A stretch of DNA of 64,000 nt from Agromyces sp. H66 (GTDB lineage Bacteria; Actinomycetota; Actinomycetes; Actinomycetales; Microbacteriaceae). Below the pieces are notes generated by a model that saw nothing but the letters and a program-made list of their open reading frames with translations, made no database searches and was not told where the DNA came from. Shown piece by piece: positions 1 through 64,000 of this stretch (its first letter is position 1; every line of letters starts with the position of its first letter). Position numbers and translations under genes: made by a program. The stretch is from assembly GCF_004959775.1 (NCBI RefSeq), contig NZ_SJZG01000002.1, forward strand, positions 1-64,000, given 5' to 3'.

Positions 1-121
1 ACTCCTCGAACACCCCGCTTGACACCCATAGGAGCGTCGCAGCGGAATCGCGGCGGCTCGCTCACGGGTTCAGGGTTCTCCCCGGTGCGGCCGGTCGCGG
101 CATCCGCTTGGCTGGTCTGCC

Positions 122-850
122 GTGACCACGCGACTCCCCAGCACCGGCGCTCCCGCGACCGCCGACACCGACACCACCTGCCGCAGCGATGAGGTCGTCC
201 GCATCCACCGGCTCTTCCGCCGCCTCTTCGCCGAGGCGCCGACGCTCGTCCGCGACGTCGAACAGGGAGACGCCGAGCGCGCGGCGTTCCTCGCGCGATA
301 CCTGCACGGCCTCACCACCCTCCTGCACCTGCACCACCGCGCGGAGGACGAGTTCTTCTGGGACCGGATGACCGAGCGCGCCCCCGCCTGCGGCCTGCAC
401 GTGGCGGCGATGCGAGGTCAGCACCATGCCGTCTCCGACCGGCTCGACGCGATCGACGCGCTCGTCGACGCCTGGGCGCCCGAGGCGGACGTGCTGGTCG
501 CCGAGCGGCTCGCGTGTTCGCTCGACGAGCTCGACCGCATGCTCGCCGAGCACCTCGCCGACGAGGAGCGCGATGCCCTGCCGATTCTCGACGCGGTGCT
601 GACGGATGCCGAGTGGGACGAGATCTCCGCCCACGCGCAGCGGGAGAAGCCGCCGCTGCCCCTGTTCGTGCTGCTCGGGCTGATGATCGACAGCCTTCCC
701 GAGGGCGAGCGCGACGCCTGGATCGCGCGAGAGCTGCCCGGCCCGATGCGCCTGGCCTACCGGCTCGTCGGCCGTCGCAGCTACGAGCGGGCCATGCGGC
801 GGCTCCGGCCCGCCGGGGCCGCGCCGGTCGCCCTGCGCCGACTGGCCTAG
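122..850 (+). CDS. Hemerythrin HHE-domain protein
   Basis: This 242-residue protein looks like an all-helical hemerythrin-type metal-binding protein. Histidines and acids that could form a di-iron site are placed as in HHE proteins: H29 in the first helix, H69/H71/H72 followed by E75, H101/H102, and H144 with E148 in an HxxxE arrangement. The last 80 residues form a second helical region rich in Arg and Pro. Such proteins bind O2, NO or sense iron; the actual role here is unknown. Start is GTG; the 121 bases before it hold no convincing gene, only a TTGACA at 19-24 without a matching -10. It lies directly upstream of yebC, and its TAG stop is part of the yebC -10. The family assignment is inferred from the His/Glu pattern. 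Confidence 0.8.
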
Positions 851-853
851 AAT
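848..853 (+). promoter_or_regulatory. -10 hexamer for yebC
   Basis: TAGAAT matches the actinobacterial TANNNT -10; its TAG is also the stop codon of the hemerythrin gene. A start near 860 would give a leader of about 26 nt containing GGGAG before the yebC ATG. No clear -35 is present. Confidence 0.5.
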
Positions 854-885
854 GTCGGGGTACCGACCACCCAGACGGGAGACGC

Positions 886-1644
886 ATGTCCGGGCATTCC
901 AAGTGGGCGACGACCAAGCACAAGAAGGCCGTCATCGACGCGCGACGGGCGAAGTCGTTCGCGAAGCTCATCAAGAACATCGAGGTGGCCGCCAAGATGG
1001 GCGGCGCCGACCTCTCCGGCAACCCGACGCTCGTCGACGCCGTGCAGAAGGCGAAGAAGACCTCGGTTCCGAACGACAACATCGATCGCGCCATCAAGCG
1101 CGGCGCCGGCCTGACCGGTGAGTCGATCGACTACACGACCATCATGTACGAGGGCTACGGGCCCAACGGCGTCGCCCTCCTCATCGAGTGCCTCACCGAC
1201 AACCGCAACCGCGCGGCCGCCGAGGTGCGCACGCTCATGACCCGCAACGGCGGCACCATGGCCGACCCCGGTTCGGTCGCCTACAACTTCGCCCGCAAGG
1301 GCGTCATCGTCGTGCCCGCCGAGGGCACCACGGAAGACGACGTGCTCGCCGCGGTGCTCGACGCCGGCGCCGAGGAGGTCACCGACGAGGGCGAGACGTT
1401 CGAGGTCATCACCGAGGCATCCGACATGGTCGCCGCGCGCACCGCACTGCAGGCGGCGGGCATCGACTACGACTCCGCCGACGCCGCGTTCGTGCCGAAC
1501 CTCAAGGTCGAGATCGACGCCGACACGGCTCGCAAGGTCTTCCGGCTCATCGACGCCCTCGAAGACAGCGACGACGTGCAGAACGTCTACAGCAACTTCG
1601 ACCTCACGCCCGAAGCGCAGGCCGAGTTCGAGGCGGAGGACTAG
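886..1644 (+). CDS. yebC: YebC/PmpR family transcription/translation factor
   Basis: 252 residues, the usual family length, beginning with the diagnostic [14 protein letters not shown]. YebC/PmpR proteins have been described as DNA-binding regulators and more recently as ribosome-associated factors that help translate difficult (proline-rich) stretches. The ATG at 886 is chosen because homology begins there and GGGAG lies 5 nt upstream; the reading frame stays open further upstream but without homology. It is followed after 9 nt by ruvC, the order found in most actinobacteria, and probably shares a transcript with ruvCAB. Confidence 0.95.
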
Positions 1645-1653
1645 GCCGTCGCC

Positions 1654-2268
1654 GTGCGCGTGCTCGGCATCGACCCCGGCCTCACCCGCTGCGGCGTGGG
1701 CGTGGTCGATGTCGAGTCGAATCGCACCGCACGGCTCGTCGACGTCGTCGTGCTGCGATCGCCCGCCGACCTCGACACCCCCCGGCGGCTCGCCCGGATC
1801 GCCGACGGGATCGAGGCGATCCTCGAGGAGCACCGCCCGCAGGCGGTCGCGCTCGAGCGGGTCTTCGCGCGGTCGGATGTCTCGACCATCATGGGCACCG
1901 CCCAGATCTCGGGCGTGGCGATGCTCATCGCCGCGCGCCGGGCGCTGCCCGTCGCGCTGCACACGCCGAGCGAGGTGAAGGCCGCGATCACCGGATACGG
2001 GCGCGCCGACAAGGCACAGGTCGGCGCGATGGTCGCGCGGATCCTCGGCCTCGACGCGGTGCCGAAGCCGGCGGACGCCGCCGATGCGCTCGCGCTGGCC
2101 ATCTGCCATGCCTGGCGCACCGGGGGAGTGGCGGGCGCCGCCGTGCTCGACTCGGCCGCCGCGACGACCGTGACGGATGCCTCGACGCTCACGCCGGCGC
2201 AGCGTGCATGGCTCGCCGCGGAGCGCTCCGCCGCCGTGTCGGGGGCGGCCCGTAGGCTGAAGGAGTGA
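1654..2268 (+). CDS. ruvC: Crossover junction endodeoxyribonuclease RuvC
   Basis: RuvC resolves Holliday junctions by paired nicks after RuvAB branch migration. The 204-residue protein opens with [13 protein letters not shown], carrying the first catalytic Asp (D7). It continues with the ALERVF glutamate segment and the [13 protein letters not shown] segment holding the last acidic residues of the RNase-H-like fold. The C-terminal tail is Ala-rich and longer than in E. coli (about 173 residues). Start is GTG. The stop overlaps the ruvA GTG by 3 nt, so translation is likely coupled. Confidence 0.96.
2253..2258 (+). promoter_or_regulatory. Internal -10 hexamer before ruvA, leaderless spacing
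   Basis: TAGGCT lies inside the last codons of ruvC, exactly 6 nt before the ruvA GTG at 2265. This is the spacing expected when transcription starts on the start codon. AAGGA at 2260-2264 touches the start codon and is too close to act as a normal Shine-Dalgarno. Confidence 0.4.
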
Positions 2269-2885
2269 TCTCCTCTCTTCGCGGCCGCGTGCTCGCTGCG
2301 GCCGGCAGTTCGGTCGTGATCGAGGTCGGCGGCGTCGGATTCCACGTGAACGCCACGCCCGCGCTGGCGCTCGCGAGCCGAGAGGGCGACGACATCACGG
2401 TGCACACGAGCCTCATCGTGCGCGAGGACGCGCTGACCCTGTTCGGCTTCGCCACCCGTGATGAACTCGAGGTCTTCGAGCTCCTCATCGGCGTCACGGG
2501 CGTCGGTCCCAAGTCGGCACTGGGCGTGCTCTCGGCGCTCTCTCCCGAGCAGGTCGCCGCCGCGGTGCAGGCCGACGACGATGCGGTGTTCCGCAAGGTC
2601 AGCGGCATCGGGCCCAAGACCGCGAAGCTCATCACGGTGTCGCTCGCCGGCAAGCTCGTCGCCACGACCTCGCGGCCGGCGCCGGCCGCGATCGCCACCG
2701 GCGGCGTGGCCGAGAGCGTGCTCGCCGCGCTCACCGGGCTCGGCTGGTCGGAGCGCGTGGCGGCCGAGGCCGTCGACGAGACCATGGCCACGGCGTCCGA
2801 CACCGAGGCGACCTCGGTGCCCGCGCTCCTTCGCCTCACGCTGACGCGACTCGGGCCTGCGCAGCAGTCTGGACGCGTGCGATGA
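2265..2885 (+). CDS. ruvA: Holliday junction branch migration protein RuvA
   Basis: 206 residues. The N-terminal OB-fold begins MISSLRGRV and includes VGGVGFHV. It is followed by two helix-hairpin-helix motifs, visible as [18 protein letters not shown] (about residues 70-88) and [15 protein letters not shown], and a C-terminal domain III that contacts RuvB. RuvA tetramers clamp the junction and load RuvB. Start GTG overlaps the ruvC stop; its own stop overlaps the ruvB ATG (ATGA). Length and domain order are normal. Confidence 0.96.
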
Positions 2886-3967
2886 CCCGCCACGAGACCG
2901 ACGACGGCGACCTCGACCTCGACCTCACCGATCCGGCGCTCGCGTCCGAGGCGGAGCTGGCGTTCGAAGGTGCCCTGCGTCCGCGCAGCCTCGCCGAGTT
3001 CGTCGGCCAGACCCGCGTGCGCGGGCAGCTGCAGCTGCTCCTCACGGCGGCCACCCTGCAGCAGCGCACGCCCGACCACATCCTGCTGGCCGGTCCTCCG
3101 GGCCTCGGCAAGACGACGCTCGCCATGATCGTCGCGCACGAGGGCGGTCGGCCGCTGCGCATGTCGAGCGGACCGGCGATCCAGCACGCCGGCGACCTGG
3201 CGGCCGTGCTCAGCTCGCTGGTGCCGGGCGAGGTGCTGTTCATCGACGAGATCCATCGCATGGCGCGGTCCGCCGAGGAGATGCTCTACCTCGCCATGGA
3301 GGACTTCCGCATCGACATCATGGTCGGCAAGGGCGCCGGCGCCACGTCGGTGCCGCTCGACCTCTCGCCGTTCACGCTCGTCGGGGCCACCACGCGGGCG
3401 GGCCTCCTGCCGAACCCGCTGCGCGACCGGTTCGGTTTCACCGCACATCTGGAGTTCTACGACGAGGCCGAGCTCGAGCAGGTGCTCGCGCGAGCGGCGT
3501 CGATGCTCGGACTCGCGATCGACGGCGAAGCCATCGCCGAGATCGCCGGGCGATGCCGCGGCACGCCCCGCATCGCCAACCGACTGCTCCGCCGGGTGCG
3601 CGACTACGCGCTCGTGCACCCGCCGACCGGCTCGGGGCGGCGCGGCGGTGCCGACGTCGATGCCGTGCGCGCGGCGCTCGAACTGTACGACGTCGACGAG
3701 CTCGGGCTCGACCGGCTCGACCGCGCGGTGATGCAGACGATCCTCACGCGCTTCGACGGCGGTCCGGTCGGCCTCAACACCCTCGCCGTCTCGGTCGGGG
3801 AGGAGGCCGAGACCATCGAGGCGGTCGTCGAGCCGTTCCTCGTCCGCATCGGCCTGCTCACGCGCACGCCCCGCGGGCGGGTCGCCACACCCTCGGCGTG
3901 GCGGCATTTCGGGCTGTCGAACGGTCCGTCCGACGGCGCAGCCGTCCTTCCCATCGATGACCTATAA
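2882..3967 (+). CDS. ruvB: Holliday junction DNA helicase RuvB
   Basis: 361-residue AAA+ motor that pumps DNA through the RuvA-bound junction. The Walker A motif GPPGLGKTT starts at about residue 71. Walker B is FIDEIHRM, sensor 1 is in LVGATTRAG, and the arginine-finger segment is NPLRDRFG. A winged-helix domain follows, ending with [11 protein letters not shown] short N-terminal extension of Asp/Leu repeats precedes the conserved [15 protein letters not shown] overlaps the ruvA stop. The TAA stop lies inside the perfect TATAAT -10 of yajC. Confidence 0.97.
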
Positions 3968-3968
3968 T
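3963..3968 (+). promoter_or_regulatory. Consensus -10 for yajC-secDF
   Basis: A perfect TATAAT, rare in DNA this GC-rich, overlaps the last two codons and stop of ruvB. It would start transcription near 3975 and give yajC a leader of about 65 nt. No good -35 is seen 16-18 nt upstream. Confidence 0.6.
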
Positions 3969-4039
3969 CCTTGGAGGCTTCGTCCTCAACGCCGTCGACT
4001 TCGTGCGGCATGCCGCACACCGGAAGGTTTCAACCCCTC

Positions 4040-4426
4040 ATGACGTTCGATCCGTTCACCATCATCATGCTCGCCGTCCTGGCGGTGCTGATCTTCTTCA
4101 TGTTCCGCAACTCGCGCAAGCGGCAGGCCGAGGCGCGTGAACTGCAGACGAAGGTCCAGCCGGGCGCGAAGGTGATGACCAACTTCGGCGTCTTCGGCAC
4201 CATCCTCTCGATCGACGAGGACGAGAACCAGGTGCTCCTCGAGACCTCCCCGGGCACGGTCCTCACGGTGCACCGCCAGACGGTCGCGCGCGTCGTCGAG
4301 CCGGTCGCGGCCCCCGCCGCGACCGAGGTCGGCTCGGTCGCGGGCGACGGAGAGCCGGAGTTCGGCGAGCGAGTCGACGACGCCCCGACCGACGAGACGC
4401 CCGACACCAAGAAGTCGGACGGCTAA
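4040..4426 (+). CDS. yajC: Preprotein translocase subunit YajC
   Basis: YajC is the small single-span partner of SecD and SecF at the SecYEG channel. The 128-residue protein has one membrane helix (IIMLAVLAVLIFFMF, about residues 8-24), then RNSRKRQAEARELQTKVQPG and the conserved small beta domain (GAKVMTNFGVFGTI, DEDENQVLLETSPGT). The tail is Asp/Glu/Thr-rich. ATG at 4040 is chosen on homology. GGAAGG lies 13 nt upstream, rather far, so a weak ribosome site is possible. The frame is open back to a TTG at 3971, but that would add a non-homologous leader. secD follows after a hairpin. Confidence 0.93.
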   Translation: MTFDPFTIIMLAVLAVLIFFMFRNSRKRQAEARELQTKVQPGAKVMTNFGVFGTILSIDEDENQVLLETSPGTVLTVHRQTVARVVEPVAAPAATEVGSVAGDGEPEFGERVDDAPTDETPDTKKSDG

Positions 4427-4445
4427 GGCTCCCCACCGAGGCTCG

Positions 4446-4468
4446 GCCCGCGCGTGACCCGCGCGGGC
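4446..4468 (+). terminator. Hairpin between yajC and secD
   Basis: A perfect 9-bp stem, GCCCGCGCG and CGCGCGGGC, with loop TGACC, is followed by TCTTGC. It lies 20 nt after the yajC stop and 22 nt before the secD start. The short U-run suggests a leaky terminator or an mRNA-processing/stability element that could lower secD expression relative to yajC. Confidence 0.5.
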
Positions 4469-4490
4469 TCTTGCAGAGAAAGCAGAACAC

Positions 4491-6230
4491 GTGGCTGCAC
4501 CATCCAAGCGGTCATCGAGGCCGACCCCCGTTCGCAAGGCCTGGCGGTCGCTGAGCTGGCTCGGCGTCATCATCGTCGGCCTCTTCGCCATCAACGCGGC
4601 GGGCGTCATCTGGGGCGGCGGATCGTGGACGCCCAAGCTCGCGCTCGACCTCGAGGGCGGCACCCAGATCATCCTCGAGCCCCAGGTCGAGACCGGCCAG
4701 ACCGTCTCCCAGGAACAGCTCGACCAGGCGGTGTCGATCATCCGCCAGCGCGTCGATGCGTCGGGCGTCGCCGAGGCCGAGATCAACACCGAGGGCTCCA
4801 ACGTCGTCGTCCGCATCCCGGGCGAGCTCGATGACCAGACGCGCAACCGCATCGAGTCTTCGGCGAAGCTCGAGCTCCGTGCCGTGCTCCTCGCGGACGT
4901 CGCGACGAACCAGTCCATCGATCCGAGCGCGAGTCCCGAACCGACCGAGCCCGCCGAGGAACTGGAGTCGACGCCGACCGCCGAACCGACCGACGGCAGC
5001 GACCTCGCCTGGGTCACGCCGGCGCTGCAGCAGGAGTTCGACACCTTCGACTGCGCGACCCTCGACGAGGCGGCCGCCAACGTCGCGCCCGCCGACGAGC
5101 CGCTCGTCACCTGCGATGTCGCGCGCAGCGTGAAGTACCTCCTCGGCCCGGTCGAGGCGAGCGGCGAGAACATCGTCAACGCCACCAACGGCATGGTGAC
5201 CACCCAGACGGGCGCCAGCACGGGTCAGTGGGCGGTCAACATCCAGTTCGACGAGCAGGGCACCGAGGACTTCGCCGCAGTCTCGACGCGGCTCTTCGCG
5301 CTGCAGGCCGAGGGTGCGAGCCCGCGCGACCAGTTCGCGTTCGTGCTCGACGGCGCCGTGCTCACCGCACCGCAGATGAACGGGGTGATCACCGACGGCC
5401 GCCCGCAGATCACGGGCAACTTCACGCAGGAGTCGTCGAAGACGCTCGCCGACCAGTTGAAGTTCGGCGCACTGCCGATCAGCTTCACGGTGCAGTCGTC
5501 CGACACCATCTCGGCCACGCTCGGCACCTCGCAGCTGCAGTCGGGGCTCGTGGCCGGCCTCATCGGCCTCATCCTGGTCGTGATCTACACGCTCTTCCAG
5601 TACCGCGCGCTCGGCTCGGTGACGATCGCCTCGCTCGCGATCGCGGCCCTCATCACCTACCTGATGATCACGATCCTCTCCTGGCGCGAGGGCTATCGCC
5701 TCTCGCTCGCGGGTATCGCCGGCCTCATCGTCGCGATCGGCTTTACGGCCGACTCGTTCATCGTCTACTTCGAGCGCGTCCGCGACGAGCTGCGCGACGG
5801 TCGGCCCCTCGTCGGCGCCGTCGAAGCGGGCTGGAAGCGTGCGTTCCGCACGGTGCTGGCCTCGAAGGGCGTCAACCTCCTCGCGGCGATCGTGCTGTTC
5901 GTCCTCGCGGTCGGCAGCGTGAAGGGCTTCGCCTACACGCTCGGCCTCACCACGATCATCGACGTGATCGTCGTGATCCTGTTCACGCATCCCATGCTCC
6001 AGTTGCTCGCGCAGACGCGATTCTTCTCGAGCGGCAATCCGTGGTCGGGTCTCGACCCGAACGCGCTGGGCGCCGTCTACCGGGGCCGCGCGGAGTTCCG
6101 CAAGCCCGTCGCGGTTCCGGCGAGCAAGGTCGCGTCGAGCTCGAAGGAGGCGCAGAAGCGCCAGACCATCGCAGAGCGCAAGGCCACCGCGGGCGTCGGC
6201 AGCGGCACGGGCGAAGGCAAGGAGTCCTGA
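4491..6230 (+). CDS. secD: Protein translocase subunit SecD
   Basis: SecD is the larger half of the proton-driven SecDF motor that helps release secreted proteins on the outer face of the membrane. The 579-residue protein has a cytoplasmic basic start and the first membrane helix (about 22-42). The conserved KLALDLEGGTQIIL opens a large extracytoplasmic P1 domain, and TM2-6 lie between about residues 350 and 510 (AGIAGLIVAIGFTADSFIVY is in this RND-like block). The basic tail is cytoplasmic. Residues about 137-208 form an insert absent from E. coli SecD: Pro/Glu/Thr/Ser-rich, with two Cys. Start GTG has only a weak AGAAAG upstream. The TGA stop shares its A with the secF ATG. Confidence 0.95.
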   Translation: MAAPSKRSSRPTPVRKAWRSLSWLGVIIVGLFAINAAGVIWGGGSWTPKLALDLEGGTQIILEPQVETGQTVSQEQLDQAVSIIRQRVDASGVAEAEINTEGSNVVVRIPGELDDQTRNRIESSAKLELRAVLLADVATNQSIDPSASPEPTEPAEELESTPTAEPTDGSDLAWVTPALQQEFDTFDCATLDEAAANVAPADEPLVTCDVARSVKYLLGPVEASGENIVNATNGMVTTQTGASTGQWAVNIQFDEQGTEDFAAVSTRLFALQAEGASPRDQFAFVLDGAVLTAPQMNGVITDGRPQITGNFTQESSKTLADQLKFGALPISFTVQSSDTISATLGTSQLQSGLVAGLIGLILVVIYTLFQYRALGSVTIASLAIAALITYLMITILSWREGYRLSLAGIAGLIVAIGFTADSFIVYFERVRDELRDGRPLVGAVEAGWKRAFRTVLASKGVNLLAAIVLFVLAVGSVKGFAYTLGLTTIIDVIVVILFTHPMLQLLAQTRFFSSGNPWSGLDPNALGAVYRGRAEFRKPVAVPASKVASSSKEAQKRQTIAERKATAGVGSGTGEGKES

Positions 6231-7252
6231 TGGCCAACCGGCTCACCACATTCGGCAACGACCTCTACACGGGCAAGCGATCGTTCAACTTCGTCGGCGG
6301 CCGCAAGAAGTGGTACGCGATCGCGGCGGTGCTGATCATCCTGTCGGTGCTCATTCCCGTGTTCCGCGGCATCAACTTCAGCATCGAGTTCCGCGGCGGA
6401 TCTCAGTTCCAGATCGCGGGCATCGAGAACGCCGAACCCGGACCGGCGATCGACGCCGTGGCCTCCGTCGTGCCCGATGCCGGCACCCGCGTCACGATCG
6501 TGGGCGGCGATGGCGTGCGAGTGCAGACCGACCAGCTCGAGCAGACCGAGTCGCGCGCCGTCACCACGGCACTCGCCGAGGCGTACGACGTGCCCGAGTC
6601 CGAGGTCACCTCCTCGTTCATCGGCCCGAGCTGGGGAGCGGATGTCACGAGGCAGGCACTCGTGGGTCTCGCCGCGTTCCTCCTGCTGGCGGCGATCATC
6701 ATGGCGCTGTACTTCCGAACCTGGAAGATGTCGCTCGCGGCGATGCTCGCGCTCCTCGGAGATCTCATCGTGACCGTCGGCGTCTATGCCGCCGTCGGCT
6801 TCGAGGTGAGCCCCGCCGCGACGATCGGCATCCTGACGATCCTCAGCTACTCGCTCTACGACACCGTCGTCGTGTTCGACAAGATCCGCGAGAACACCGC
6901 CGAAGACGGCACCGAGTCGAGGCGCACGTTCGCCGAGTCGGTGAACCTCGCGGTGAACCAGACCCTCGTGCGCTCGATCAACACGAGCGTGGTGGCGGCA
7001 CTCCCGGTCGCCGCGATCCTCTTCATCGGCGCCGGCGTGCTGGGAGCCGACACGCTCCGAGACATCTCGCTCGCCCTTCTCATCGGCATCATCGTGGGCA
7101 CGTGGTCGACCGTGTTCATCGCCGCCCCGCTGTATTCGCAGCTGCGCGAAGGCGAGCCGGCGATCAGGCGGCACGACCAGAAGGTGCTGAAGGAGCGCGA
7201 GCGCGCGGGCGCGGCATCCGGGGCCTCGGCGGAAGCGGTGCCGACCGCATGA
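6230..7252 (+). CDS. secF: Protein translocase subunit SecF
   Basis: 340 residues. The first membrane helix (AIAAVLIILSVLIPVFRGI) is preceded by a basic cytoplasmic start and followed by the family motif NFSIEFRGGSQFQI. A small extracytoplasmic domain follows, then five membrane helices with the SecF signature ATIGILTILSYSLYDTVVVF, in which the conserved Asp lies within the membrane. It forms the SecDF motor with the protein encoded just upstream. Start ATG overlaps the secD stop by one base (TGATG). The C-terminal tail is Ala/Arg/Glu-rich and disordered. A relA-type gene follows after about 70 nt, under its own promoter. Confidence 0.95.
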   Translation: MANRLTTFGNDLYTGKRSFNFVGGRKKWYAIAAVLIILSVLIPVFRGINFSIEFRGGSQFQIAGIENAEPGPAIDAVASVVPDAGTRVTIVGGDGVRVQTDQLEQTESRAVTTALAEAYDVPESEVTSSFIGPSWGADVTRQALVGLAAFLLLAAIIMALYFRTWKMSLAAMLALLGDLIVTVGVYAAVGFEVSPAATIGILTILSYSLYDTVVVFDKIRENTAEDGTESRRTFAESVNLAVNQTLVRSINTSVVAALPVAAILFIGAGVLGADTLRDISLALLIGIIVGTWSTVFIAAPLYSQLREGEPAIRRHDQKVLKERERAGAASGASAEAVPTA

Positions 7253-7297
7253 CGTTCGCCTCGGGCGAGCGCGGCGCGAACCAAGGCTCGGAGCGGC

Positions 7298-7303
7298 GAT
7301 AAT
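7298..7303 (+). promoter_or_regulatory. -10 hexamer for relA/spoT
   Basis: GATAAT in the secF-relA gap is followed by a short leader with TGGAGG at 7311-7316, 7 nt before ATG 7324. No convincing -35 is seen. Confidence 0.45.
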
Positions 7304-7323
7304 TGAGTCCTGGAGGTACGCGC

Positions 7324-9576
7324 ATGACTGAAGCGGGAGTCAATTCGACCGCTTCGCTGCGCCGCCTCGTACCCCGCATCTTCTCGAGGGCGCAGCCGAC
7401 GGGTGCGGTGGAGACGCTCATGCGCACGGTGCGGATGCACCACCCCAAGGCCGACCTCGCGCTGGTCGAGCGCGCCTACACGGTCGCCGAGCGAGCCCAT
7501 GAGGGCCAGAAGCGCAAGAGCGGGGAGCCGTACATCACGCACCCGGTCGCCGTCGCCCAGATCCTCGCCGACCTGGGCATCGGCTCGAAGACGGTGGCCG
7601 CCGCGCTCCTGCACGACACCGTGGAAGACACCGCCTACACGCTCGACCAGGTGCGTGCCGACTTCGGCGACGAGATCGCCATGCTGGTCGACGGCGTCAC
7701 GAAGCTCGACAAGGTCAAGTACGGCGACTCGACTCAGGCCGAGACCGTGCGCAAGATGATCGTGGCGATGTCGAAGGACATCCGCGTGCTCATCATCAAG
7801 CTCGCCGACCGGTTGCACAACGCCCGCACGTGGGGGTTCGTGCCCGCCGAGTCCGCCACCCGCAAGGCCACCGAGACCCTCGAGATCTACGCGCCGCTCG
7901 CGCACCGCCTCGGCATCCAGGCGATCAAGCTCGAGCTCGAGGACCTCTCGTTCGCGGTGCTGTACCCGAAGCTCTACGCCGAGATCGAGAGCCTCGTGAG
8001 GCAGCGCACGCCGCAGCGCGAGGAGTTCGTGCAGAACGTCATCGACCTGGTCGGCGAGGACCTCAAGGCCGCGAAGATCCGCGGCAAGGTCATGGGGCGG
8101 CCCAAGCAGTACTACTCGATCTACCAGAAGATGATCGTGCGAGGCCGTGACTTCGATGAGATCTACGACCTCACCGGCATCCGGGTGCTCGTGAACTCGG
8201 TGCGCGACTGCTACGCCGTGCTCGGGGCGATCCACGCCAGGTGGACACCGCTGCCCGGACGCTTCAAGGACTACATCGCGACGCCGAAGTTCAACCTCTA
8301 CCAGTCGCTGCACACGACGGTCATCGGGCCGAAGGGTCGTCCGGTCGAGATCCAGATCCGCACGCACGACATGCACCAGCGAGCCGAGTACGGCGTCGCG
8401 GCGCACTGGAAGTACAAGGAGCGGATGAACTCGGGGCGCACGACCGAGGTGGCCGGGGCCAACGAGACCGACATGGCGTGGCTCGCGCATATCTCCGACT
8501 GGCAGGCCGAGACGGCCGACCCGGGGGAGTTCCTCGACTCGCTGCGGTTCGAGATCGGCGCCAAGGAGGTCTACGTCTTCACGCCGAAGGGCCGCGTGAT
8601 CGGCCTGCCGGCCGGTGCGACCCCGGTGGACTTCGCCTACGCCGTGCACACCGAGGTGGGGCACCGCACGATGGGCGCCAAGGTGAACGGCCGCCTCGTC
8701 CCGCTCGAGAGCGAGTTGAACAGCGGCGACGTGGTCGAGGTGTTCACGTCGAAGAACCCCGACTCCGGCCCCAGCAAGGACTGGTTGACGTTCGTCAAGA
8801 GCCCGCGCGCGCGGAACAAGATCCGGCAGTGGTTCACGAAGGAACGCCGCGACGAGGCGATCGAGCAGGGTCGTGACGCGATCGCCCGCGCGATGCGCAA
8901 GCAGAACCTGCCGCTCCAGAAGCTCATGAGCCAGGAGTCGTTCGCCGAGGTGGCGGCGCTGCTCAAGTACGACGACGTCTCGTCGTTGTACGCCGCAGTC
9001 GGCGAGGGGCACGTCTCCACTCAGTCGGTGCTCGAGAAGGTGGTCGCGCTCGTGCGCGACGTCGAGGAGGGCGACGAGCCCGACCTGCCGCTGCCGGTGC
9101 GGTCGCGACCGCTGCCGCGGAGCTCGGATTCTGGCGTGCTCGTGCGCGGCGCACCCGACATCCTGGTGAAGCTCGCCCGTTGCTGCACCCCCGTGCCGGG
9201 AGACGAGATCGTGGGCTTCGTCACGCGTGGCACGGGCGTCTCGGTGCACCAGTCGAACTGCCACAACGTGCAGGCCCTCATGCGGGAGCCCGAGCGCATG
9301 ATCGACGTGGAGTGGGCGCCGAGCTCGAAGAGCGTGTTCCTGGTGCAGATCCAGATCGAGGCGCTCGACCGGGCCGGCCTGCTCTCCGACGTCACGCGGG
9401 TGCTCTCCGAGCATCACGTGAACATCCTGTCGGCCAACGTGTCGACCTCGACCGACCGCCTCGCGCTGAGCAAGTTCGTCTTCGAGATGGGCGACACCAC
9501 GCATCTCGACCGGGTGCTGAACGCCGTCCGGCGCATCGACGCGGTGTACGACGTCTACCGCGTGAGCGACGGCTGA
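7324..9576 (+). CDS. rel: Bifunctional (p)ppGpp synthetase/hydrolase (Rel)
   Basis: This 750-residue enzyme makes and degrades the stringent-response alarmone. In order: an HD hydrolase domain with ALLHDTVEDT (His at residue 97); the synthetase domain with YYSIYQKM, DLTGIRVLV and RFKD (residues 313-316), RFKD being the form typical of bifunctional Rel rather than RelA; the TGS domain (VYVFTPKGRVIGLPAGATPV); a zinc-finger-like segment with CCTPVPGDEIVG; and a C-terminal ACT domain (VQIQIEALDRAGLLSDVT). ATG 7324 is chosen because TGGAGG lies 7 nt upstream; a TTG at 7303 is in frame but lacks a ribosome site. The last 22 bases overlap the 3' end of the convergent minus-strand gene. Confidence 0.95.
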   Translation: MTEAGVNSTASLRRLVPRIFSRAQPTGAVETLMRTVRMHHPKADLALVERAYTVAERAHEGQKRKSGEPYITHPVAVAQILADLGIGSKTVAAALLHDTVEDTAYTLDQVRADFGDEIAMLVDGVTKLDKVKYGDSTQAETVRKMIVAMSKDIRVLIIKLADRLHNARTWGFVPAESATRKATETLEIYAPLAHRLGIQAIKLELEDLSFAVLYPKLYAEIESLVRQRTPQREEFVQNVIDLVGEDLKAAKIRGKVMGRPKQYYSIYQKMIVRGRDFDEIYDLTGIRVLVNSVRDCYAVLGAIHARWTPLPGRFKDYIATPKFNLYQSLHTTVIGPKGRPVEIQIRTHDMHQRAEYGVAAHWKYKERMNSGRTTEVAGANETDMAWLAHISDWQAETADPGEFLDSLRFEIGAKEVYVFTPKGRVIGLPAGATPVDFAYAVHTEVGHRTMGAKVNGRLVPLESELNSGDVVEVFTSKNPDSGPSKDWLTFVKSPRARNKIRQWFTKERRDEAIEQGRDAIARAMRKQNLPLQKLMSQESFAEVAALLKYDDVSSLYAAVGEGHVSTQSVLEKVVALVRDVEEGDEPDLPLPVRSRPLPRSSDSGVLVRGAPDILVKLARCCTPVPGDEIVGFVTRGTGVSVHQSNCHNVQALMREPERMIDVEWAPSSKSVFLVQIQIEALDRAGLLSDVTRVLSEHHVNILSANVSTSTDRLALSKFVFEMGDTTHLDRVLNAVRRIDAVYDVYRVSDG

Positions 9577-10136
9577 TCGGCCGCGCTCGTCGGGAGTGCC
9601 GCCTGGGCGAGACGCGCGATCGCGAGCGCCTTGTGCGGCATGCGGGTGGCGGCGTCCAGCCGGTCGCGGAGTGCCGTCGCGAGCCACGGCCTGGCCTCGA
9701 TGAGGGCGTTCACCACCGACTCCCCGCCCACGGCGTCGTAGTCGGGGTCGCGCAGCACGTCGAAGCCGGTGCGGACGACGGACGTGCAGCGGATGCCCCC
9801 GAGGTCGACGATCTCGGAGTCGTCGATGCGCACCTCGCGCACGGATGCGCGACGGTCGCCGAGCACCGCGATGCGCGCGCTGTGCGGTACGCAGAACTGC
9901 GCGACCGGCGGAGGCACGGGCACGGCGCCGTGCACCCACGCGGCGGACATCCGCTCGATGACGAGCGGTCGGGGCATCCGGAGCGCGACGACCGCCGCGC
10001 GGAAGGCGGGGAGGTCGGGCTCGTCGACCGGTGCCCAGCCGTCGTCGATGGCGAACAGCTCGCCGTCGAGTCGTGCGGCGCAGAGTTCGGCGATGGGAAG
10101 GTCGACGGTGCCGAGCACCGCGGGGAGTCGGGCCAT
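9555..10136 (-). CDS. AbiEi-like antitoxin-domain protein, orphan
   Basis: A 193-residue protein that I recognise only weakly. Spacing of WVHG, the beta-rich middle part (IAVLGDRRASVREVRI) and the segment GIRCTSVVRTGFDVLR resemble the AbiEi/DUF559-type proteins abundant in Microbacteriaceae. There the last segment usually reads like T-S-P-x-R-T-x-x-D. A winged-helix N-terminus is less clear. No AbiEii-type nucleotidyltransferase toxin is adjacent, so a working toxin-antitoxin pair is not supported. Start ATG 10136 is the first Met of the homologous part. The upstream 109 nt hold no strong promoter. Its stop lies inside the relA 3' end (tail-to-tail overlap of 22 nt). Confidence 0.6.
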   Translation of the reverse strand: MARLPAVLGTVDLPIAELCAARLDGELFAIDDGWAPVDEPDLPAFRAAVVALRMPRPLVIERMSAAWVHGAVPVPPPVAQFCVPHSARIAVLGDRRASVREVRIDDSEIVDLGGIRCTSVVRTGFDVLRDPDYDAVGGESVVNALIEARPWLATALRDRLDAATRMPHKALAIARLAQAALPTSAADQPSLTR

Positions 10137-10245
10137 TCGCCCATGTTCGGGTATCGCCCCGCCCGTCGGCGGTCGGACCGCCCCGAATGTGGAGAACCGG
10201 GCCGCCGCAGCGCCGTGCGCGGACGAGTGGGTCGGGGGTACCGGG

Positions 10246-11478
10246 TCAGCCGCCGACGGCCTTGAGCCAGGCCCGGCGCGCATCGAGCGCCTCCCGCGCG
10301 GCGTCCGCCGCACGCCGATCGCCCGCGGCCTCGGCGGCCGCGAGCTCCGCCTCGAGCTTGGCGATGGCCTCCTGCAGCTGGCCGAGCATCCCCTCGGAGC
10401 GGGCCTTCTTCTCGGGGTCCTCGCGCTCCCACTGCTGGTCCTCGAGGGTGCGGACATGCGTCTCGACCTTGCGCAGTCGATCCTCGACGGGGCGCACCTG
10501 GTCGCGGGGAACGCGACCGATGTCGTCCCAGCGCCGTTGGATGCGGTTGAGCGCCGCGCGGGCCTGCTTCGGCTCGCTCTCGGAGAGCAGCTTCTCGGCC
10601 TCCTCGAGGAGCGCGAGCTTCTCGGTGAGGTTGCCGCGGTACTCCTCGTCCTCCTTGGCGTCGATCTCGGCCTTCGCCTGGAAGAGCACGTCGCCGGCGG
10701 CCTTGAACTTCGCCCAGAGCGCGTCGTCGACCTTCTTGCCCGCGCGGCCCGCCTGCTTCCATTCGTCGAGGAGGCCGCGGTAGTCGGCCACGGCGTCGGC
10801 GCCACGCGGGGCGAGGGCCTCGGCACGCTCGATCAGGCGCTGCTTGCGTGAGCGGACGTCGCGATGCGCGGCGTCGAGTTCGGCGAAGAACGCCTTGCGA
10901 TGCTGCTCGATGGTCGAGCGGGCGGTGCGGAAGCGCTTCCAGAGCTCGTTCGCCTCGTTCTTCGGCAGGCGCGGGCCCTCCTGCTGGTGCTGCTGCCAGC
11001 TCGCGAAGAGCGCGTCGAGCTCGGCCGTCGCCTGCTTCCACTGCGTCTTGGCCGGGTCCTGTGCGGCGAGCGCCTCGGCCTGCTCCACGATCCGCGTGCG
11101 CTCGGCGATGGCCTCGGCGACGGCCGCCTTGGCCTCCGCCTGCTGCTGCTCGGTGAGCTCCTTGGTGGTGCCCGACAGCGCCTCGAGACGACGTGCGAGC
11201 GCCTCGAGGTCGCCGACGGCCTTGGCGGCCGCGACCGACTCGCGCAGTGACGCGACGGCCTTGGCGACATCCGCCGCCGGGGCGCCGCGACGGACGCGCT
11301 GCTCGAGGAGGCCGACCTGGCCCGCGAGGTCGGCGTACTTGCGCTCGAAGTAGGCGAGGGCCTCCACGGGTGTCGCGTCGGGGTACTGGCCGACCTCACG
11401 CTCGCCGTCGGAGGTGCGTACGAAGACGGTGCCCGTCTCGTCGACGCGGCCCCACGGTTGCTGCTCTGAATCGGTCAC
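10246..11478 (-). CDS. DUF349 domain-containing protein
   Basis: A 410-residue, almost wholly helical protein with three DUF349-like repeats in its C-terminal two-thirds. They are marked by W-K-x-A-[TG] and LW-x-[KR]-F segments (QWKQATAELD with ELWKRFRTAR; DEWKQAGRAGK with ALWAKFKAAG; IQRRWDDIGRVPRDQV). They are joined by coiled-coil stretches rich in Glu, Ala, Lys and Arg. The N-terminus carries a short beta segment (GTVFVRTSDGEREVGQYPD). Function is not established; DUF349 proteins are suspected to bind nucleic acid. Start GTG at 11478 has GGGTGAGG just upstream. It lies in the same direction as the cyclophilin gene but behind a strong hairpin and with its own -10. Confidence 0.85.
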   Translation of the reverse strand: MTDSEQQPWGRVDETGTVFVRTSDGEREVGQYPDATPVEALAYFERKYADLAGQVGLLEQRVRRGAPAADVAKAVASLRESVAAAKAVGDLEALARRLEALSGTTKELTEQQQAEAKAAVAEAIAERTRIVEQAEALAAQDPAKTQWKQATAELDALFASWQQHQQEGPRLPKNEANELWKRFRTARSTIEQHRKAFFAELDAAHRDVRSRKQRLIERAEALAPRGADAVADYRGLLDEWKQAGRAGKKVDDALWAKFKAAGDVLFQAKAEIDAKEDEEYRGNLTEKLALLEEAEKLLSESEPKQARAALNRIQRRWDDIGRVPRDQVRPVEDRLRKVETHVRTLEDQQWEREDPEKKARSEGMLGQLQEAIAKLEAELAAAEAAGDRRAADAAREALDARRAWLKAVGG

Positions 11479-11530
11479 GGCCTCACCCTGTCGTGGTCGG
11501 ATGCCGCCAGCGGCGGCGATGACGGCATCA

Positions 11531-11536
11531 AGCCTA
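11531..11536 (-). promoter_or_regulatory. -10 hexamer for the DUF349 gene
   Basis: Read on the minus strand this is TAGGCT, placed directly after the palindrome that ends the cyclophilin gene and 52 nt before the DUF349 GTG. Transcription would begin near 11524. Confidence 0.4.
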
Positions 11537-11538
11537 TT

Positions 11539-11558
11539 GCACCGCCCGCGGGCGGTGC
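11539..11558 (-). terminator. 20-bp perfect palindrome after the cyclophilin gene
   Basis: GCACCGCCCGCGGGCGGTGC is fully self-complementary and would fold into an 8-bp stem with a CGCG loop. It starts 6 nt after the stop codon of the minus-strand cyclophilin gene. No U-run follows; the next bases on the minus strand are AATAGGCTT, the -10 of the next gene. It may be a factor-assisted terminator or a protein-binding operator. Confidence 0.5.
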
Positions 11559-11564
11559 CGGACG

Positions 11565-12350
11565 TCACTCGATCGTGAATCCGGTGATCGTCACGGGCAC
11601 CGCGGGCGCCCCGTCGGTCGAGCCGTCGGCGGTGCCGGCATCGGTGATGCCCGAGCGCAGTTCCTCGAGGCCGCTCGTGACGCGGCCGATGACGGTGTAG
11701 CCGCCGGCCTCGTCGGGAGTCAGGTGCGTGTCCTCGTAGACGATGAAGAACTGGCTGCCGTGGCTGTAGCCGTCGAGCGACTGGCGGGCCATGGCGATGG
11801 TGCCGGCGGGGTACTCGCCGTCGGCCGGAGCGTTCTCCACGGGGCCGTAGCTGTAGTCGGGGCCGCCGGTACCGTCGCCGACCGGATCGCCGCACTGGAG
11901 CACCCAGATGTTGTCCTTGGTGAGGCGGTGGCAGGTCGTGCCGTCGTAGAAGCCCGACCGGATGAGGCTGATCTCGCTCGAGACGGCCTGCGGGGCGGCC
12001 GCGCCGTCGAGTTCGACGCCGAGCGGGATGTCGTTGAGCGTGAGGACGCCCGTCCAGGTGCGGCCTTCGGCGATGTCGGCCGAGGGGACGTCGCCCTCGT
12101 TCTCGCCCGCGGGCGGCGTGGCCGTCGGGGTGGGCGTGGCCGTCGGCTCGGCCTCGGGCGTGCCCGGGCCGCCGTTGAAGTAGAGCAGTTGGGCGGCCGT
12201 CGCGAGCGCGAGCACGACGATCAGCGCGACGACCGCGATCACGTTGTCCCTGGTGCGTCGACGCTGCTTGCGGGCGTGCACTTCCTGGCGGGCCCGGTAG
12301 GTTCGGAGGCGCGCTCGTTCCTCACGCGCCTGACGGTCGTTCGATGCCAC
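11565..12350 (-). CDS. Membrane-anchored cyclophilin-type peptidyl-prolyl isomerase
   Basis: A 261-residue protein expected to speed prolyl isomerisation of exported proteins. It has a basic cytoplasmic N-terminus ([12 protein letters not shown] region), one membrane helix ([20 protein letters not shown], about residues 36-57), a Pro/Thr/Ala-rich linker, then the cyclophilin domain from about residue 90. That domain includes [21 protein letters not shown] and [12 protein letters not shown], covering the active-site Arg region (HRL) and the Gln-Phe core. GTG 12350 is chosen because AGGAG lies 5 nt upstream; the frame continues 14 codons further to an ATG with no ribosome site. It is divergent from rarA. 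Confidence 0.9.
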
Positions 12351-12381
12351 GCATGCTCCTTCTCGGGACTCCTGCGTGCCG

Positions 12382-12387
12382 ACTCTA
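12382..12387 (-). promoter_or_regulatory. -10 hexamer for the cyclophilin gene
   Basis: TAGAGT on the minus strand lies 32 nt before the GTG at 12350, leaving room for the AGGAG ribosome site in a leader of about 25 nt. It is in the divergent gap shared with rarA. Confidence 0.35.
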
Positions 12388-12450
12388 CGCAAGCCCCGGT
12401 TTCGGCACCAATCGCACCCGCGGAGGCGCCCCGGTGTCGGATGCCGCGGC

Positions 12451-12456
12451 TACGCT
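12451..12456 (+). promoter_or_regulatory. -10 hexamer for rarA, leaderless spacing
   Basis: TACGCT lies 7 nt before ATG 12464, so the mRNA could begin at the start codon. If the alternative GTG 12434 were used, this hexamer would lie inside the gene. Confidence 0.4.
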
Positions 12457-12463
12457 GGTCGGC

Positions 12464-13828
12464 ATGGTGGACTCCGGCCCGGGGCTGCGCTCCGGCGCGA
12501 CCCCACTCGCGGTGCGCATGCGCCCGACGAGCCTCGACGAGGTCGCGGGCCAGCGTCATCTCCTCACCCCGGGCTCTCCGCTCGTCGCGCTCGCGAGCGA
12601 TCGCTCGGGCGAGTCCGGTTCGGTGTCGGTCATCCTCTGGGGTCCGCCGGGCACCGGCAAGACCACGCTGGCCCAGGCCATCGCACGGTCGTCCGGCCGC
12701 AAGTTCGTCGAGCTCTCCGCGGTCACGGCGGGTGTGCGCGACGTCCGCCAGGTCATGGAGGAGGCCAGGGCCAGCCGCGACCTGTACGGCCTGTCCACCG
12801 TGCTCTTCCTCGACGAGATCCACCGGTTCACGAAGGCGCAGCAGGACGCGCTGCTGCCGGGCGTCGAGAACGGCTGGGTCATCCTGGTCGCCGCGACGAC
12901 CGAGAACCCGTCGTTCTCGGTCATCTCGCCGCTGCTCTCGCGCTCGCTGCTGCTCACGCTCGAACTCCTCACCGACGACGACCTCGGCGTGCTCGTCGAC
13001 CGTGCGCTCGACGACGCCCGCGGCCTCGCGGGCCGGGTCGAGCTCGAGCCCGAGGCACGGGCCGCGATCATCCGGCTCGCCTCCGGCGACGCCAGGCGTG
13101 CGCTCACGGCACTCGAGGCCGCCGCGGTCGCCGCGTCGCAGTCCGTGGCCGAGAGCGATGGGGAGACGGATGCCGCGGAGTCGCCGAAGCCCGTCATCAC
13201 GGCCGACGTCGTGGCCCGCGCCGTCGACCGCGCGCTGCTCAGGTACGACCGCAACGGCGACGAGCACTACGACGTCATCAGCGCGTTCATCAAGTCGGTG
13301 CGGGGGAGCGACGTCGACGCCGCACTGCACTACCTCGCACGCATGATCGAAGCCGGGGAGGATCCGCGCTTCATCGCGCGGCGCATCATCGTGCTCGCCT
13401 CCGAGGATGTCGGCATGGCCGACCCCACCGCGCTCGGCGTCGCGGTGTCCGCCGCCGATGCCGTGCAGTACATCGGCATGCCCGAGGGGCGCATCCCGCT
13501 CGCGCAGGCCGTCGTGCACCTCGCGACCGCGCCCAAGTCGAACGCCGCTTACCTCGGCATCGACCAGGCGATCGCCGATGTCCGCGCCGGCAGGGCCGGC
13601 CCGGTGCCGAAGCATCTGCGCGACGCGCACTACCCCGGCGCGAAGCGGCTCGGCCACGGCAAGGGCTACGTGTACCCGCACGACGACCCCATCGGCGTCG
13701 TCTCGCAGGACTACCTGCCCGACTCGCTGCGCGGCGCCGTGTACTACGAGCCCACCGAGCACGGCAACGAGCGCGAGGTGTCCGCACGGCTGGCCAAGCT
13801 GCGGCGCATCGTCCGGGGCGGTCGGTGA
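12464..13828 (+). CDS. rarA: Replication-associated recombination protein RarA (MgsA), AAA+ ATPase
   Basis: A 454-residue clamp-loader-like AAA+ protein that acts at stalled replication forks. After [20 protein letters not shown] it shows Walker [11 protein letters not shown], Walker [11 protein letters not shown], sensor 1 [11 protein letters not shown] and the arginine-finger segment [10 protein letters not shown]. The tetramerisation and C-terminal MgsA domain includes [29 protein letters not shown] and YVYPHDDP. The ATG at 12464 is favoured by the TACGCT 7 nt upstream. An in-frame GTG at 12434 has CGGAGG 7 nt before it and would add 10 residues, so either may be used. It faces away from the cyclophilin gene. 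Confidence 0.95.
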
Positions 13829-13842
13829 GCGATCCGCGGCGT

Positions 13843-13871
13843 TTGGGCGGACTTCCCCTTCGTGATAGCAT
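13843..13871 (+). promoter_or_regulatory. Promoter for rpsD
   Basis: TTGGGC (13843-13848), a 17-nt spacer and TAGCAT (13866-13871) form the best-spaced sigma-70-type promoter in the window. Transcription would begin near 13878, giving rpsD a leader of about 158 nt. The 207-nt gap between rarA and rpsD, the longest in the window, holds nothing else I can recognise; an S4 autoregulatory structure is possible but not evident. Confidence 0.5.
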
Positions 13872-14035
13872 TTTCGTTGGCCTGAAGCCAGATTCTCGCG
13901 TGCGGCTGCGAGAGGATCATCGGCGAACGGGTGCGATCTGTAGCCGATCCACCCTTGGCGAATCCCTCTGACACAGACTTCCGGTGCGCGAGCGCGCCGT
14001 GAGATCACACTTGAGATTCTTCCGAAAGGACATTC

Positions 14036-14659
14036 GTGTCGAACCAGTCACGCAGCAAGACCCGCCTCTCCCGTGCGCTCGGCGTCGCCCTCACCCCGAA
14101 GGCCGCCCGCTACATGGAGAAGCGTCCGTACGCCCCCGGCGAGCACGGCCGCACGAAGCGCAAGGCCGACTCCGACTACGCGGTGCGTCTGCGCGAGAAG
14201 CAGCGCCTGCGCGCCCAGTACGGCATCCGCGAGAAGCAGCTCCGCATCGCCTTCAACGAGGCTCGCCGCACCGACGGCCTGACGGGTGAGAACCTCGTCG
14301 AGCTGCTCGAGATGCGACTCGACGCGCTCGTGCTCCGCGCCGGTTTCGCCCGCACCATCGCGCAGGCCCGCCAGTTCGTCGTGCACCGCCACATCCTCGT
14401 CGACGGCAAGATCGTCGACCGTCCCTCGTTCCGGGTGAAGCCGGGCCAGACCATCGGCGTCAAGCAGCGCTCCGAGGGCACCGAGCCGTTCCAGGTCGCT
14501 GCGGCCGGCGGACACGTCGACGTGCTCCCCAAGGTGCCGGGCTACATCGACGTGCAGCTCGACAAGCTCCAGGCGACGCTCGTGCGTCGTCCGAAGCGCG
14601 CCGAGGTCCCCGTGACCTGTGACGTCCAGCTCGTCGTCGAGTACTACGCCGCTCGCTGA
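14036..14659 (+). CDS. rpsD: 30S ribosomal protein S4
   Basis: 207 residues, primary 16S rRNA-binding protein of the small subunit and, in other bacteria, a translational repressor. The N-terminal domain lacks the zinc-binding cysteines (C-minus form). The S4 RNA-binding domain lies at about residues 95-155 (LRAGFARTIAQARQFVVHRHILVDGK). Start GTG has AAAGGA 7 nt upstream. As a single-gene unit away from the main ribosomal operons, with its own promoter and a strong terminator, it follows the usual actinobacterial arrangement rpsD-alaS. Confidence 0.97.
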   Translation: MSNQSRSKTRLSRALGVALTPKAARYMEKRPYAPGEHGRTKRKADSDYAVRLREKQRLRAQYGIREKQLRIAFNEARRTDGLTGENLVELLEMRLDALVLRAGFARTIAQARQFVVHRHILVDGKIVDRPSFRVKPGQTIGVKQRSEGTEPFQVAAAGGHVDVLPKVPGYIDVQLDKLQATLVRRPKRAEVPVTCDVQLVVEYYAAR

Positions 14660-14670
14660 TCCGCGAGATC

Positions 14671-14707
14671 GAGCAGGGGCCGCGGGGACATCCCGCGGCC
14701 CCTGCTC
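14671..14707 (+). terminator. Intrinsic terminator of rpsD
   Basis: A perfect 16-bp stem (GAGCAGGGGCCGCGGG against CCCGCGGCCCCTGCTC) with a GACAT loop starts 12 nt after the rpsD stop and is followed by CGTCTT. It is the strongest hairpin in the window. Confidence 0.85.
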
Positions 14708-14732
14708 CGTCTTCGCCGGCATCCACCGCCAC

Positions 14733-14738
14733 TAGACT
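14733..14738 (+). promoter_or_regulatory. -10 hexamer for the small membrane protein-alaS unit
   Basis: TAGACT sits right behind the rpsD terminator. Transcription from about 14745 would give a leader of about 52 nt with AGGGAG before GTG 14797. Confidence 0.45.
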
Positions 14739-14796
14739 GTATGGATGCGTGCCGGGCGGTGGTCGCGCGGCTTCGATCGGTCAGAGGGAGCACTTC

Positions 14797-14997
14797 GTGA
14801 AGAGCATGCTGTGGTTCGCCGTTGGTGTCGCTACCGGCTTCGTCGCCGCGCACCAGCTCAACCAGACCAAGCAGGGCCGGGAGTTCTTCTCCTCGATCGA
14901 CGCCAAGGCCAGGGCCTTCGGCAAGGCCATCGCCGAGGGCTACCACGAGCGCGACGCCGAACTCCGCGCCGAGGGCGACGCCTCCGCCACGAGCTGA
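14797..14997 (+). CDS. Small single-span membrane protein, unknown function
   Basis: A 66-residue protein: KSMLWFAVGVATGFVAAHQL forms one membrane helix, followed by a short Gln/Lys-rich helical tail (NQTKQGREFFSSIDAKARAF) and an acidic end. GTG 14797 is chosen for AGGGAG 6 nt upstream and because the preceding frame is not hydrophobic or conserved-looking. A small membrane protein between rpsD and alaS is a recurring actinobacterial arrangement; its role is unknown to me. It is transcribed ahead of alaS, 55 nt away. Confidence 0.75.
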   Translation: MKSMLWFAVGVATGFVAAHQLNQTKQGREFFSSIDAKARAFGKAIAEGYHERDAELRAEGDASATS

Positions 14998-15052
14998 CGG
15001 CCGGCACCACGACCCGCCCGGCGACGCCGGGCAGCTGAACCAGAACGGAACC

Positions 15053-17710
15053 ATGCAGACTGCAGACATCCGCCAGCGATGGCTGGACTTCTTCGCCGCG
15101 CGCGGCCACACCGTCGTGCCCTCGGCCTCGCTCGTCTCCGAGGACCCGACGCTCCTCTTCACGGTCGCCGGCATGGTGCCGTTCGTGCCCTACCTCACGG
15201 GTCTCGTGCCCGCGCCGTACCCTCGCGCGACCAGCGTGCAGAAGTGCATCCGCACGAACGACATCGAGGAGGTCGGCAAGACCCCTCGGCATGGCACGTT
15301 CTTCCAGATGTGCGGGAACTTCTCGTTCGGCGACTACTTCAAGGAAGGCGCCATCGCCTTCGCGTGGGAGCTTCTCACCACCCCCGAAGAAGACGGCGGG
15401 CTCGGTTTCGACCCGAACGACCTCTGGGTCACCGTCTTCCGGGAGGACGACGAGGCCTTCGAACTCTGGAAGAAGGTCGCCGGACTCCCTGAGGAGCGCA
15501 TCCAGCGTCTCGATGAGGACACGAACTACTGGCACACGGGCCAGCCGGGCCCGGCAGGTCCGTGCTCCGAGATCTTCTTCGACCGCGGACCGGCCTACGG
15601 CGTCGACGGCGGCCCGGCCACCGACGACGACCGGTACGTCGAGATCTGGAACCTCGTCTTCATGCAGTACCTCATCGACGACGTGACGTCGAAGACCGAC
15701 TTCCGCATCGTGCGCGAACTGCCGAAGAAGAACATCGACACCGGCATGGGCCTCGAACGCGTCGCGTTCATCAAGCAGGGCGTCGACAACATGTACGAGA
15801 TCGACCAGGTGCGCCCGGTGCTCGACCGGGCGGCGGAGCTCTCCGGCCGCAGGTACGGCGCGAACCACGACGACGACGTGCGCATGCGCGTCATCGCCGA
15901 CCACGTGCGCTCGTCGCTCATGCTCATGAGCGACGGCGTCGCGCCGTCGAACGAGGGCCGCGGGTACATCCTCCGCCGGCTCCTCCGGCGCACCATCCGC
16001 GCGATGCGGCTCCTCGGCGTCGAGGGCCCGACCTTCCGCGAGCTCTTCGCCGCGTCGCGCGACGCCATGAAGGCGGCCTACCCCGAGGTCGCGCACGACT
16101 ACGCGCACATCGAGCAGCTCGCGCTCGGCGAGGAGGAGACGTTCCTGCGCACGCTCGCCGCCGGCACGTCGATCCTCGACACCGCCGTCGCCGCGACGAA
16201 GCAGTCGGGTCGCACGGAGCTCGCGGGCGACACCGCATTCCTCCTGCACGACACCTACGGCTTCCCGATCGAACTCACGCTCGAGATGGCCGAGGAGGCC
16301 GGTCTCGCGGTTGACCGCGGCGCGTTCGACGAGCTGATGACCGCCCAGCGCACGCGGGCGAAGGCCGACGCGAAGTCGAAGAAGAAGGTGCTCGCCGATC
16401 TCTCGGTGTACGGGCAGTTCCGCGCGAAGGGCGAGACGATCTTCACGGGCTACACGGATCTCTCGACCGAATCGACCGTGCTCGGCCTCATCGTCGACGG
16501 GCGGCCCGTTCCGGTCGCGACCGCCGGCCAGACGGCGGAGGTCATCCTCGCCGAGACGTCGCTCTACGCGGAGTCGGGAGGCCAGGCGCCCGACCAGGGC
16601 CGCATCGTCGGCGATGGCTTCGAACTCGAGGTGATCGACGTCCAGAAGCCGGTGAAGGGCCTCATCAGCCACACCGTGAAGGTCGTCTCCGGCGAGGTGG
16701 GCGTCGGGGTGCCCGCGACGACGCTCGTCGACGAGGACTATCGGCGCGGCGCCACCCAGGCGCACTCCGGCACCCACATCGTGCACGCGGCGCTGCGACA
16801 GGTGCTCGGACCGACCGCGCACCAGTCGGGATCGTTCAACAAGGCGGGTTACCTGCGCCTCGACTACGGGTGGAACTCGGCGCTCTCGTCGGCGACACGC
16901 AGCGAGATCGAGGAGATCTCGAACAACGCCATCCGCGACAACCTGCAGGTCGTCGCCCGCGAGATGCCGCTCGACGAGGCCAAGTCGCTCGGCGCCATGG
17001 CGCTCTTCGGCGAGAAGTACGGCGACGTCGTGCGCGTCGTCGACATCGGCGGACCGTGGTCGCGCGAGCTCTGCGCGGGGACGCACGTGAGGACGAGCGC
17101 CGAGATCGGCATGATCAACATCGTCGGCGAGTCCTCCGTGGGCGCATCGAACCGTCGCGTCGAATCGCTCGTCGGTCGTGATGCGTTCAAGCGGTTCGCG
17201 GCGGAACGCGCACTGGTCAACGAACTCACCACGAGCCTGAAGACGCGCCCGGAGCAGCTCGTGGATCGGGTCGGCGAACTCGTGGCCAACCTGAAGGCGG
17301 CCGAGAAGAAGATCCAGGCGTACGAGGCCCGCGCGCTCAGCGACCGGGTCCCGGCGCTGGCCGCGAACGCGGTGCGCACGGGCGACGTGCTCCTCGTCGC
17401 CGAGACGGTGGGGCGGCTCGGCGCCGCCGACGAGCTGCGCTCCCTCGCCACCGCCGTGCGGGCCAAGCTCGGCGATGCGGCATCCGTCGTCGCCCTCACG
17501 GCCGAGGTGGGCGGCAAGCCCGTCGCGATCGTCGCGACCTCGCCCGCGGCCCGTGACGCGGGCGCGAACGCCGGGGCCCTCGCCAAGACGATGGCGGCGG
17601 TGCTCGGCGGCGGCGGCGGCGGCAAGCCCGACCTCGCCCAGGGCGGGGGCAGCGACCTGTCGGCCATCCCCGCGGCCCTCGACGCGGTGCGGCGCGAGTT
17701 CGGCCGGTAG
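15053..17710 (+). CDS. alaS: Alanine--tRNA ligase
   Basis: 885 residues, normal for AlaRS. It charges tRNA-Ala and edits mischarged Ser/Gly. The catalytic core begins MQTADIRQRWLDFFAARGH, with class II motif 1 in FTVAGMVPF and motif 2 near TSVQKCIRTNDIEEVG. The tRNA-recognition domain follows, then the editing domain with HSGTHIVHAALRQVLG and ELCAGTHVRTSAEIG (zinc ligands His and Cys). The C-terminal coiled coil and C-Ala domain contain a Gly-rich stretch (LGGGGGGKPDLAQGGG) typical of AlaRS. ATG 15053 is chosen on homology; the frame is open upstream through the small gene. ruvX follows 7 nt downstream. Confidence 0.97.
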   Translation: MQTADIRQRWLDFFAARGHTVVPSASLVSEDPTLLFTVAGMVPFVPYLTGLVPAPYPRATSVQKCIRTNDIEEVGKTPRHGTFFQMCGNFSFGDYFKEGAIAFAWELLTTPEEDGGLGFDPNDLWVTVFREDDEAFELWKKVAGLPEERIQRLDEDTNYWHTGQPGPAGPCSEIFFDRGPAYGVDGGPATDDDRYVEIWNLVFMQYLIDDVTSKTDFRIVRELPKKNIDTGMGLERVAFIKQGVDNMYEIDQVRPVLDRAAELSGRRYGANHDDDVRMRVIADHVRSSLMLMSDGVAPSNEGRGYILRRLLRRTIRAMRLLGVEGPTFRELFAASRDAMKAAYPEVAHDYAHIEQLALGEEETFLRTLAAGTSILDTAVAATKQSGRTELAGDTAFLLHDTYGFPIELTLEMAEEAGLAVDRGAFDELMTAQRTRAKADAKSKKKVLADLSVYGQFRAKGETIFTGYTDLSTESTVLGLIVDGRPVPVATAGQTAEVILAETSLYAESGGQAPDQGRIVGDGFELEVIDVQKPVKGLISHTVKVVSGEVGVGVPATTLVDEDYRRGATQAHSGTHIVHAALRQVLGPTAHQSGSFNKAGYLRLDYGWNSALSSATRSEIEEISNNAIRDNLQVVAREMPLDEAKSLGAMALFGEKYGDVVRVVDIGGPWSRELCAGTHVRTSAEIGMINIVGESSVGASNRRVESLVGRDAFKRFAAERALVNELTTSLKTRPEQLVDRVGELVANLKAAEKKIQAYEARALSDRVPALAANAVRTGDVLLVAETVGRLGAADELRSLATAVRAKLGDAASVVALTAEVGGKPVAIVATSPAARDAGANAGALAKTMAAVLGGGGGGKPDLAQGGGSDLSAIPAALDAVRREFGR

Positions 17711-17717
17711 TCCGCGC

Positions 17718-18194
17718 ATGCGATCGGGCGTGAGGCTCGGCATCGACGTGGGGCGCGCTCGCATCGGCGTGGCCCGGTGCGACGCCGGTGCCCTCCTCGC
17801 CGTGCCCGTCGAGACGGTGCCGCGGTCCGCCGAGGGCGACGCCGACGTGCGCCGGGTCCTCGAGCTGGCGGACGAGTTCGGAGCGTTCGAGCTGGTGGTG
17901 GGGCATCCGCTCTCGCTGTCGGGGGCATCGACGGCATCGACCGACGATGCGGTCGGCTTCGCCGAGCGGCTGGCGGCGGCGGGCGCATCGGTTCGGCTGG
18001 TCGACGAGCGGCTGTCGACGGTGAGCGCGCAACAGGCGCTTCGCGCCTCGGGCCGATCCACTCGCAGCCAGCGTCCGGTCGTCGATCAAGTTGCAGCGGT
18101 TATCATTCTGCAACACGCCATCGACACGGAGCGGGCGTCGGGTGCCGAGCCCGGACGGCTGCTCACGACAGACGAAGGGTCGTCCCCCCTGTGA
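17718..18194 (+). CDS. ruvX: Holliday junction resolvase-like protein RuvX (YqgF)
   Basis: A 158-residue RNase-H-fold nuclease. In other bacteria YqgF processes the 5' end of pre-16S rRNA; a junction-resolving role has also been proposed. Visible motifs are RLGIDVGRARIGVARCD at the start (first catalytic Asp), LVVGHPLSLSG, and LVDERLSTVSAQQALRASG followed by VDQVAAVIILQHAID with the last acidic residue. ATG at 17718 is the only start consistent with the family. The stop overlaps the mltG GTG (GTGA). alaS-ruvX-mltG-aroE is the usual actinobacterial order. Confidence 0.94.
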   Translation: MRSGVRLGIDVGRARIGVARCDAGALLAVPVETVPRSAEGDADVRRVLELADEFGAFELVVGHPLSLSGASTASTDDAVGFAERLAAAGASVRLVDERLSTVSAQQALRASGRSTRSQRPVVDQVAAVIILQHAIDTERASGAEPGRLLTTDEGSSPL

Positions 18195-20080
18195 CCCACC
18201 TTCCTCCCGCCTCGCCGGGCGGCGGACGCGATCGGCCGATGACCCGTCGCGAGGCGCGCGAGGCCGAGCAGCGGAGGGCCGAGCTGCTCGCCCAGCAGCA
18301 GCTGGCGCAGGAGCAGGCGGCAGCGCAGGCGGCAGCGCAGGCGGCCGCACAGTCGGCCGCTCCGCCGTGGCCGTCGCAGGCTCCGGCGGGGGAGCAGCCG
18401 GGCCCCGCCGCCGCACGGCCCGCAGAGCCCCTCGACGTCCCGCGCAGACCCGTGTACGACCGGGATCCCATACCGCAGTCATGGCCGGGCACGCCGCAGC
18501 CGCCGGTGCCGACGGCCCATCAGCCGGCCGAGCAGCAGTGGGCGGCCGAGCAGCAGCGTGCGGCCGAGCAACAGCGTGCGGCCGAGCAGCAGTGGGCGGC
18601 CGAGCAGCAGTGGGCGGCCGAGCAGCGGGCCGCCGAGCAGCAGTGGGCGGCTGAACAACAGCGTGCGGCCGAGCAGCAGTGGACGGCTGAGCAGCAGTGG
18701 GCGGCCGAGCAACAGCGCGCGGCCCCGTCCCAGCAGCCGTGGGCGGCCGAGCGGCCGGGTGCGGCCGAGCCGCCGGGCGCGGTCGAGCCGCAGCAGTGGC
18801 CGGACGAACCGCAGGCGGGACAGTCGGAGACGACGTTCCGCTGGCAACTCGACGACCCCGACCCCTCCGGGCAGCCGCGCGAGCAGCAGAGCGGGTCGCC
18901 GTGGGACGAACTGGAGGCCGGGCCGGGCGACCCCGACGACGAGCCGCACGGGCGGCTGAGCCGCGCCGAGCGTCGAGCACTCAAGCGGGATGGGTACGAC
19001 GACGAGCGGCCACGCCGGAGGGGCGCGTGGGGCTGCCTCGTCGGATTCCTCGTGTTCGTCGCGCTCGTCGCGGGCGCCTTCTTCGTCCTGCAGGGCCCGA
19101 TCAACTCCCTCATCGAGCGCTTCACGCCCGCCGAGGACTTCGAGGGTGCGGGCACGGGTGAGCTGGTCTTCATGATCCACGAGGGCGACACCGGCGCGGA
19201 CATCGCGGAGAACCTCGTCGATGAGGGCGTCACCGCTTCCTATGACGCGTTCTACGATCTCCTCCTCGCGCAGACCCCCGAGCCCGAGTTCCACCCCGGC
19301 GCGTACCTCCTCGCCGAGCGGATGAGTGCGCAGGCCGCGCTCGACGCGCTCGTCGACCCGGCGAACAAGCTCGAGAACACGTTCGTGATCCAGGAGGGGA
19401 TGTGGGCGAAGAACGCGCTCGCCGAGGCGGCCTTCGTCACGGGCATCCCCGTCGAGGAACTGCAGGCCGCCGCCGCGAATCCGCAGGCGTACGGCCTGCC
19501 GGCCGAGGCCACGACCATCGAGGGCTTCCTGTTCCCGGCGACCTACACGGTCGATCCGAACATCACGGCCGAGGCGCTCGTGAAGATGCTGGTCGACCGA
19601 TCGTTCGAGGCGCTCGACGCCGCGGGCGTGCCGCCCGAGGACCGGTGGCGCACGATCGTCAAGGCCTCGCTCATCGAGCGTGAGGCGGGCCTCCGCGACG
19701 ACTACTACAAGGTTTCCCGGGTCATCGAGAACCGCCTGAATCCCGAGCTCTTCGACAGCGGGCTCCTGCAGTTCGACTCGACGGTGCACTACGGACTCGG
19801 CGACGACTCGGTCGTGACGACGACCGACGCCGAGCGCGCCGACCCGGCCAACCCGTACAACACCTACGTGCATCCGGGCCTTCCGCCCGGCCCCATCGGC
19901 AACCCGGGCGATCTCGCGATCGACGCGGCCATCCATCCCGCCGACGGACCCTGGCTGTTCTTCGTGACGGTCGACCTCGACACCGGCGAGACCGTGTTCT
20001 CGGCGACGATCGAGGAGCACGACGCGGCCGTCGAACGGTTCCTCGCGTGGCTCGAGGAACACCCGGAGTACGGCAACTGA
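18191..20080 (+). CDS. mltG: Endolytic transglycosylase MltG
   Basis: A 629-residue membrane enzyme that cuts nascent peptidoglycan and sets glycan chain length. Residues 1-280 are an unusually long cytoplasmic arm. It has an Ala/Gln/Glu-rich start with AAAQ repeats (18317-18352), an 11-unit AAEQQ(W/R) repeat (18524-18718) and an acidic stretch. One membrane helix follows (GCLVGFLVFVALVAGAFFVL, about 280-300), then the extracellular YceG/MltG domain. That domain has EGFLFPATY, the catalytic-Glu segment KASLIEREAG, LLQFDSTVHYGLG and NTYVHPGLPPGPIGNPGD. GTG start overlaps the ruvX stop; the aroE ATG overlaps its own stop (TGATG). Confidence 0.93.
   Translation: MTHLPPASPGGGRDRPMTRREAREAEQRRAELLAQQQLAQEQAAAQAAAQAAAQSAAPPWPSQAPAGEQPGPAAARPAEPLDVPRRPVYDRDPIPQSWPGTPQPPVPTAHQPAEQQWAAEQQRAAEQQRAAEQQWAAEQQWAAEQRAAEQQWAAEQQRAAEQQWTAEQQWAAEQQRAAPSQQPWAAERPGAAEPPGAVEPQQWPDEPQAGQSETTFRWQLDDPDPSGQPREQQSGSPWDELEAGPGDPDDEPHGRLSRAERRALKRDGYDDERPRRRGAWGCLVGFLVFVALVAGAFFVLQGPINSLIERFTPAEDFEGAGTGELVFMIHEGDTGADIAENLVDEGVTASYDAFYDLLLAQTPEPEFHPGAYLLAERMSAQAALDALVDPANKLENTFVIQEGMWAKNALAEAAFVTGIPVEELQAAAANPQAYGLPAEATTIEGFLFPATYTVDPNITAEALVKMLVDRSFEALDAAGVPPEDRWRTIVKASLIEREAGLRDDYYKVSRVIENRLNPELFDSGLLQFDSTVHYGLGDDSVVTTTDAERADPANPYNTYVHPGLPPGPIGNPGDLAIDAAIHPADGPWLFFVTVDLDTGETVFSATIEEHDAAVERFLAWLEEHPEYGN
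18317..18352 (+). repeat. AAAQ tetrapeptide repeat in mltG
   Basis: Three 12-nt units coding A-A-A-Q in tandem; the first two are identical (GCGGCAGCGCAG) and the third has two changed third positions. It lies upstream of the longer hexapeptide repeat in the same cytoplasmic arm. Confidence 0.8.
18524..18718 (+). repeat. Tandem AAEQQ(W/R) repeat in mltG, 11 units
   Basis: Eleven in-frame units of 18 nt (one of 15 nt) code for P/A/T-A-E-Q-Q-W or -R, giving 65 residues. The order of the last residue is W R R W W R(short) W R W W R. Units differ at synonymous sites (CAG/CAA, GCC/GCT, GAG/GAA), so the repeat is not freshly made, but several neighbours are identical. Confidence 0.95.
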
Positions 20081-20898
20081 TGCGCCGGCTCGCCGTGCTC
20101 GGCTCGCCGATCGCCCATTCGAAGAGCCCCGGGCTGCATCGCGCCGCCTACCGACGGCTCGGGCTCGACTGGGAGTACACCGCGATCGAGATGCGGGGCG
20201 ACGGGCTCGCCGAGTTCATCGACGGGCTGGATGCCTCGTGGCGCGGTCTCTCCCTGACGATGCCGCTCAAGCACGACGTGCTGCCGCTCGTGGATGACCT
20301 CGACGAGCTCGCGACAGTCACGGGGGCGGCCAACACCGTGCTCTTCGACGACGGCGTGCGCCGCGGATTCAACACCGACGTCGGCGGCATCGTGCGCACG
20401 CTCGGAGAGGCGGGTGTCGGCTCGGTGCATCGGGGCGTCATCCTCGGCGGCGGCGCGACCGCGGCCTCCGCCCTCGCCGCGATGGCGGAACTCGGCGCCG
20501 CCCATGTGCGGGTGCTGGTGCGCCGCCCGGGCGCGGCCGCCGAACTCGCGAACGTCGGGCGGGGACTCGGCGTCGTGGTCGAGGAGGGGCGGCTCGACGA
20601 GCTGGCACGCATCGATGACGCCGAGCTCGTCGTGAGCACCGTGCCCGGCGGAACCGCCCTCGGGGTGGAGCCGCCTGCCGAACTCGCGCGGCGCGCGCCG
20701 CTCCTGGACGTGGCGTACGACCCGTGGCCGTCGCCGCTCGGCGCGAGCTGGATCGCCGCGGGCGGCATGGTCGTGCACGGCCTCGGGATGCTCCTGCACC
20801 AGGCGCTCCTGCAGGTGCGGATCTTCGTCAACGGCGACCCGTTCGCGGAGTTGCCCGACGAGGACGCCGTGCTCGCCGTCATGCGCGAAACCGTCTGA
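20080..20898 (+). CDS. aroE: Shikimate dehydrogenase
   Basis: 272 residues. It reduces 3-dehydroshikimate to shikimate with NADPH. The substrate site shows GSPIAHSKSPGLHRAAY at the start and SLTMPLKHDVLPL with the catalytic Lys; ANTVLF and NTDVGGIV follow. The nucleotide-binding loop is GGGATAASAL. The C-terminal part has DVAYDPWPSPLG and GMLLHQALLQ. ATG 20080 overlaps the mltG stop. It opens a run of five shikimate-pathway genes (aroE-aroC-aroK-aroB-aroQ) that together cover dehydroquinate to shikimate 3-phosphate plus chorismate formation; the DAHP synthase and EPSP synthase steps are not in this window. Confidence 0.95.
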   Translation: MRRLAVLGSPIAHSKSPGLHRAAYRRLGLDWEYTAIEMRGDGLAEFIDGLDASWRGLSLTMPLKHDVLPLVDDLDELATVTGAANTVLFDDGVRRGFNTDVGGIVRTLGEAGVGSVHRGVILGGGATAASALAAMAELGAAHVRVLVRRPGAAAELANVGRGLGVVVEEGRLDELARIDDAELVVSTVPGGTALGVEPPAELARRAPLLDVAYDPWPSPLGASWIAAGGMVVHGLGMLLHQALLQVRIFVNGDPFAELPDEDAVLAVMRETV

Positions 20899-20922
20899 CG
20901 TGCCTGTGGAAGGATAGGGAGC

Positions 20923-22143
20923 ATGCTCCGTTGGCTCACCGCCGGAGAGTCGCACGGCCCTGAGCTCGTCGCGATCCTCGAGGGTCTTCCCGCCGGTATC
21001 CCAGTCTCGCTCGACGCCATCCGCGCCGACCTCGCGCGGCGCAAGCTCGGCTACGGGCGCGGCGCGCGCATGAAGTTCGAGCAGGACGAGCTCGCGATCT
21101 CGGGCGGCGTGCGGCACGGCGAGAGCCTCGGCAGCCCCATCGCGCTGCGCATCGGCAACACCGAATGGCCGAAGTGGCAGGAGGTCATGAGCCCCGAGCC
21201 CGTCGACCCGGCCACGCTCGGCCGCGGCCGCGGGGCGCCGCTGACCCGGCCCAGGCCGGGGCACGCCGACCTCGTCGGCATGCAGAAGTACGGCTTCGAC
21301 GAGGCGCGGCCGGTGCTGGAGCGCGCGAGCGCCCGCGAGACGGCGGCCCGCGTCGCGCTCGGTGCCGTCGCCCGCGCCTTCCTGGGCGAGCTGGGCATCC
21401 GACTCGTGTCGCACACGATCGCGATCGGTCCGGTGCGGGTGCCCGACGACCGCCCGCTGCCCATGCCCGGAGACGTCGAGCGTCTCGACGCCGACCCGCT
21501 GCGCTGCTTCGATCCCGAGACATCCGCGCGCATGGTCGCCGAGGTCGACTCGGCGCACAAGGACGGCGACACCCTCGGCGGCGTCGTCGAGGTGCTCGCC
21601 TACGGCGTGCCGCCGGGGCTCGGATCGTACGTGCACTGGGATCGCCGCCTCGACGCCCAGCTCGCCGCCGCGCTCATGGGCATCCAGGCCATCAAGGGCG
21701 TCGAGGTCGGCGACGGCTTCACCACGACCACGCGTCGTGGCTCGGCCGCGCACGACGAATTGCATCAGAGCGACGGACGCATCGTCCGGGCGAGCGACCG
21801 TGCGGGCGGCACCGAGGGCGGCATGTCCACAGGCACCGTGCTGCGGGTGCGGGCCGGCATGAAGCCGATCGCGACGGTGCCGCGCGCGTTGCCCACCGTC
21901 GACGTCGCCACGGGCGAGGCCGCGCCCGCGCACCACCAGCGATCGGATGTTTGCGCGGTGCCCGCGGCAGGCGTCGTCGCGGAGGCCATGGTGGCGCTCA
22001 CCCTCGCGAACTCGGTGCTCGAGAAGTTCGGCGGCGACTCGGTGGTCGAGACGCGTCGCAACCTCGAGTCGTACCTCGCCGCCATCCCCGACGCGCTCCT
22101 CACCGAGATCGCGACATCGGAGGTCGCGGGCGATCGTGTCTGA
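20923..22143 (+). CDS. aroC: Chorismate synthase
   Basis: 406 residues. It converts EPSP to chorismate using reduced FMN. Family signatures are [21 protein letters not shown] at the N-terminus (first Ser-His pair), ARMKFEQDE, the middle [14 protein letters not shown] and [15 protein letters not shown] (signature 2), and the C-terminal [27 protein letters not shown] lies 8 nt before the ATG. The final codons overlap the aroK start by 8 nt, pointing to coupled translation. Confidence 0.96.
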
Positions 22144-22654
22144 GCGGGTGGGGCTCGCCCTGCCGATCGTGCTCATCGGGGCGATGGGGGCCGGCAAGTC
22201 CCGGGTCGGGCAGCGGCTCGCGGCATCCGTCGATGCCCCCTTCATCGACACCGATGCGCGGATCGTCGAGCGGCACGGACCGATCGAGCAGATCTTCGCG
22301 CGCCGGGGCGAGGAGGCCTTCCGAGCCGTCGAGCGCGAGATCGTCGCCGAGGCGCTGCGCGAGCCGGCGGTCATCTCGCTGGGCGGCGGTGCGGTGCTGC
22401 ATCCCGACACCCGCGAGGATCTCGCCGGCCTGCCCGTGGTCTGGCTCCGCGTCTCGCCCGAGGCGGTCGCACCGCGTCTCAGCGGGGGCAACCGCCCGCT
22501 GCTCGCCGACGGCGGGCTCGCGACCTGGCGTGCGATCCTCGAGGAGCGCACGCCGATCTACCGGTCGCTCGCCGACCTCGACATCGACACGTCGCGTCGC
22601 TCGGTCGCACGGATCGTCGCCGACATCGCCGGGCATTTCGGAGGAGCACGATGA
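22136..22654 (+). CDS. aroK: Shikimate kinase
   Basis: 172 residues, the normal size for this small P-loop kinase that phosphorylates shikimate at O3. The Walker A is [11 protein letters not shown]. The shikimate-binding Asp is in [13 protein letters not shown], and Arg/Gly contacts lie in [13 protein letters not shown] and ISLGGGAVL. The lid region has RPLLADGG. The GTG at 22136 is chosen because it overlaps the aroC stop as in coupled genes; GTG 22148 is a possible shorter start. The stop overlaps the aroB ATG (ATGA). Confidence 0.94.
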
Positions 22655-23736
22655 CCGCAGACGACGATCGCACGACGATCCGGGTCGGGGGCGAGTCGGG
22701 CTACGACGTCGTCGTGGGGCGTGGCGTCGTCGCTGAGCTCGGCGACGCGCTCGGACCGTCGGTGCGCAAGGTGCTGGTCGTCCACGCGCCGACCCTCGCG
22801 GCGCGTGCCGCCGCGATCCGCGAGGCGTTGCAGGACCGATTCGAGGTGCTGCTCGCCGAGGTGCCCGACGCCGAGGCCGGCAAGCGTGTCGAGGTCGCGG
22901 CGTTCTGCTGGCAGATCCTGGGCCAGGCGGATTTCACGCGCAGCGACGCGATCGTGGGGCTGGGCGGCGGTGCGATCACCGACCTCGCGGGGTTCGTGGC
23001 GGGCACGTGGCTCCGCGGCGTGCGCATCGTGCAGGTGCCGACCACCGTGCTCGGCATGGTCGACGCGGCCGTCGGCGGCAAGACCGGCATCAACACGAAC
23101 GAGGGCAAGAACCTCGTCGGCGTGTTCCACGCGCCGGCCGCCGTGCTGTGCGACCTCGAGCTGCTCGACACGCTGCCGCGCAACGAGATCCTCGCCGGGT
23201 TCGCCGAGATCGTGAAGGCCGGATTCATCCGGTATCCCGAGATCCTCGACACCATCGAGGCCGATCCGGATGTCGCGACCGATCCGACGTCGCCCGAGTT
23301 CCGCCGGGTCGTCGAACTCGCGATCCGGATGAAGGCCGAGGTCGTCTCGGAGGACTTCACCGAGCAGGGGCTGCGCGAGATCCTGAACTACGGGCATACG
23401 CTCGGCCACGCCGTGGAGCATGCCGAGCGCTACCAGTGGCGGCACGGCGCGGCGATCTCGGTCGGCATGGCGTTCGCCGCCGAGCTCGGCCGCATCTCGG
23501 GCCGGCTCTCCGACGAGGTCGCCGACCGGCACAAGCGGGTGCTGGACCTGCTCGGCCTGCCCACGACCTATCCGGTCGGACGCTGGAACACGCTGCTCGC
23601 GACCATGCAGCGCGACAAGAAGGCCCGGGCCGGGCAGCTGCGCTTCATCGTCCTCGACGACCTCGCCAAGCCCACCGTGATGCAGGCGCCCGACCAGTCG
23701 TTGCTGTTCGCGGCGTACCAGGAGATCGGGTCCTGA
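22651..23736 (+). CDS. aroB: 3-dehydroquinate synthase
   Basis: 361 residues. It converts DAHP to 3-dehydroquinate with NAD and a divalent metal. The NAD site is GLGGGAITDLAGFVAGTWLRG, followed by VPTTVLGMVDAAVGGKTGIN. Metal ligands are expected at Glu in GFAEIVKAGFI, His in LNYGHTLGHAVEH and His in WRHGAAISVGMAFA. Length is normal. ATG overlaps the aroK stop. aroQ follows 20 nt downstream with its own -10. Confidence 0.96.
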   Translation: MTADDDRTTIRVGGESGYDVVVGRGVVAELGDALGPSVRKVLVVHAPTLAARAAAIREALQDRFEVLLAEVPDAEAGKRVEVAAFCWQILGQADFTRSDAIVGLGGGAITDLAGFVAGTWLRGVRIVQVPTTVLGMVDAAVGGKTGINTNEGKNLVGVFHAPAAVLCDLELLDTLPRNEILAGFAEIVKAGFIRYPEILDTIEADPDVATDPTSPEFRRVVELAIRMKAEVVSEDFTEQGLREILNYGHTLGHAVEHAERYQWRHGAAISVGMAFAAELGRISGRLSDEVADRHKRVLDLLGLPTTYPVGRWNTLLATMQRDKKARAGQLRFIVLDDLAKPTVMQAPDQSLLFAAYQEIGS

Positions 23737-23744
23737 CGGGTCGA

Positions 23745-23750
23745 TAGGCT
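23745..23750 (+). promoter_or_regulatory. -10 hexamer for aroQ, leaderless spacing
   Basis: TAGGCT is exactly 6 nt before the aroQ GTG at 23757 and 8 nt after the aroB stop. No Shine-Dalgarno is present between them, so a leaderless transcript is the simplest reading. Confidence 0.5.
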
Positions 23751-23756
23751 GGCCGG

Positions 23757-24200
23757 GTGACCACGACGATCCTCGTCCTCAACGGGCCGAACCTCGGCCG
23801 ACTCGGCACCCGCGAGCCCGAGGTGTACGGCAGCGAGACGCTCGACGACATCGGTGCCGGGCTCGCGGCATCCGTGCCCGATGACGTCGAGATCGACCTC
23901 CGGCAGACCGACGACGAGGCCGAGCTCATCGGCTGGATCCACGAGGCGGTGGACCGGCGCCTGCCGGTGGTGCTGAACCCGGCGGCGTTCACGCACTACA
24001 GCTACGCGCTCCGCGACGCGGCCGCGCAGCTGAAGCAGGCCGGCGTGCCGCTCGTCGAGGTGCATCTCTCGAACCCGCACACGCGCGAGACGTTCCGCCA
24101 CACCAGCGTCATCTCGGGCGTCGCGACCGGCGTAATCGCCGGGTTCGGCGCGGACTCGTACCGGCTCGCGGTCGACTGGGTTCTGCGTTCGCGCGGGTGA
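23757..24200 (+). CDS. aroQ: Type II 3-dehydroquinate dehydratase
   Basis: 147 residues, the size of the dodecameric type II enzyme. It dehydrates 3-dehydroquinate to 3-dehydroshikimate. Active-site segments are [18 protein letters not shown] (catalytic Arg and Tyr on the lid loop), [15 protein letters not shown], and [17 protein letters not shown] with the catalytic His. The C-terminal segment is [14 protein letters not shown]. It closes the aro cluster. Start GTG has no ribosome site. Confidence 0.95.
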
Positions 24201-24206
24201 GTCGAC

Positions 24207-24212
24207 TACACT
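24207..24212 (+). promoter_or_regulatory. -10 hexamer for efp-nusB
   Basis: TACACT lies 6 nt after the aroQ stop. A start near 24219 gives efp a leader of about 57 nt. The region 17 nt upstream (TGCGTT) is a poor -35. Confidence 0.45.
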
Positions 24213-24275
24213 CGATCAGTCGCACGCCTCCAGCGCGTGCCCTTCGACTTCCTTCGACGATCGGAAACATCACCA

Positions 24276-24839
24276 ATGGCAAGCACCGCTGACATCAAGA
24301 ACGGCGTCGTTCTCAACATCGACGGCCAGCTCTGGAGCGTCATCGAGTTCCAGCACGTCAAGCCGGGCAAGGGCGGTGCGTTCGTGCGCACGAAGTTGAA
24401 GAACGTCGTCACCGGCAAGGTCGTCGACCGCACCTACAACGCCGGCGCCAAGGTCGACATCGAGAACGTCGATCGCCGCGACTTCACCTATCTGTACAAC
24501 GACGGCGACGGCTTCGTCTTCATGGACTCGACCGACTACGACCAGCTCACCGTGCCCGCGTCGGTCGTCGGCGATGCGAAGAACTTCATGCTCGAGAACC
24601 AGCCCGTCACCATCGCGCTGAACAACGGCAACCCCCTCTACGTCGACCTGCCCGCGTCGGTCGTGCTCGAGATCACCTACACCGAGCCGGGCCTGCAGGG
24701 TGACCGTTCGACGGGCGGAACCAAGCCCGCCACCGTCGAGACCGGCTACGAGATCCAGGTGCCGCTCTTCCTCGAGACCGGCACGAAGGTCAAGGTCGAC
24801 ACCCGCTCGGGCGAGTACCTCGGCCGCGTGAACGACTAG
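24276..24839 (+). CDS. efp: Elongation factor P
   Basis: 187 residues in three beta-barrel domains. EF-P binds between the P and E sites and rescues ribosomes stalled at polyproline. The loop [17 protein letters not shown] carries the lysine (residue 32 here) that many bacteria modify; no modification genes are in the window. Domain III ends with the typical [27 protein letters not shown] 24276 is chosen on homology ([10 protein letters not shown]); the frame extends upstream without similarity. nusB starts on the last base of the stop codon. EF-P followed by NusB is a common bacterial pair. Confidence 0.97.
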
Positions 24840-25252
24840 TGAGCGCCCGCACGAAGGCGCGCAAGCGCGCCCTCGACATGCTCTACTCGGCGGACATGCG
24901 CCAGGTGCCGGTCGAGCAGGTGCTCGCGGTCGAGGCCGAGCGCGCCGTGAGCGAGCCCGAACGCCAAGCATCCTGGTTGTACGCACGCGAGATCGTCGAC
25001 GGCATCGTCGACCACCGCGAGGAGATCGACGAGCTCATCACGACCCACTCGCGCGGGTGGACGCTCGACCGCATGCCCGCCGTCGACCGGGCCCTCCTGC
25101 GCATCGGCGTGTGGGAGATCGTCTACAACGACGAGGTGCCCGACCCGGTCGCGATCAGCGAGGCGGTCGAGGCGGCCACGGTGCTGTCGACGGATGACTC
25201 GGCCGGGTTCGTCAACGGACTGCTCGCGGCCATCTCGCACGCGAAGGGCTAG
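24839..25252 (+). CDS. nusB: Transcription antitermination factor NusB
   Basis: 137 residues, all helical. NusB with NusE (S10) binds boxA in rRNA leaders to prevent early termination. Visible family segments are TKARKRALDMLYSADMR at the start, [36 protein letters not shown] (in two helices) and the end GFVNGLLAAI. GTG start shares one base with the efp TAG stop. The next gene, pyrR, has its own promoter. Confidence 0.96.
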   Translation: MSARTKARKRALDMLYSADMRQVPVEQVLAVEAERAVSEPERQASWLYAREIVDGIVDHREEIDELITTHSRGWTLDRMPAVDRALLRIGVWEIVYNDEVPDPVAISEAVEAATVLSTDDSAGFVNGLLAAISHAKG

Positions 25253-25281
25253 CGCCGGCGTCCGAGCACCCCGGCACACGG

Positions 25282-25287
25282 TAGACT
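25282..25287 (+). promoter_or_regulatory. -10 hexamer of the pyrimidine operon
   Basis: TAGACT in the nusB-pyrR gap. Transcription near 25294 would give a leader of about 50 nt containing the whole PyrR-binding hairpin. Confidence 0.5.
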
Positions 25288-25301
25288 CGTTCGAGTTGAC
25301 A

Positions 25302-25336
25302 ACCTTTAAGGCCGTCCAGTGAGGCGGAGAAGGGAG
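25302..25336 (+). promoter_or_regulatory. PyrR-binding leader hairpin overlapping the pyrR ribosome site
   Basis: GTCCAGTGAGGC (25314-25325) matches the PyrR recognition loop (consensus ARUCCNGNGAGGYU) at all but the outermost positions. CCG (25312-25314) pairs with CGG (25325-25327) to close the UCCAGUGAGG loop. CCTT (25302-25305) pairs with AAGG (25330-25333), which is the first part of the Shine-Dalgarno AAGGGAG (25330-25336), 7 nt before GTG 25344. PyrR-UMP binding would thus stabilise a fold that hides the ribosome site. Translational repression of this type has been described in mycobacteria. Confidence 0.8.
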
Positions 25337-25343
25337 TCGGTCC

Positions 25344-25886
25344 GTGGCACGTGCCGTGCTCAATCAGGCTGACATCACGCGGGCGCTGACCCGCATCTCG
25401 CACGAGATCCTCGAGTCCAATCGCGGCAGCGCCGATCTCGTCCTCCTCGGCATCCCGACGCGGGGCGTCGTCCTCGCCCGTCGCATCGCCGAGACCATCG
25501 CGCGCATCGAGCCCGATGCGCCGGCCGCCCTCGCGGGCTCGCTCGACGTCACGATGTACCGCGACGACCTCGGGCGCACGCGCACCCGCACGCCCGCGCC
25601 CACCGAGGTGCCGCCGGGCGGCATCGACGGCAGGACGGTCGTGCTCGTCGACGACGTGCTGTACTCGGGTCGCACCATCCGGGCCGCGTTCGACGCGCTC
25701 GCCGACCTCGGCCGGGCGCGGGCCGTGCGCCTCGCGGTGCTCGTCGATCGCGGACACCGCGAGTTCCCGATCCGCGCCGACTTCGTCGGCAAGAACCTGC
25801 CGAGCTCCGCGCGCGAGCGCATCAATGTGCGGCTCAGCGAGGTCGACGGCGACGACGCGGTCACGATCGACGGGGGCGACGACTGA
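25344..25886 (+). CDS. pyrR: PyrR: pyr operon RNA-binding regulator / uracil phosphoribosyltransferase
   Basis: 180 residues. PyrR senses UMP/UTP against PRPP and binds the pyr leader RNA; it also has weak UPRTase activity. The PRPP loop is [18 protein letters not shown] (about residues 96-113). N-terminal segments ([27 protein letters not shown]) and the basic RNA-binding surface are as in the family, and [12 protein letters not shown] near the end is typical. GTG start follows AAGGGAG by 7 nt, and that ribosome site is part of the leader hairpin, implying autoregulation. The stop overlaps the pyrB ATG (TGATG). Confidence 0.96.
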
Positions 25887-26836
25887 TGCGCCACCTGCTC
25901 TCCACTCGCGACCTCGATCGCGACGCGGCCGTCGAACTGCTCGACGTCGCCGAGGACATGGCCGCCGTGCAGGAGCGCGAGGTGAAGAAGCTCCCCACCC
26001 TGCGCGGCCGCACCGTCGTGAACCTGTTCTTCGAGGACTCGACCCGCACCCGCATCTCGTTCGAGGCCGCCGCGAAGCGGCTGTCCGCCGACGTCATCAA
26101 CTTCAGCGCAAAGGGCTCGAGCGTCTCGAAGGGCGAGAGCCTGAAGGACACCGCCCAGACGTTGCAGGCCATGGGCGCCGACGCCGTCGTCATCCGCCAC
26201 CACGCCTCGGGCGCCCCGCAGACCCTCGCGACGAGCGGCTGGATCGACGCGGGGGTGCTGAACGCCGGCGACGGGACGCACGAGCACCCCACGCAGGCGC
26301 TCCTCGACGCGTTCACGATCCGACGCCGCCTGCACGGCTCCGCCTCGCGCGGGCGCGGCCTCGACGGTGCGCGGGTCGTCATCGTCGGCGACATCCTGCA
26401 CTCCCGGGTGGCCCGCTCGAACGTGTGGCTGCTCACCGCGCTCGGCGCCGAGGTGGAGCTCGTCGCTCCGCCGACCCTCATGCCGGTCGACACCACGGCG
26501 TGGCCCGCGACCGTCGGCTACGACCTCGACGCGTCGCTCGCCGCATCGCCCGACGTCGTGATGATGCTGCGCATCCAGGCGGAGCGGATGCGGGAGGCGT
26601 TCTTCCCGAACAGCCGCGAATACGCGCGCACCTGGGGACTCGACGACGCCAGGTTCGACCGGCTGCCCCCGACTACGATGGTCATGCACCCCGGGCCCAT
26701 GAACCGCGGGTTGGAGATCGCCGCCCGCGCCGCGGACTCGCCGCAGTCCACGGTGCGCGAGCAGGTCGCGAACGGAGTATCAGTGAGAATGGCCGCCCTC
26801 TACCTGTTGCTGTCCGGCGAGCGGGGTGAGGCCTGA
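25886..26836 (+). CDS. pyrB: Aspartate carbamoyltransferase catalytic subunit
   Basis: 316 residues. It joins carbamoyl phosphate and aspartate in the first committed pyrimidine step. The carbamoyl phosphate site is [33 protein letters not shown] holds the lysine loop, and [15 protein letters not shown] and the aspartate-loop segment [15 protein letters not shown] follow. No regulatory PyrI gene is present, as in other actinobacteria. It is coupled by TGATG overlaps to pyrR before it and pyrC after it. Confidence 0.97.
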
Positions 26837-28179
26837 TGACCGAGCGCTTCCTCATCACCGGCGCCACGCTTCCCACGGGCGAGCGAGCCGACGTACTGCT
26901 CGACGGCGGGATCATCGCCGAGGTGGGCAGGATCGCGGATGCCGCGGGCGCGACGGTCGTCGACGCCGACGGGCTCATCGCCCTCCCGGGCCTCGTGGAC
27001 CTGCACACCCACCTGCGCGAGCCGGGATACGAGCAGAGCGAGACGGTGCTCACGGGCACGCGGGCCGCGGCGGCCGGTGGGTTCACCGCCGTCTTCGCCA
27101 TGGCGAACACGTTCCCCGTCGCCGACACCGCGGGCGTCGTCGAGCAGGAGGCGAGCCTCGGGCGCGCCGCCGGGTACGCCACCGTGCAGCCCATCGGCGC
27201 GGTGACGGCAGGCCTCAAGGGCGAGCAGCTCGCCGAGCTCGGCGCGATGGCGCGCTCGCGCGCGAACGTGCGCGTGTTCAGCGACGACGGCTTCTGCGTC
27301 TCCGACCCGCTGCTCATGCGCCGTGCGCTCGAGTACGTCAAGGCGTTCGACGGCGTCATCGCCCAGCATTCGCAGGAGCCCCGGCTCACCGAGGGCGCCC
27401 AGATGAACGAGGGCGCGCTCTCAAGCGAGCTCGGCCTCACCGGCTGGCCTGCGGTCGCCGAGGAGTCGATCATCGCCCGCGACGTGCTGCTCGCCGAGCA
27501 CGTCGGCAGCCGCCTGCACGTCTGCCACGTGTCCACCGCCGGGTCGGTCGAGGTGATCCGCTGGGCGAAGGCCCGCGGCATCGACGTCACGGCCGAGGCG
27601 ACGCCGCACCACCTGCTCCTCACCGAGGACCTCGTGCGGAGCTACGACCCGCGCTTCAAGGTGAACCCGCCGCTCCGGCGCGCCGAAGACGTCGAGGCGC
27701 TCCGCGCCGCGCTCGCCGACGGCACCATCGACATCGTCGCGACCGACCATGCCCCGCACCCCGTCGAGGCGAAGGAGAGCGAGTGGGAGGCCGCCGCCAA
27801 CGGCATGGTCGGCCTCGAAGCCGCGCTGTCGGTCGTGCACGCCGCCCTCGTCGAGACGGGGCTCATGGACTGGTCGGATGTCGCGCGCGTGATGTCCGCG
27901 ACCCCGGCACGCATCGGCCGGCTGCACGGCCACGGCGAGGCGATCGCCGTCGGCGCCGCACCCGAGCTCACGCTGTACGACCCCGCCGCGGCATCCGAGT
28001 TCGACCTCCACCGCCTCGCGGGTCGCAGCACCAACTCCCCGTATCTCGGGCGCCGCCTGCCGGGGCGCGTCGTCGCGACCTTCCACGGCGGGTACCCGAC
28101 CTTCCTCGACGGCGCCGTGCGCCCGCAGGACGAGGTCGCCCGCAACGCGGCATCCGTGTGGGGGGTCGAACGTGGATAA
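26836..28179 (+). CDS. pyrC: Dihydroorotase
   Basis: 447 residues, class I (amidohydrolase fold). It cyclises carbamoyl aspartate to dihydroorotate. The first metal site is DLHTHLREPGYEQSETV. Further ligands lie in QHSQEPRLTEG, HVCHVSTAGSVE and the catalytic Asp segment VATDHAPHPVE. The C-terminal part includes GRSTNSPYLGRRLPG. Start ATG overlaps the pyrB stop. The stop lies inside the next gene, whose GTG is 8 nt upstream of it. Confidence 0.96.
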   Translation: MTERFLITGATLPTGERADVLLDGGIIAEVGRIADAAGATVVDADGLIALPGLVDLHTHLREPGYEQSETVLTGTRAAAAGGFTAVFAMANTFPVADTAGVVEQEASLGRAAGYATVQPIGAVTAGLKGEQLAELGAMARSRANVRVFSDDGFCVSDPLLMRRALEYVKAFDGVIAQHSQEPRLTEGAQMNEGALSSELGLTGWPAVAEESIIARDVLLAEHVGSRLHVCHVSTAGSVEVIRWAKARGIDVTAEATPHHLLLTEDLVRSYDPRFKVNPPLRRAEDVEALRAALADGTIDIVATDHAPHPVEAKESEWEAAANGMVGLEAALSVVHAALVETGLMDWSDVARVMSATPARIGRLHGHGEAIAVGAAPELTLYDPAAASEFDLHRLAGRSTNSPYLGRRLPGRVVATFHGGYPTFLDGAVRPQDEVARNAASVWGVERG

Positions 28180-28723
28180 GTGGATCGGGGCCGTCGTCGC
28201 CGTCGTCATCGTCGGCGTGGCCGCGTGGCTCATGTGGCGGTCGTGGAAGCGCCGCACGGCGCGCGACGAGAGCCTGTCGGCGTTCCCGCCGCCCGCGCAG
28301 CACGGCGACCCCATCGTCGCGACGGAGGTGCTCTACGTCGCCACGACGCCCGTCGGCCGGCCCCTCGAACGCCTCGCGGTGCAGGGGCTCGCGTTCCGCG
28401 GCGCCGCGCACCTCGAGGTGCTTCCCGAGGGCGTCGTGATCCGGATCGCGGGGGAGCCGGCGATCTTCGTCCCGGCGGACCGCATCGTCTCGGCCGGCCC
28501 GGCGACCTACGTCATCGATCGCGGCGTCGAGCCCGAGGGTCTCGTCGCGATCACCTGGATCGTGCAGGTGCACGACCCCGAGGTGGTCGCCCCGCACGTC
28601 GACAGCACCTTCAGGGCCCGGTACCCGGGCGACTCGGCTCGCATCATCGCGGCCGTCGAAGACATCGCCGCCGCGCCCATGGCGCCGCGGCCGGAACAGG
28701 AGAGCGAGGCCTCGGATGACTGA
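28172..28723 (+). CDS. Membrane-anchored PH-like protein of the pyr operon
   Basis: 183 residues: one N-terminal membrane helix ([19 protein letters not shown]), a basic stop-transfer ([11 protein letters not shown]), then a soluble, beta-rich domain with [22 protein letters not shown] broken into strands, [19 protein letters not shown] and [10 protein letters not shown] protein of this type sits between pyrC and carA in mycobacteria (Rv1382 position), so position and topology are conserved, but the function is not known. It may hold a PH-like fold; that is inference. Overlaps pyrC at its start and carA at its end by 8 nt each, so it is made as part of the operon. Confidence 0.8.
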
Positions 28724-29893
28724 GACCCTGACCCGCACGCACGACCCCGCGGTGCTCGTGCTCGAAGACGGGCGCCGGTACGACGGGCGTGCCTACGGCG
28801 CCCGCGGTCGCACCCTCGGCGAACTGGTGTTCGCGACCGGCATGACGGGCTACCAGGAGACCCTGACCGACCCGTCGTACGCCGGCCAGATCGTCATGAT
28901 GACCGCGCCGCACATCGGCAACACGGGTATGAACGACGAGGACATGGAGTCCTCCCGCATCTGGGTCGCGGGCTTCGTGGTGCGCGACCCCTCCCGCGTC
29001 GTGTCGAACTTCCGCTCGCAGCGGAGCCTCGACGACGACCTGGCGGCGGCCGGCATCGTGGCCATCAGCGGCGTCGACACGCGCGCGATCACGCGGCACA
29101 TCCGTTCGGCGGGCGCCATGCGTGCCGGCGTCTTCTCGGGGGACGCGGCGTCGCTCACGCACGGCGAGCAGCTCGAACTCGTGCTCGGCGGCGCCGAGAT
29201 GGAGGGGCTGAACCTCTCGGGCACCGTCTCCACCGCCGACTCGTACACGCTGCCGGCCGAGGGCGAGCGCATCGGATCGGTCGCCGTGCTCGACCTCGGC
29301 GTGAAGACCTCCACGCTCCGGTACCTCGCCGAGCGCGGCTTCGACGTGCACGTCGTGCCGCAGACGATCACGGCCGAGGAGGTGCTCGCGATGGCCCCCG
29401 ACGCGCTCTTCTTCTCGAATGGACCCGGCGACCCCGCGGCATCCGACCGGCACGTCGAGCTGCTCCGCACCACGCTCCGAGAGGGCCTGCCGTACTTCGG
29501 CATCTGCTTCGGCAACCAGCTGCTCGGACGCGCGCTCGGCTTCGGCACCTACAAGCTGCCGTTCGGCCACCGCGGCATCAACCAGCCCGTGCTCGACCGC
29601 GCCACGGGCCGCGTCGAGATCACGGCGCACAACCACGGCTTCGCGGTGGACGCGCCCATCGACCGCGTGAGCGAGTCGAGCGAGGGCTTCGGCCGCGTCG
29701 AGGTGAGCCACGTCGACCTCAACGACAACGTCGTGGAGGGACTCAACTGCCTCGATATCCCGGCCTTCTCGGTGCAGTACCACCCCGAGTCGGCCGCCGG
29801 CCCGCACGACGCCAACTACCTGTTCGACCGCTTCCGCGACATGGTCATCGCGAACCGTTCGGAACACGCCGCCACCGAGGGAGACGACGCCTG

Positions 29894-29894
<1 letters not shown>
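28716..29894 (+). CDS. carA: Carbamoyl-phosphate synthase small subunit
   Basis: 392 residues. The C-terminal class I glutamine amidotransferase releases ammonia from glutamine and passes it to CarB. The nucleophile is Cys264 in [10 protein letters not shown]; the His-Glu pair is in [13 protein letters not shown]. The N-terminal CPSase domain shows [16 protein letters not shown] and [22 protein letters not shown] instead of the commoner LGHQ around the nucleophile is seen in many actinobacteria. It overlaps its neighbours on both sides (8 nt upstream; TGATG with carB). Confidence 0.96.
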
Positions 29895-33177
<3,283 letters not shown>

Positions 33178-33181
<4 letters not shown>

Positions 33182-34056
33182 ACGGGGTGACCCCGTTCGG
33201 CGAGCGGCTCGCGGCGGCGTTCGACGGGTACGGTCGCCTGTGCGTCGGACTCGACCCGCACGCGTCGCTCCTCGACGTCTGGGGCCAGCCCGACACCGCC
33301 GACGGCGTGCGCGAGTTCGGCCTCCGGGTCATCGAGGCCGCGGCAGGCCGCGTCGGCGTCCTGAAGCCCCAGGTGGCGTTCTTCGAGCGGCACGGTGCGG
33401 CGGGGTACGTCGCGCTCGAGCGGCTCCTCCGCGAGGCGCGCGACGCCGGCCTCCTCGTGATCGCCGACGTCAAGCGCGGCGATATCGGCTCGAGCGTGGC
33501 CGCCTACGGCGAGGCGTGGCTCACGCCGGGTTCCCCGCTCGAGGCCGACGCGATGACGATCAGCGCGTACCAGGGGCTCGGTTCGATCGAGCAGGTGTCC
33601 CGGTCGGCCGACGCGGCCGGCAAGGGGCTCTTCGTGCTCGCCGCCACGTCGAACCCCGAGGCGGCCGCCATCCAGCGCGCCGTGCTGCAGCAGTCGAGCC
33701 GCGCCGGCTCGACGGTGGCGCAGGCCATCACGCACGGCGTGATGGGCTGGAACGAGCGACGGGCGGATGCCGCGGGCGGCGATCTCGGCTCGATGGGCGT
33801 CGTGTTCGGCGCGACCGTCGACCTCCGGCTCGCCGGCATCGACACCGACGCCGAGCCGCCGCGCCCGGGACTGCCGGTGCTCGCGCCCGGGTTCGGGCAT
33901 CAGGGCGCCGAACCCGGCGACCTCCACCTCAGGTTCGGCGCCTTCGCGTCCGGCGTCATCGCGAGCGAGTCGCGATCGCTGCTCGGCGCCGGGCCCGAGG
34001 GCATCGGCGACGCCATCGCGCGTCGCATCGACCAGTACGGAGTGGCAATTGGCTGA
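33178..34056 (+). CDS. pyrF: Orotidine 5'-phosphate decarboxylase (type 2)
   Basis: 292 residues, the longer PyrF subfamily found in actinobacteria. It forms UMP from OMP. The catalytic K-D segment is [15 protein letters not shown]. Other family parts are the start [32 protein letters not shown] and the phosphate-binding end [19 protein letters not shown] overlaps the carB stop. Its last 8 nt overlap the TTG start of the fused mIHF-guanylate kinase gene, joining pyrimidine and purine nucleotide enzymes on one transcript. Confidence 0.95.
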
Positions 34057-34972
34057 CAGCACGAAGAAGACCACCGCCGCGCCACCCGAGGTGGACCGGG
34101 TCGCCGCATCCCGCGCCGCCGTGGCCGCGCGACGCGCCCGCGCCGCCGTGAAGGCCGCCGTGGCCGACGGCTCGCGAAGCCCCCTCGACGTGCTGCGCGA
34201 GGCCTACGAGGCGCCAGAGGGCGTCGAGGGGCGCCTGCGCGGCACGGAGTTCCTCACGTCGATCCCGGCGATCGGCGCGACCAAGACCGCCCGCATCATG
34301 GACGAACTCGAGATCTCGACCTCCAAGCGCCTGGGCGGCCTCGGCCGGCTTCAACGGCGCCGGCTCCGCCAGTTCGTCGCCGACTGGGTGGCGTCGCACG
34401 GCGGCACGGGCGACCGGCTCGTGGTGCTCGCCGGTCCCACGGCCGTCGGCAAGGGCACGGTGGCGTCGTACATCCGCCGGCACCATCCCGACGTCCGCCT
34501 GTCGGTGTCGGCGACGACGCGTCCGCCGCGACCCGGCGAGGTCGAGGGCGAGCACTACTACTTCGTCAGCGACGCCGAGTTCGACCGCATGGTCGGGGCG
34601 GGCGAACTCCTCGAATGGGCGACCGTGCACAACGCCTCCCGGTACGGCACGCCGCGGCGGCCCGTGGAGGAGGCCATCGCGAGCGGCGACAGCGTGCTGC
34701 TCGAGATCGACATCCAGGGCGCGCGGTCGGTGCGGCGCGCCATGCCCGAGGCCACCCTCGTATTCCTCCTCCCGCCGAGCTGGGAGGAGCTCGTGCGCCG
34801 CCTGGTCGGCCGGGGCACCGAGAGCCCCGCCGAACAGCAGCGCCGACTCGAGACGGCGCGGGTCGAGCTCGCGGCCGTCGAGGAGTTCGACCACCAGGTC
34901 GTGAACGTCGACGTCGGCGAGGCCGCGCAAAAGGTCGTAGACTTGATGAGGCCCCGTAAGGGTCGGCGTTGA
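34049..34972 (+). CDS. gmk: Fused mIHF-type DNA-binding domain and guanylate kinase
   Basis: 307 residues in one uninterrupted frame. Residues about 22-112 match actinobacterial integration host factor (mIHF): [43 protein letters not shown] and the helix-hairpin-helix-like [17 protein letters not shown]. After a linker of about 10 residues comes guanylate kinase, residues 123-307. It has P-loop GPTAVGKGT (129-137), the GMP site [23 protein letters not shown] (split by the lid) and [13 protein letters not shown]. Elsewhere mihF and gmk are usually two adjacent genes. The TTG start has GGAG 6 nt upstream and overlaps the pyrF stop; GTG 34091 is an alternative that keeps both domains. Confidence 0.93.
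34938..34943 (+). promoter_or_regulatory. -10 hexamer for rpoZ inside gmk
   Basis: TAGACT in the last codons of gmk. Transcription near 34950 would give rpoZ a leader of about 86 nt. Confidence 0.4.
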
Positions 34973-35035
34973 GCCGCCCGGGCCCAGAGCTTCGCGCACG
35001 CGGTGCGCTCGTCTTTCGTTCTAAGGAGTCTGTCC

Positions 35036-35293
35036 ATGGCTGAGAAGCTGTCCGGCATCATCGATCCGCCCATCGACGACCTGCTCTCCAAGGTCGACTC
35101 GAAGTACCAGCTCGTGATCTTCGCATCGAAGCGCGCGCGTCAGATCAACGACTACTACGCGGACCTGCACGAGGGCAGCCTCTTCGACAACGTCGGCCCG
35201 CTCGTCGACTCGTCGATCGACGACAAGCCGCTCTCGGTCGCCCTGCACGAGATCAACGAGGACAAGCTCCGCCTCCGCCCCCTCGGCGACTGA
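35036..35293 (+). CDS. rpoZ: DNA-directed RNA polymerase subunit omega
   Basis: 85 residues. Omega helps assemble beta' into RNA polymerase. Family segments are [20 protein letters not shown] (first part), the MxRAR-like helix [12 protein letters not shown], and [17 protein letters not shown] at the end. ATG 35036 has a strong AAGGAG 7 nt upstream, which rules out the in-frame ATG 11 codons earlier. gmk-rpoZ-coaBC is the usual order in many bacteria. Confidence 0.95.
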
Positions 35294-35304
35294 GCACGGC
35301 ACGG

Positions 35305-36558
35305 ATGTCGCCGCTCAACGTCGTCGTCGGCATCACGGGCGGCATCGCGGCGTACAAGGCCGTCGGCGTCGTCCGCGCGCTCGTGCTCGCAGGGCATGAC
35401 GTCCACGTCGTGCCCACCGAGGGCGCGCTGCGGTTCGTCGGACGTCCCACGCTCGAGGCGATCTCCCGCAACCCGGTGCACGCCGACCTCTACGAGGGCG
35501 TGGCCGAGGTGCGGCATGTGGCCATCGGCCAGGCCGCCGACCTCATCGTGATCGCGCCCGCGACGGCCAACACCATCGCGAAGCTGGCCACGGGGCTCGC
35601 CGACGACCTGCTCGGCAACACCGTGCTCGCGAGCGAGGCGCCGCTCGTCATCGCACCCGCGATGCACACCGAGATGTGGCGGCATCCGGCGACGCAGGCC
35701 AACATCGCCACGCTCCGCTCGCGCGGCGTCACGATCGTCGGCCCTGCGGTCGGGCAGCTCACGGGAGCCGACAGCGGCCCCGGTCGCATGGAAGAACCCG
35801 ACGTCATCGTCGCGGCCGCGCTCGAGCGCGCCGCGGCATCTGCGCGGCATGATCTCGCGGGCCGGCGCGTCGTGGTGACCGCCGGCGGCACGCGCGAGCC
35901 GCTGGACCCGGTGCGCTTCCTCGGCAACCGCTCGAGCGGCAAGCAGGGCGTCGCCATCGCCGAGGCCGCGCGCGCCCGCGGCGCGGCGGTGACGCTCATC
36001 GCCGCGAACCTCGAGGTCGGCGAACCGGCCGGCTGCGACGTCCGCCGCGTGTCGACCGCGCTCGAGCTGCAGCAGGCGGTGACCGAGGCCGCCCGCGGCG
36101 CCGACGTCGTGGTCATGGCGGCGGCCGTCGCCGACTACCGCCCCGCCGGAGTGAGCGAGTCGAAGATCAAGAAGGACGCGGGCGACGGCGGGCTGACACT
36201 CGAGCTCGTGCGCAACCCCGACATCCTCGCCGGGCTCGGGCACGCACCGCACGACGGCACGCTCCTCGTGGGCTTCGCCGCCGAGACGGAGTCCGACGAC
36301 GAGCGCCTGCTCGACCTCGGGCGTGCCAAGCGGGAGGCGAAGGGCGCCGACTTCCTGGTCGTCAATCGCGTGGGCTGGACCGAGGGCTTCGCCGCCGACG
36401 AGAACCGCGTGGTCGTCGTCGGACGGAGTGGCGACGTGGTCGCGAGGGCACATGGCACGAAGATGTCGGTGGCCGACGACATCCTCGACGTGGTTGTCTC
36501 GGAACTGGCCACCGCGGCGGCCGCCGCCGATCCCACGGAGGAACACGAGTCCAGATGA
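35305..36558 (+). CDS. coaBC: Bifunctional phosphopantothenoylcysteine decarboxylase / phosphopantothenate--cysteine ligase
   Basis: 417 residues, catalysing two successive steps of coenzyme A synthesis. The N-terminal flavoprotein CoaC domain (1-180) has [13 protein letters not shown] and [16 protein letters not shown]; the PAMH form (not PAMN) is the actinobacterial version. The CoaB ligase domain (about 185-417) has [29 protein letters not shown], the CTP/substrate Lys segment ESKIKKD and [12 protein letters not shown] lies 12 nt after the rpoZ stop. Its stop overlaps the metK ATG (ATGA). Confidence 0.95.
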
Positions 36559-37748
36559 GCGCACTTCGCCACTTCACGTCCGAGTCCGTGACCGAGGGGC
36601 ACCCCGACAAGATCTGCGACCAGATCTCGGATTCCATCCTCGACGCGTTGCTCACCGTCGACCCGAACAGCCGGGTCGCCGTCGAGACGCTCGTCACGAC
36701 GGGCCTCGTGCACGTCGCGGGCGAGGTGACCACGTCGGGCTATGTGGAGATCCCGGCGATCGTGCGCGATCGGGTGACGTCCATCGGGTACACGTCCTCC
36801 GACGTGTGGTTCGACGGGCGTTCCTGCGGCGTCTCCATCTCGATCGGCGCCCAGTCGCCCGATATCGCGCAGGGCGTGGACTTCGCGTTCGAGGCGCGCG
36901 AGCGGTCGAGCGACGACGCGCTCGACCGCCAGGGCGCCGGCGACCAGGGCATCATGTTCGGCTACGCCACCCGCGAGACGCCCGAGCTCATGCCGGTGCC
37001 GATCTGGCTCGCGCACCGCCTCTCCGAACGCCTCGCCGAGGTGCGCAAGCAGGGCGAGCTCGACTACCTGCGGCCCGACGGCAAGACCCAGGTCACGATC
37101 GGGTATGAGGGTCAGGTGCCCCGCACGATCGAGACCGTCGTGGTGTCGACCCAGCACTCCCCGGCCGTGTCGACCGAGCAGCTTCGCGCCGAGGTCGAGG
37201 AGCTCGTGATCCGCCCGGTGCTCGACCTGGTCGACCTCGCCCGCGACGACCTCGCTGTGCTCATCAACCCCACCGGCCGCTTCGAGATCGGCGGGCCGCA
37301 GGGCGACGCCGGACTCACCGGACGGAAGATCATCATCGACACGTACGGTGGCGCGAGCCGGCACGGCGGCGGGGCGTTCAGCGGCAAGGATCCCTCGAAG
37401 GTCGACCGCTCCGCGGCCTACGCCATGCGGTGGGTGGCGAAGAACGCCGTCGCGGCGGGCCTCGCCGACCGGCTCGAGCTGCAGGTCGCGTACGCCATCG
37501 GCAAGGCGGCGCCCGTCGGGCTGTACGTCGAGTCGTTCGGCACGGCGCACGTGCCCGACGAGCGAATCATCGACGCGATCCGAGAGGTCTTCGACCTGCG
37601 GCCGGCCGCCATCATCCGCGATCTCGACCTGCTGCGGCCGATCTACGCGCAGACCGCGGCGTACGGGCACTTCGGCCGCGAACTGCCCGACTTCACGTGG
37701 GAGCGGCTCGACCGCGTCGACGACCTGCGCGCGGCCGCCGGACTCTGA
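36555..37748 (+). CDS. metK: S-adenosylmethionine synthase
   Basis: 397 residues. It makes AdoMet from ATP and methionine. Motifs are [19 protein letters not shown] (ATP/metal), [12 protein letters not shown] (adenosine site), [21 protein letters not shown] and [19 protein letters not shown] (triphosphate P-loop). Length is normal. No S-box or other AdoMet riboswitch is seen upstream; the gene is coupled to coaBC by an ATGA overlap, so it is probably expressed as part of that operon. priA follows 1 nt after its stop. Confidence 0.97.
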
Positions 37749-37749
37749 C

Positions 37750-39708
37750 ATGCCGGGCGGCGCCGTCGCCAGGGTGCTCGTCGACTCCCCGTTGCCGCAG
37801 CTCGACCAGCTCTTCGACTACGCCGTGCCCGAGCGGCTCGCCGACGCCGCGAAGGCCGGCGTGCGGGTCAGGGTGCCGCTCCGCTCGGGCGGGCGCATCG
37901 CCGACGGCTGGATCGTCGACCTCGCCGACACGAGCGACTACCACGGCACGTTGAGCGAACTCGAGGACGTCGTGTCCGCGGTTCCGCTGCTTCGACCCGA
38001 GGTCTGGGATCTCGCGCGAGCCGCGGCCGACCGTGCGGCCGGAAACGCGAGCGACATCCTGCGCCTGGCCATTCCGAGCCGCTATGTGCGCGTCGAACGG
38101 TCGTGGCTCGCCGCCCAGCACGACCCGGGCCCCCTGCCGACCGGCCTGCCGCCCATTCCGGGCGCGGAACCCGGCCGCATCGAGGCGGGCCTCGAGCGAG
38201 GCGAGCGGATGTCGCTCGCCGCCGATCCCCGCCCGGTGCGGCTCCCGACCGGCGAATGGGTCGGCGCATGGGCCGCCACCCTCGCCCAGGCGGCCGCGCA
38301 CGCCCTCGCCGCCGACCGCTCGGCGCTCCTCGTCGTGCCCGACTACCGCGACCAGGAGCAACTCGAGGCGGTACTCGCGGCATCCGTCGATCCGCGTCGC
38401 GTGCTGCGCACCGACGCCCGGCAGTCGGGCGGCGACCGGTACCGTGCGTTCCTCGACGCGACCCGCCCCGACGCCCGCATCATCGTGGGCAACCGCTCGA
38501 CGGTGTACTCGCCGGCCGCCCGGCTCGGGCTCATCGCGATCTGGGACGACGGCGACCCGCTCCTGGCCGAACCCCTGGCCCCGGGCGTGCACGCTCGCGA
38601 CGCGGCGCTCATCCGGCAGGAGCAGTCGGGCGCCGCGCTGCTCATGGTCGCCCACACCCGCAGCGTCGACGTGCAGCGGCTCGTCGAGATCGGCTGGGTG
38701 CACGAGGTCGCCCCATCGAAGCACGTTCGCCCGCGGGTGATCCCGACCGAGCAGCAGGCGACCCCCGAGCCCGGGTCCGCTCGCATCCCGACGCTCGCCT
38801 GGCGGCAGGCCCAGGAGGCCGTGCGCGACGGCCCGGTGCTCGTGCAGGTCGCGCGACCGGGCAATGCGCCGCTCCTCGCGTGCGACCGGTGCCGGGAGCC
38901 GGCGCGGTGCGCCGCATGCGGCGGGGGACTGGCCGTGCCCCGAGAGGGCGGCACGGCCAGGTGCGTGCTGTGCGGCACGAGCGCGAGCGGTTGGCGGTGC
39001 ACCGTGTGCGACGGCACGAGGCTCCGCGCGGTCACGGTCGGTGCCAGCCGCACGGCCGACGAGCTGGGGCGCGCGTTCCCGAGGACGCGGGTGATCCTCT
39101 CCGACGGCGAACGCCCGGTGCTGCGAGTCGGCCCCGAGCCCGCGCTCGTCGTCGCCACGCGGGGCGCCGAGCCGATCGCCGACGGAGGCTATCGTGCCGT
39201 GCTGCTCCTCGACGGCGAGCGGATGCTCCTGCGCGAATCCCTGCGCGTCGCCGAGGACTGCCTGCGGTGGTGGTCGAACGCGAGCGCACTGGCGGCACCG
39301 GGCGCCCCCGTCTTCCTGGTGGGCGTGGCAGGAGCACTCGCGACCGCACTCACCACGTGGCACCAGGCCGACTGGGCCGACACCGAGCTCGCGGCGCGCC
39401 GGGCGCTCCGGTTCCCCCCGGCAGTGCGGGTGGCGAGCGTGACCGCCGGGCATGCGGCCGTGGCGCATACCGTCGAGGCAGTGCGGGATCTCGACGGCGT
39501 CGACGTGCTCGGGCCGGCGCCCGCCGACGATGAGGGCCTCGAGCGCGCGATCGTGCGCTTCGACTACGCGGCCGGCGCGCGGGTCGCCCGTGAGCTGCGC
39601 GCCGAGATGATCCGCGTCGCGACCGAGCGCCGTCGGCCCGTCGCCGGGCGCCCGGTGCGACGCCCGCGCGTGCTCCGGGTGCGTTTCGACGATCCCGACG
39701 TGCCGTGA
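37750..39708 (+). CDS. priA: Primosomal protein N' (PriA), probably without helicase activity
   Basis: 652 residues. The N-terminal DNA-binding part (VLVDSPLPQLDQLFDYAVP, VRVRVPLRSGGRIADGWIV) recognises arrested forks. The central helicase core is degraded: I find no GxxGxGK[ST] P-loop where motif I should be (region RSALLVVPDYRDQ), and the DEAH box reads IWDDGD. The zinc region is intact, with eight Cys in CxxC pairs between about residues 378 and 420 (CDRCREPARCAACGG, RCVLCG, WRCTVCDG). Loss of the ATPase motifs is known in actinobacterial PriA, which may act as a scaffold. ATG is immediately after the metK stop. Confidence 0.92.
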   Translation: MPGGAVARVLVDSPLPQLDQLFDYAVPERLADAAKAGVRVRVPLRSGGRIADGWIVDLADTSDYHGTLSELEDVVSAVPLLRPEVWDLARAAADRAAGNASDILRLAIPSRYVRVERSWLAAQHDPGPLPTGLPPIPGAEPGRIEAGLERGERMSLAADPRPVRLPTGEWVGAWAATLAQAAAHALAADRSALLVVPDYRDQEQLEAVLAASVDPRRVLRTDARQSGGDRYRAFLDATRPDARIIVGNRSTVYSPAARLGLIAIWDDGDPLLAEPLAPGVHARDAALIRQEQSGAALLMVAHTRSVDVQRLVEIGWVHEVAPSKHVRPRVIPTEQQATPEPGSARIPTLAWRQAQEAVRDGPVLVQVARPGNAPLLACDRCREPARCAACGGGLAVPREGGTARCVLCGTSASGWRCTVCDGTRLRAVTVGASRTADELGRAFPRTRVILSDGERPVLRVGPEPALVVATRGAEPIADGGYRAVLLLDGERMLLRESLRVAEDCLRWWSNASALAAPGAPVFLVGVAGALATALTTWHQADWADTELAARRALRFPPAVRVASVTAGHAAVAHTVEAVRDLDGVDVLGPAPADDEGLERAIVRFDYAAGARVARELRAEMIRVATERRRPVAGRPVRRPRVLRVRFDDPDVP

Positions 39709-39734
39709 TCCGGCGACGGCCCGGCCCCGTCGGC

Positions 39735-39740
39735 CACAAT
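39735..39740 (+). promoter_or_regulatory. -10-like CACAAT before fmt, leaderless spacing
   Basis: CACAAT lies 5 nt before GTG 39746 and 27 nt after the priA stop. It departs from TANNNT at its first base, so the call is weaker than the others of this type. GGAG at 39741-39744 is too near the start to be a normal ribosome site. Confidence 0.3.
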
Positions 39741-39745
39741 GGAGT

Positions 39746-40672
39746 GTGCAGAAGCTCCGCCTCGTCTTCGCCGGTACGCCGGCCGCCGCCGTCCCGTCGC
39801 TCACCCGGCTCGCCGCGAGCGGCCACGAGGTGGTCGCCGCGGTGACCCGTCCGGCCGCGCCGCTCGGCCGCAAGCGCGTGCTCACGCCCTCGCCCGTGGC
39901 CTCGGCCGCCGAGCGGCTCGGCATCCACGTGATCGAGGCCGCCCGGCTGGACGCCGACGCGACCGGCCGGATCGGCGCGCTGCGTCCCGACCTCGGCGTC
40001 ATCGTCGCCTACGGCGGGCTCGTGCGGGAGCCGCTGCTCTCGGCGCCCGCGGCCGGCTGGATCAACCTGCACTTCTCGCTCCTGCCCGCATGGCGCGGCG
40101 CCGCACCCGTGCAGCACGCCCTCATCGCCGGCGACGCCGAGACCGGGGCATCCGTGTTCCGGCTCGTGCCCGAACTCGACGCGGGCGACGTGTACGGCGA
40201 GCGACGCCGGGAGATCGCGCCCGGCGAGACCGCCGGAGACCTGCTCGACGCGCTCGCGGTCACCGGTGCCGACCTTCTCGCCGAGGTCGTCGACGCGATC
40301 GCCGGGGGCACGGCGATCGCGACGCCGCAGTCGGGTGCGCCCTCGTTCGCGCCCAAGCTCGGCATCGACGATGCGCGCCTCGACTGGACCCTGCCGGCGG
40401 CGCGCGTGCGCGACCGGTTCCGCGGGGTCACGCCCGAGCCGGGTGCGTGGACCACGGTCGACGACCAGCGCCTCAAGGTGCTCGACCTCGCCGACGCGCC
40501 CGACGCCGTTCCGCTCGCGCCTGGGGAGATCGCCGCGCCGGGACGCCGCATCCTCATCGGCACGGGCACGCACCCGCTCGAGGTACGTCGCGTGCAGCCC
40601 GCCGGTCGCACGGCCATGTCCGCCGCCGACTGGTGGCGCGGCGCGGGCCGTGATCGGGCGGTGGCACGGTGA
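39746..40672 (+). CDS. fmt: Methionyl-tRNA formyltransferase
   Basis: 308 residues. It formylates initiator Met-tRNA. The N-terminal formyltransferase domain starts KLRLVFAGTPAAAVPSL. The formyl-donor/catalytic segment is NLHFSLLPAWRGAAPVQHAL, followed by PELDAGDVYGERR. The C-terminal OB-like domain starts near LDWTLPAARVRDRFRG. GTG 39746 is used; an overlapping GTG two bases upstream is out of frame. The stop overlaps the rsmB GTG (GTGA), giving the widespread priA-fmt-rsmB order. Confidence 0.96.
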   Translation: MQKLRLVFAGTPAAAVPSLTRLAASGHEVVAAVTRPAAPLGRKRVLTPSPVASAAERLGIHVIEAARLDADATGRIGALRPDLGVIVAYGGLVREPLLSAPAAGWINLHFSLLPAWRGAAPVQHALIAGDAETGASVFRLVPELDAGDVYGERRREIAPGETAGDLLDALAVTGADLLAEVVDAIAGGTAIATPQSGAPSFAPKLGIDDARLDWTLPAARVRDRFRGVTPEPGAWTTVDDQRLKVLDLADAPDAVPLAPGEIAAPGRRILIGTGTHPLEVRRVQPAGRTAMSAADWWRGAGRDRAVAR

Positions 40673-42156
40673 GCGGAGGCGGGCGTGGACGCCCGGCCGG
40701 CGCGGACGGAGCGCGGGGCGACGGCTCGCGGCGACCGCGGCGCGGCACGGCGGAACGCATCACGGCGGCCCGGCTCGTGGCGTACGACGTGCTCGAGGCG
40801 GTGCGTGCCGACGAGGCGTACGCGAACCTGCTGCTGCCCGTGCGCATCCGCCGAGCCGGTCTCAGCCGGGCGGATGCCGCGTTCGCGACCGAGCTGACCT
40901 ACGGCACCCTGCGCATGCGCGGCCTCTACGACCGCATCATCGAGCTCGCCGCGGGCCGACCGGTGAGCGCCATCGACCCGGCCGTGCTCGACGTGCTGCG
41001 CCTCGGCACGCACCAGCTCCTCGCCACGCGCGTGCCCACGCACGCCGCGGTGTTCGAACAGGTCGCGCTCGCCCGTCGCGTCGCGCCGAAGGCGGCGGGG
41101 TTCGCCAACGCCGTGCTGCGCACCGTCTCCCGCACGTCGCCCGAGGCATGGCGCGAGCTCATCGCCGAGGGGGCGTCGAACGACGACGAGCGCCTCGCCC
41201 GGCTCGAGAGCCACCCGGCCTGGGTGGTGCGCGCCCTCCGCGCGGCCCTCGAGCGGGAAGGGCGGGGAGCCGAGCTCGAGCAGCTGCTCGAGGCCGACAA
41301 CGCCGCGCCGCGCGTCAACCTGGCCGTGCTGCCCGGGCTCGGGACCCAGACCGGGCAGATCGAGGGCTTCGAGCCCGACCGGTTCTCGCCGATCGGCGGA
41401 ACCGCCGCCGATCCCATCGCCGTGGCCGAGGCATCCGGCGGCCGGGTCCGCGTGCAGGACGAGGGATCGCAACTCGCCGCACTCGCGCTCACCCGCGCGG
41501 AGCCGGTGCGCGAGGGGGAGCGCTGGCTCGACCTCTGCGCGGGCCCGGGCGGGAAGACCGCGGTGCTCGCGGCCGAGGCGCTCGCCGGCGGCGCGAACCT
41601 CGTCGCGAACGAACTGGTGCCCGCCCGCGCCGAACTCGTGCGGCGGGCGATCGCGGCCGTGCCGCTGCCCGTCGAGGTGCGCGTCGGCGACGGCCGCGAC
41701 CTCGACCCCGCCGACCTCGGCGCGCCCGACGGCTTCGATCGCATCCTGCTCGACGCGCCCTGCACGGGTCTCGGTGCGCTCCGACGTCGCCCCGAGGCGC
41801 GCTGGCGCAAGGAGCCGGCGGATGTCGCGGAGCTCACCCGCCTGCAGGGCGAGCTGTTCGACACCGCCGTGCGAGCCCTCGCGCCCGGCGGCATCCTCGC
41901 GTACGTGACCTGCTCGCCGCACACCGCCGAGACCCGGGGCACGCTCGCCGCCGCGCTCGAGCGCTGGCGCGGACGCGTCGAGCAGCTCGACACCCGGGCG
42001 GCCGCCGAGGCGGTGTCGAGGCATCCGCTCGACCTGGACGGTGATCCCGAGACCGTGCAGCTCTGGCCGCATCGGCACGGTACCGACGCCATGTTCATCG
42101 CGCTCGTGCGGCGCACCGGCGCCGACGCGGACCCGGCGGTCGACGGGCCTCGGTAG
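40669..42156 (+). CDS. rsmB: 16S rRNA (cytosine-C5)-methyltransferase RsmB
   Basis: 495 residues. After an Arg/Gly-rich disordered start (about 30 residues) there is a NusB-like RNA-binding domain (AARLVAYDVLEAVRADEAYAN, FATELTYGTLRMRG). The Rossmann methyltransferase domain has the AdoMet loop LDLCAGPGGKTAVLAAEA. The two catalytic cysteines are C365 in LLDAPCTGLG and C415 in AYVTCSPH. It methylates C967-equivalent of 16S rRNA. GTG overlaps fmt. Its TAG stop is part of the rpe -10. Confidence 0.95.
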   Translation: MSGGGRGRPAGADGARGDGSRRPRRGTAERITAARLVAYDVLEAVRADEAYANLLLPVRIRRAGLSRADAAFATELTYGTLRMRGLYDRIIELAAGRPVSAIDPAVLDVLRLGTHQLLATRVPTHAAVFEQVALARRVAPKAAGFANAVLRTVSRTSPEAWRELIAEGASNDDERLARLESHPAWVVRALRAALEREGRGAELEQLLEADNAAPRVNLAVLPGLGTQTGQIEGFEPDRFSPIGGTAADPIAVAEASGGRVRVQDEGSQLAALALTRAEPVREGERWLDLCAGPGGKTAVLAAEALAGGANLVANELVPARAELVRRAIAAVPLPVEVRVGDGRDLDPADLGAPDGFDRILLDAPCTGLGALRRRPEARWRKEPADVAELTRLQGELFDTAVRALAPGGILAYVTCSPHTAETRGTLAAALERWRGRVEQLDTRAAAEAVSRHPLDLDGDPETVQLWPHRHGTDAMFIALVRRTGADADPAVDGPR

Positions 42157-42159
42157 GCT
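42154..42159 (+). promoter_or_regulatory. -10 hexamer for rpe, leaderless spacing, overlapping the rsmB stop
   Basis: TAGGCT begins with the rsmB TAG stop codon and ends 6 nt before ATG 42166. No ribosome site fits in between. Confidence 0.5.
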
Positions 42160-42165
42160 GACGTC

Positions 42166-42849
42166 ATGACGACGCGGATCAACCCGAGCATCCTCGCTGC
42201 CGACTTCGCGAACCTCGAGCGCGAGCTCGGGCGCATCGACACCGCCGACCTCGTGCACGTCGACATCATGGACAACCACTTCGTGCCGAACCTCACGTTC
42301 GGGCTGCAGATGGTGCGGCGGCTGCAGGAGGTCTCGCCGATCCCGCTCGACGTGCACCTCATGATCGAGGACCCCGACCGGTGGGGTCCCGCCTACGCCG
42401 AGGCCGGAGCATTCTCCGTCACGTTCCACGCCGAGGCGGCCGGCGAGCCGGTCGCCCTCGCGCGTCGGCTGCGCGCCCTGGGCGCGCGGGCCGGAATCGC
42501 GCTGAAGCCGGGCACCGACGATGCGCCCTACATCGACCTCCTGCCCGAGTTCGACCAGGTGCTCGTGATGACGGTCGAGCCGGGCTTCGGCGGCCAGTCG
42601 TTCATCCCGGAGACCATGCCGAAGCTCGCTCGGCTCGCCGACGTGATCCACGACGCGGGGCTCGACGTGTGGCTCCAGGTCGACGGCGGCATCACGGAGG
42701 AGACGATCGGCATCGCCGCCACCGCCGGCGCCGACACGTTCGTGGCCGGGTCGCACGTCTTCAACGGCGAAGTGCCCGCCGAGCGCATCGCGTCGCTGCG
42801 GGCCGCCGCCGCCGCGCACTCGCACCGGCCGGGCTCCGGGCACCGGTAG
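42166..42849 (+). CDS. rpe: Ribulose-phosphate 3-epimerase
   Basis: 227 residues, TIM barrel. It interconverts ribulose 5-phosphate and xylulose 5-phosphate in the pentose phosphate pathway. Markers are [16 protein letters not shown] at the start, [15 protein letters not shown] (catalytic Asp and metal ligand), [23 protein letters not shown] and the phosphate-binding VDGGI. The tail is Ala/His-rich. It precedes the his genes; ribulose 5-phosphate feeds PRPP, the precursor of histidine and tryptophan. Its TAG stop starts the hisE -10. Confidence 0.96.
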
Positions 42850-42852
42850 TCT
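42847..42852 (+). promoter_or_regulatory. -10 hexamer for hisE, leaderless spacing, overlapping the rpe stop
   Basis: TAGTCT starts with the rpe TAG stop and lies 6 nt before GTG 42859, with GGACGG between. It probably drives hisE-hisG-hisF-hisI. Confidence 0.5.
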
Positions 42853-42858
42853 GGACGG

Positions 42859-43122
42859 GTGAAGACCTTCGACGACCTCTTCGTCGAGCTCAGCCACAAA
42901 GCCCGCACCCGCCCAGAGGGTTCCGGCACCGTGCGCCAGCTCGACGCGGGCGTGCACGCCATCGGCAAGAAGATCGTCGAGGAGGCGGCCGAGGTCTGGA
43001 TGGCCGCCGAGTACCAGAGCGACGACGAGACCGCCGAGGAGATCTCGCAGCTCGTCTACCACCTGCAGGTGCTGATGCTCGCGAAGGGGCTCACCCCCGC
43101 CGACGTGTACCGACATCTCTGA
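42859..43122 (+). CDS. hisE: Phosphoribosyl-ATP pyrophosphatase
   Basis: 87 residues, a stand-alone MazG-like pyrophosphatase that hydrolyses PR-ATP to PR-AMP, the second histidine step. The acidic metal-binding helices are visible as [16 protein letters not shown] and [22 protein letters not shown]. In many bacteria it is fused to HisI; here hisI is a separate gene 1.6 kb downstream. The start GTG lacks a ribosome site, consistent with a leaderless mRNA. Confidence 0.95.
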
Positions 43123-43166
43123 TCACGCACATGACCGATCAGAACCGTCGACCCGAAAGCCAGGGA

Positions 43167-44006
43167 ATGCTCCGAATCGCCGTGCCCAACAAGGGCTCGC
43201 TCGCCGAGACCGCCGCGCAGATGCTGTGGGAGGCCGGGTACACCGGTCGCCGCGACCCGCGCGACCTGCACACCGCCGACCCCCGCAACGGGGTCGAGTT
43301 CTTCTACCTCCGTCCGCGCGACATCGCGACCTACGTCGGCTCGGGCGCCCTCGACGTGGGCATCACCGGGCGCGACCTGCTGCTCGACTCCGGGTCCGAG
43401 GCGACCGAGATCGCGCCGCTCGGCTTCGGTGAGTCCACGTTCCGCTTCGCGGGTCCCGAGGGGCGGTTCGACGAGCTCGCCGACCTCGAGGGCGTCCGCG
43501 TCGCGACGAGCTACCCCGGCCTCGTGGGCGACTTCCTCGCCCGGCACGGCGTCACCGCGAAGCTCGTGAAGCTCGACGGCGCCGTCGAGTCGGCCGTGCG
43601 GCTGGGCGTCGCCGATGCGGTGGCCGACGTCGTCTCGACGGGGTCCACGCTGCGCAAGGCCGGGCTCGAGATCTTCGGGCCCGTCATCCTCGAGTCCGAG
43701 GCCGTGCTCATCGGCTCGGGCGTGGAGCGGCCGGGCGCCGCGACGCTGCTCCGCCGCCTGCAGGGCGTGCTTGTCGCCCGGCAGTACGTGCTGCTCGACT
43801 ACGACGTGCCGGTCGAGCACCTCGAGCGCGCCACGGCGGCGGCGCCGGGCTTCGAGTCGCCGACGGTCTCGCCGTTGCACGACCCCGAGTGGGTCGCCGT
43901 GCGCGTCATGATCCCGCGCGTCGACATGAACCACGTCATGGACGACCTCTACGCGCTCGGCGCGCGCGCGATCCTCGTGAGCGCGATCCACGCGGCGAGG
44001 CTGTGA
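43167..44006 (+). CDS. hisG: ATP phosphoribosyltransferase (long form)
   Basis: 279 residues, the long, hexameric, histidine-inhibited form, which needs no HisZ. It starts [20 protein letters not shown]. Other markers are [28 protein letters not shown], the PRPP loop [20 protein letters not shown] and the C-terminal regulatory domain ([23 protein letters not shown]). ATG 43167 fits the homologous start. An in-frame ATG at 43131 would add 12 residues and is possible, since neither has an ideal ribosome site. It follows hisE in the same transcript. Confidence 0.95.
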
Positions 44007-44013
44007 GGCTCGG

Positions 44014-44775
44014 ATGACCCTCGCCGTCCGCGTGATCCCGTGCCTCGACGTGGCCGCCGGCCGCGTCGTGAAGGGCGTGAACTTCCAGAACCTGCGCGAC
44101 GCCGGCGACCCGGTCGAGCTCGCCGCGCGCTATTCCGACCAGGGAGCCGACGAACTCACGTTCCTCGACGTCACCGCCACCGTCGACGACCGCTCCACGA
44201 CCTACGACATGGTCCAGCGGGTGGCCGAGCAGGTCTTCATCCCGCTCACCGTGGGCGGCGGCGTGCGCTCACCCGACGACGTCGCGCGCCTGCTCGGCCA
44301 CGGCGCCGACAAGATCGGCGTGAACAGCGCGGCCATCGCGCGGCCCGCGCTCGTGGCCGAGATCGCCGACCGGTTCGGAGCCCAGGTGCTGGTGCTCTCG
44401 CTCGACGTCAAGCGTTCCGGCCGCACCGAATCGGGGTTCGTCGTGACGACGCACGGCGGCCGAACCGAGACCGCCCTCGACGCGCTCGAGTGGGCGCGCA
44501 CCGCCATCGACCTCGGCGCCGGCGAGCTTCTCGTCAATTCGATCGACGCCGACGGCACCAAGCAGGGGTTCGACCTCGAGCTCACGGCCCTCATGCACGA
44601 ACTCTCGCGCGTGCCGGTGATCGCGTCGGGCGGTGCCGGCTCGGTCGACGACTTCGCGCCGGCGATCGCCGCCGGCGCCGACGCGGTGCTCGCGGCATCC
44701 GTGTTCCACAACGGCGAGGTGACCATCGCCGAGGTGAAGGCCGCCCTCGCCGCCGACGGGAGGATCGTGCGATGA
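44014..44775 (+). CDS. hisF: Imidazole glycerol phosphate synthase subunit HisF
   Basis: 253 residues, the cyclase subunit. With HisH it closes the imidazole ring and releases AICAR. The first catalytic Asp is in [19 protein letters not shown]. Phosphate-binding loops are in [14 protein letters not shown] and [13 protein letters not shown], and the second catalytic Asp is near [20 protein letters not shown] lies 5 nt before the ATG. hisH and hisA are not in this window. The stop overlaps hisI (ATGA). Confidence 0.97.
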
Positions 44776-45179
44776 CCCAGCCCGGAGACGAAGAGCTGGA
44801 GCGCGACGAGGAGGCGTGGTCGCCCGGCGCGTCGCCGATGGATCGCGCGACGTTCAACGCCGACGGGCTGCTGCCCGCGATCATCCAGCAGGAGGGCACC
44901 GGCGAGGTGCTCATGCTCGGCTGGATGGACCGGGAGGCCATGCGCCGCACGCTCACCGAGGGCCGCGTCACGTTCTGGTCGCGGTCGCGGCAGGAGTACT
45001 GGCGCAAGGGCGACACCTCCGGCCACGTGCAGTACGTGCGCTCGGCGGCGCTCGACTGCGACGCCGACACGCTGCTCGTCACGGTCGAGCAGGTCGGCGC
45101 CGCCTGCCACACCGGCACCCGCACCTGCTTCGACGGCGACCCGCTCGAGGTCGTGCAGGGCTCGCCCACCACCGACTGA
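44772..45179 (+). CDS. hisI: Phosphoribosyl-AMP cyclohydrolase
   Basis: 135 residues, the zinc enzyme for the third histidine step. The core is [18 protein letters not shown] followed by [20 protein letters not shown]. The zinc cysteines are in [10 protein letters not shown] and [12 protein letters not shown]. An acidic N-terminal extension of about 25 residues precedes the domain. It is separate from hisE. Its stop is 14 nt from trpE, leaving no room for a trp leader peptide or attenuator. Confidence 0.95.
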
Positions 45180-45193
45180 ACCGAGGAGACCCC

Positions 45194-46717
45194 GTGCCAG
45201 GCGCCACCACCACGTTCGACGAGTTCACCGCACTCCTGTCGGGTCGGCGCGTCGTGCCGGTGACGCGGGAGCTCTTCGCCGACGGCGAGACCCCCGTGGG
45301 CATCTACCGCAAGCTCGCCGAGGGCCGGCCCGGCACGTTCCTGCTCGAGTCGGCGGAGCAGGGCGGCATCTGGTCGCGCTACTCGTTCGTGGGGGCGTCC
45401 TCCTACGGCGTGCTGACCGAGAACGACGGCCGCGTCGAGTGGCAGGACTACGGGCTCTCCGCCGAACGTGCGCTGGGCGACGCCGCGAGCCTCGCCCCGC
45501 TGGCCGCGCTCGAGGCGCTCCACCAACGCTGGGCCACCGAGGACGTCCCCGGCGCGCCGCCCCTCACGGGCGGGCTCGTGGGCTTCATCGGCTGGGAGGC
45601 GATCCGCCAGATCGAGCACCTGCCGAACCGGCCGCCCGCCGACTACCGGATGCCCGGACAGGCGTTCTGCTTCGTGTCCGAGCTCGTCGTCATCGACCAC
45701 CGCACCGGCACCGTGCAGCTCGTCGCGTCGGTGCTCAACGACGGCGCGGAGTCGCCCGATGCGCTCTGGACGGGCGCGCAGGAGCGCCTCGACCGGATGC
45801 AGCGGGCGCTCGCCCTCCCGTCCGAGGCGTGGCTCGCCGAGATCGACCTGACGACGCCCGCGACGCCGCGTCACCGCACCGAGAAGGCCGACTTCATCGC
45901 CGCGGTGGAACGCGCCAAGGAGTACATCCGCGAGGGTGACGTCTTCCAGGTGGTGATCTCGCAGCGATTCGAGCAGGAGGCGACCGCGCATCCGCTCGAC
46001 GTCTACCGGGTGCTCCGCAGCCTCAACCCGAGCCCGTATATGTACGTGCTCCACCTCGACGACCCGTCGGGGGAGCCGTACTGGATCGTCGGCTCCTCGC
46101 CCGAAGCGCTCGTGAAGGTGCAGGACCGACGCGTCTTCACGCATCCCATCGCGGGGTCGAAGCCGCGCGGGGCGACCCCCGAGGAGGACGCCGACCTCGA
46201 GGCCGAGCTCGTGGCCGACCCGAAGGAGCAGGCCGAGCACCTCATGCTCGTCGACCTCGCCCGAAACGACCTGGCGAAGGTGTGCACGGCCGGATCGGTC
46301 GAGGTGACCGAGTTCATGCGCGTCGAGCGGTTCAGCCACATCATGCACCTCGTATCGAGCGTCGAGGGTGATCTGGCGCCCGGGCGGAACGCGGTCGACG
46401 TCTTCCGTGCGACCTTCCCCGCCGGCACCCTCTCGGGCGCGCCGAAGCCGCGCGCCCTCGAGATCATCGACGAACTCGAGCCCGCGCAGCGCGGCCTCTA
46501 CGGCGGAGTCGTCGGCTACTTCGGGTTCGGCGGCGACGCCGACCTGGCCATCGCGATCCGAACGGCCACGATCTCGGGCGGTGTCGCGCGCGTGCAGGCG
46601 GGCGGTGGCCTGGTCGCCGACTCGGTGCCGGAGTCCGAGTTCCAGGAGTCGCAGAACAAGGCCGCCGCGCCGCTCCGGGCCGTCGCCGTGGCGAACGCCA
46701 TGCGGAGGGTCGGGTGA
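45194..46717 (+). CDS. trpE: Anthranilate synthase component I
   Basis: 507 residues. It converts chorismate and ammonia to anthranilate. The N-terminal feedback domain has the LLESAEQGGIWSRYSF region that binds tryptophan. The chorismate-binding domain has IREGDVFQVVISQRFEQ, IAGSKPRGATPEED, the catalytic run HLMLVDLARNDLAKVC, and AGTLSGAPKPRALEIIDELE and GGVVGYFGFGGDADLAIAIR. GTG 45194 has GAGGAG 5 nt upstream. The glutaminase subunit (TrpG) and TrpD are not in this window. Its stop overlaps the next gene (GTGA). Confidence 0.96.
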   Translation: MPGATTTFDEFTALLSGRRVVPVTRELFADGETPVGIYRKLAEGRPGTFLLESAEQGGIWSRYSFVGASSYGVLTENDGRVEWQDYGLSAERALGDAASLAPLAALEALHQRWATEDVPGAPPLTGGLVGFIGWEAIRQIEHLPNRPPADYRMPGQAFCFVSELVVIDHRTGTVQLVASVLNDGAESPDALWTGAQERLDRMQRALALPSEAWLAEIDLTTPATPRHRTEKADFIAAVERAKEYIREGDVFQVVISQRFEQEATAHPLDVYRVLRSLNPSPYMYVLHLDDPSGEPYWIVGSSPEALVKVQDRRVFTHPIAGSKPRGATPEEDADLEAELVADPKEQAEHLMLVDLARNDLAKVCTAGSVEVTEFMRVERFSHIMHLVSSVEGDLAPGRNAVDVFRATFPAGTLSGAPKPRALEIIDELEPAQRGLYGGVVGYFGFGGDADLAIAIRTATISGGVARVQAGGGLVADSVPESEFQESQNKAAAPLRAVAVANAMRRVG

Positions 46718-47373
46718 GCGCGGCCGGCATGAAGCTGCCCGCGCTCGTGGGCACGATCCTCGGCGCCGGCCTCGCGCTCCTGTCGTGGAGCCAGACCTGG
46801 TTCGAGCTCGAACTGGCGGATGCCGCGGCGAGCAGCACGGGCGAGGAGATCGCGGTGCCCGGCAGCATCGCATCGCCGGCGCTCGCGGCGCTGGGACTGG
46901 CCGGCCTCGCCCTCGTCGCCGCGCTCGCGATCGCGGGTCCGGCGATCCGGGTGGTGCTCGCCGGACTCGAGGTGATCCTCGGCGGCTGCGTGCTGCTGGC
47001 CACGGGCCTGAGCCTCGGAGACCCGATCGCGGCCGTGTCGCCGGCGGTGACGGATGCCACGGGCGTGTCCGGCGCCGGTCCCACCGCCGACCTCGTGGCC
47101 TCCGCCGTGCCGACCGCGTGGCCCGCGGCCGCGCTGGTCGGCGGGGTCCTGCTCGTCGCGGCGGGCGTCGTCGTGCTCGCGACGGGCACGCGCTGGCCCG
47201 CGTCGGCGCGACGATACCGCTCGCCGCGCCTCGTCGAGGCAGATGCGGGCGCGCCCGCCGCGCGCGGGCGCGCGGCATCCGATCGCGCCATCGACGACTG
47301 GGACGAACTCAGCCGCGGCGATGACCCGACCGACGAGCCGCAGGACGACGGCCGACCCGGAGCCAGCCGCTAG
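46714..47373 (+). CDS. Trp biosynthesis-associated membrane protein
   Basis: 219 residues with four predicted membrane helices: LPALVGTILGAGLALLSWSQ at the start, then PALAALGLAGLALVAALAIA, RVVLAGLEVILGGCVLLATG and AALVGGVLLVAAGVVVLATG. The first extracytoplasmic loop carries SWSQTWFELEL. An Arg-rich cytoplasmic tail follows. It matches the family of conserved actinobacterial membrane proteins found only within trp operons (Trp_oprn_chp); function unknown, a transport or precursor-handling role is guesswork. GTG start overlaps trpE. Its TAG stop is the start of the next -10. Confidence 0.88.
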   Translation: MSAAGMKLPALVGTILGAGLALLSWSQTWFELELADAAASSTGEEIAVPGSIASPALAALGLAGLALVAALAIAGPAIRVVLAGLEVILGGCVLLATGLSLGDPIAAVSPAVTDATGVSGAGPTADLVASAVPTAWPAAALVGGVLLVAAGVVVLATGTRWPASARRYRSPRLVEADAGAPAARGRAASDRAIDDWDELSRGDDPTDEPQDDGRPGASR

Positions 47374-47376
47374 ACT
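47371..47376 (+). promoter_or_regulatory. -10 hexamer within the trp cluster
   Basis: TAGACT starts with the stop codon of the Trp membrane protein. A start near 47383 leaves a leader of about 26 nt with GAAGGAG before ATG 47409. It may boost the HGxxPAAW-trpCBA segment. Confidence 0.5.
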
Positions 47377-47408
47377 GGTGGACGTACCCCTGTCACGAAG
47401 GAGCATCA

Positions 47409-47639
47409 ATGAGCACTGAGACCGCTGATCCCGGCCACGGACACTCGCCCGCGGCGTGGACCGCCGTCACGATCATGCTCATCGCCTTCGTCATCGGCAC
47501 GGTGGCCTTCTTCCTCGACGTGCAGTGGCTGGTCTGGGCCTGCGCCGTGCTGCTCGTCGTCGGCCTGCTCGTCGGCTGGATCCTCGCCCGAGCGGGCTAC
47601 GGGGTCGGCGGCGACAAGGTCACGCCGAAAGAACACTGA
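47409..47639 (+). CDS. HGxxPAAW-family small membrane protein
   Basis: 76 residues. The N-terminal signature HGHSPAAW (about residues 10-17) is followed by two membrane helices (TAVTIMLIAFVIGTVAFFL and WLVWACAVLLVVGLLVGWIL) and a short tail. This family is widespread in Actinobacteria and sits beside trpC, but no function is known to me. It has its own candidate promoter and a good ribosome site (AAGGAG). trpC begins 3 nt after its stop. Confidence 0.9.
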   Translation: MSTETADPGHGHSPAAWTAVTIMLIAFVIGTVAFFLDVQWLVWACAVLLVVGLLVGWILARAGYGVGGDKVTPKEH

Positions 47640-47642
47640 CGC

Positions 47643-48413
47643 GTGCTCTCCGAGCTGACGGCGAACGCGGTCGCCGACGCTGAGGCGCGCCGTGCGGCGC
47701 GCCCGCTCGTCGACGTCGAACACGAGGCGCTGCTGCGCCCCGCCGCGATCGACGCGCTCGAGGTGCTGCGCCCGGCCGACCACGTCAAGGTCATCGCCGA
47801 GATCAAGCGGTCGAGCCCGTCACGCGGCTCGCTCGCGCCCATCGCCGACCCGGCCGCGCTCGCGCGCAGCTACGAGCTCGGCGGTGCGAGCGCCATCAGC
47901 GTGCTCACCGAGGGCAGGAAGTTCGGCGGCTCGCTCGCCGACCTCGAGTCGGTGCGCGCCGCCGTCGCGCTCCCCGTGCTGCGCAAGGACTTCATCTCGA
48001 CGCCCTACCAGGTGTTCGAGGCACGCGCGGCCGGCGCCGATCTCGTGCTCCTCATCGTGGCCGCGCTCGACGACGCCACGCTCCGGGAGCTGTTCGACCT
48101 CATCGTCGACCTCGGCATGACGCCGCTCGTCGAGACCCACTCCGCCGACGAGCTCGAGCGCGCCGCGGCGCTCGGTGCTCGGCTCATCGGCGTGAACGCC
48201 CGCGACCTGTCGACCTTCGACCTCGACCGCGACCTCTTCGGCCGCCTGGCCGACCGGTTCCCCGAGGGCGCTGTCCGCGTCGCCGAATCGGCGGTGCAGT
48301 CGGCCGCCGACGTCGCCCGTTATCGTGCGGCGGGCGCCGACGTGGTCCTCGTCGGCGAGGCGCTCGTCACGGGCGACCCCGTAGCCAATCTTCGAGCATT
48401 CCTGGCGGTGTGA
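47643..48413 (+). CDS. trpC: Indole-3-glycerol phosphate synthase
   Basis: 256 residues, TIM barrel. It converts CdRP to indole-3-glycerol phosphate. Catalytic segments are [18 protein letters not shown] (general acid Lys), [48 protein letters not shown] and the C-terminal [14 protein letters not shown] with phosphate-binding [10 protein letters not shown]. There is no TrpF domain or gene here; actinobacteria generally use a dual HisA/TrpF enzyme (PriA isomerase) for that step. GTG start. Confidence 0.96.
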
Positions 48414-48414
48414 C

Positions 48415-49623
48415 ATGGCGCTCAGAGCGCAGACCGGTCCGTACTTCGGCGACTTCGGCGGGCGATTCGTGCCCGAATCGCTCATCGCCGCCCTCGACGA
48501 GCTGAGCGAGGCCTACACGCTCGCCAAGCTCGATCCCGAGTTCGGCGCCGAGCTCGCCGAACTCGGCCGCAGCTACACGGGTCGTCCGTCGATCATCACC
48601 GAGGTGCCCCGGTTCGCCGAGCACGCGGGCGGCGCACGCGTCATCCTGAAGCGCGAAGACCTGAACCACACGGGCTCGCACAAGATCAACAACGTGCTCG
48701 GGCAGGCGCTGCTCACCAAGCGCATCGGCAAGCATCGCGTCATCGCCGAGACGGGTGCCGGCCAGCACGGCGTGGCGACGGCGACGGCCGCGGCGCTCTT
48801 CGGGCTCGAGTGCACGATCTACATGGGCGAGGTCGACACCGAACGCCAGGCGCTCAACGTCGCCCGCATGCGTCTCCTCGGCGCCGACGTCGTGGCCGTC
48901 ACCGCCGGTTCGCGCACCCTCAAGGACGCCATCAACGAGGCGATGCGCGACTGGGTCACGAACGTCGAGACGACGAACTACATCTTCGGCACCGTCGCCG
49001 GCCCGCACCCGTTCCCCGAGATGGTGCGCGACTTCCAGAAGGTCATCGGCGAGGAGGCACGTCAGCAGGTGCTCGACCTCACCGGCGCCCTGCCGACCGC
49101 CGTCACCGCGTGCGTCGGCGGCGGGTCGAACGCCATCGGCATCTTCCACGCGTTCCTCGACGACGTCGACGTCGCGCTCTACGGCTATGAGGCCGGGGGA
49201 GAGGGTGTCGACACGGAGCGGCACGCGGCCACCATCACCATGGGGCGCCCCGGCGTCCTGCACGGTGCGCGCAGCTACCTGCTGCAGGACGAAGACGGCC
49301 AGACCATCGAGTCGCACTCGATCTCCGCCGGCCTGGACTATCCCGGGGTGGGACCCGAGCACTCGTGGCTGTCGGCCCTCGGCCGGGCGACCTACCGTCC
49401 GGTCACCGATGCCGCGGCCATGGAGGCGCTGCGGCTGCTCTCGCGCACCGAGGGCATCATCCCGGCCATCGAGTCGGCGCATGCCCTCGCGGGCACGATG
49501 GAGCTCGGCCGCGAGCTCGGCTCCGACGCGACGATCCTCGTGAACCTCTCGGGACGCGGCGACAAGGACATGGACACTGCCGCGAAGTACTTCGAGCTCT
49601 ACGACGAGGAGAACCCCAGGTGA
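48415..49623 (+). CDS. trpB: Tryptophan synthase beta chain
   Basis: 402 residues. It joins indole and serine using PLP. The PLP lysine is K90 in [19 protein letters not shown]. Other markers are [37 protein letters not shown], the phosphate loop [12 protein letters not shown] and [14 protein letters not shown]. The start [20 protein letters not shown] is that of TrpB1, the form that partners TrpA. Start ATG is 1 nt after the trpC stop; its stop overlaps trpA. Confidence 0.98.
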
Positions 49624-50405
49624 GAACGGTCGGTCCCGTCATCCGGCGCCGCAACGACGAGGCGAACGGCGCGCTGATCGGTTACCTGCCCGTCGGCTTC
49701 CCGACGCTCGACGAGGGCGTCGACGCCGCCGTGGCGCTCGTCGAGCACGGCGTCGACGTGCTCGAGCTCGGCCTGCCCTACTCCGACCCCGTCATGGACG
49801 GTCCGGTCATCCAGGCGGCCACGCAGCAGGCCCTCGCGAACGGCTTCCGGCTCGCCGACGGCTTCGAGGCGGTGCGCCGCGTCACCGAGCGCACGGATGC
49901 CCCGGTGCTGGTGATGACCTACTGGAACCCCGTCGTGCAGTACGGCATCGACCGGTTCGCCGACGACCTCGCCGCCGCCGGCGGCGCCGGCCTCATCACG
50001 CCCGACCTCATCCCCGACGAGGCCGCCGAGTGGATCGCGGCATCAGAGCGCACCGGCCTCGACCGCGTGTTCCTCGCCGCGCCGACCTCGACCGATGCCC
50101 GCATCCGCCAGGCCGTGGACGCGAGCCGAGGCTTCGTCTACGCCGTCTCGACGATGGGCATCACCGGTGCCCGCAGCGACGTCGACGCCGCCGCGCGCAC
50201 GCTCGTCGCGCGACTGAAGGCCGCCGGGGCTCCGGCGAGCTGCGTCGGCCTCGGGATCTCGACCGCCGCCCAGGTCGCCGAGGTGCTCGAGTACGCCGAC
50301 GGCGCCATCGTCGGGTCCGCGCTGGTGAAGGCACTCGCCGACGGCGGCGTCGACGCCGCAGGCGCCCTCGCCGCCGAGCTCGCGCGCGGCACCCGGGCCG
50401 AGTGA
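49620..50405 (+). CDS. trpA: Tryptophan synthase alpha chain
   Basis: 261 residues, TIM barrel. It cleaves indole-3-glycerol phosphate and channels indole to TrpB. The catalytic Glu and Asp lie in [20 protein letters not shown]. The active-site loop is near [10 protein letters not shown]. Phosphate is bound near SVVG-like segments, here [16 protein letters not shown] and [15 protein letters not shown] start overlaps the trpB stop (GTGA). It ends the trp run; lgt follows after 58 nt with its own promoter. Confidence 0.96.
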
Positions 50406-50407
50406 AG

Positions 50408-50413
50408 TACGCT
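50408..50413 (+). promoter_or_regulatory. -10 hexamer for lgt
   Basis: TACGCT is 3 nt after the trpA stop. The leader from about 50420 holds GAGGAAAGG some 15 nt before GTG 50464. Confidence 0.4.
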
Positions 50414-50463
50414 GACTGAGGCCCACGCGGCCGACGGTTCCCCGAGGAAAGGCAGCAGCCCGA

Positions 50464-51474
50464 GTGATCGCACCGCTCAGCATCCCGAGCCCCGACTACG
50501 ACTGGCAGGCATGGGAGCTCAACCTGTTCGGGTTGCAGCTCAACATCAACACGTACGCGCTGTGCATCCTGCTCGGCATCATCCTCGCCGTCATGATCAC
50601 CTCGCGCCGCCTCACCAAGCGCGGCGCGGAGCCGGGCATCGTGCTCGACATCGCGCTCTGGGCGGTTCCGCTCGGCATCATCGGTGCACGCATCTTCCAC
50701 GTGCTCACCCACCCCGACGACTACTTCTACGAGGGTGCCAACGTCTGGAACCCGTTCGAGCCCGGAGCCGTCTGGAACATCTGGGAGGGCGGCAACGCCA
50801 TCTACGGCTCACTGATCGGCGGCGCCGTCGGCGTCTGGATCGGCTGCCGCATGACGGGCATCCGCTTCTGGTCGTTCGCCGACGCGCTCGCGCCCGGCCT
50901 CCTCGTCGCGCAGGCCGCCGGCCGGCTCGGCAACTGGTTCAACCACGAGCTCTTCGGCATGCCCACCGACCTGCCGTGGGGGCTCGAGATCGAGGCGACG
51001 AACCCCGCGTTCCCGGCCGGGCTGCCCGAGGGCACGCTCTTCCACCCGACGTTCCTGTACGAGATCATCTGGAACCTCGCGGGCGCCGCGCTCATCATCC
51101 TCCTCGAGCGCAGGATCAACCTCCGCTGGGGCAGGGCGCTCGCGGTCTACCTCATCTGGTACGGCACCGGGCGCGCGTTCTTCGAGTCGATCCGCGTCGA
51201 CCCGAGCGAGATGTTCCTCGGCATCCGTTCGAACGTCTGGGCGTCCTTCGCCGCCATCGTGCTCGGCATCGTGATCCTGGTGGTGCAGAGCCGCCGGCAC
51301 ACCGGCGCCGAGCCCAGTCCGTACGTTGCGGGCCGTGAATGGAAGGGTCCCGACGCTGGGGTAGACTCTGACGAAACCGAGTCCGACTCCGACTCTCTCG
51401 ACGACGGCGTCGAGGGCGAGAACACCGCGGGCGAGACGGCAGCCACAAGCTCGAGCCGGTCGACCTCTCAGTAG
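50464..51474 (+). CDS. lgt: Prolipoprotein diacylglyceryl transferase
   Basis: 336 residues. Lgt adds diacylglycerol from phosphatidylglycerol to the lipobox Cys of lipoproteins. Seven membrane helices are expected, and several are plain (YALCILLGIILAVMI, IALWAVPLGIIGARIFHVL). The signature AAGRLGNWFNHELFGMPTD carries the essential Arg, Asn and Glu. HPTFLYEIIWNLAG and RAFFESIRVD are further family parts. The last 50 residues are a Ser/Asp/Glu-rich cytoplasmic tail of low complexity. It follows trpA, as in many actinobacteria. Confidence 0.95.
   Translation: MIAPLSIPSPDYDWQAWELNLFGLQLNINTYALCILLGIILAVMITSRRLTKRGAEPGIVLDIALWAVPLGIIGARIFHVLTHPDDYFYEGANVWNPFEPGAVWNIWEGGNAIYGSLIGGAVGVWIGCRMTGIRFWSFADALAPGLLVAQAAGRLGNWFNHELFGMPTDLPWGLEIEATNPAFPAGLPEGTLFHPTFLYEIIWNLAGAALIILLERRINLRWGRALAVYLIWYGTGRAFFESIRVDPSEMFLGIRSNVWASFAAIVLGIVILVVQSRRHTGAEPSPYVAGREWKGPDAGVDSDETESDSDSLDDGVEGENTAGETAATSSSRSTSQ
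51362..51367 (+). promoter_or_regulatory. Candidate -10 for gltB within the lgt tail
   Basis: TAGACT in the 3' part of lgt. If used, it gives gltB a leader of about 208 nt with a stem-loop. Confidence 0.3.
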
Positions 51475-51497
51475 GGCCCCTTCTCACGTTCTCCGAG

Positions 51498-51519
51498 GCG
51501 ACGCCGCACCATGCGTCGC
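51498..51519 (+). terminator. Hairpin in the lgt-gltB gap
   Basis: GCGACGC and GCGTCGC form a perfect 7-bp stem with an 8-nt loop, followed by GATTTCCC. It may end the lgt transcript or attenuate gltB; GGCCC (51476-51480) and GGGCC (51535-51539) flank it and could pair across it. Confidence 0.4.
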
Positions 51520-51581
51520 GATTTCCCTTCGCAGGGCCGACGACGTCCCCCGCTGCCACCTAGTTGATGAGGACGGTCCAC

Positions 51582-54500
51582 GTGTCGCTCACTCCACCCT
51601 TCTCGAGGTTCGGTCTCGTTCCCGACGCGCAGGGCCTGTACGACCCTGCCGCCGAGAAGGACGCCTGCGGCCTCGCGATGGTCGCGACCCTCAGGGGCGC
51701 CGCGGGGCATGACATCATCACCGCTGCACTCGACGCACTCCGCCACCTCGAGCACCGCGGTGCCGTCGGCTCCGACGCGGGCACCGGCGACGGAGCCGGC
51801 ATCATCACCCAGGTGCCCGACGAGTTCCTGCGTGCCGTCGCCCTGTTCCCGCTGCCCCCCGCGGGCGCCTACGCGGTCGGCAACGCCTTCCTGCCCGTCG
51901 ACCCGACGGCTCGCTCGGGCGTGAAGCGGCGACTCGGCGAGCTCGCGGCATCCGAGGGGCTCGACGTCATCGGCTGGCGCGAGGTGCCCGTGCGTCCCGA
52001 TGAGCTCGGCTCGCTCGCCCGCGCCGCGATGCCCGTCGTGCAGCAGGTGTTCGTGCGGTCCGCCGCCACCACGTCCGAGGGCGGCAGCATCGAGGGCATC
52101 GCGCTCGACCGGCTCGCCTTCCGGCTGCGCAAGCGCGCCGAACGCGAACTCGACCTCTACTTCGCGTCGCTGTCGTGCCGCACGCTCGTCTACAAGGGCA
52201 TGGTCACGACGCTGCAGCTCGAGCCGTTCTACCCCGACCTGTCCGACGAGCGGTTCGCCTCGAAGCTCGCGCTCGTGCACTCGCGATACTCGACGAACAC
52301 GTTCCCGTCGTGGCCGTTGGCGCAGCCGTTCCGCATGATCGCGCACAACGGCGAGATCAACACCATCCAGGGCAACCGCAACTGGATGCGGGCACGGCAG
52401 TCGCAGCTCGAGTCCGAGGAACTCGGCGACCTCGCGCCGATCCTGCCCATCGTGACGCCGGGCGCAAGCGACTCGGCCTCGTTCGACGAGGTCGTGGAGC
52501 TCCTCACGCTCGCCGGACGCAGCCTCCCGCATGCCGTCATGATGATGGTGCCCGAGGCATGGGAGAACCAGACCGAGATCGACCCGGCCCGCCGGGCGTT
52601 CTACGAGTACCACTCCATGCTCATGGAGCCGTGGGACGGCCCCGCCGCCATCGTCTTCACCGACGGCACGCTCGTCGGGGCCACCCTCGACCGCAACGGA
52701 CTGCGTCCGGGCCGCTACCTCGTCACCGACGACGGGCTCGTCGTGCTCGCCAGCGAGATCGGCGTGCTCGACATCGACCCGAGTCGGATCGTGCGCAAGG
52801 GCCGCCTCCAGCCCGGCCGCATGTTCCTCGTGGACACCGAGGCGGGCCGCCTCATCGAGGACGACGAGATCAAGGCGCAGCTCGCGGCATCCGAACCCTG
52901 GGGCGAATGGCTCGAGGAGGGGCGCATCCGCCTCGCCGACCTCCCCGAACGCGAGCACATCGTGCACCCGCCGGCCTCGGTGAACCGCCGCCAGCGCACC
53001 TTCGGGTACACCGAGGAGGAGGTGCGGATCCTGCTCGCGCCCATGGCGAAGACGGGTCAGGAACCCCTCGGTGCGATGGGGTCGGACACGCCCGTCGCGG
53101 TGCTGTCCAAGCGCCCCCGGCTGCTCTTCGACTACTTCACCCAGCAGTTCGCGCAGGTGACGAACCCGCCGCTCGACTCGATCCGCGAGCAGGTCGTGAC
53201 CTCGCTCGGATCGTCGGTGGGTCCCGAACGCAACCTCCTGTCGGCGGGGCCGGAGCATGCCCGCCAGGTCTCGCTGTCCTTCCCGGTCATCGACAACGAC
53301 GAGCTCGCGAAGATCGTGCACATCGACCCGGCGCCCGGGCGGCGCACGACCGTCACGATCCGCGGCCTCTACCGCTTCGACGAAGGACCGCACGCGCTGC
53401 GCGATCGCCTCGCCGCGATCTGCGCCGAGGTCGACGAAGCCATCGACGAGGGTGCCGCGTTCGTCGTGCTGAGCGACCGCGACTCCAACAAGGACCTCGC
53501 TCCGATCCCGTCGCTGCTGATGCTCTCGACCGTCCATCACCACCTCATCCGGGCCGAGAACCGGATGAAGGTCGGGCTCATCGTCGAGGCCGGCGACGTG
53601 CGCGAGGTGCACCACGTCGCGCTCCTGGTGGGCTACGGGGCCGCCGCCGTGAACCCCTACCTCGCGATGGAGACGTGCGAAGAGCTCGTGCGCTCGGGCG
53701 TCATCACGGGCATCACGCCCGAGGATGCCGTGCACAACGTCATCAAGGCGCTCGGCAAGGGCGTGCTGAAGATCATGTCGAAGATGGGGGTCTCGACCAT
53801 CGCGTCGTACGCCGGCGCCCAGGCGTTCGAAGCCATCGGGCTCGCGCAGGAGTTCGTCGACGAGTACTTCACCGGCACGACCTCGAAGCTCGGCGGCGTC
53901 GGGCTCGACGTCATCGCGGCCGAGAACCTGCACCGGCACACCTCGGCGTATCCCGAGGACGTCGCCGTGCGCGCCCACGAGCGCCTCGCAACGGGCGGCG
54001 AATACCAGTGGCGCCGCGACGGTTCACCGCACCTGTTCAACCCCGAGACGGTCTTCCGACTGCAGCACTCGACGCGCAACCGCCGCTTCGACGTGTTCCG
54101 CGAGTACACCTCGCTCGTCGACTCGCAGGCCGAGGAGCTCATGACGCTCCGCGGCATGTTCGCGCTCCGCACGGGCACCCGCCCGCCGGTGCCGATCGAC
54201 GAGGTCGAATCGATCGAGTCGATCGTCAAGCGCTTCTCGACGGGTGCGATGAGCTACGGATCGATCTCGAAGGAGGCGCACGAGTCCCTCGCCATCGCGA
54301 TGAACCGGCTCGGCGCCAAGTCGAACACGGGTGAGGGCGGTGAGGACCTCGACCGGCTCCTCGACCCCGAGCGCCGGAGCGCGATCAAGCAGGTGGCGTC
54401 GGGGCGCTTCGGCGTGACGAGCATGTACCTCACGCATGCCGACGACATCCAGATCAAGCTCGCCCAGGGCGCGAAGCCGGGCGAGGGCGGCCAGCTCCCG

Positions 54501-56159
54501 CCGACGAAGGTGTACCCGTGGGTCGCTCGCACGCGGCACGCGACGGCGGGCGTGGGGCTCATCTCGCCGCCGCCGCACCACGACATCTACTCGATCGAGG
54601 ACCTCAAGCAGCTCATCTTCGACCTGAAGCGCGCGAACCCCAAGGCGCGCATCCACGTCAAGCTCGTGAGCCAGTCGGGCATCGGCGCGGTCGCCGCCGG
54701 CACGGCCAAGGCGCTCGCCGACGTCATCCTCGTCTCCGGGCACGACGGCGGCACCGGCGCGAGCCCGCTCAACTCGCTGAAGCACGCGGGCACGCCGTGG
54801 GAGCTCGGGCTCGCCGAGACGCAGCAGACGCTCATGCTGAACGGCATGCGCGACCGCGTCGTCGTGCAGGTCGACGGCCAGCTGAAGACGGGTCGCGACG
54901 TCGTCATCGGCGCACTGCTCGGCGCCGAGGAGTTCGGATTCGCCACCGCGCCACTGGTCGTGCAGGGCTGCGTCATGATGCGGGTCTGCCACCTCGACAC
55001 GTGCCCCGTCGGCGTGGCGACGCAGAACCCCGAACTCCGCAAGCGGTTCACCGGCAAACCCGAGTTCGTCGTGAACTTCTTCGAGTTCATCGCCCAGGAG
55101 GTGCGCGAGTACCTCGCCGAACTCGGCTACCGTTCGCTCGACGAGATCATCGGCCGCCGCGAGCTCCTCGACGTCGACCGCGCCGTCGAGCATTGGAAGG
55201 CGTCAGGCCTCGACCTGTCGCCCGTTCTGGTCGGACCCGACTTCTCCGAGTCGGAGCCGCGCCGGAACTTCCGTGCGCAGGACCACGAGCTCGAGGAGCA
55301 CTTCGACAACGAGCTGATCCGGCGCAGCCGCATCGTGCTCGAGGAGGGCGGCACGGTGCAGATCGAGCTGCCCATCAGGAACACCGAGCGCGCCGTCGGC
55401 ACCATGCTCGGCCACGAGGTCACCGTCCATCGCGGCGAGCACGGACTGCCGCCCGGTTCGATCGACGTCACCCTCACGGGATCGGCCGGGCAGTCGCTCG
55501 GCGCGTTCCTGCCGAGCGGCATCACGCTGCGTCTCGAGGGCGACTCGAACGACTACGTCGGCAAGGGGCTGTCGGGCGGCCAGATCGTGGTTCGCCCGCC
55601 CCGCGGCAGCGGATTCGTCGCCGAGCGCAACGTCATCGCCGGCAACGTCATCGGCTACGGCGCGACGCGCGGCAGCATGTTCATCCGCGGCATCGTGGGC
55701 GAACGATTCCTCGTTCGCAACTCGGGCGCCACCGCGGTCGTCGAGGGCGTGGGCGACCACGCGCTCGAGTACATGACCGGTGGCCTCGCGCTCATCCTCG
55801 GCGAGACCGGCCGCAACCTCGGGGCCGGCATGTCCGGCGGCACGGCGTACGTGCTCGAACTCCGCGAGGGACGCGTGAACCGCGAATCCCTCAGCGCGGG
55901 CGAGCTCGAACTCCTGCCGCTCGGCAGCGCCGACCGCGAGATCGTGCGCGACCTGCTCGAGCAGCACCTCGAGACCACCGACTCCGCCGTCGCCGCCGCG
56001 CTCCTCGCCGAGGGCGACGCCGCGTTCGATCGCTTCACCAAGGTGCTGCCGCGCGACTACGCCGCCGTGCTGCGCACCCGTCAGAGCGCCGTCGACGAGG
56101 GGCTCGATCCCGACGGCGACGTGGTGTGGACTCGAATCCTGGAGGTGACCGGTGGCTGA
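51582..56159 (+). CDS. gltB: Glutamate synthase (NADPH) large subunit
   Basis: 1525 residues. It makes glutamate from 2-oxoglutarate and glutamine ammonia. The N-terminal Ntn amidotransferase becomes active by cleavage before Cys29 (EKDACGLAM). The central domain is followed by the FMN/2-oxoglutarate barrel ([44 protein letters not shown]) with the 3Fe-4S cysteines C1130, C1136 and C1141 ([16 protein letters not shown]). The C-terminal GXGXG beta-helix ends it. GTG 51582 is favoured by GAGGA 7 nt upstream; ATG 51567 or TTG 51564 would add 5-6 residues. Its last 20 nt are repeated just before gltD. Confidence 0.96.
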
Positions 56160-56220
56160 GCGGATCGCTCGCCTGGACCGGGCTGTGCCCATGAACTGCG
56201 TGGAGGTGACGGGTGGCTGA
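56140..56220 (+). repeat. Direct repeat at the gltB-gltD junction
   Basis: TGGAGGTGACCGGTGGCTGA (56140-56159) recurs at 56201-56220 with a single C-to-G change, offset 61 nt. Each copy holds a GGAGG ribosome site, a GTG start codon 6 nt on and an overlapping TGA stop. Confidence 0.95.
56152..56220 (+). other. 22-codon ORF linking gltB to gltD
   Basis: GTG 56152 with GGAGG upstream opens a 22-codon frame ending TGA 56218-56220. Its start overlaps the gltB stop by 8 nt, and its stop overlaps the gltD start by 8 nt in the same way. The peptide ends VEVTGG, like GltB (LEVTGG). It is probably a translation relay left by a local duplication, not a functional protein. Confidence 0.4.
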
Positions 56221-57670
56221 TCCCAAGGGCTTTCTGAAGGTCACCGAGCGGGAGCTGCCCAAGCGGCGGCCGGTGCCGGTGCGCATCATGGACTGGAAGG
56301 AGGTCTACGAGCCGGGCGACTCCGCCCAGCTCCGACGTCAGGCCGGACGGTGCATGGACTGCGGCATCCCGTTCTGCCACCAGGGTTGCCCGCTCGGCAA
56401 CCTCATCCCCGAGTGGAACGACCTGATGTGGCGCGGCGAGGGCCGCGCCGCGATCGAGCGACTGCACGCCACGAACAACTTCCCCGAGTTCACCGGACGA
56501 CTGTGCCCGGCGCCGTGCGAATCCGCCTGCGTCCTCGGCATCAACCAGCCGGCCGTCACCATCAAGCAGGTCGAGGTCTCGATCATCGACCAGGCGTTCG
56601 GCAACGGCTGGGTGCAGCCGCAGCCGCCCGGGCGACTCACCGGGAAGACGGTCGCCGTCGTCGGCTCGGGGCCCGCCGGGCTCGCCGCCGCGCAGCAGCT
56701 CACCCGCGCCGGGCACACCGTCGCCGTCTACGAGCGCGACGACCGCATCGGCGGCCTGCTGCGATACGGCATTCCCGACTTCAAGATGGAGAAGAAGCAC
56801 CTCGACCAGCGCCTCGCGCAGATGACGGCCGAGGGCACCCGGTTCCGCGCCGGGGTGAACATCGGCGTCGACATCTCCTGGGAGCAGCTCCGCGAGCGCT
56901 ACGACGCGGTCGTCGTCGCGACGGGCGCGGTCGTTCCGCGCGACCTCCCCATCCCCGGACGAGACCTGCCGGGCGTGCACTTCGCCATGGAGTACCTCAC
57001 GCAGTCGAACCGCCGGGTCGCGGGCGACCCCGTCTTCGACCAGATCACGGCCGAGGGCAAGCACGTCGTCGTCCTCGGCGGCGGTGACACCGGGGCCGAC
57101 TGCATCGGCACCGCGCACCGCCAGGGCGCACTGTCGGTGACCAACCTCGCCATCGGCAAGGAGCCGAGCCCCACGCGGCCGCCGGAGCAGCCGTGGCCGA
57201 TGCATCCGACCGTCTTCGAGGTGCAGAGCGCCCACGAGGAGGGCGGCAACCGCCAGTACCTCGCGTCGACGGTCGAGTTCCTCGCGAACGAGGTCGGCGA
57301 GCTCCGTGCGATCCGCATCGCCGAGACCGAGTACCTCGACGGTCGCCGCGTGCCGAAGGCGGGCACCGAACGGGAGATCCCGGCCGACCTGGTGCTGCTC
57401 GCGCTGGGATTCACGGGCCCCGAGACCCGCGACCTCGACGAGCAGCTGCAACTGCCCGTGACCGAGCGCGGCAACGTCGAGCGCGACGCCGAGTACGCGA
57501 CCTCGCAGCCGGGCGTCTTCGTCGCCGGCGATGCCGGCCGCGGGCAGTCGCTCATCGTGTGGGCGATCGCCGAGGGCCGGGCTGCGGCATCCGCCGTCGA
57601 CCGATACCTTGAAGGCGACACGGAGTTGCCGAGCCCGATCCGGGCGAACGCGCGCGCCTTCGCCATCTGA
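56213..57670 (+). CDS. gltD: Glutamate synthase (NADPH) small subunit
   Basis: 485 residues, the FAD/NADPH subunit that feeds electrons to GltB. Two low-potential 4Fe-4S sites are marked by CMDCGIPFCHQGCPLG and LCPAPCESACVLG. The FAD fold is VAVVGSGPAGLAAAQQL. The NADPH fold is VVVLGGGDTGADCIGTA, and the second FAD motif is GVFVAGDAGRGQSLIVWAIAEGR. GTG 56213 follows GGAGG in the second copy of the junction repeat. Start MADPKGFLKVTERE is typical. The stop is followed by a weak hairpin. Confidence 0.96.
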   Translation: MADPKGFLKVTERELPKRRPVPVRIMDWKEVYEPGDSAQLRRQAGRCMDCGIPFCHQGCPLGNLIPEWNDLMWRGEGRAAIERLHATNNFPEFTGRLCPAPCESACVLGINQPAVTIKQVEVSIIDQAFGNGWVQPQPPGRLTGKTVAVVGSGPAGLAAAQQLTRAGHTVAVYERDDRIGGLLRYGIPDFKMEKKHLDQRLAQMTAEGTRFRAGVNIGVDISWEQLRERYDAVVVATGAVVPRDLPIPGRDLPGVHFAMEYLTQSNRRVAGDPVFDQITAEGKHVVVLGGGDTGADCIGTAHRQGALSVTNLAIGKEPSPTRPPEQPWPMHPTVFEVQSAHEEGGNRQYLASTVEFLANEVGELRAIRIAETEYLDGRRVPKAGTEREIPADLVLLALGFTGPETRDLDEQLQLPVTERGNVERDAEYATSQPGVFVAGDAGRGQSLIVWAIAEGRAAASAVDRYLEGDTELPSPIRANARAFAI

Positions 57671-57676
57671 CCCCCC

Positions 57677-57694
57677 GGGCGCCTGACGGCGTCC
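57677..57694 (+). terminator. Weak hairpin after gltD
   Basis: GGGCGCC pairs with GGCGTCC (one G-U) around loop TGAC, 6 nt after the gltD stop. No U-run follows, so it may only partly stop transcription before pyk. Confidence 0.3.
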
Positions 57695-57740
57695 CGTCAC
57701 CACCCCGCGCCTCGGCGCAGAACATGGGAGCACACACCAC

Positions 57741-59156
57741 ATGAGACGTGCGAAGATCGTCGCCACCCTCGGGCCGGCGACATCGAGCTACGAGCAGATC
57801 CGCGCGATCATCGATGCGGGCGTCGACGTCGCGAGGATGAACCTCAGCCATGGCACGCACGACGTGCACGAGGCCGTCTACCAGAACGTGCGGAAGGCTG
57901 CGAACGACTCGGGTCGTGCGGTCGCGGTGCTCGTCGACCTGCAGGGGCCGAAGATCCGCCTCGGCAAGTTCGCCGACGGACCGTACGAGCTCGCCGAGGG
58001 CGACATCTTCAAGATCACGACCGAAGACGTCGTCGGCAGCAAGGAGATCGTCGGCACGACGTTCAAGGGCCTCCCGCACGACGTGGAGCCGGGCGATCAC
58101 CTCCTCATCGACGACGGCAAGGTCCGCGTCGAGGTCGTCGAGACCGACGGCACCGTCGTCACCACGCGCGTCGTCGTCGCCGGCCCCGTGTCGAACAACA
58201 AGGGCATCAACCTCCCGGGCGTCGCCGTCAACGTGCCGGCGCTGTCGGAGAAGGACGAGGACGACCTCCGCTGGGGGCTCGAGCTCGGGGCCGACCTCAT
58301 CGCGCTCTCGTTCGTGCGCAACGCCAACGACATCGAGCGCGTGCACGAGATCATGGAAGAGGTCGGCCGTCGTGTGCCGGTCATCGCGAAGATCGAGAAG
58401 CCGCAGGCCGTCGAGGCGCTCGACGGGATCATCGAGGCGTTCGACGGCATCATGGTCGCGCGCGGCGACCTCGGCGTCGAACTGCCGCTCGAGGCGGTGC
58501 CGATCGTGCAGAAGCGCGCCGTCGAGATCGCTCGGCGTCTCGCGAAGCCCGTCATCGTGGCGACGCAGATGCTCGAGTCCATGATCCACAGCCCGGTGCC
58601 GACGCGCGCCGAGACCTCCGACGTCGCGAACGCGGTGCTCGACGGTGCCGACGCCGTGATGCTCTCGGGCGAGACGAGCGTGGGCGAGTATCCCGTCGTC
58701 ACCGTGGAGACGATGGCCCGCATCGTGGCGTCGACCGAGCGGCACGGCCTGGAGCGCATCCCGCCGCTCGGCACGAAGCCCCGCACGCAGGCCGGAGCCA
58801 TCACGCTCGCGGCCGTCGAGGTCGCGGACTTCGTCCAGGCGAAGTACCTGTGCGTCTTCACCGAGACGGGCGAGTCGGTCAGGCGGATGGCGCGCATCCG
58901 CTCGGTCATCCCGATCCTCGCGTTCACGCCCTATCCCGCCATCCGCCGGCGGATGGCGCTCAACTGGGGCGTCGAGTCGTTCGTCGTCGATCGCGTCACG
59001 CACACCGACCAGATGGTCGGGCAGGTCGACGAGGTGCTCGCCAAGACCGGCATGGCGGAGGCCGGCGAGAAGGTCGTCATCATCTCGGGTTCGCCTCCCG
59101 GCATCCCCGGCACGACGAACGACGTGCGCGTGCACGTCGTCGGCGACGTACTCTAG
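57741..59156 (+). CDS. pyk: Pyruvate kinase
   Basis: 471 residues. It converts PEP and ADP to pyruvate and ATP. Markers are AKIVATLGPATSSYEQI at the start, the substrate segment DVARMNLSHGTHDVH, VDLQGPKIRLG, the catalytic Lys/Glu run PVIAKIEKPQAVEAL, the metal loop MVARGDLGVELPLEAVPIVQ and ATQMLESMIHSPVPTRAE. The C-terminal allosteric domain follows (CVFTETGESVRRMARIR). GGGAG lies 10 nt before the ATG. It lies near a PEP synthase gene (60993), so both directions of the PEP-pyruvate interchange are encoded within 6 kb. Confidence 0.97.
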   Translation: MRRAKIVATLGPATSSYEQIRAIIDAGVDVARMNLSHGTHDVHEAVYQNVRKAANDSGRAVAVLVDLQGPKIRLGKFADGPYELAEGDIFKITTEDVVGSKEIVGTTFKGLPHDVEPGDHLLIDDGKVRVEVVETDGTVVTTRVVVAGPVSNNKGINLPGVAVNVPALSEKDEDDLRWGLELGADLIALSFVRNANDIERVHEIMEEVGRRVPVIAKIEKPQAVEALDGIIEAFDGIMVARGDLGVELPLEAVPIVQKRAVEIARRLAKPVIVATQMLESMIHSPVPTRAETSDVANAVLDGADAVMLSGETSVGEYPVVTVETMARIVASTERHGLERIPPLGTKPRTQAGAITLAAVEVADFVQAKYLCVFTETGESVRRMARIRSVIPILAFTPYPAIRRRMALNWGVESFVVDRVTHTDQMVGQVDEVLAKTGMAEAGEKVVIISGSPPGIPGTTNDVRVHVVGDVL

Positions 59157-59187
59157 GAGCATCCCAAGCCCCGGCGGAGGAGGATCA

Positions 59188-60171
59188 ATGGAGATCGCCT
59201 TCGTCGGTGACGTGATGCTCGGCCGGCTCGTGGCGGAGGAGCTCCGCCGACGGCCGCCCGAGTTCCCGTGGGGCGACACGCTTCCGCTGCTGCGCGGGGC
59301 CGACGTCCTGGTGGGTAACCTCGAGTTCGTGCTCGCCCGCGACGGGCGGCCGTGGCCCGGCAAGGTCTTCCACTTCCGCGCCGACCCCGAGGCCGTGGCG
59401 TGCCTCGAGGCGGCCGGCTTCGACCTGGTCTCCGTGGCGAACAATCACGTGCTCGATTTCGGAGCGGATGCCGCGCTCGAGTCCCTCGGGATCCTGGAGG
59501 CACGCGGCATCCGCTTCGCCGGTGCCGGGCCGGATGCCGCGTCGGCGCGCCGTCCGGCCGTCATCGACCGCGACGGCGTGACCGTCGCCATGCTCGCGTT
59601 CACCGACAACGAGCCCGGCTGGGAGGCGGGCGCCGATTCGGCCGGGGTGCGGCACGTGCCCGTCGACCTCGGCGACTCCAGGGCGACGGCGGTCGTCGAC
59701 GACGTCCGCGAACTGCGCGAGGCCGCCGACCTCGTCGTCGTGTCGGCGCACTGGGGCGGCAACTGGGGCGTCGACGTGCCGACGAGCCACCGACGGTTCG
59801 CGCACGCGCTCGTCGACGCCGGCGCCGACGTGGTGTTCGGGCACTCGCCGCACATCGTGCGCGGCGTCGAGGTGTACCGGGGTCGGCCGATCCTCTACGG
59901 TGCCGGCGACTTCGTCGACGACTACGCCGTGGATCCGGTCGAGCGCAACGACCGCGCCTTCGTGTTCAGGCTGCGCACCGACGGGCCGGTGCCCGCACGG
60001 TTGTTCCTGCACCCGACCGAGATCGTGGGCTTCCAGGCCCGAATGGCAGGCCGGGACGCCCCTGAGTTCGCCCAGGAGATGACGCGACGCTGTGCCGCGC
60101 TCGGCACGCGCGCCGTCTGGGACGAGGGCCACCGATGCCTGACGATCGACCTCGTCGACCACGCCGAATGA
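59188..60171 (+). CDS. CapA-family metallophosphatase-like protein
   Basis: 327 residues with the CapA/PgsA calcineurin-like fold: FVGDVMLGRLVAEEL (first metal Asp), GNLEFVLARDG, SVANNHVLDFG (Asn-His), VVVSAHWGGNWG, FGHSPHIVRGVEVYRG and YGAGDFVDDYAVD. The CapA relatives in capsule and polyglutamate synthesis are membrane-anchored. This one starts directly with the fold and has no signal peptide or membrane helix, and no capsule genes are near, so a cytoplasmic phosphatase is more likely. GGAGGAGG precedes the ATG. It faces the tRNA-Leu gene tail-to-tail, with 10 nt between. Confidence 0.85.
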   Translation: MEIAFVGDVMLGRLVAEELRRRPPEFPWGDTLPLLRGADVLVGNLEFVLARDGRPWPGKVFHFRADPEAVACLEAAGFDLVSVANNHVLDFGADAALESLGILEARGIRFAGAGPDAASARRPAVIDRDGVTVAMLAFTDNEPGWEAGADSAGVRHVPVDLGDSRATAVVDDVRELREAADLVVVSAHWGGNWGVDVPTSHRRFAHALVDAGADVVFGHSPHIVRGVEVYRGRPILYGAGDFVDDYAVDPVERNDRAFVFRLRTDGPVPARLFLHPTEIVGFQARMAGRDAPEFAQEMTRRCAALGTRAVWDEGHRCLTIDLVDHAE

Positions 60172-60181
60172 GTCGGTTCGG

Positions 60182-60264
60182 TGCCGGTGGTGGGGGTCGA
60201 ACCCACACGCCCTTTCGGGCAAAGCATTTTGAGTGCTCCGCGTCTGCCATTCCGCCACACCGGC
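60182..60264 (-). tRNA. tRNA-Leu (anticodon CAA)
   Basis: Read on the minus strand, 83 nt fold as a class II tRNA. GCCGGTG/CACCGGC form the acceptor stem with discriminator A, and the D arm is TGGCGGAATGGCAGACGC. The anticodon stem GAGCA/TGCTT has loop CTCAAAA (anticodon CAA, reading UUG). The long variable arm TGCCCGAAAGGGCG and T arm GTGGG-TTCGACC-CCCAC complete it. CCA is not encoded (the bases after the discriminator are CCG). It is divergent from the response regulator gene. Confidence 0.95.
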
Positions 60265-60278
60265 CAGAGGCCTCGCCC

Positions 60279-60284
60279 AGAATA
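60279..60284 (-). promoter_or_regulatory. -10 hexamer for tRNA-Leu
   Basis: TATTCT on the minus strand, 14 nt before the mature 5' end of the tRNA, only 3 nt from the opposing -10 of the response regulator. Confidence 0.4.
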
Positions 60285-60287
60285 CCG

Positions 60288-60293
60288 TAGGCT
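60288..60293 (+). promoter_or_regulatory. -10 hexamer for the ANTAR regulator, leaderless spacing
   Basis: TAGGCT lies 7 nt before GTG 60301, with no ribosome site between. Confidence 0.45.
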
Positions 60294-60300
60294 TTCCTGC

Positions 60301-60906
60301 GTGACAGACAGCGAACAGACCCAGCCGGTGCCGCGCCGCGTCGTCGTGGCGGAGGATGAGTCGCTCATCCGCCTCGACATCGTCGAGATCCTGCGCGACA
60401 ACGGCTTCGAGGTCGTCGGCGAGGCCGGTGACGGCGAGACCGCGGTCGCGCTCGCGACCGAGCTGCGCCCCGACCTCGTCATCATGGACGTGAAGATGCC
60501 CCAGCTCGACGGCATCTCGGCCGCCGAGCGCCTCTCCAAGGGCCACGTGGCCCCGGTGGTGCTGCTCACGGCGTTCAGCCAGAAGGAGCTCGTCGAGCGG
60601 GCGAGCGAGGCGGGCGCCCTCGCCTACGTGGTGAAGCCGTTCACGCCCAACGACCTGCTGCCCGCGATCGAGATCGCCCTGGCGCGGCACGCGCAGATCA
60701 TCGCGCTCGAGGCCGAGGTCGGCGACCTCGTCGAGCGATTCGAGACCCGCAAGCTCGTCGACCGGGCGAAGGGCCTGCTCAACGAGAAGATGGGCCTCAC
60801 CGAGCCCGAGGCGTTCCGCTGGATCCAGAAGGCGTCGATGGATCGCCGCCTCACCATGAAGGACGTGTCGCAGGCGATCATCGAGCAGCTCGCGCCCAAG
60901 AAGTAG
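60301..60906 (+). CDS. pdtaR: ANTAR-domain response regulator (PdtaR-like)
   Basis: 201 residues. An N-terminal receiver domain has the acidic pair in [13 protein letters not shown], phosphoacceptor D63 in [12 protein letters not shown], the Thr in [10 protein letters not shown] and Lys in [14 protein letters not shown]-terminal ANTAR RNA-binding domain (about 140-195) has [28 protein letters not shown] and the end [12 protein letters not shown]. When phosphorylated, such proteins bind paired hexaloop hairpins and block terminators. It resembles mycobacterial Rv1626/PdtaR, also located near polA. No partner histidine kinase is in the window. Confidence 0.93.
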
Positions 60907-60992
60907 GACCTCCGTCCCCCGGCCCTCCCCGACGTCGTGGAACGATGTGGGAGTCCGGGCGCTCGAGCCCGGCCCGAGTCGGGGGAGCACAC

Positions 60993-63323
60993 ATGTCGGG
61001 CGACGCGCGATCCACTCTGGTCAGTCGGTTCGAGGAGGTGCGTCTCGGCGACGCCGCGTCGGTCGGCGGCAAGGGGGCCAATCTCGGGGAGATGACCTCG
61101 GCCGGCCTGCCGATCCCGCCGGGGTTCGTGGTCACGGCGGAGGCGTACCTCGAGGCGATCGACCACGCCGGCATCCGGCAGCAGCTGCTCGACGGGTTCC
61201 GCGAGGCCGCCGCGGCGGCCGACGATCCGGCGAGGCTCGCGAGTTCGGCCGCCGCCCTGCGGGAGGCGGTGCGCGCCGTCCCCATCCCCGACGACGTTCG
61301 CGCCGCCATCCTCGCCGAGTACCACCGCCTCGGTGAGGACGTCCCCGTCGCGGTGCGATCCAGCGCCACCTCGGAGGACGCCGAGGGCACGTCGTTCGCG
61401 GGAATGCACGAGACCTACAACAACGTCGTGGGCGACGACGCCGTGCTCGCGCGGCTCCGCGACTGCTGGAGTTCGCTCTACGGCGACCGCGTGATCTCCT
61501 ATCGCGCGAGCCAGGGGATGGCCGAGGAGCCCGTGCTGGCCGTCGTCGTGCAGACGCAGGTCGTCTCCGACCGCTCCGGCGTGATGTTCACGGTCGACCC
61601 GTCGACCGGCGCCCGCGACCGGCTCGTGATCGAGGCCGCCCTCGGACTCGGCGAGGTCGTGGTCTCGGGCGCCGTCGAGCCCGACACCTACATCGTCGCC
61701 AAGGACGGACCGCGGATGCTGTCGGCCCGCGTCGGCCGGCAGACCCATCGACTGGTGGCCGACCCCGACGGGACGGTGCGCCGGGAGGAGCTCGAACCGG
61801 CGCGAGCGGACGCCCGCGTGCTGACCGACGAGGAGGTCCTCGCGGTGGCCGCGCTCGGCCTCGAGGTCGAGGCCCACTACGGCGAACCCCAGGACACCGA
61901 GTGGGCGTACTCCGGCGGGCGCCTCTACATGTTGCAGTCCCGACCCGTCACCACCCTCGGCGGCGGACCGGCACCGTCGGCGGACGCCGTCCCTCCGGGC
62001 GGAAGCGCACCCGCCGGCACCGTCCTGCTGCGCGGCCTCGCCGCGGCACCCGGTCGGGTCACGGGCCGCGTGCGCATCCTGCAGAGCCCGGCCGATGGTG
62101 CATCGCTCCAGGCGGGCGAGATCCTCGTCGCGCCGATGACGAACCCCGACTGGGTGCCGACGATGCGCCGGGCCGCGGCGGTCGTCACCGACGGCGGCGG
62201 CATGACCTGCCACGCCGCGATCGTCGCGCGCGAGCTCGGGGTGCCCGCCATCGTCGGCGCGCGCACCGCCACGACCGTGCTCCGCGACGACGAACTCGTC
62301 ACGGTCGACGGCGCGAAGGGCGAGATCATCGAGGGAGCGGATGGCGCGGCATCCGCTTCGGGCGCTGCTCCCGCCGTCGTCTCCGCCGCGGCCGCGCCCG
62401 CCGTGCCCGAACCGCTGGCGACGAAGCTGTACGTGAACCTCGCCATCGCCGAACGTGCCGAGGAGACCGCCGCGCTCGACGTCGACGGCGTCGGCCTGCT
62501 GCGCGCGGAGTTCATGATCACGGATGCGCTCGGCGGCATGCATCCGCGTGAGATGCTCGCCCGCGGCGAGCGCGAGGACTTCCTCCACCGCATGACGGAG
62601 TCGTTGCTCTCGGTCACCCGTGCGTTCGCCGGGCGTCCGGTCGTCTACCGCACGATCGACTTCCGCAGCAACGAGTTCCGCGGACTCGAGGGTGGCGAGC
62701 GCTTCGAGCCGCAGGAGAACAACCCGATGATCGGCTACCGCGGCGCCTACCGCTACGTCAAGGAGCCCGAGCTGTTCGACCTCGAGCTGGAGTTGCTCGC
62801 CCGGGTGCGCGAGGAGACGCCCAACCTCCAGGTGATGCTGCCGTTCGTGCGCACCACCTGGGAACTGGAGGCCTGCCTCGAGCTCATCGACGCCAGTCCG
62901 CTCGGCCGCCAGCGCGGACTCAAGCGCTGGGTGATGGCCGAGGTGCCGTCGGTCGTCTACCGCATCCCCGAGTACGCCGCGATGGGGATCGACGGGGTGT
63001 CGATCGGCTCGAACGACCTCACCCAGTTGATGCTCGGCGTCGACCGCGATTCGGAGATCTGCGCGGAGCTGTTCGACGAGGCGGATGCCGCGGTGCTCGA
63101 CGCGATCGAGCGCATCATCACCGCGTGCCGTACGGCGGGCATCACCTCGTCGCTCTGCGGGCAGGCACCATCGAACAATCCCGCATTCGCCGAGCACCTC
63201 GTGCGCTACGGCATCGACTCGATCTCGGTGAACGCGGATGCCGCGGACCGCACGCGCCGCGTCGTCGCCGCCGCCGAGCGGCGCATCCTGGTGGAGGCGG
63301 CGCGCGGGGCCGTGGGCGGCTGA
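60993..63323 (+). CDS. ppsA: Phosphoenolpyruvate synthase
   Basis: 776 residues. It makes PEP from pyruvate and ATP, releasing AMP and phosphate, for gluconeogenesis. In order: the ATP-binding domain ([47 protein letters not shown]), the phosphohistidine domain with His407 in [16 protein letters not shown], an Ala-rich linker of about 25 residues, and the PEP/pyruvate barrel ([48 protein letters not shown]) with catalytic Cys722 in SSLCGQAPS. Domain order favours PEP synthase over PEP-phosphotransferase enzyme I, which lacks the ATP domain. ATG 60993 is chosen for GGGGGAG 5 nt upstream. Confidence 0.94.
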
Positions 63324-63401
63324 GCCCCGAGTCGGGATGCCGCGGGGCCGCCCGCCGCCGGCGACGGTTCGGCCGCGACATCCGGTGACGGTGGCCGCTT
63401 G

Positions 63402-63407
63402 TAGTCT
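63402..63407 (+). promoter_or_regulatory. -10 hexamer for polA, leaderless spacing
   Basis: TAGTCT ends 6 nt before GTG 63414. The rest of the 90-nt ppsA-polA gap holds GCCCCG and CGGGGC, which could pair weakly across 13 nt after the ppsA stop. Confidence 0.45.
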
Positions 63408-63413
63408 TGGTGG

Positions 63414-64000
63414 GTGCCGGACGCAGACAAGCCCACCCTCCTCGTGATCGACGGCCATTCGCTGGCCTTCCGAGCCTTCTTCGCCCTCCCCGTCGACAGC
63501 TTCTCGACCCGCGACGGGCAGCACACGAACGCCATCCACGGGTTCCTGTCGATGCTGCTCCTCCTGCTGCAGAACGAGAAGCCCACGCACCTCGCCGTCG
63601 CGTTCGACAAGTCGCGCGTCTCGTTCCGCACGCGCGAGTACGCGGAGTACAAGGGCACCCGAAGCGAGACGCCGCCCGAGTTCAAGGGCCAGGTGCCGCT
63701 CCTTCAAGAGGCTCTGCAGGCCATGCACATCCGCACCCTCGAGATCGACGACTACGAGGCCGACGACATCCTCGCCACGCTCGCCAGGCGGGGGCAGGCC
63801 GAGGGGTACCGGGTGCTCCTCGTCTCGGGCGACCGCGACACGATCCAGCTCGTGAACGACGACGTCACGCTGCTCTACCCGAACACGCAGGGCGTCTCGC
63901 AGCTCAAGCGCTACGACGTCGCCGCGGTCATGGAGCGCTACGGCATCCGCCCCGAGCAGTACCCCGACGTCGCGGCCCTCGTCGGCGAGACGAGCGACAA
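63414..64000 (+). CDS. polA: DNA polymerase I, 5' part (cut by the window end)
   Basis: The frame is open from GTG 63414 to the last base, giving about 195 residues of the N-terminal 5'-3' exonuclease domain. Markers are TLLVIDGHSLAFRAFFALP, LAVAFDKSRVSFRTREYAEYKG broken by the metal Asp, SETPPEFKGQVPLLQEAL, the acidic cluster IDDYEADDILATLA and VLLVSGDRDTIQLVNDDV. The polymerase domain would lie beyond the window. Pol I fills gaps and removes RNA primers. The start lacks a ribosome site and fits a leaderless mRNA. Confidence 0.95.
   Translation, partial: MPDADKPTLLVIDGHSLAFRAFFALPVDSFSTRDGQHTNAIHGFLSMLLLLLQNEKPTHLAVAFDKSRVSFRTREYAEYKGTRSETPPEFKGQVPLLQEALQAMHIRTLEIDDYEADDILATLARRGQAEGYRVLLVSGDRDTIQLVNDDVTLLYPNTQGVSQLKRYDVAAVMERYGIRPEQYPDVAALVGETSD

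Follow-up and report, generated by a model that had tools for sequence, protein, structure and literature searches.

The window analyzed here, a stretch of 64,000 nucleotides from Agromyces sp. H66 (contig NZ_SJZG01000002.1), carries on its forward strand an mltG gene (18191..20080) that encodes 629 amino acids and begins with a GTG codon overlapped by the ruvX stop codon (18192-18194). The product matched PF02618 (216.4 bits over residues 328-615; cut-off 32.4), which places the extracellular YceG/MltG domain at 19172..20035 (forward strand), as well as TIGR00247 (136.6 bits, exceeding the cut-off of 103.4). A single membrane helix, predicted by AlphaFold2 for residues 278-311 (19022..19123, forward strand) and containing the hydrophobic segment GCLVGFLVFVALVAGAFFVL, and an extracellular catalytic domain, as expected of MltG/YceG, were both found. 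E498 (in ASLIEREAG) was invariant across an alignment of 63 rows, and from its position we take it to be the catalytic Glu of MltG; solved relatives of the enzyme part include 8yoa and 2r1f. Overall, the product is an ordinary YceG enzyme anchored in the membrane, and its cytoplasmic arm is long. The genome belongs to Agromyces (Microbacteriaceae); among the named matches listed, Agromyces bauzanensis ranked first for the extracellular part (93% identity), and this species (G012) also adjoins the window MltG in a tree of the extracellular domain. Two observations favor GTG at 18191 as the start codon: 45 of 46 Agromyces arms begin with V-[TSP]-x-x-P (4 of these 45 starts having themselves been chosen by that pattern), and 14 of 45 arms lack any Met ahead of the TRRE motif described below.

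Within the arm, an array of AAEQ(Q)(W/R) units spans exactly 18524..18718 (forward strand) in the mltG frame. The initial annotation had reported eleven hexapeptides at this position; the array, its coordinates and the number of units were recovered, but unit 6 is a pentapeptide (AAEQR), leaving ten hexapeptides, with units 1 (PAEQQW) and 10 (TAEQQW) also being atypical. TRF assigned a period of 18 nt with 14.8 copies (18525-18793) and a score of 274, as compared to a top score of 102 among 500 codon-shuffled copies of the arm. The tract extends to 18793 because decayed extra units (APSQQPW, AAERPG, AAEPPG and AVEPQ; 18719..18793, forward strand) continue the array. A 12-nt repeat with 3.8 copies, also identified by TRF, encodes an AAAQ run (EQAAAQAAAQAAAQSA; about 18311..18358, forward strand). 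Trp closes units 1, 4, 5, 7, 9 and 10 and Arg closes units 2, 3, 6, 8 and 11, so that successive Trp residues are 18, 6, 11, 12 and 6 residues apart rather than regularly every six or twelve residues, as had been proposed. TRF further reported a period of 87 nt, i.e., five units minus one codon, which means that part of the W/R order may be due to block copying.

Short arrays were found in 21 of 931 genes (crude gene calls covering 1.2 Mb of the 4.23-Mb genome), among which the mltG array was top-scoring. When the whole genome was searched at the protein level with the array, no second copy was retrieved, the one weak extra match (E 0.11) being the array's own decayed tail; as the array occurs at one genomic place only, AAEQQ was ruled out as a mobile repeat or as a repeat family spread over the genome. 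Outside the window, a different tandem array, with 65.8 copies of a GTGCCGAA-like octanucleotide (G000:C1:227702-228227; L197:7702-8227), lies directly upstream of a gene that by eye resembles a GNAT acetyltransferase; as its period is not divisible by three, it could shift the frame or alter expression.

AlphaFold2 modeling of the window MltG with 63 sequences (mean pLDDT 76.8; pTM 0.55) predicted, besides the membrane helix, helices at residues 19-55 (block pLDDT about 60-86; this helix includes the AAAQ run), 112-177 (mostly 85-96) and, over a short stretch, 258-264, with disorder predicted between the first two and after residue 177. The array was modeled as one straight helix of 66 residues (112-177), corresponding to 9.9 nm at 0.15 nm per residue, in line with the initial suggestion of a helical array. 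AlphaFold2 is, however, generous with isolated Ala/Glu/Gln helices, which are easily over-predicted. Trp and Arg were spread around the modeled helix, and no one-sided clustering of W, R, E, A or Q was detected with 3.6 or with 3.5 residues per turn; a Trp face on the helix was thus not observed. A coiled coil was ruled out, as no significant heptad-type stripe was present at 3.5 residues per turn. ER/K-type single alpha-helices consist mostly of Glu, Arg and Lys and are held by i to i+4 salt bridges; with 11 Glu, 5 Arg and no Lys in 65 residues, the array was also rejected as a member of this class. In the MltG of Agromyces sp. Soil535, a decapeptide array falls within a single predicted helix (residues 20-125).

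We compared the arm across three samples, i.e., 46 of 49 Agromyces genomes, own genome included (no mltG match was obtained in G027, and contig ends truncated the gene in G014 and G022), 74 of 80 named loci (L040, L048, L050 and L078, which were cut, and L105 and L111, with unsure starts and short arms, were excluded), and 21 of 31 genomes from other families of the order. Eighteen of the 74 named loci come from Agromyces, and their species overlap with those of the genus sample; seven arm starts were re-picked with the pattern V[TSP]xxP. The median arm length was 163.5 residues in Agromyces (range 100-280), 130 in the named loci and 37 in the other families. A short cytoplasmic end, described in the initial annotation as the norm for MltG, is hence usual outside the family, while Agromyces arms are usually long. 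The claim of an unusually long arm of about 280 residues held, as the window arm, with 280 residues ahead of the membrane helix, is the longest among the 141 arms. Long MltG arms of different sequence, rich in Tyr, Pro and Gln, were seen in three 8-10 Mb genomes of another family (L252, L253 and L254, from G096, G116 and G133), which have a HAFFAGG/HPFFTGA stretch in common. In G006, equal-scoring mltG matches near both ends of its single 3.61-Mb contig (C1:22443-23300 and 3589018-3589875) probably reflect a circular assembly whose overlap was left untrimmed.

The arm is a repeat hotspot in which the unit is not conserved. Of the 46 Agromyces arms, 11 contained an array of at least 3 copies, as did 13 of the 74 named arms; in these same two samples, none were found in the extracellular part (0/46 and 0/74) or in the 480 bases upstream, within ruvX (0/46 and 0/74), and no array was seen in the 21 arms from the order's other families. 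In Agromyces, TRF repeats covered 13.9% of arm bases as compared to 0.9% of both the extracellular part and the upstream region. Copy number or unit differed between species, each represented by one genome, with units of 12 (AEAEWRAEQERQ, EWRAEQERLAEQ), 10 (WAAEQQAAQQ, EQWPAEPVPD), 6 (EPEVEV) and 5 amino acids (AAEQQ/AAAQQ, GATPT, AQPGP) as well as EKA in a Cryobacterium. Two or more adjacent AAEQQ(W/R) units occurred in only one of the 141 arms, the window's own; the repeat is thus absent from most close relatives, which the initial annotation had named, together with a lack of phenotype, as counting against its reading.

The nearest relative has a 5-aa array and Agromyces sp. Soil535 a 10-aa array, and three other members of the window clade have no array and a single W-x-A-E-Q-like seed. 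Such a single-copy seed precedes arrays in both the window clade and the clade of G002 and G010; the latter two share one unit by descent, as do G021 and G034. On the tree of the extracellular domain, array presence required 8 changes (7 forced by well supported branches; mean for shuffled labels, 10.2), and a quick tree in which G035 and L049 were also counted as array-bearing gave 10 changes (8 forced; shuffled mean 11.8). As these numbers are only slightly lower than those for shuffled labels, array presence is scattered. All listed periods are divisible by 3 and hence keep the frame, as coding repeats necessarily do. These data clearly exemplify how in-frame arrays have formed repeatedly, across a genus, in one linker of a housekeeping enzyme. 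A search with partial literature coverage retrieved no published account of MltG arrays or arm motifs in Microbacteriaceae, which is weak evidence of novelty.

Two short Arg-rich motifs, identified by pattern conservation, flank the array, i.e., TRREAREAE (TRREAREAEQRR; 18242..18277, forward strand), with T18 directly before predicted helix 19-55, and SRAERR (residues 257-262; 18959..18976, forward strand), with S257 directly before predicted helix 258-264. The pattern [ST]RR[EDQ].R was found in 45 of 46 Agromyces arms (maximum of 2 in 200 shuffles), 39 of 56 arms from other Microbacteriaceae and 0 of 21 from other families, and [ST]R..R[RK] in 38/46 (shuffled maximum 5), 15/56 (maximum 7) and 4/21 (maximum 5), respectively; the shuffles preserve composition only, and all counts are from related species and uncorrected for kinship. 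In a class-wide sample (39 loci from 60 genomes searched, with several starts unsure and one locus cut), 5 of 39 loci had a SRAERR-type motif with N permitted at the cap. The low frequencies in other families and class-wide rule out this Arg motif as an actinobacterium-wide feature of MltG. In the sampled part of the genome (n = 931), 8 proteins contained [ST]RR[EDQ].R and 30 contained [ST]R..R[RK].

Across the 63-row alignment, R19 and R20 were invariant and E21, R23 and R262 were conserved in at least 90% of rows. A helix-capping residue preceded both motifs, with S or T before RR in 45/46 Agromyces arms and S, T or N before the second motif in 40/46. The last [ST]R..R[RK] in Agromyces arms was located 24-32 residues from the arm end, and none of the 24 arrays extended over the core of either motif. 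The strength of the case for conservation is that the linker turns over yet the motif stretches stay put. A third motif, W-x-x-L-L-x-G (DWHALLAGD), neighboring the TRRE motif, was observed near the arm start (e.g., L135, L143, L145) in 36/46 Agromyces arms, 13/56 arms of other Microbacteriaceae and 0/21 arms of other families; a DWHALLAGD-like motif has been lost in the closest clade of the window. TRRESR also precedes the membrane helix of a class E-like sortase (own genome, C12:316081-317109), which was considered as a second carrier of the motif and dropped, since only 3 of 49 genus genomes, the own genome among them, gave a match to it at E 1e-30 or better.

We consider it moderately probable that the array region serves as an evolvable spacer of helical form within a docking arm. 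The arm would consist of two Ser/Thr-capped, Arg-rich helical motifs, TRREAREAE and, approximately 24 residues before the membrane, SRAERR, joined by a loosely constrained linker, and the AAEQQ(W/R) array would be one of many lineage-specific expansions of this linker. The array most likely originated by replication slippage and block duplication, and expansions would be retained where the product is soluble and, in the window MltG, helical. The array may then act as a spacer of roughly 10 nm that sets the distance of the first motif from the membrane, with docking performed by the Arg motifs rather than by the repeat. As arrays of other species are Pro-rich (GATPT, AQPGP) and unable to form rods, a rigid ruler is not a common design.

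Under a model of neutral slippage only, length and content of the arm between the motifs would have no effect. The extreme range in length and the turnover of units within one genus are what neutral slippage would produce, as is the occurrence of structurally opposite arrays at the same place. Conversely, pN/pS was 0.18 among the ten full window units (0.08 for positions 1-5) and 0.15-0.36 in four other Trp arrays; values above 1 were obtained for three non-Trp arrays (G012, 1.48; L053, 1.19; L059, 2.64). In the Trp arrays, these values hint that peptide composition has been held while silent sites drifted; as the underlying events are few and non-independent and the units of the comparison arrays were picked by peptide similarity, this is a hint and not proof. 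That every listed array is in frame also argues against neutrality, although any coding repeat must be. Overall, we consider neutral slippage alone unlikely.

A spacer in a docking arm calls for a partner. In the accessible part of their study, Cleverley et al. (2019, PMC6335420) describe that GpsB binds helical SRxxR(R/K) motifs near the membrane that are capped by Ser, Asn or Thr, with Bacillus clients including PBP1, YpbE (SRVERR) and YrrS (SRYENR, NRDKRR), and that GpsB is a homologue of actinobacterial DivIVA/Wag31, in which its Tyr/Asp dyad is conserved. SRAERR in the window MltG fits this description of a helical, capped, membrane-near cytoplasmic motif, insofar as the helix predicted for residues 258-264 (pLDDT about 50) is formed. 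The Wag31 of this genome (P0002; GYDQDEVDDFLD) aligns with Bacillus GpsB (GYKQEDVDKFLD) through GYxQxxVDxFLD and retains the Tyr and Asp pocket positions. Moreover, DivIVA of Streptococcus suis has been reported, in the text available, to bind MltG (co-IP and two-hybrid) and to affect its position (PMC10269899). The likeness to GpsB clients, the retention of Tyr and Asp in Wag31, and the S. suis interaction together make Wag31 the most specific candidate partner. A second DivIVA-like N-terminus (GYDKDEVDKSLNGL), followed by a long coiled-coil-like tail, is encoded besides Wag31 at L151:1375-3111 (G000:C3 around 42174-42539).

By analogy, MltG might thus be a DivIVA/Wag31 client, with one or both Arg motifs binding the Tyr/Asp pocket of the N-domain and the spacer setting the reach. 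The motif was found in none of 5 coding N-termini of PBP, FtsW and RodA proteins read (of 6 loci in the genome, all but the class B PBP locus L175), the single match in the FtsW frame falling upstream of likely starts, and these proteins were not retained as fellow carriers. DivIVA is widespread, whereas the SRAERR-type motif was confined to a minority of MltGs in other Microbacteriaceae, other families and the class-wide sample. The lack of the motif in five PBP/SEDS proteins and in most MltGs from outside the family weakens the idea of a DivIVA partner. In addition, Arg-rich juxtamembrane sequence is expected from the positive-inside rule. We therefore regard the client relationship as unlikely on present evidence.

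In an alternative account, docking or condensate formation is due to the array itself, in which Trp and Arg would serve as stickers. Trp makes up 6 of the 65 array residues as compared to 1.5% in a proteome sample, most units contain Trp in five Agromyces arrays that differ in their units, and the peptides of these arrays appear to be held more than their silent sites. Arrays without any Trp also occur at the same place, however, and W and R are not clustered along one side of the helix. As the single-copy W-x-A-E-Q-like seed predates the arrays, Trp may simply have been copied along, and the confinement of the hexad array to one of 141 arms indicates that the repeat is not the conserved docking element. 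We thus consider this account quite unlikely; of the docking arm originally proposed, the arm remains plausible, with the short Arg motifs as its conserved candidates.

The capping residues T18 and S257 could, by analogy, also be targets of a PASTA kinase that regulates MltG, since IreK is described, in the accessible part of the report concerned, as targeting T20 in the cytoplasmic segment of MltG from Enterococcus faecalis, with consequences for resistance (PMC12369325). The presence of S or T before RR in all but one of the Agromyces arms, which would be consistent with such a switch, is equally explained by helix capping, and we judge a phospho-switch very unlikely. Although the assembly is a 33-contig draft and the tract comprises <300 bases of near-repeats, an assembly artefact affecting the copy number or the array itself is extremely improbable, as the array is in frame, silent changes distinguish its units, and relatives assembled into a single contig (e.g., G002, G010) have comparable arrays.

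Taken one step further, the evolvable spacer suggests a speculative model, to which we attach little credence, that Microbacteriaceae MltG is a two-motif Wag31/DivIVA client in which repeat turnover in the linker provides an evolvable ruler that tunes how MltG is held at growth sites. If true, the ruler would set, species by species, how far from and how strongly at growth sites the terminator of glycan strands is held. To our knowledge, the placement of the enzyme that cuts nascent glycan in actinobacteria is not settled. The comparison separates a disposable part of the arm (the repeat) from a kept part (the two Arg motifs), short Arg-motif peptides represent testable candidates for Wag31 binding, and Agromyces arms should be useful for studying linker length versus function.

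The arm can be compared with three known systems, each as described in the accessible parts of the respective reports. MltG of E. faecalis and Streptococcus is likewise a YceG enzyme with one membrane helix and a long cytoplasmic segment; the E. faecalis segment is predicted to be disordered and is phosphorylated (PMC12369325), whereas long helices are predicted for the Agromyces arm, and the available text on Firmicutes MltG describes neither tandem arrays nor a TRRE/SRAERR pair, unlike what is seen in Agromyces. With the clients of GpsB, Agromyces MltG has in common a Ser/Thr/Asn-capped cytoplasmic Arg motif near the membrane, and YpbE is, like MltG, a single-pass cell-wall-binding protein (PMC6335420). 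This likeness is motif-based, and the Agromyces protein differs in its candidate partner, Wag31 rather than GpsB, and in its second motif and long spacer. Finally, the repeats of archaeal Borg elements, which create intrinsically disordered regions, are also recent, independent, in-frame arrays within proteins (PMC9879509). In contrast to the Borg repeats, a single host gene has been hit repeatedly across a bacterial family here, and several of the resulting arrays are predicted to be helical.
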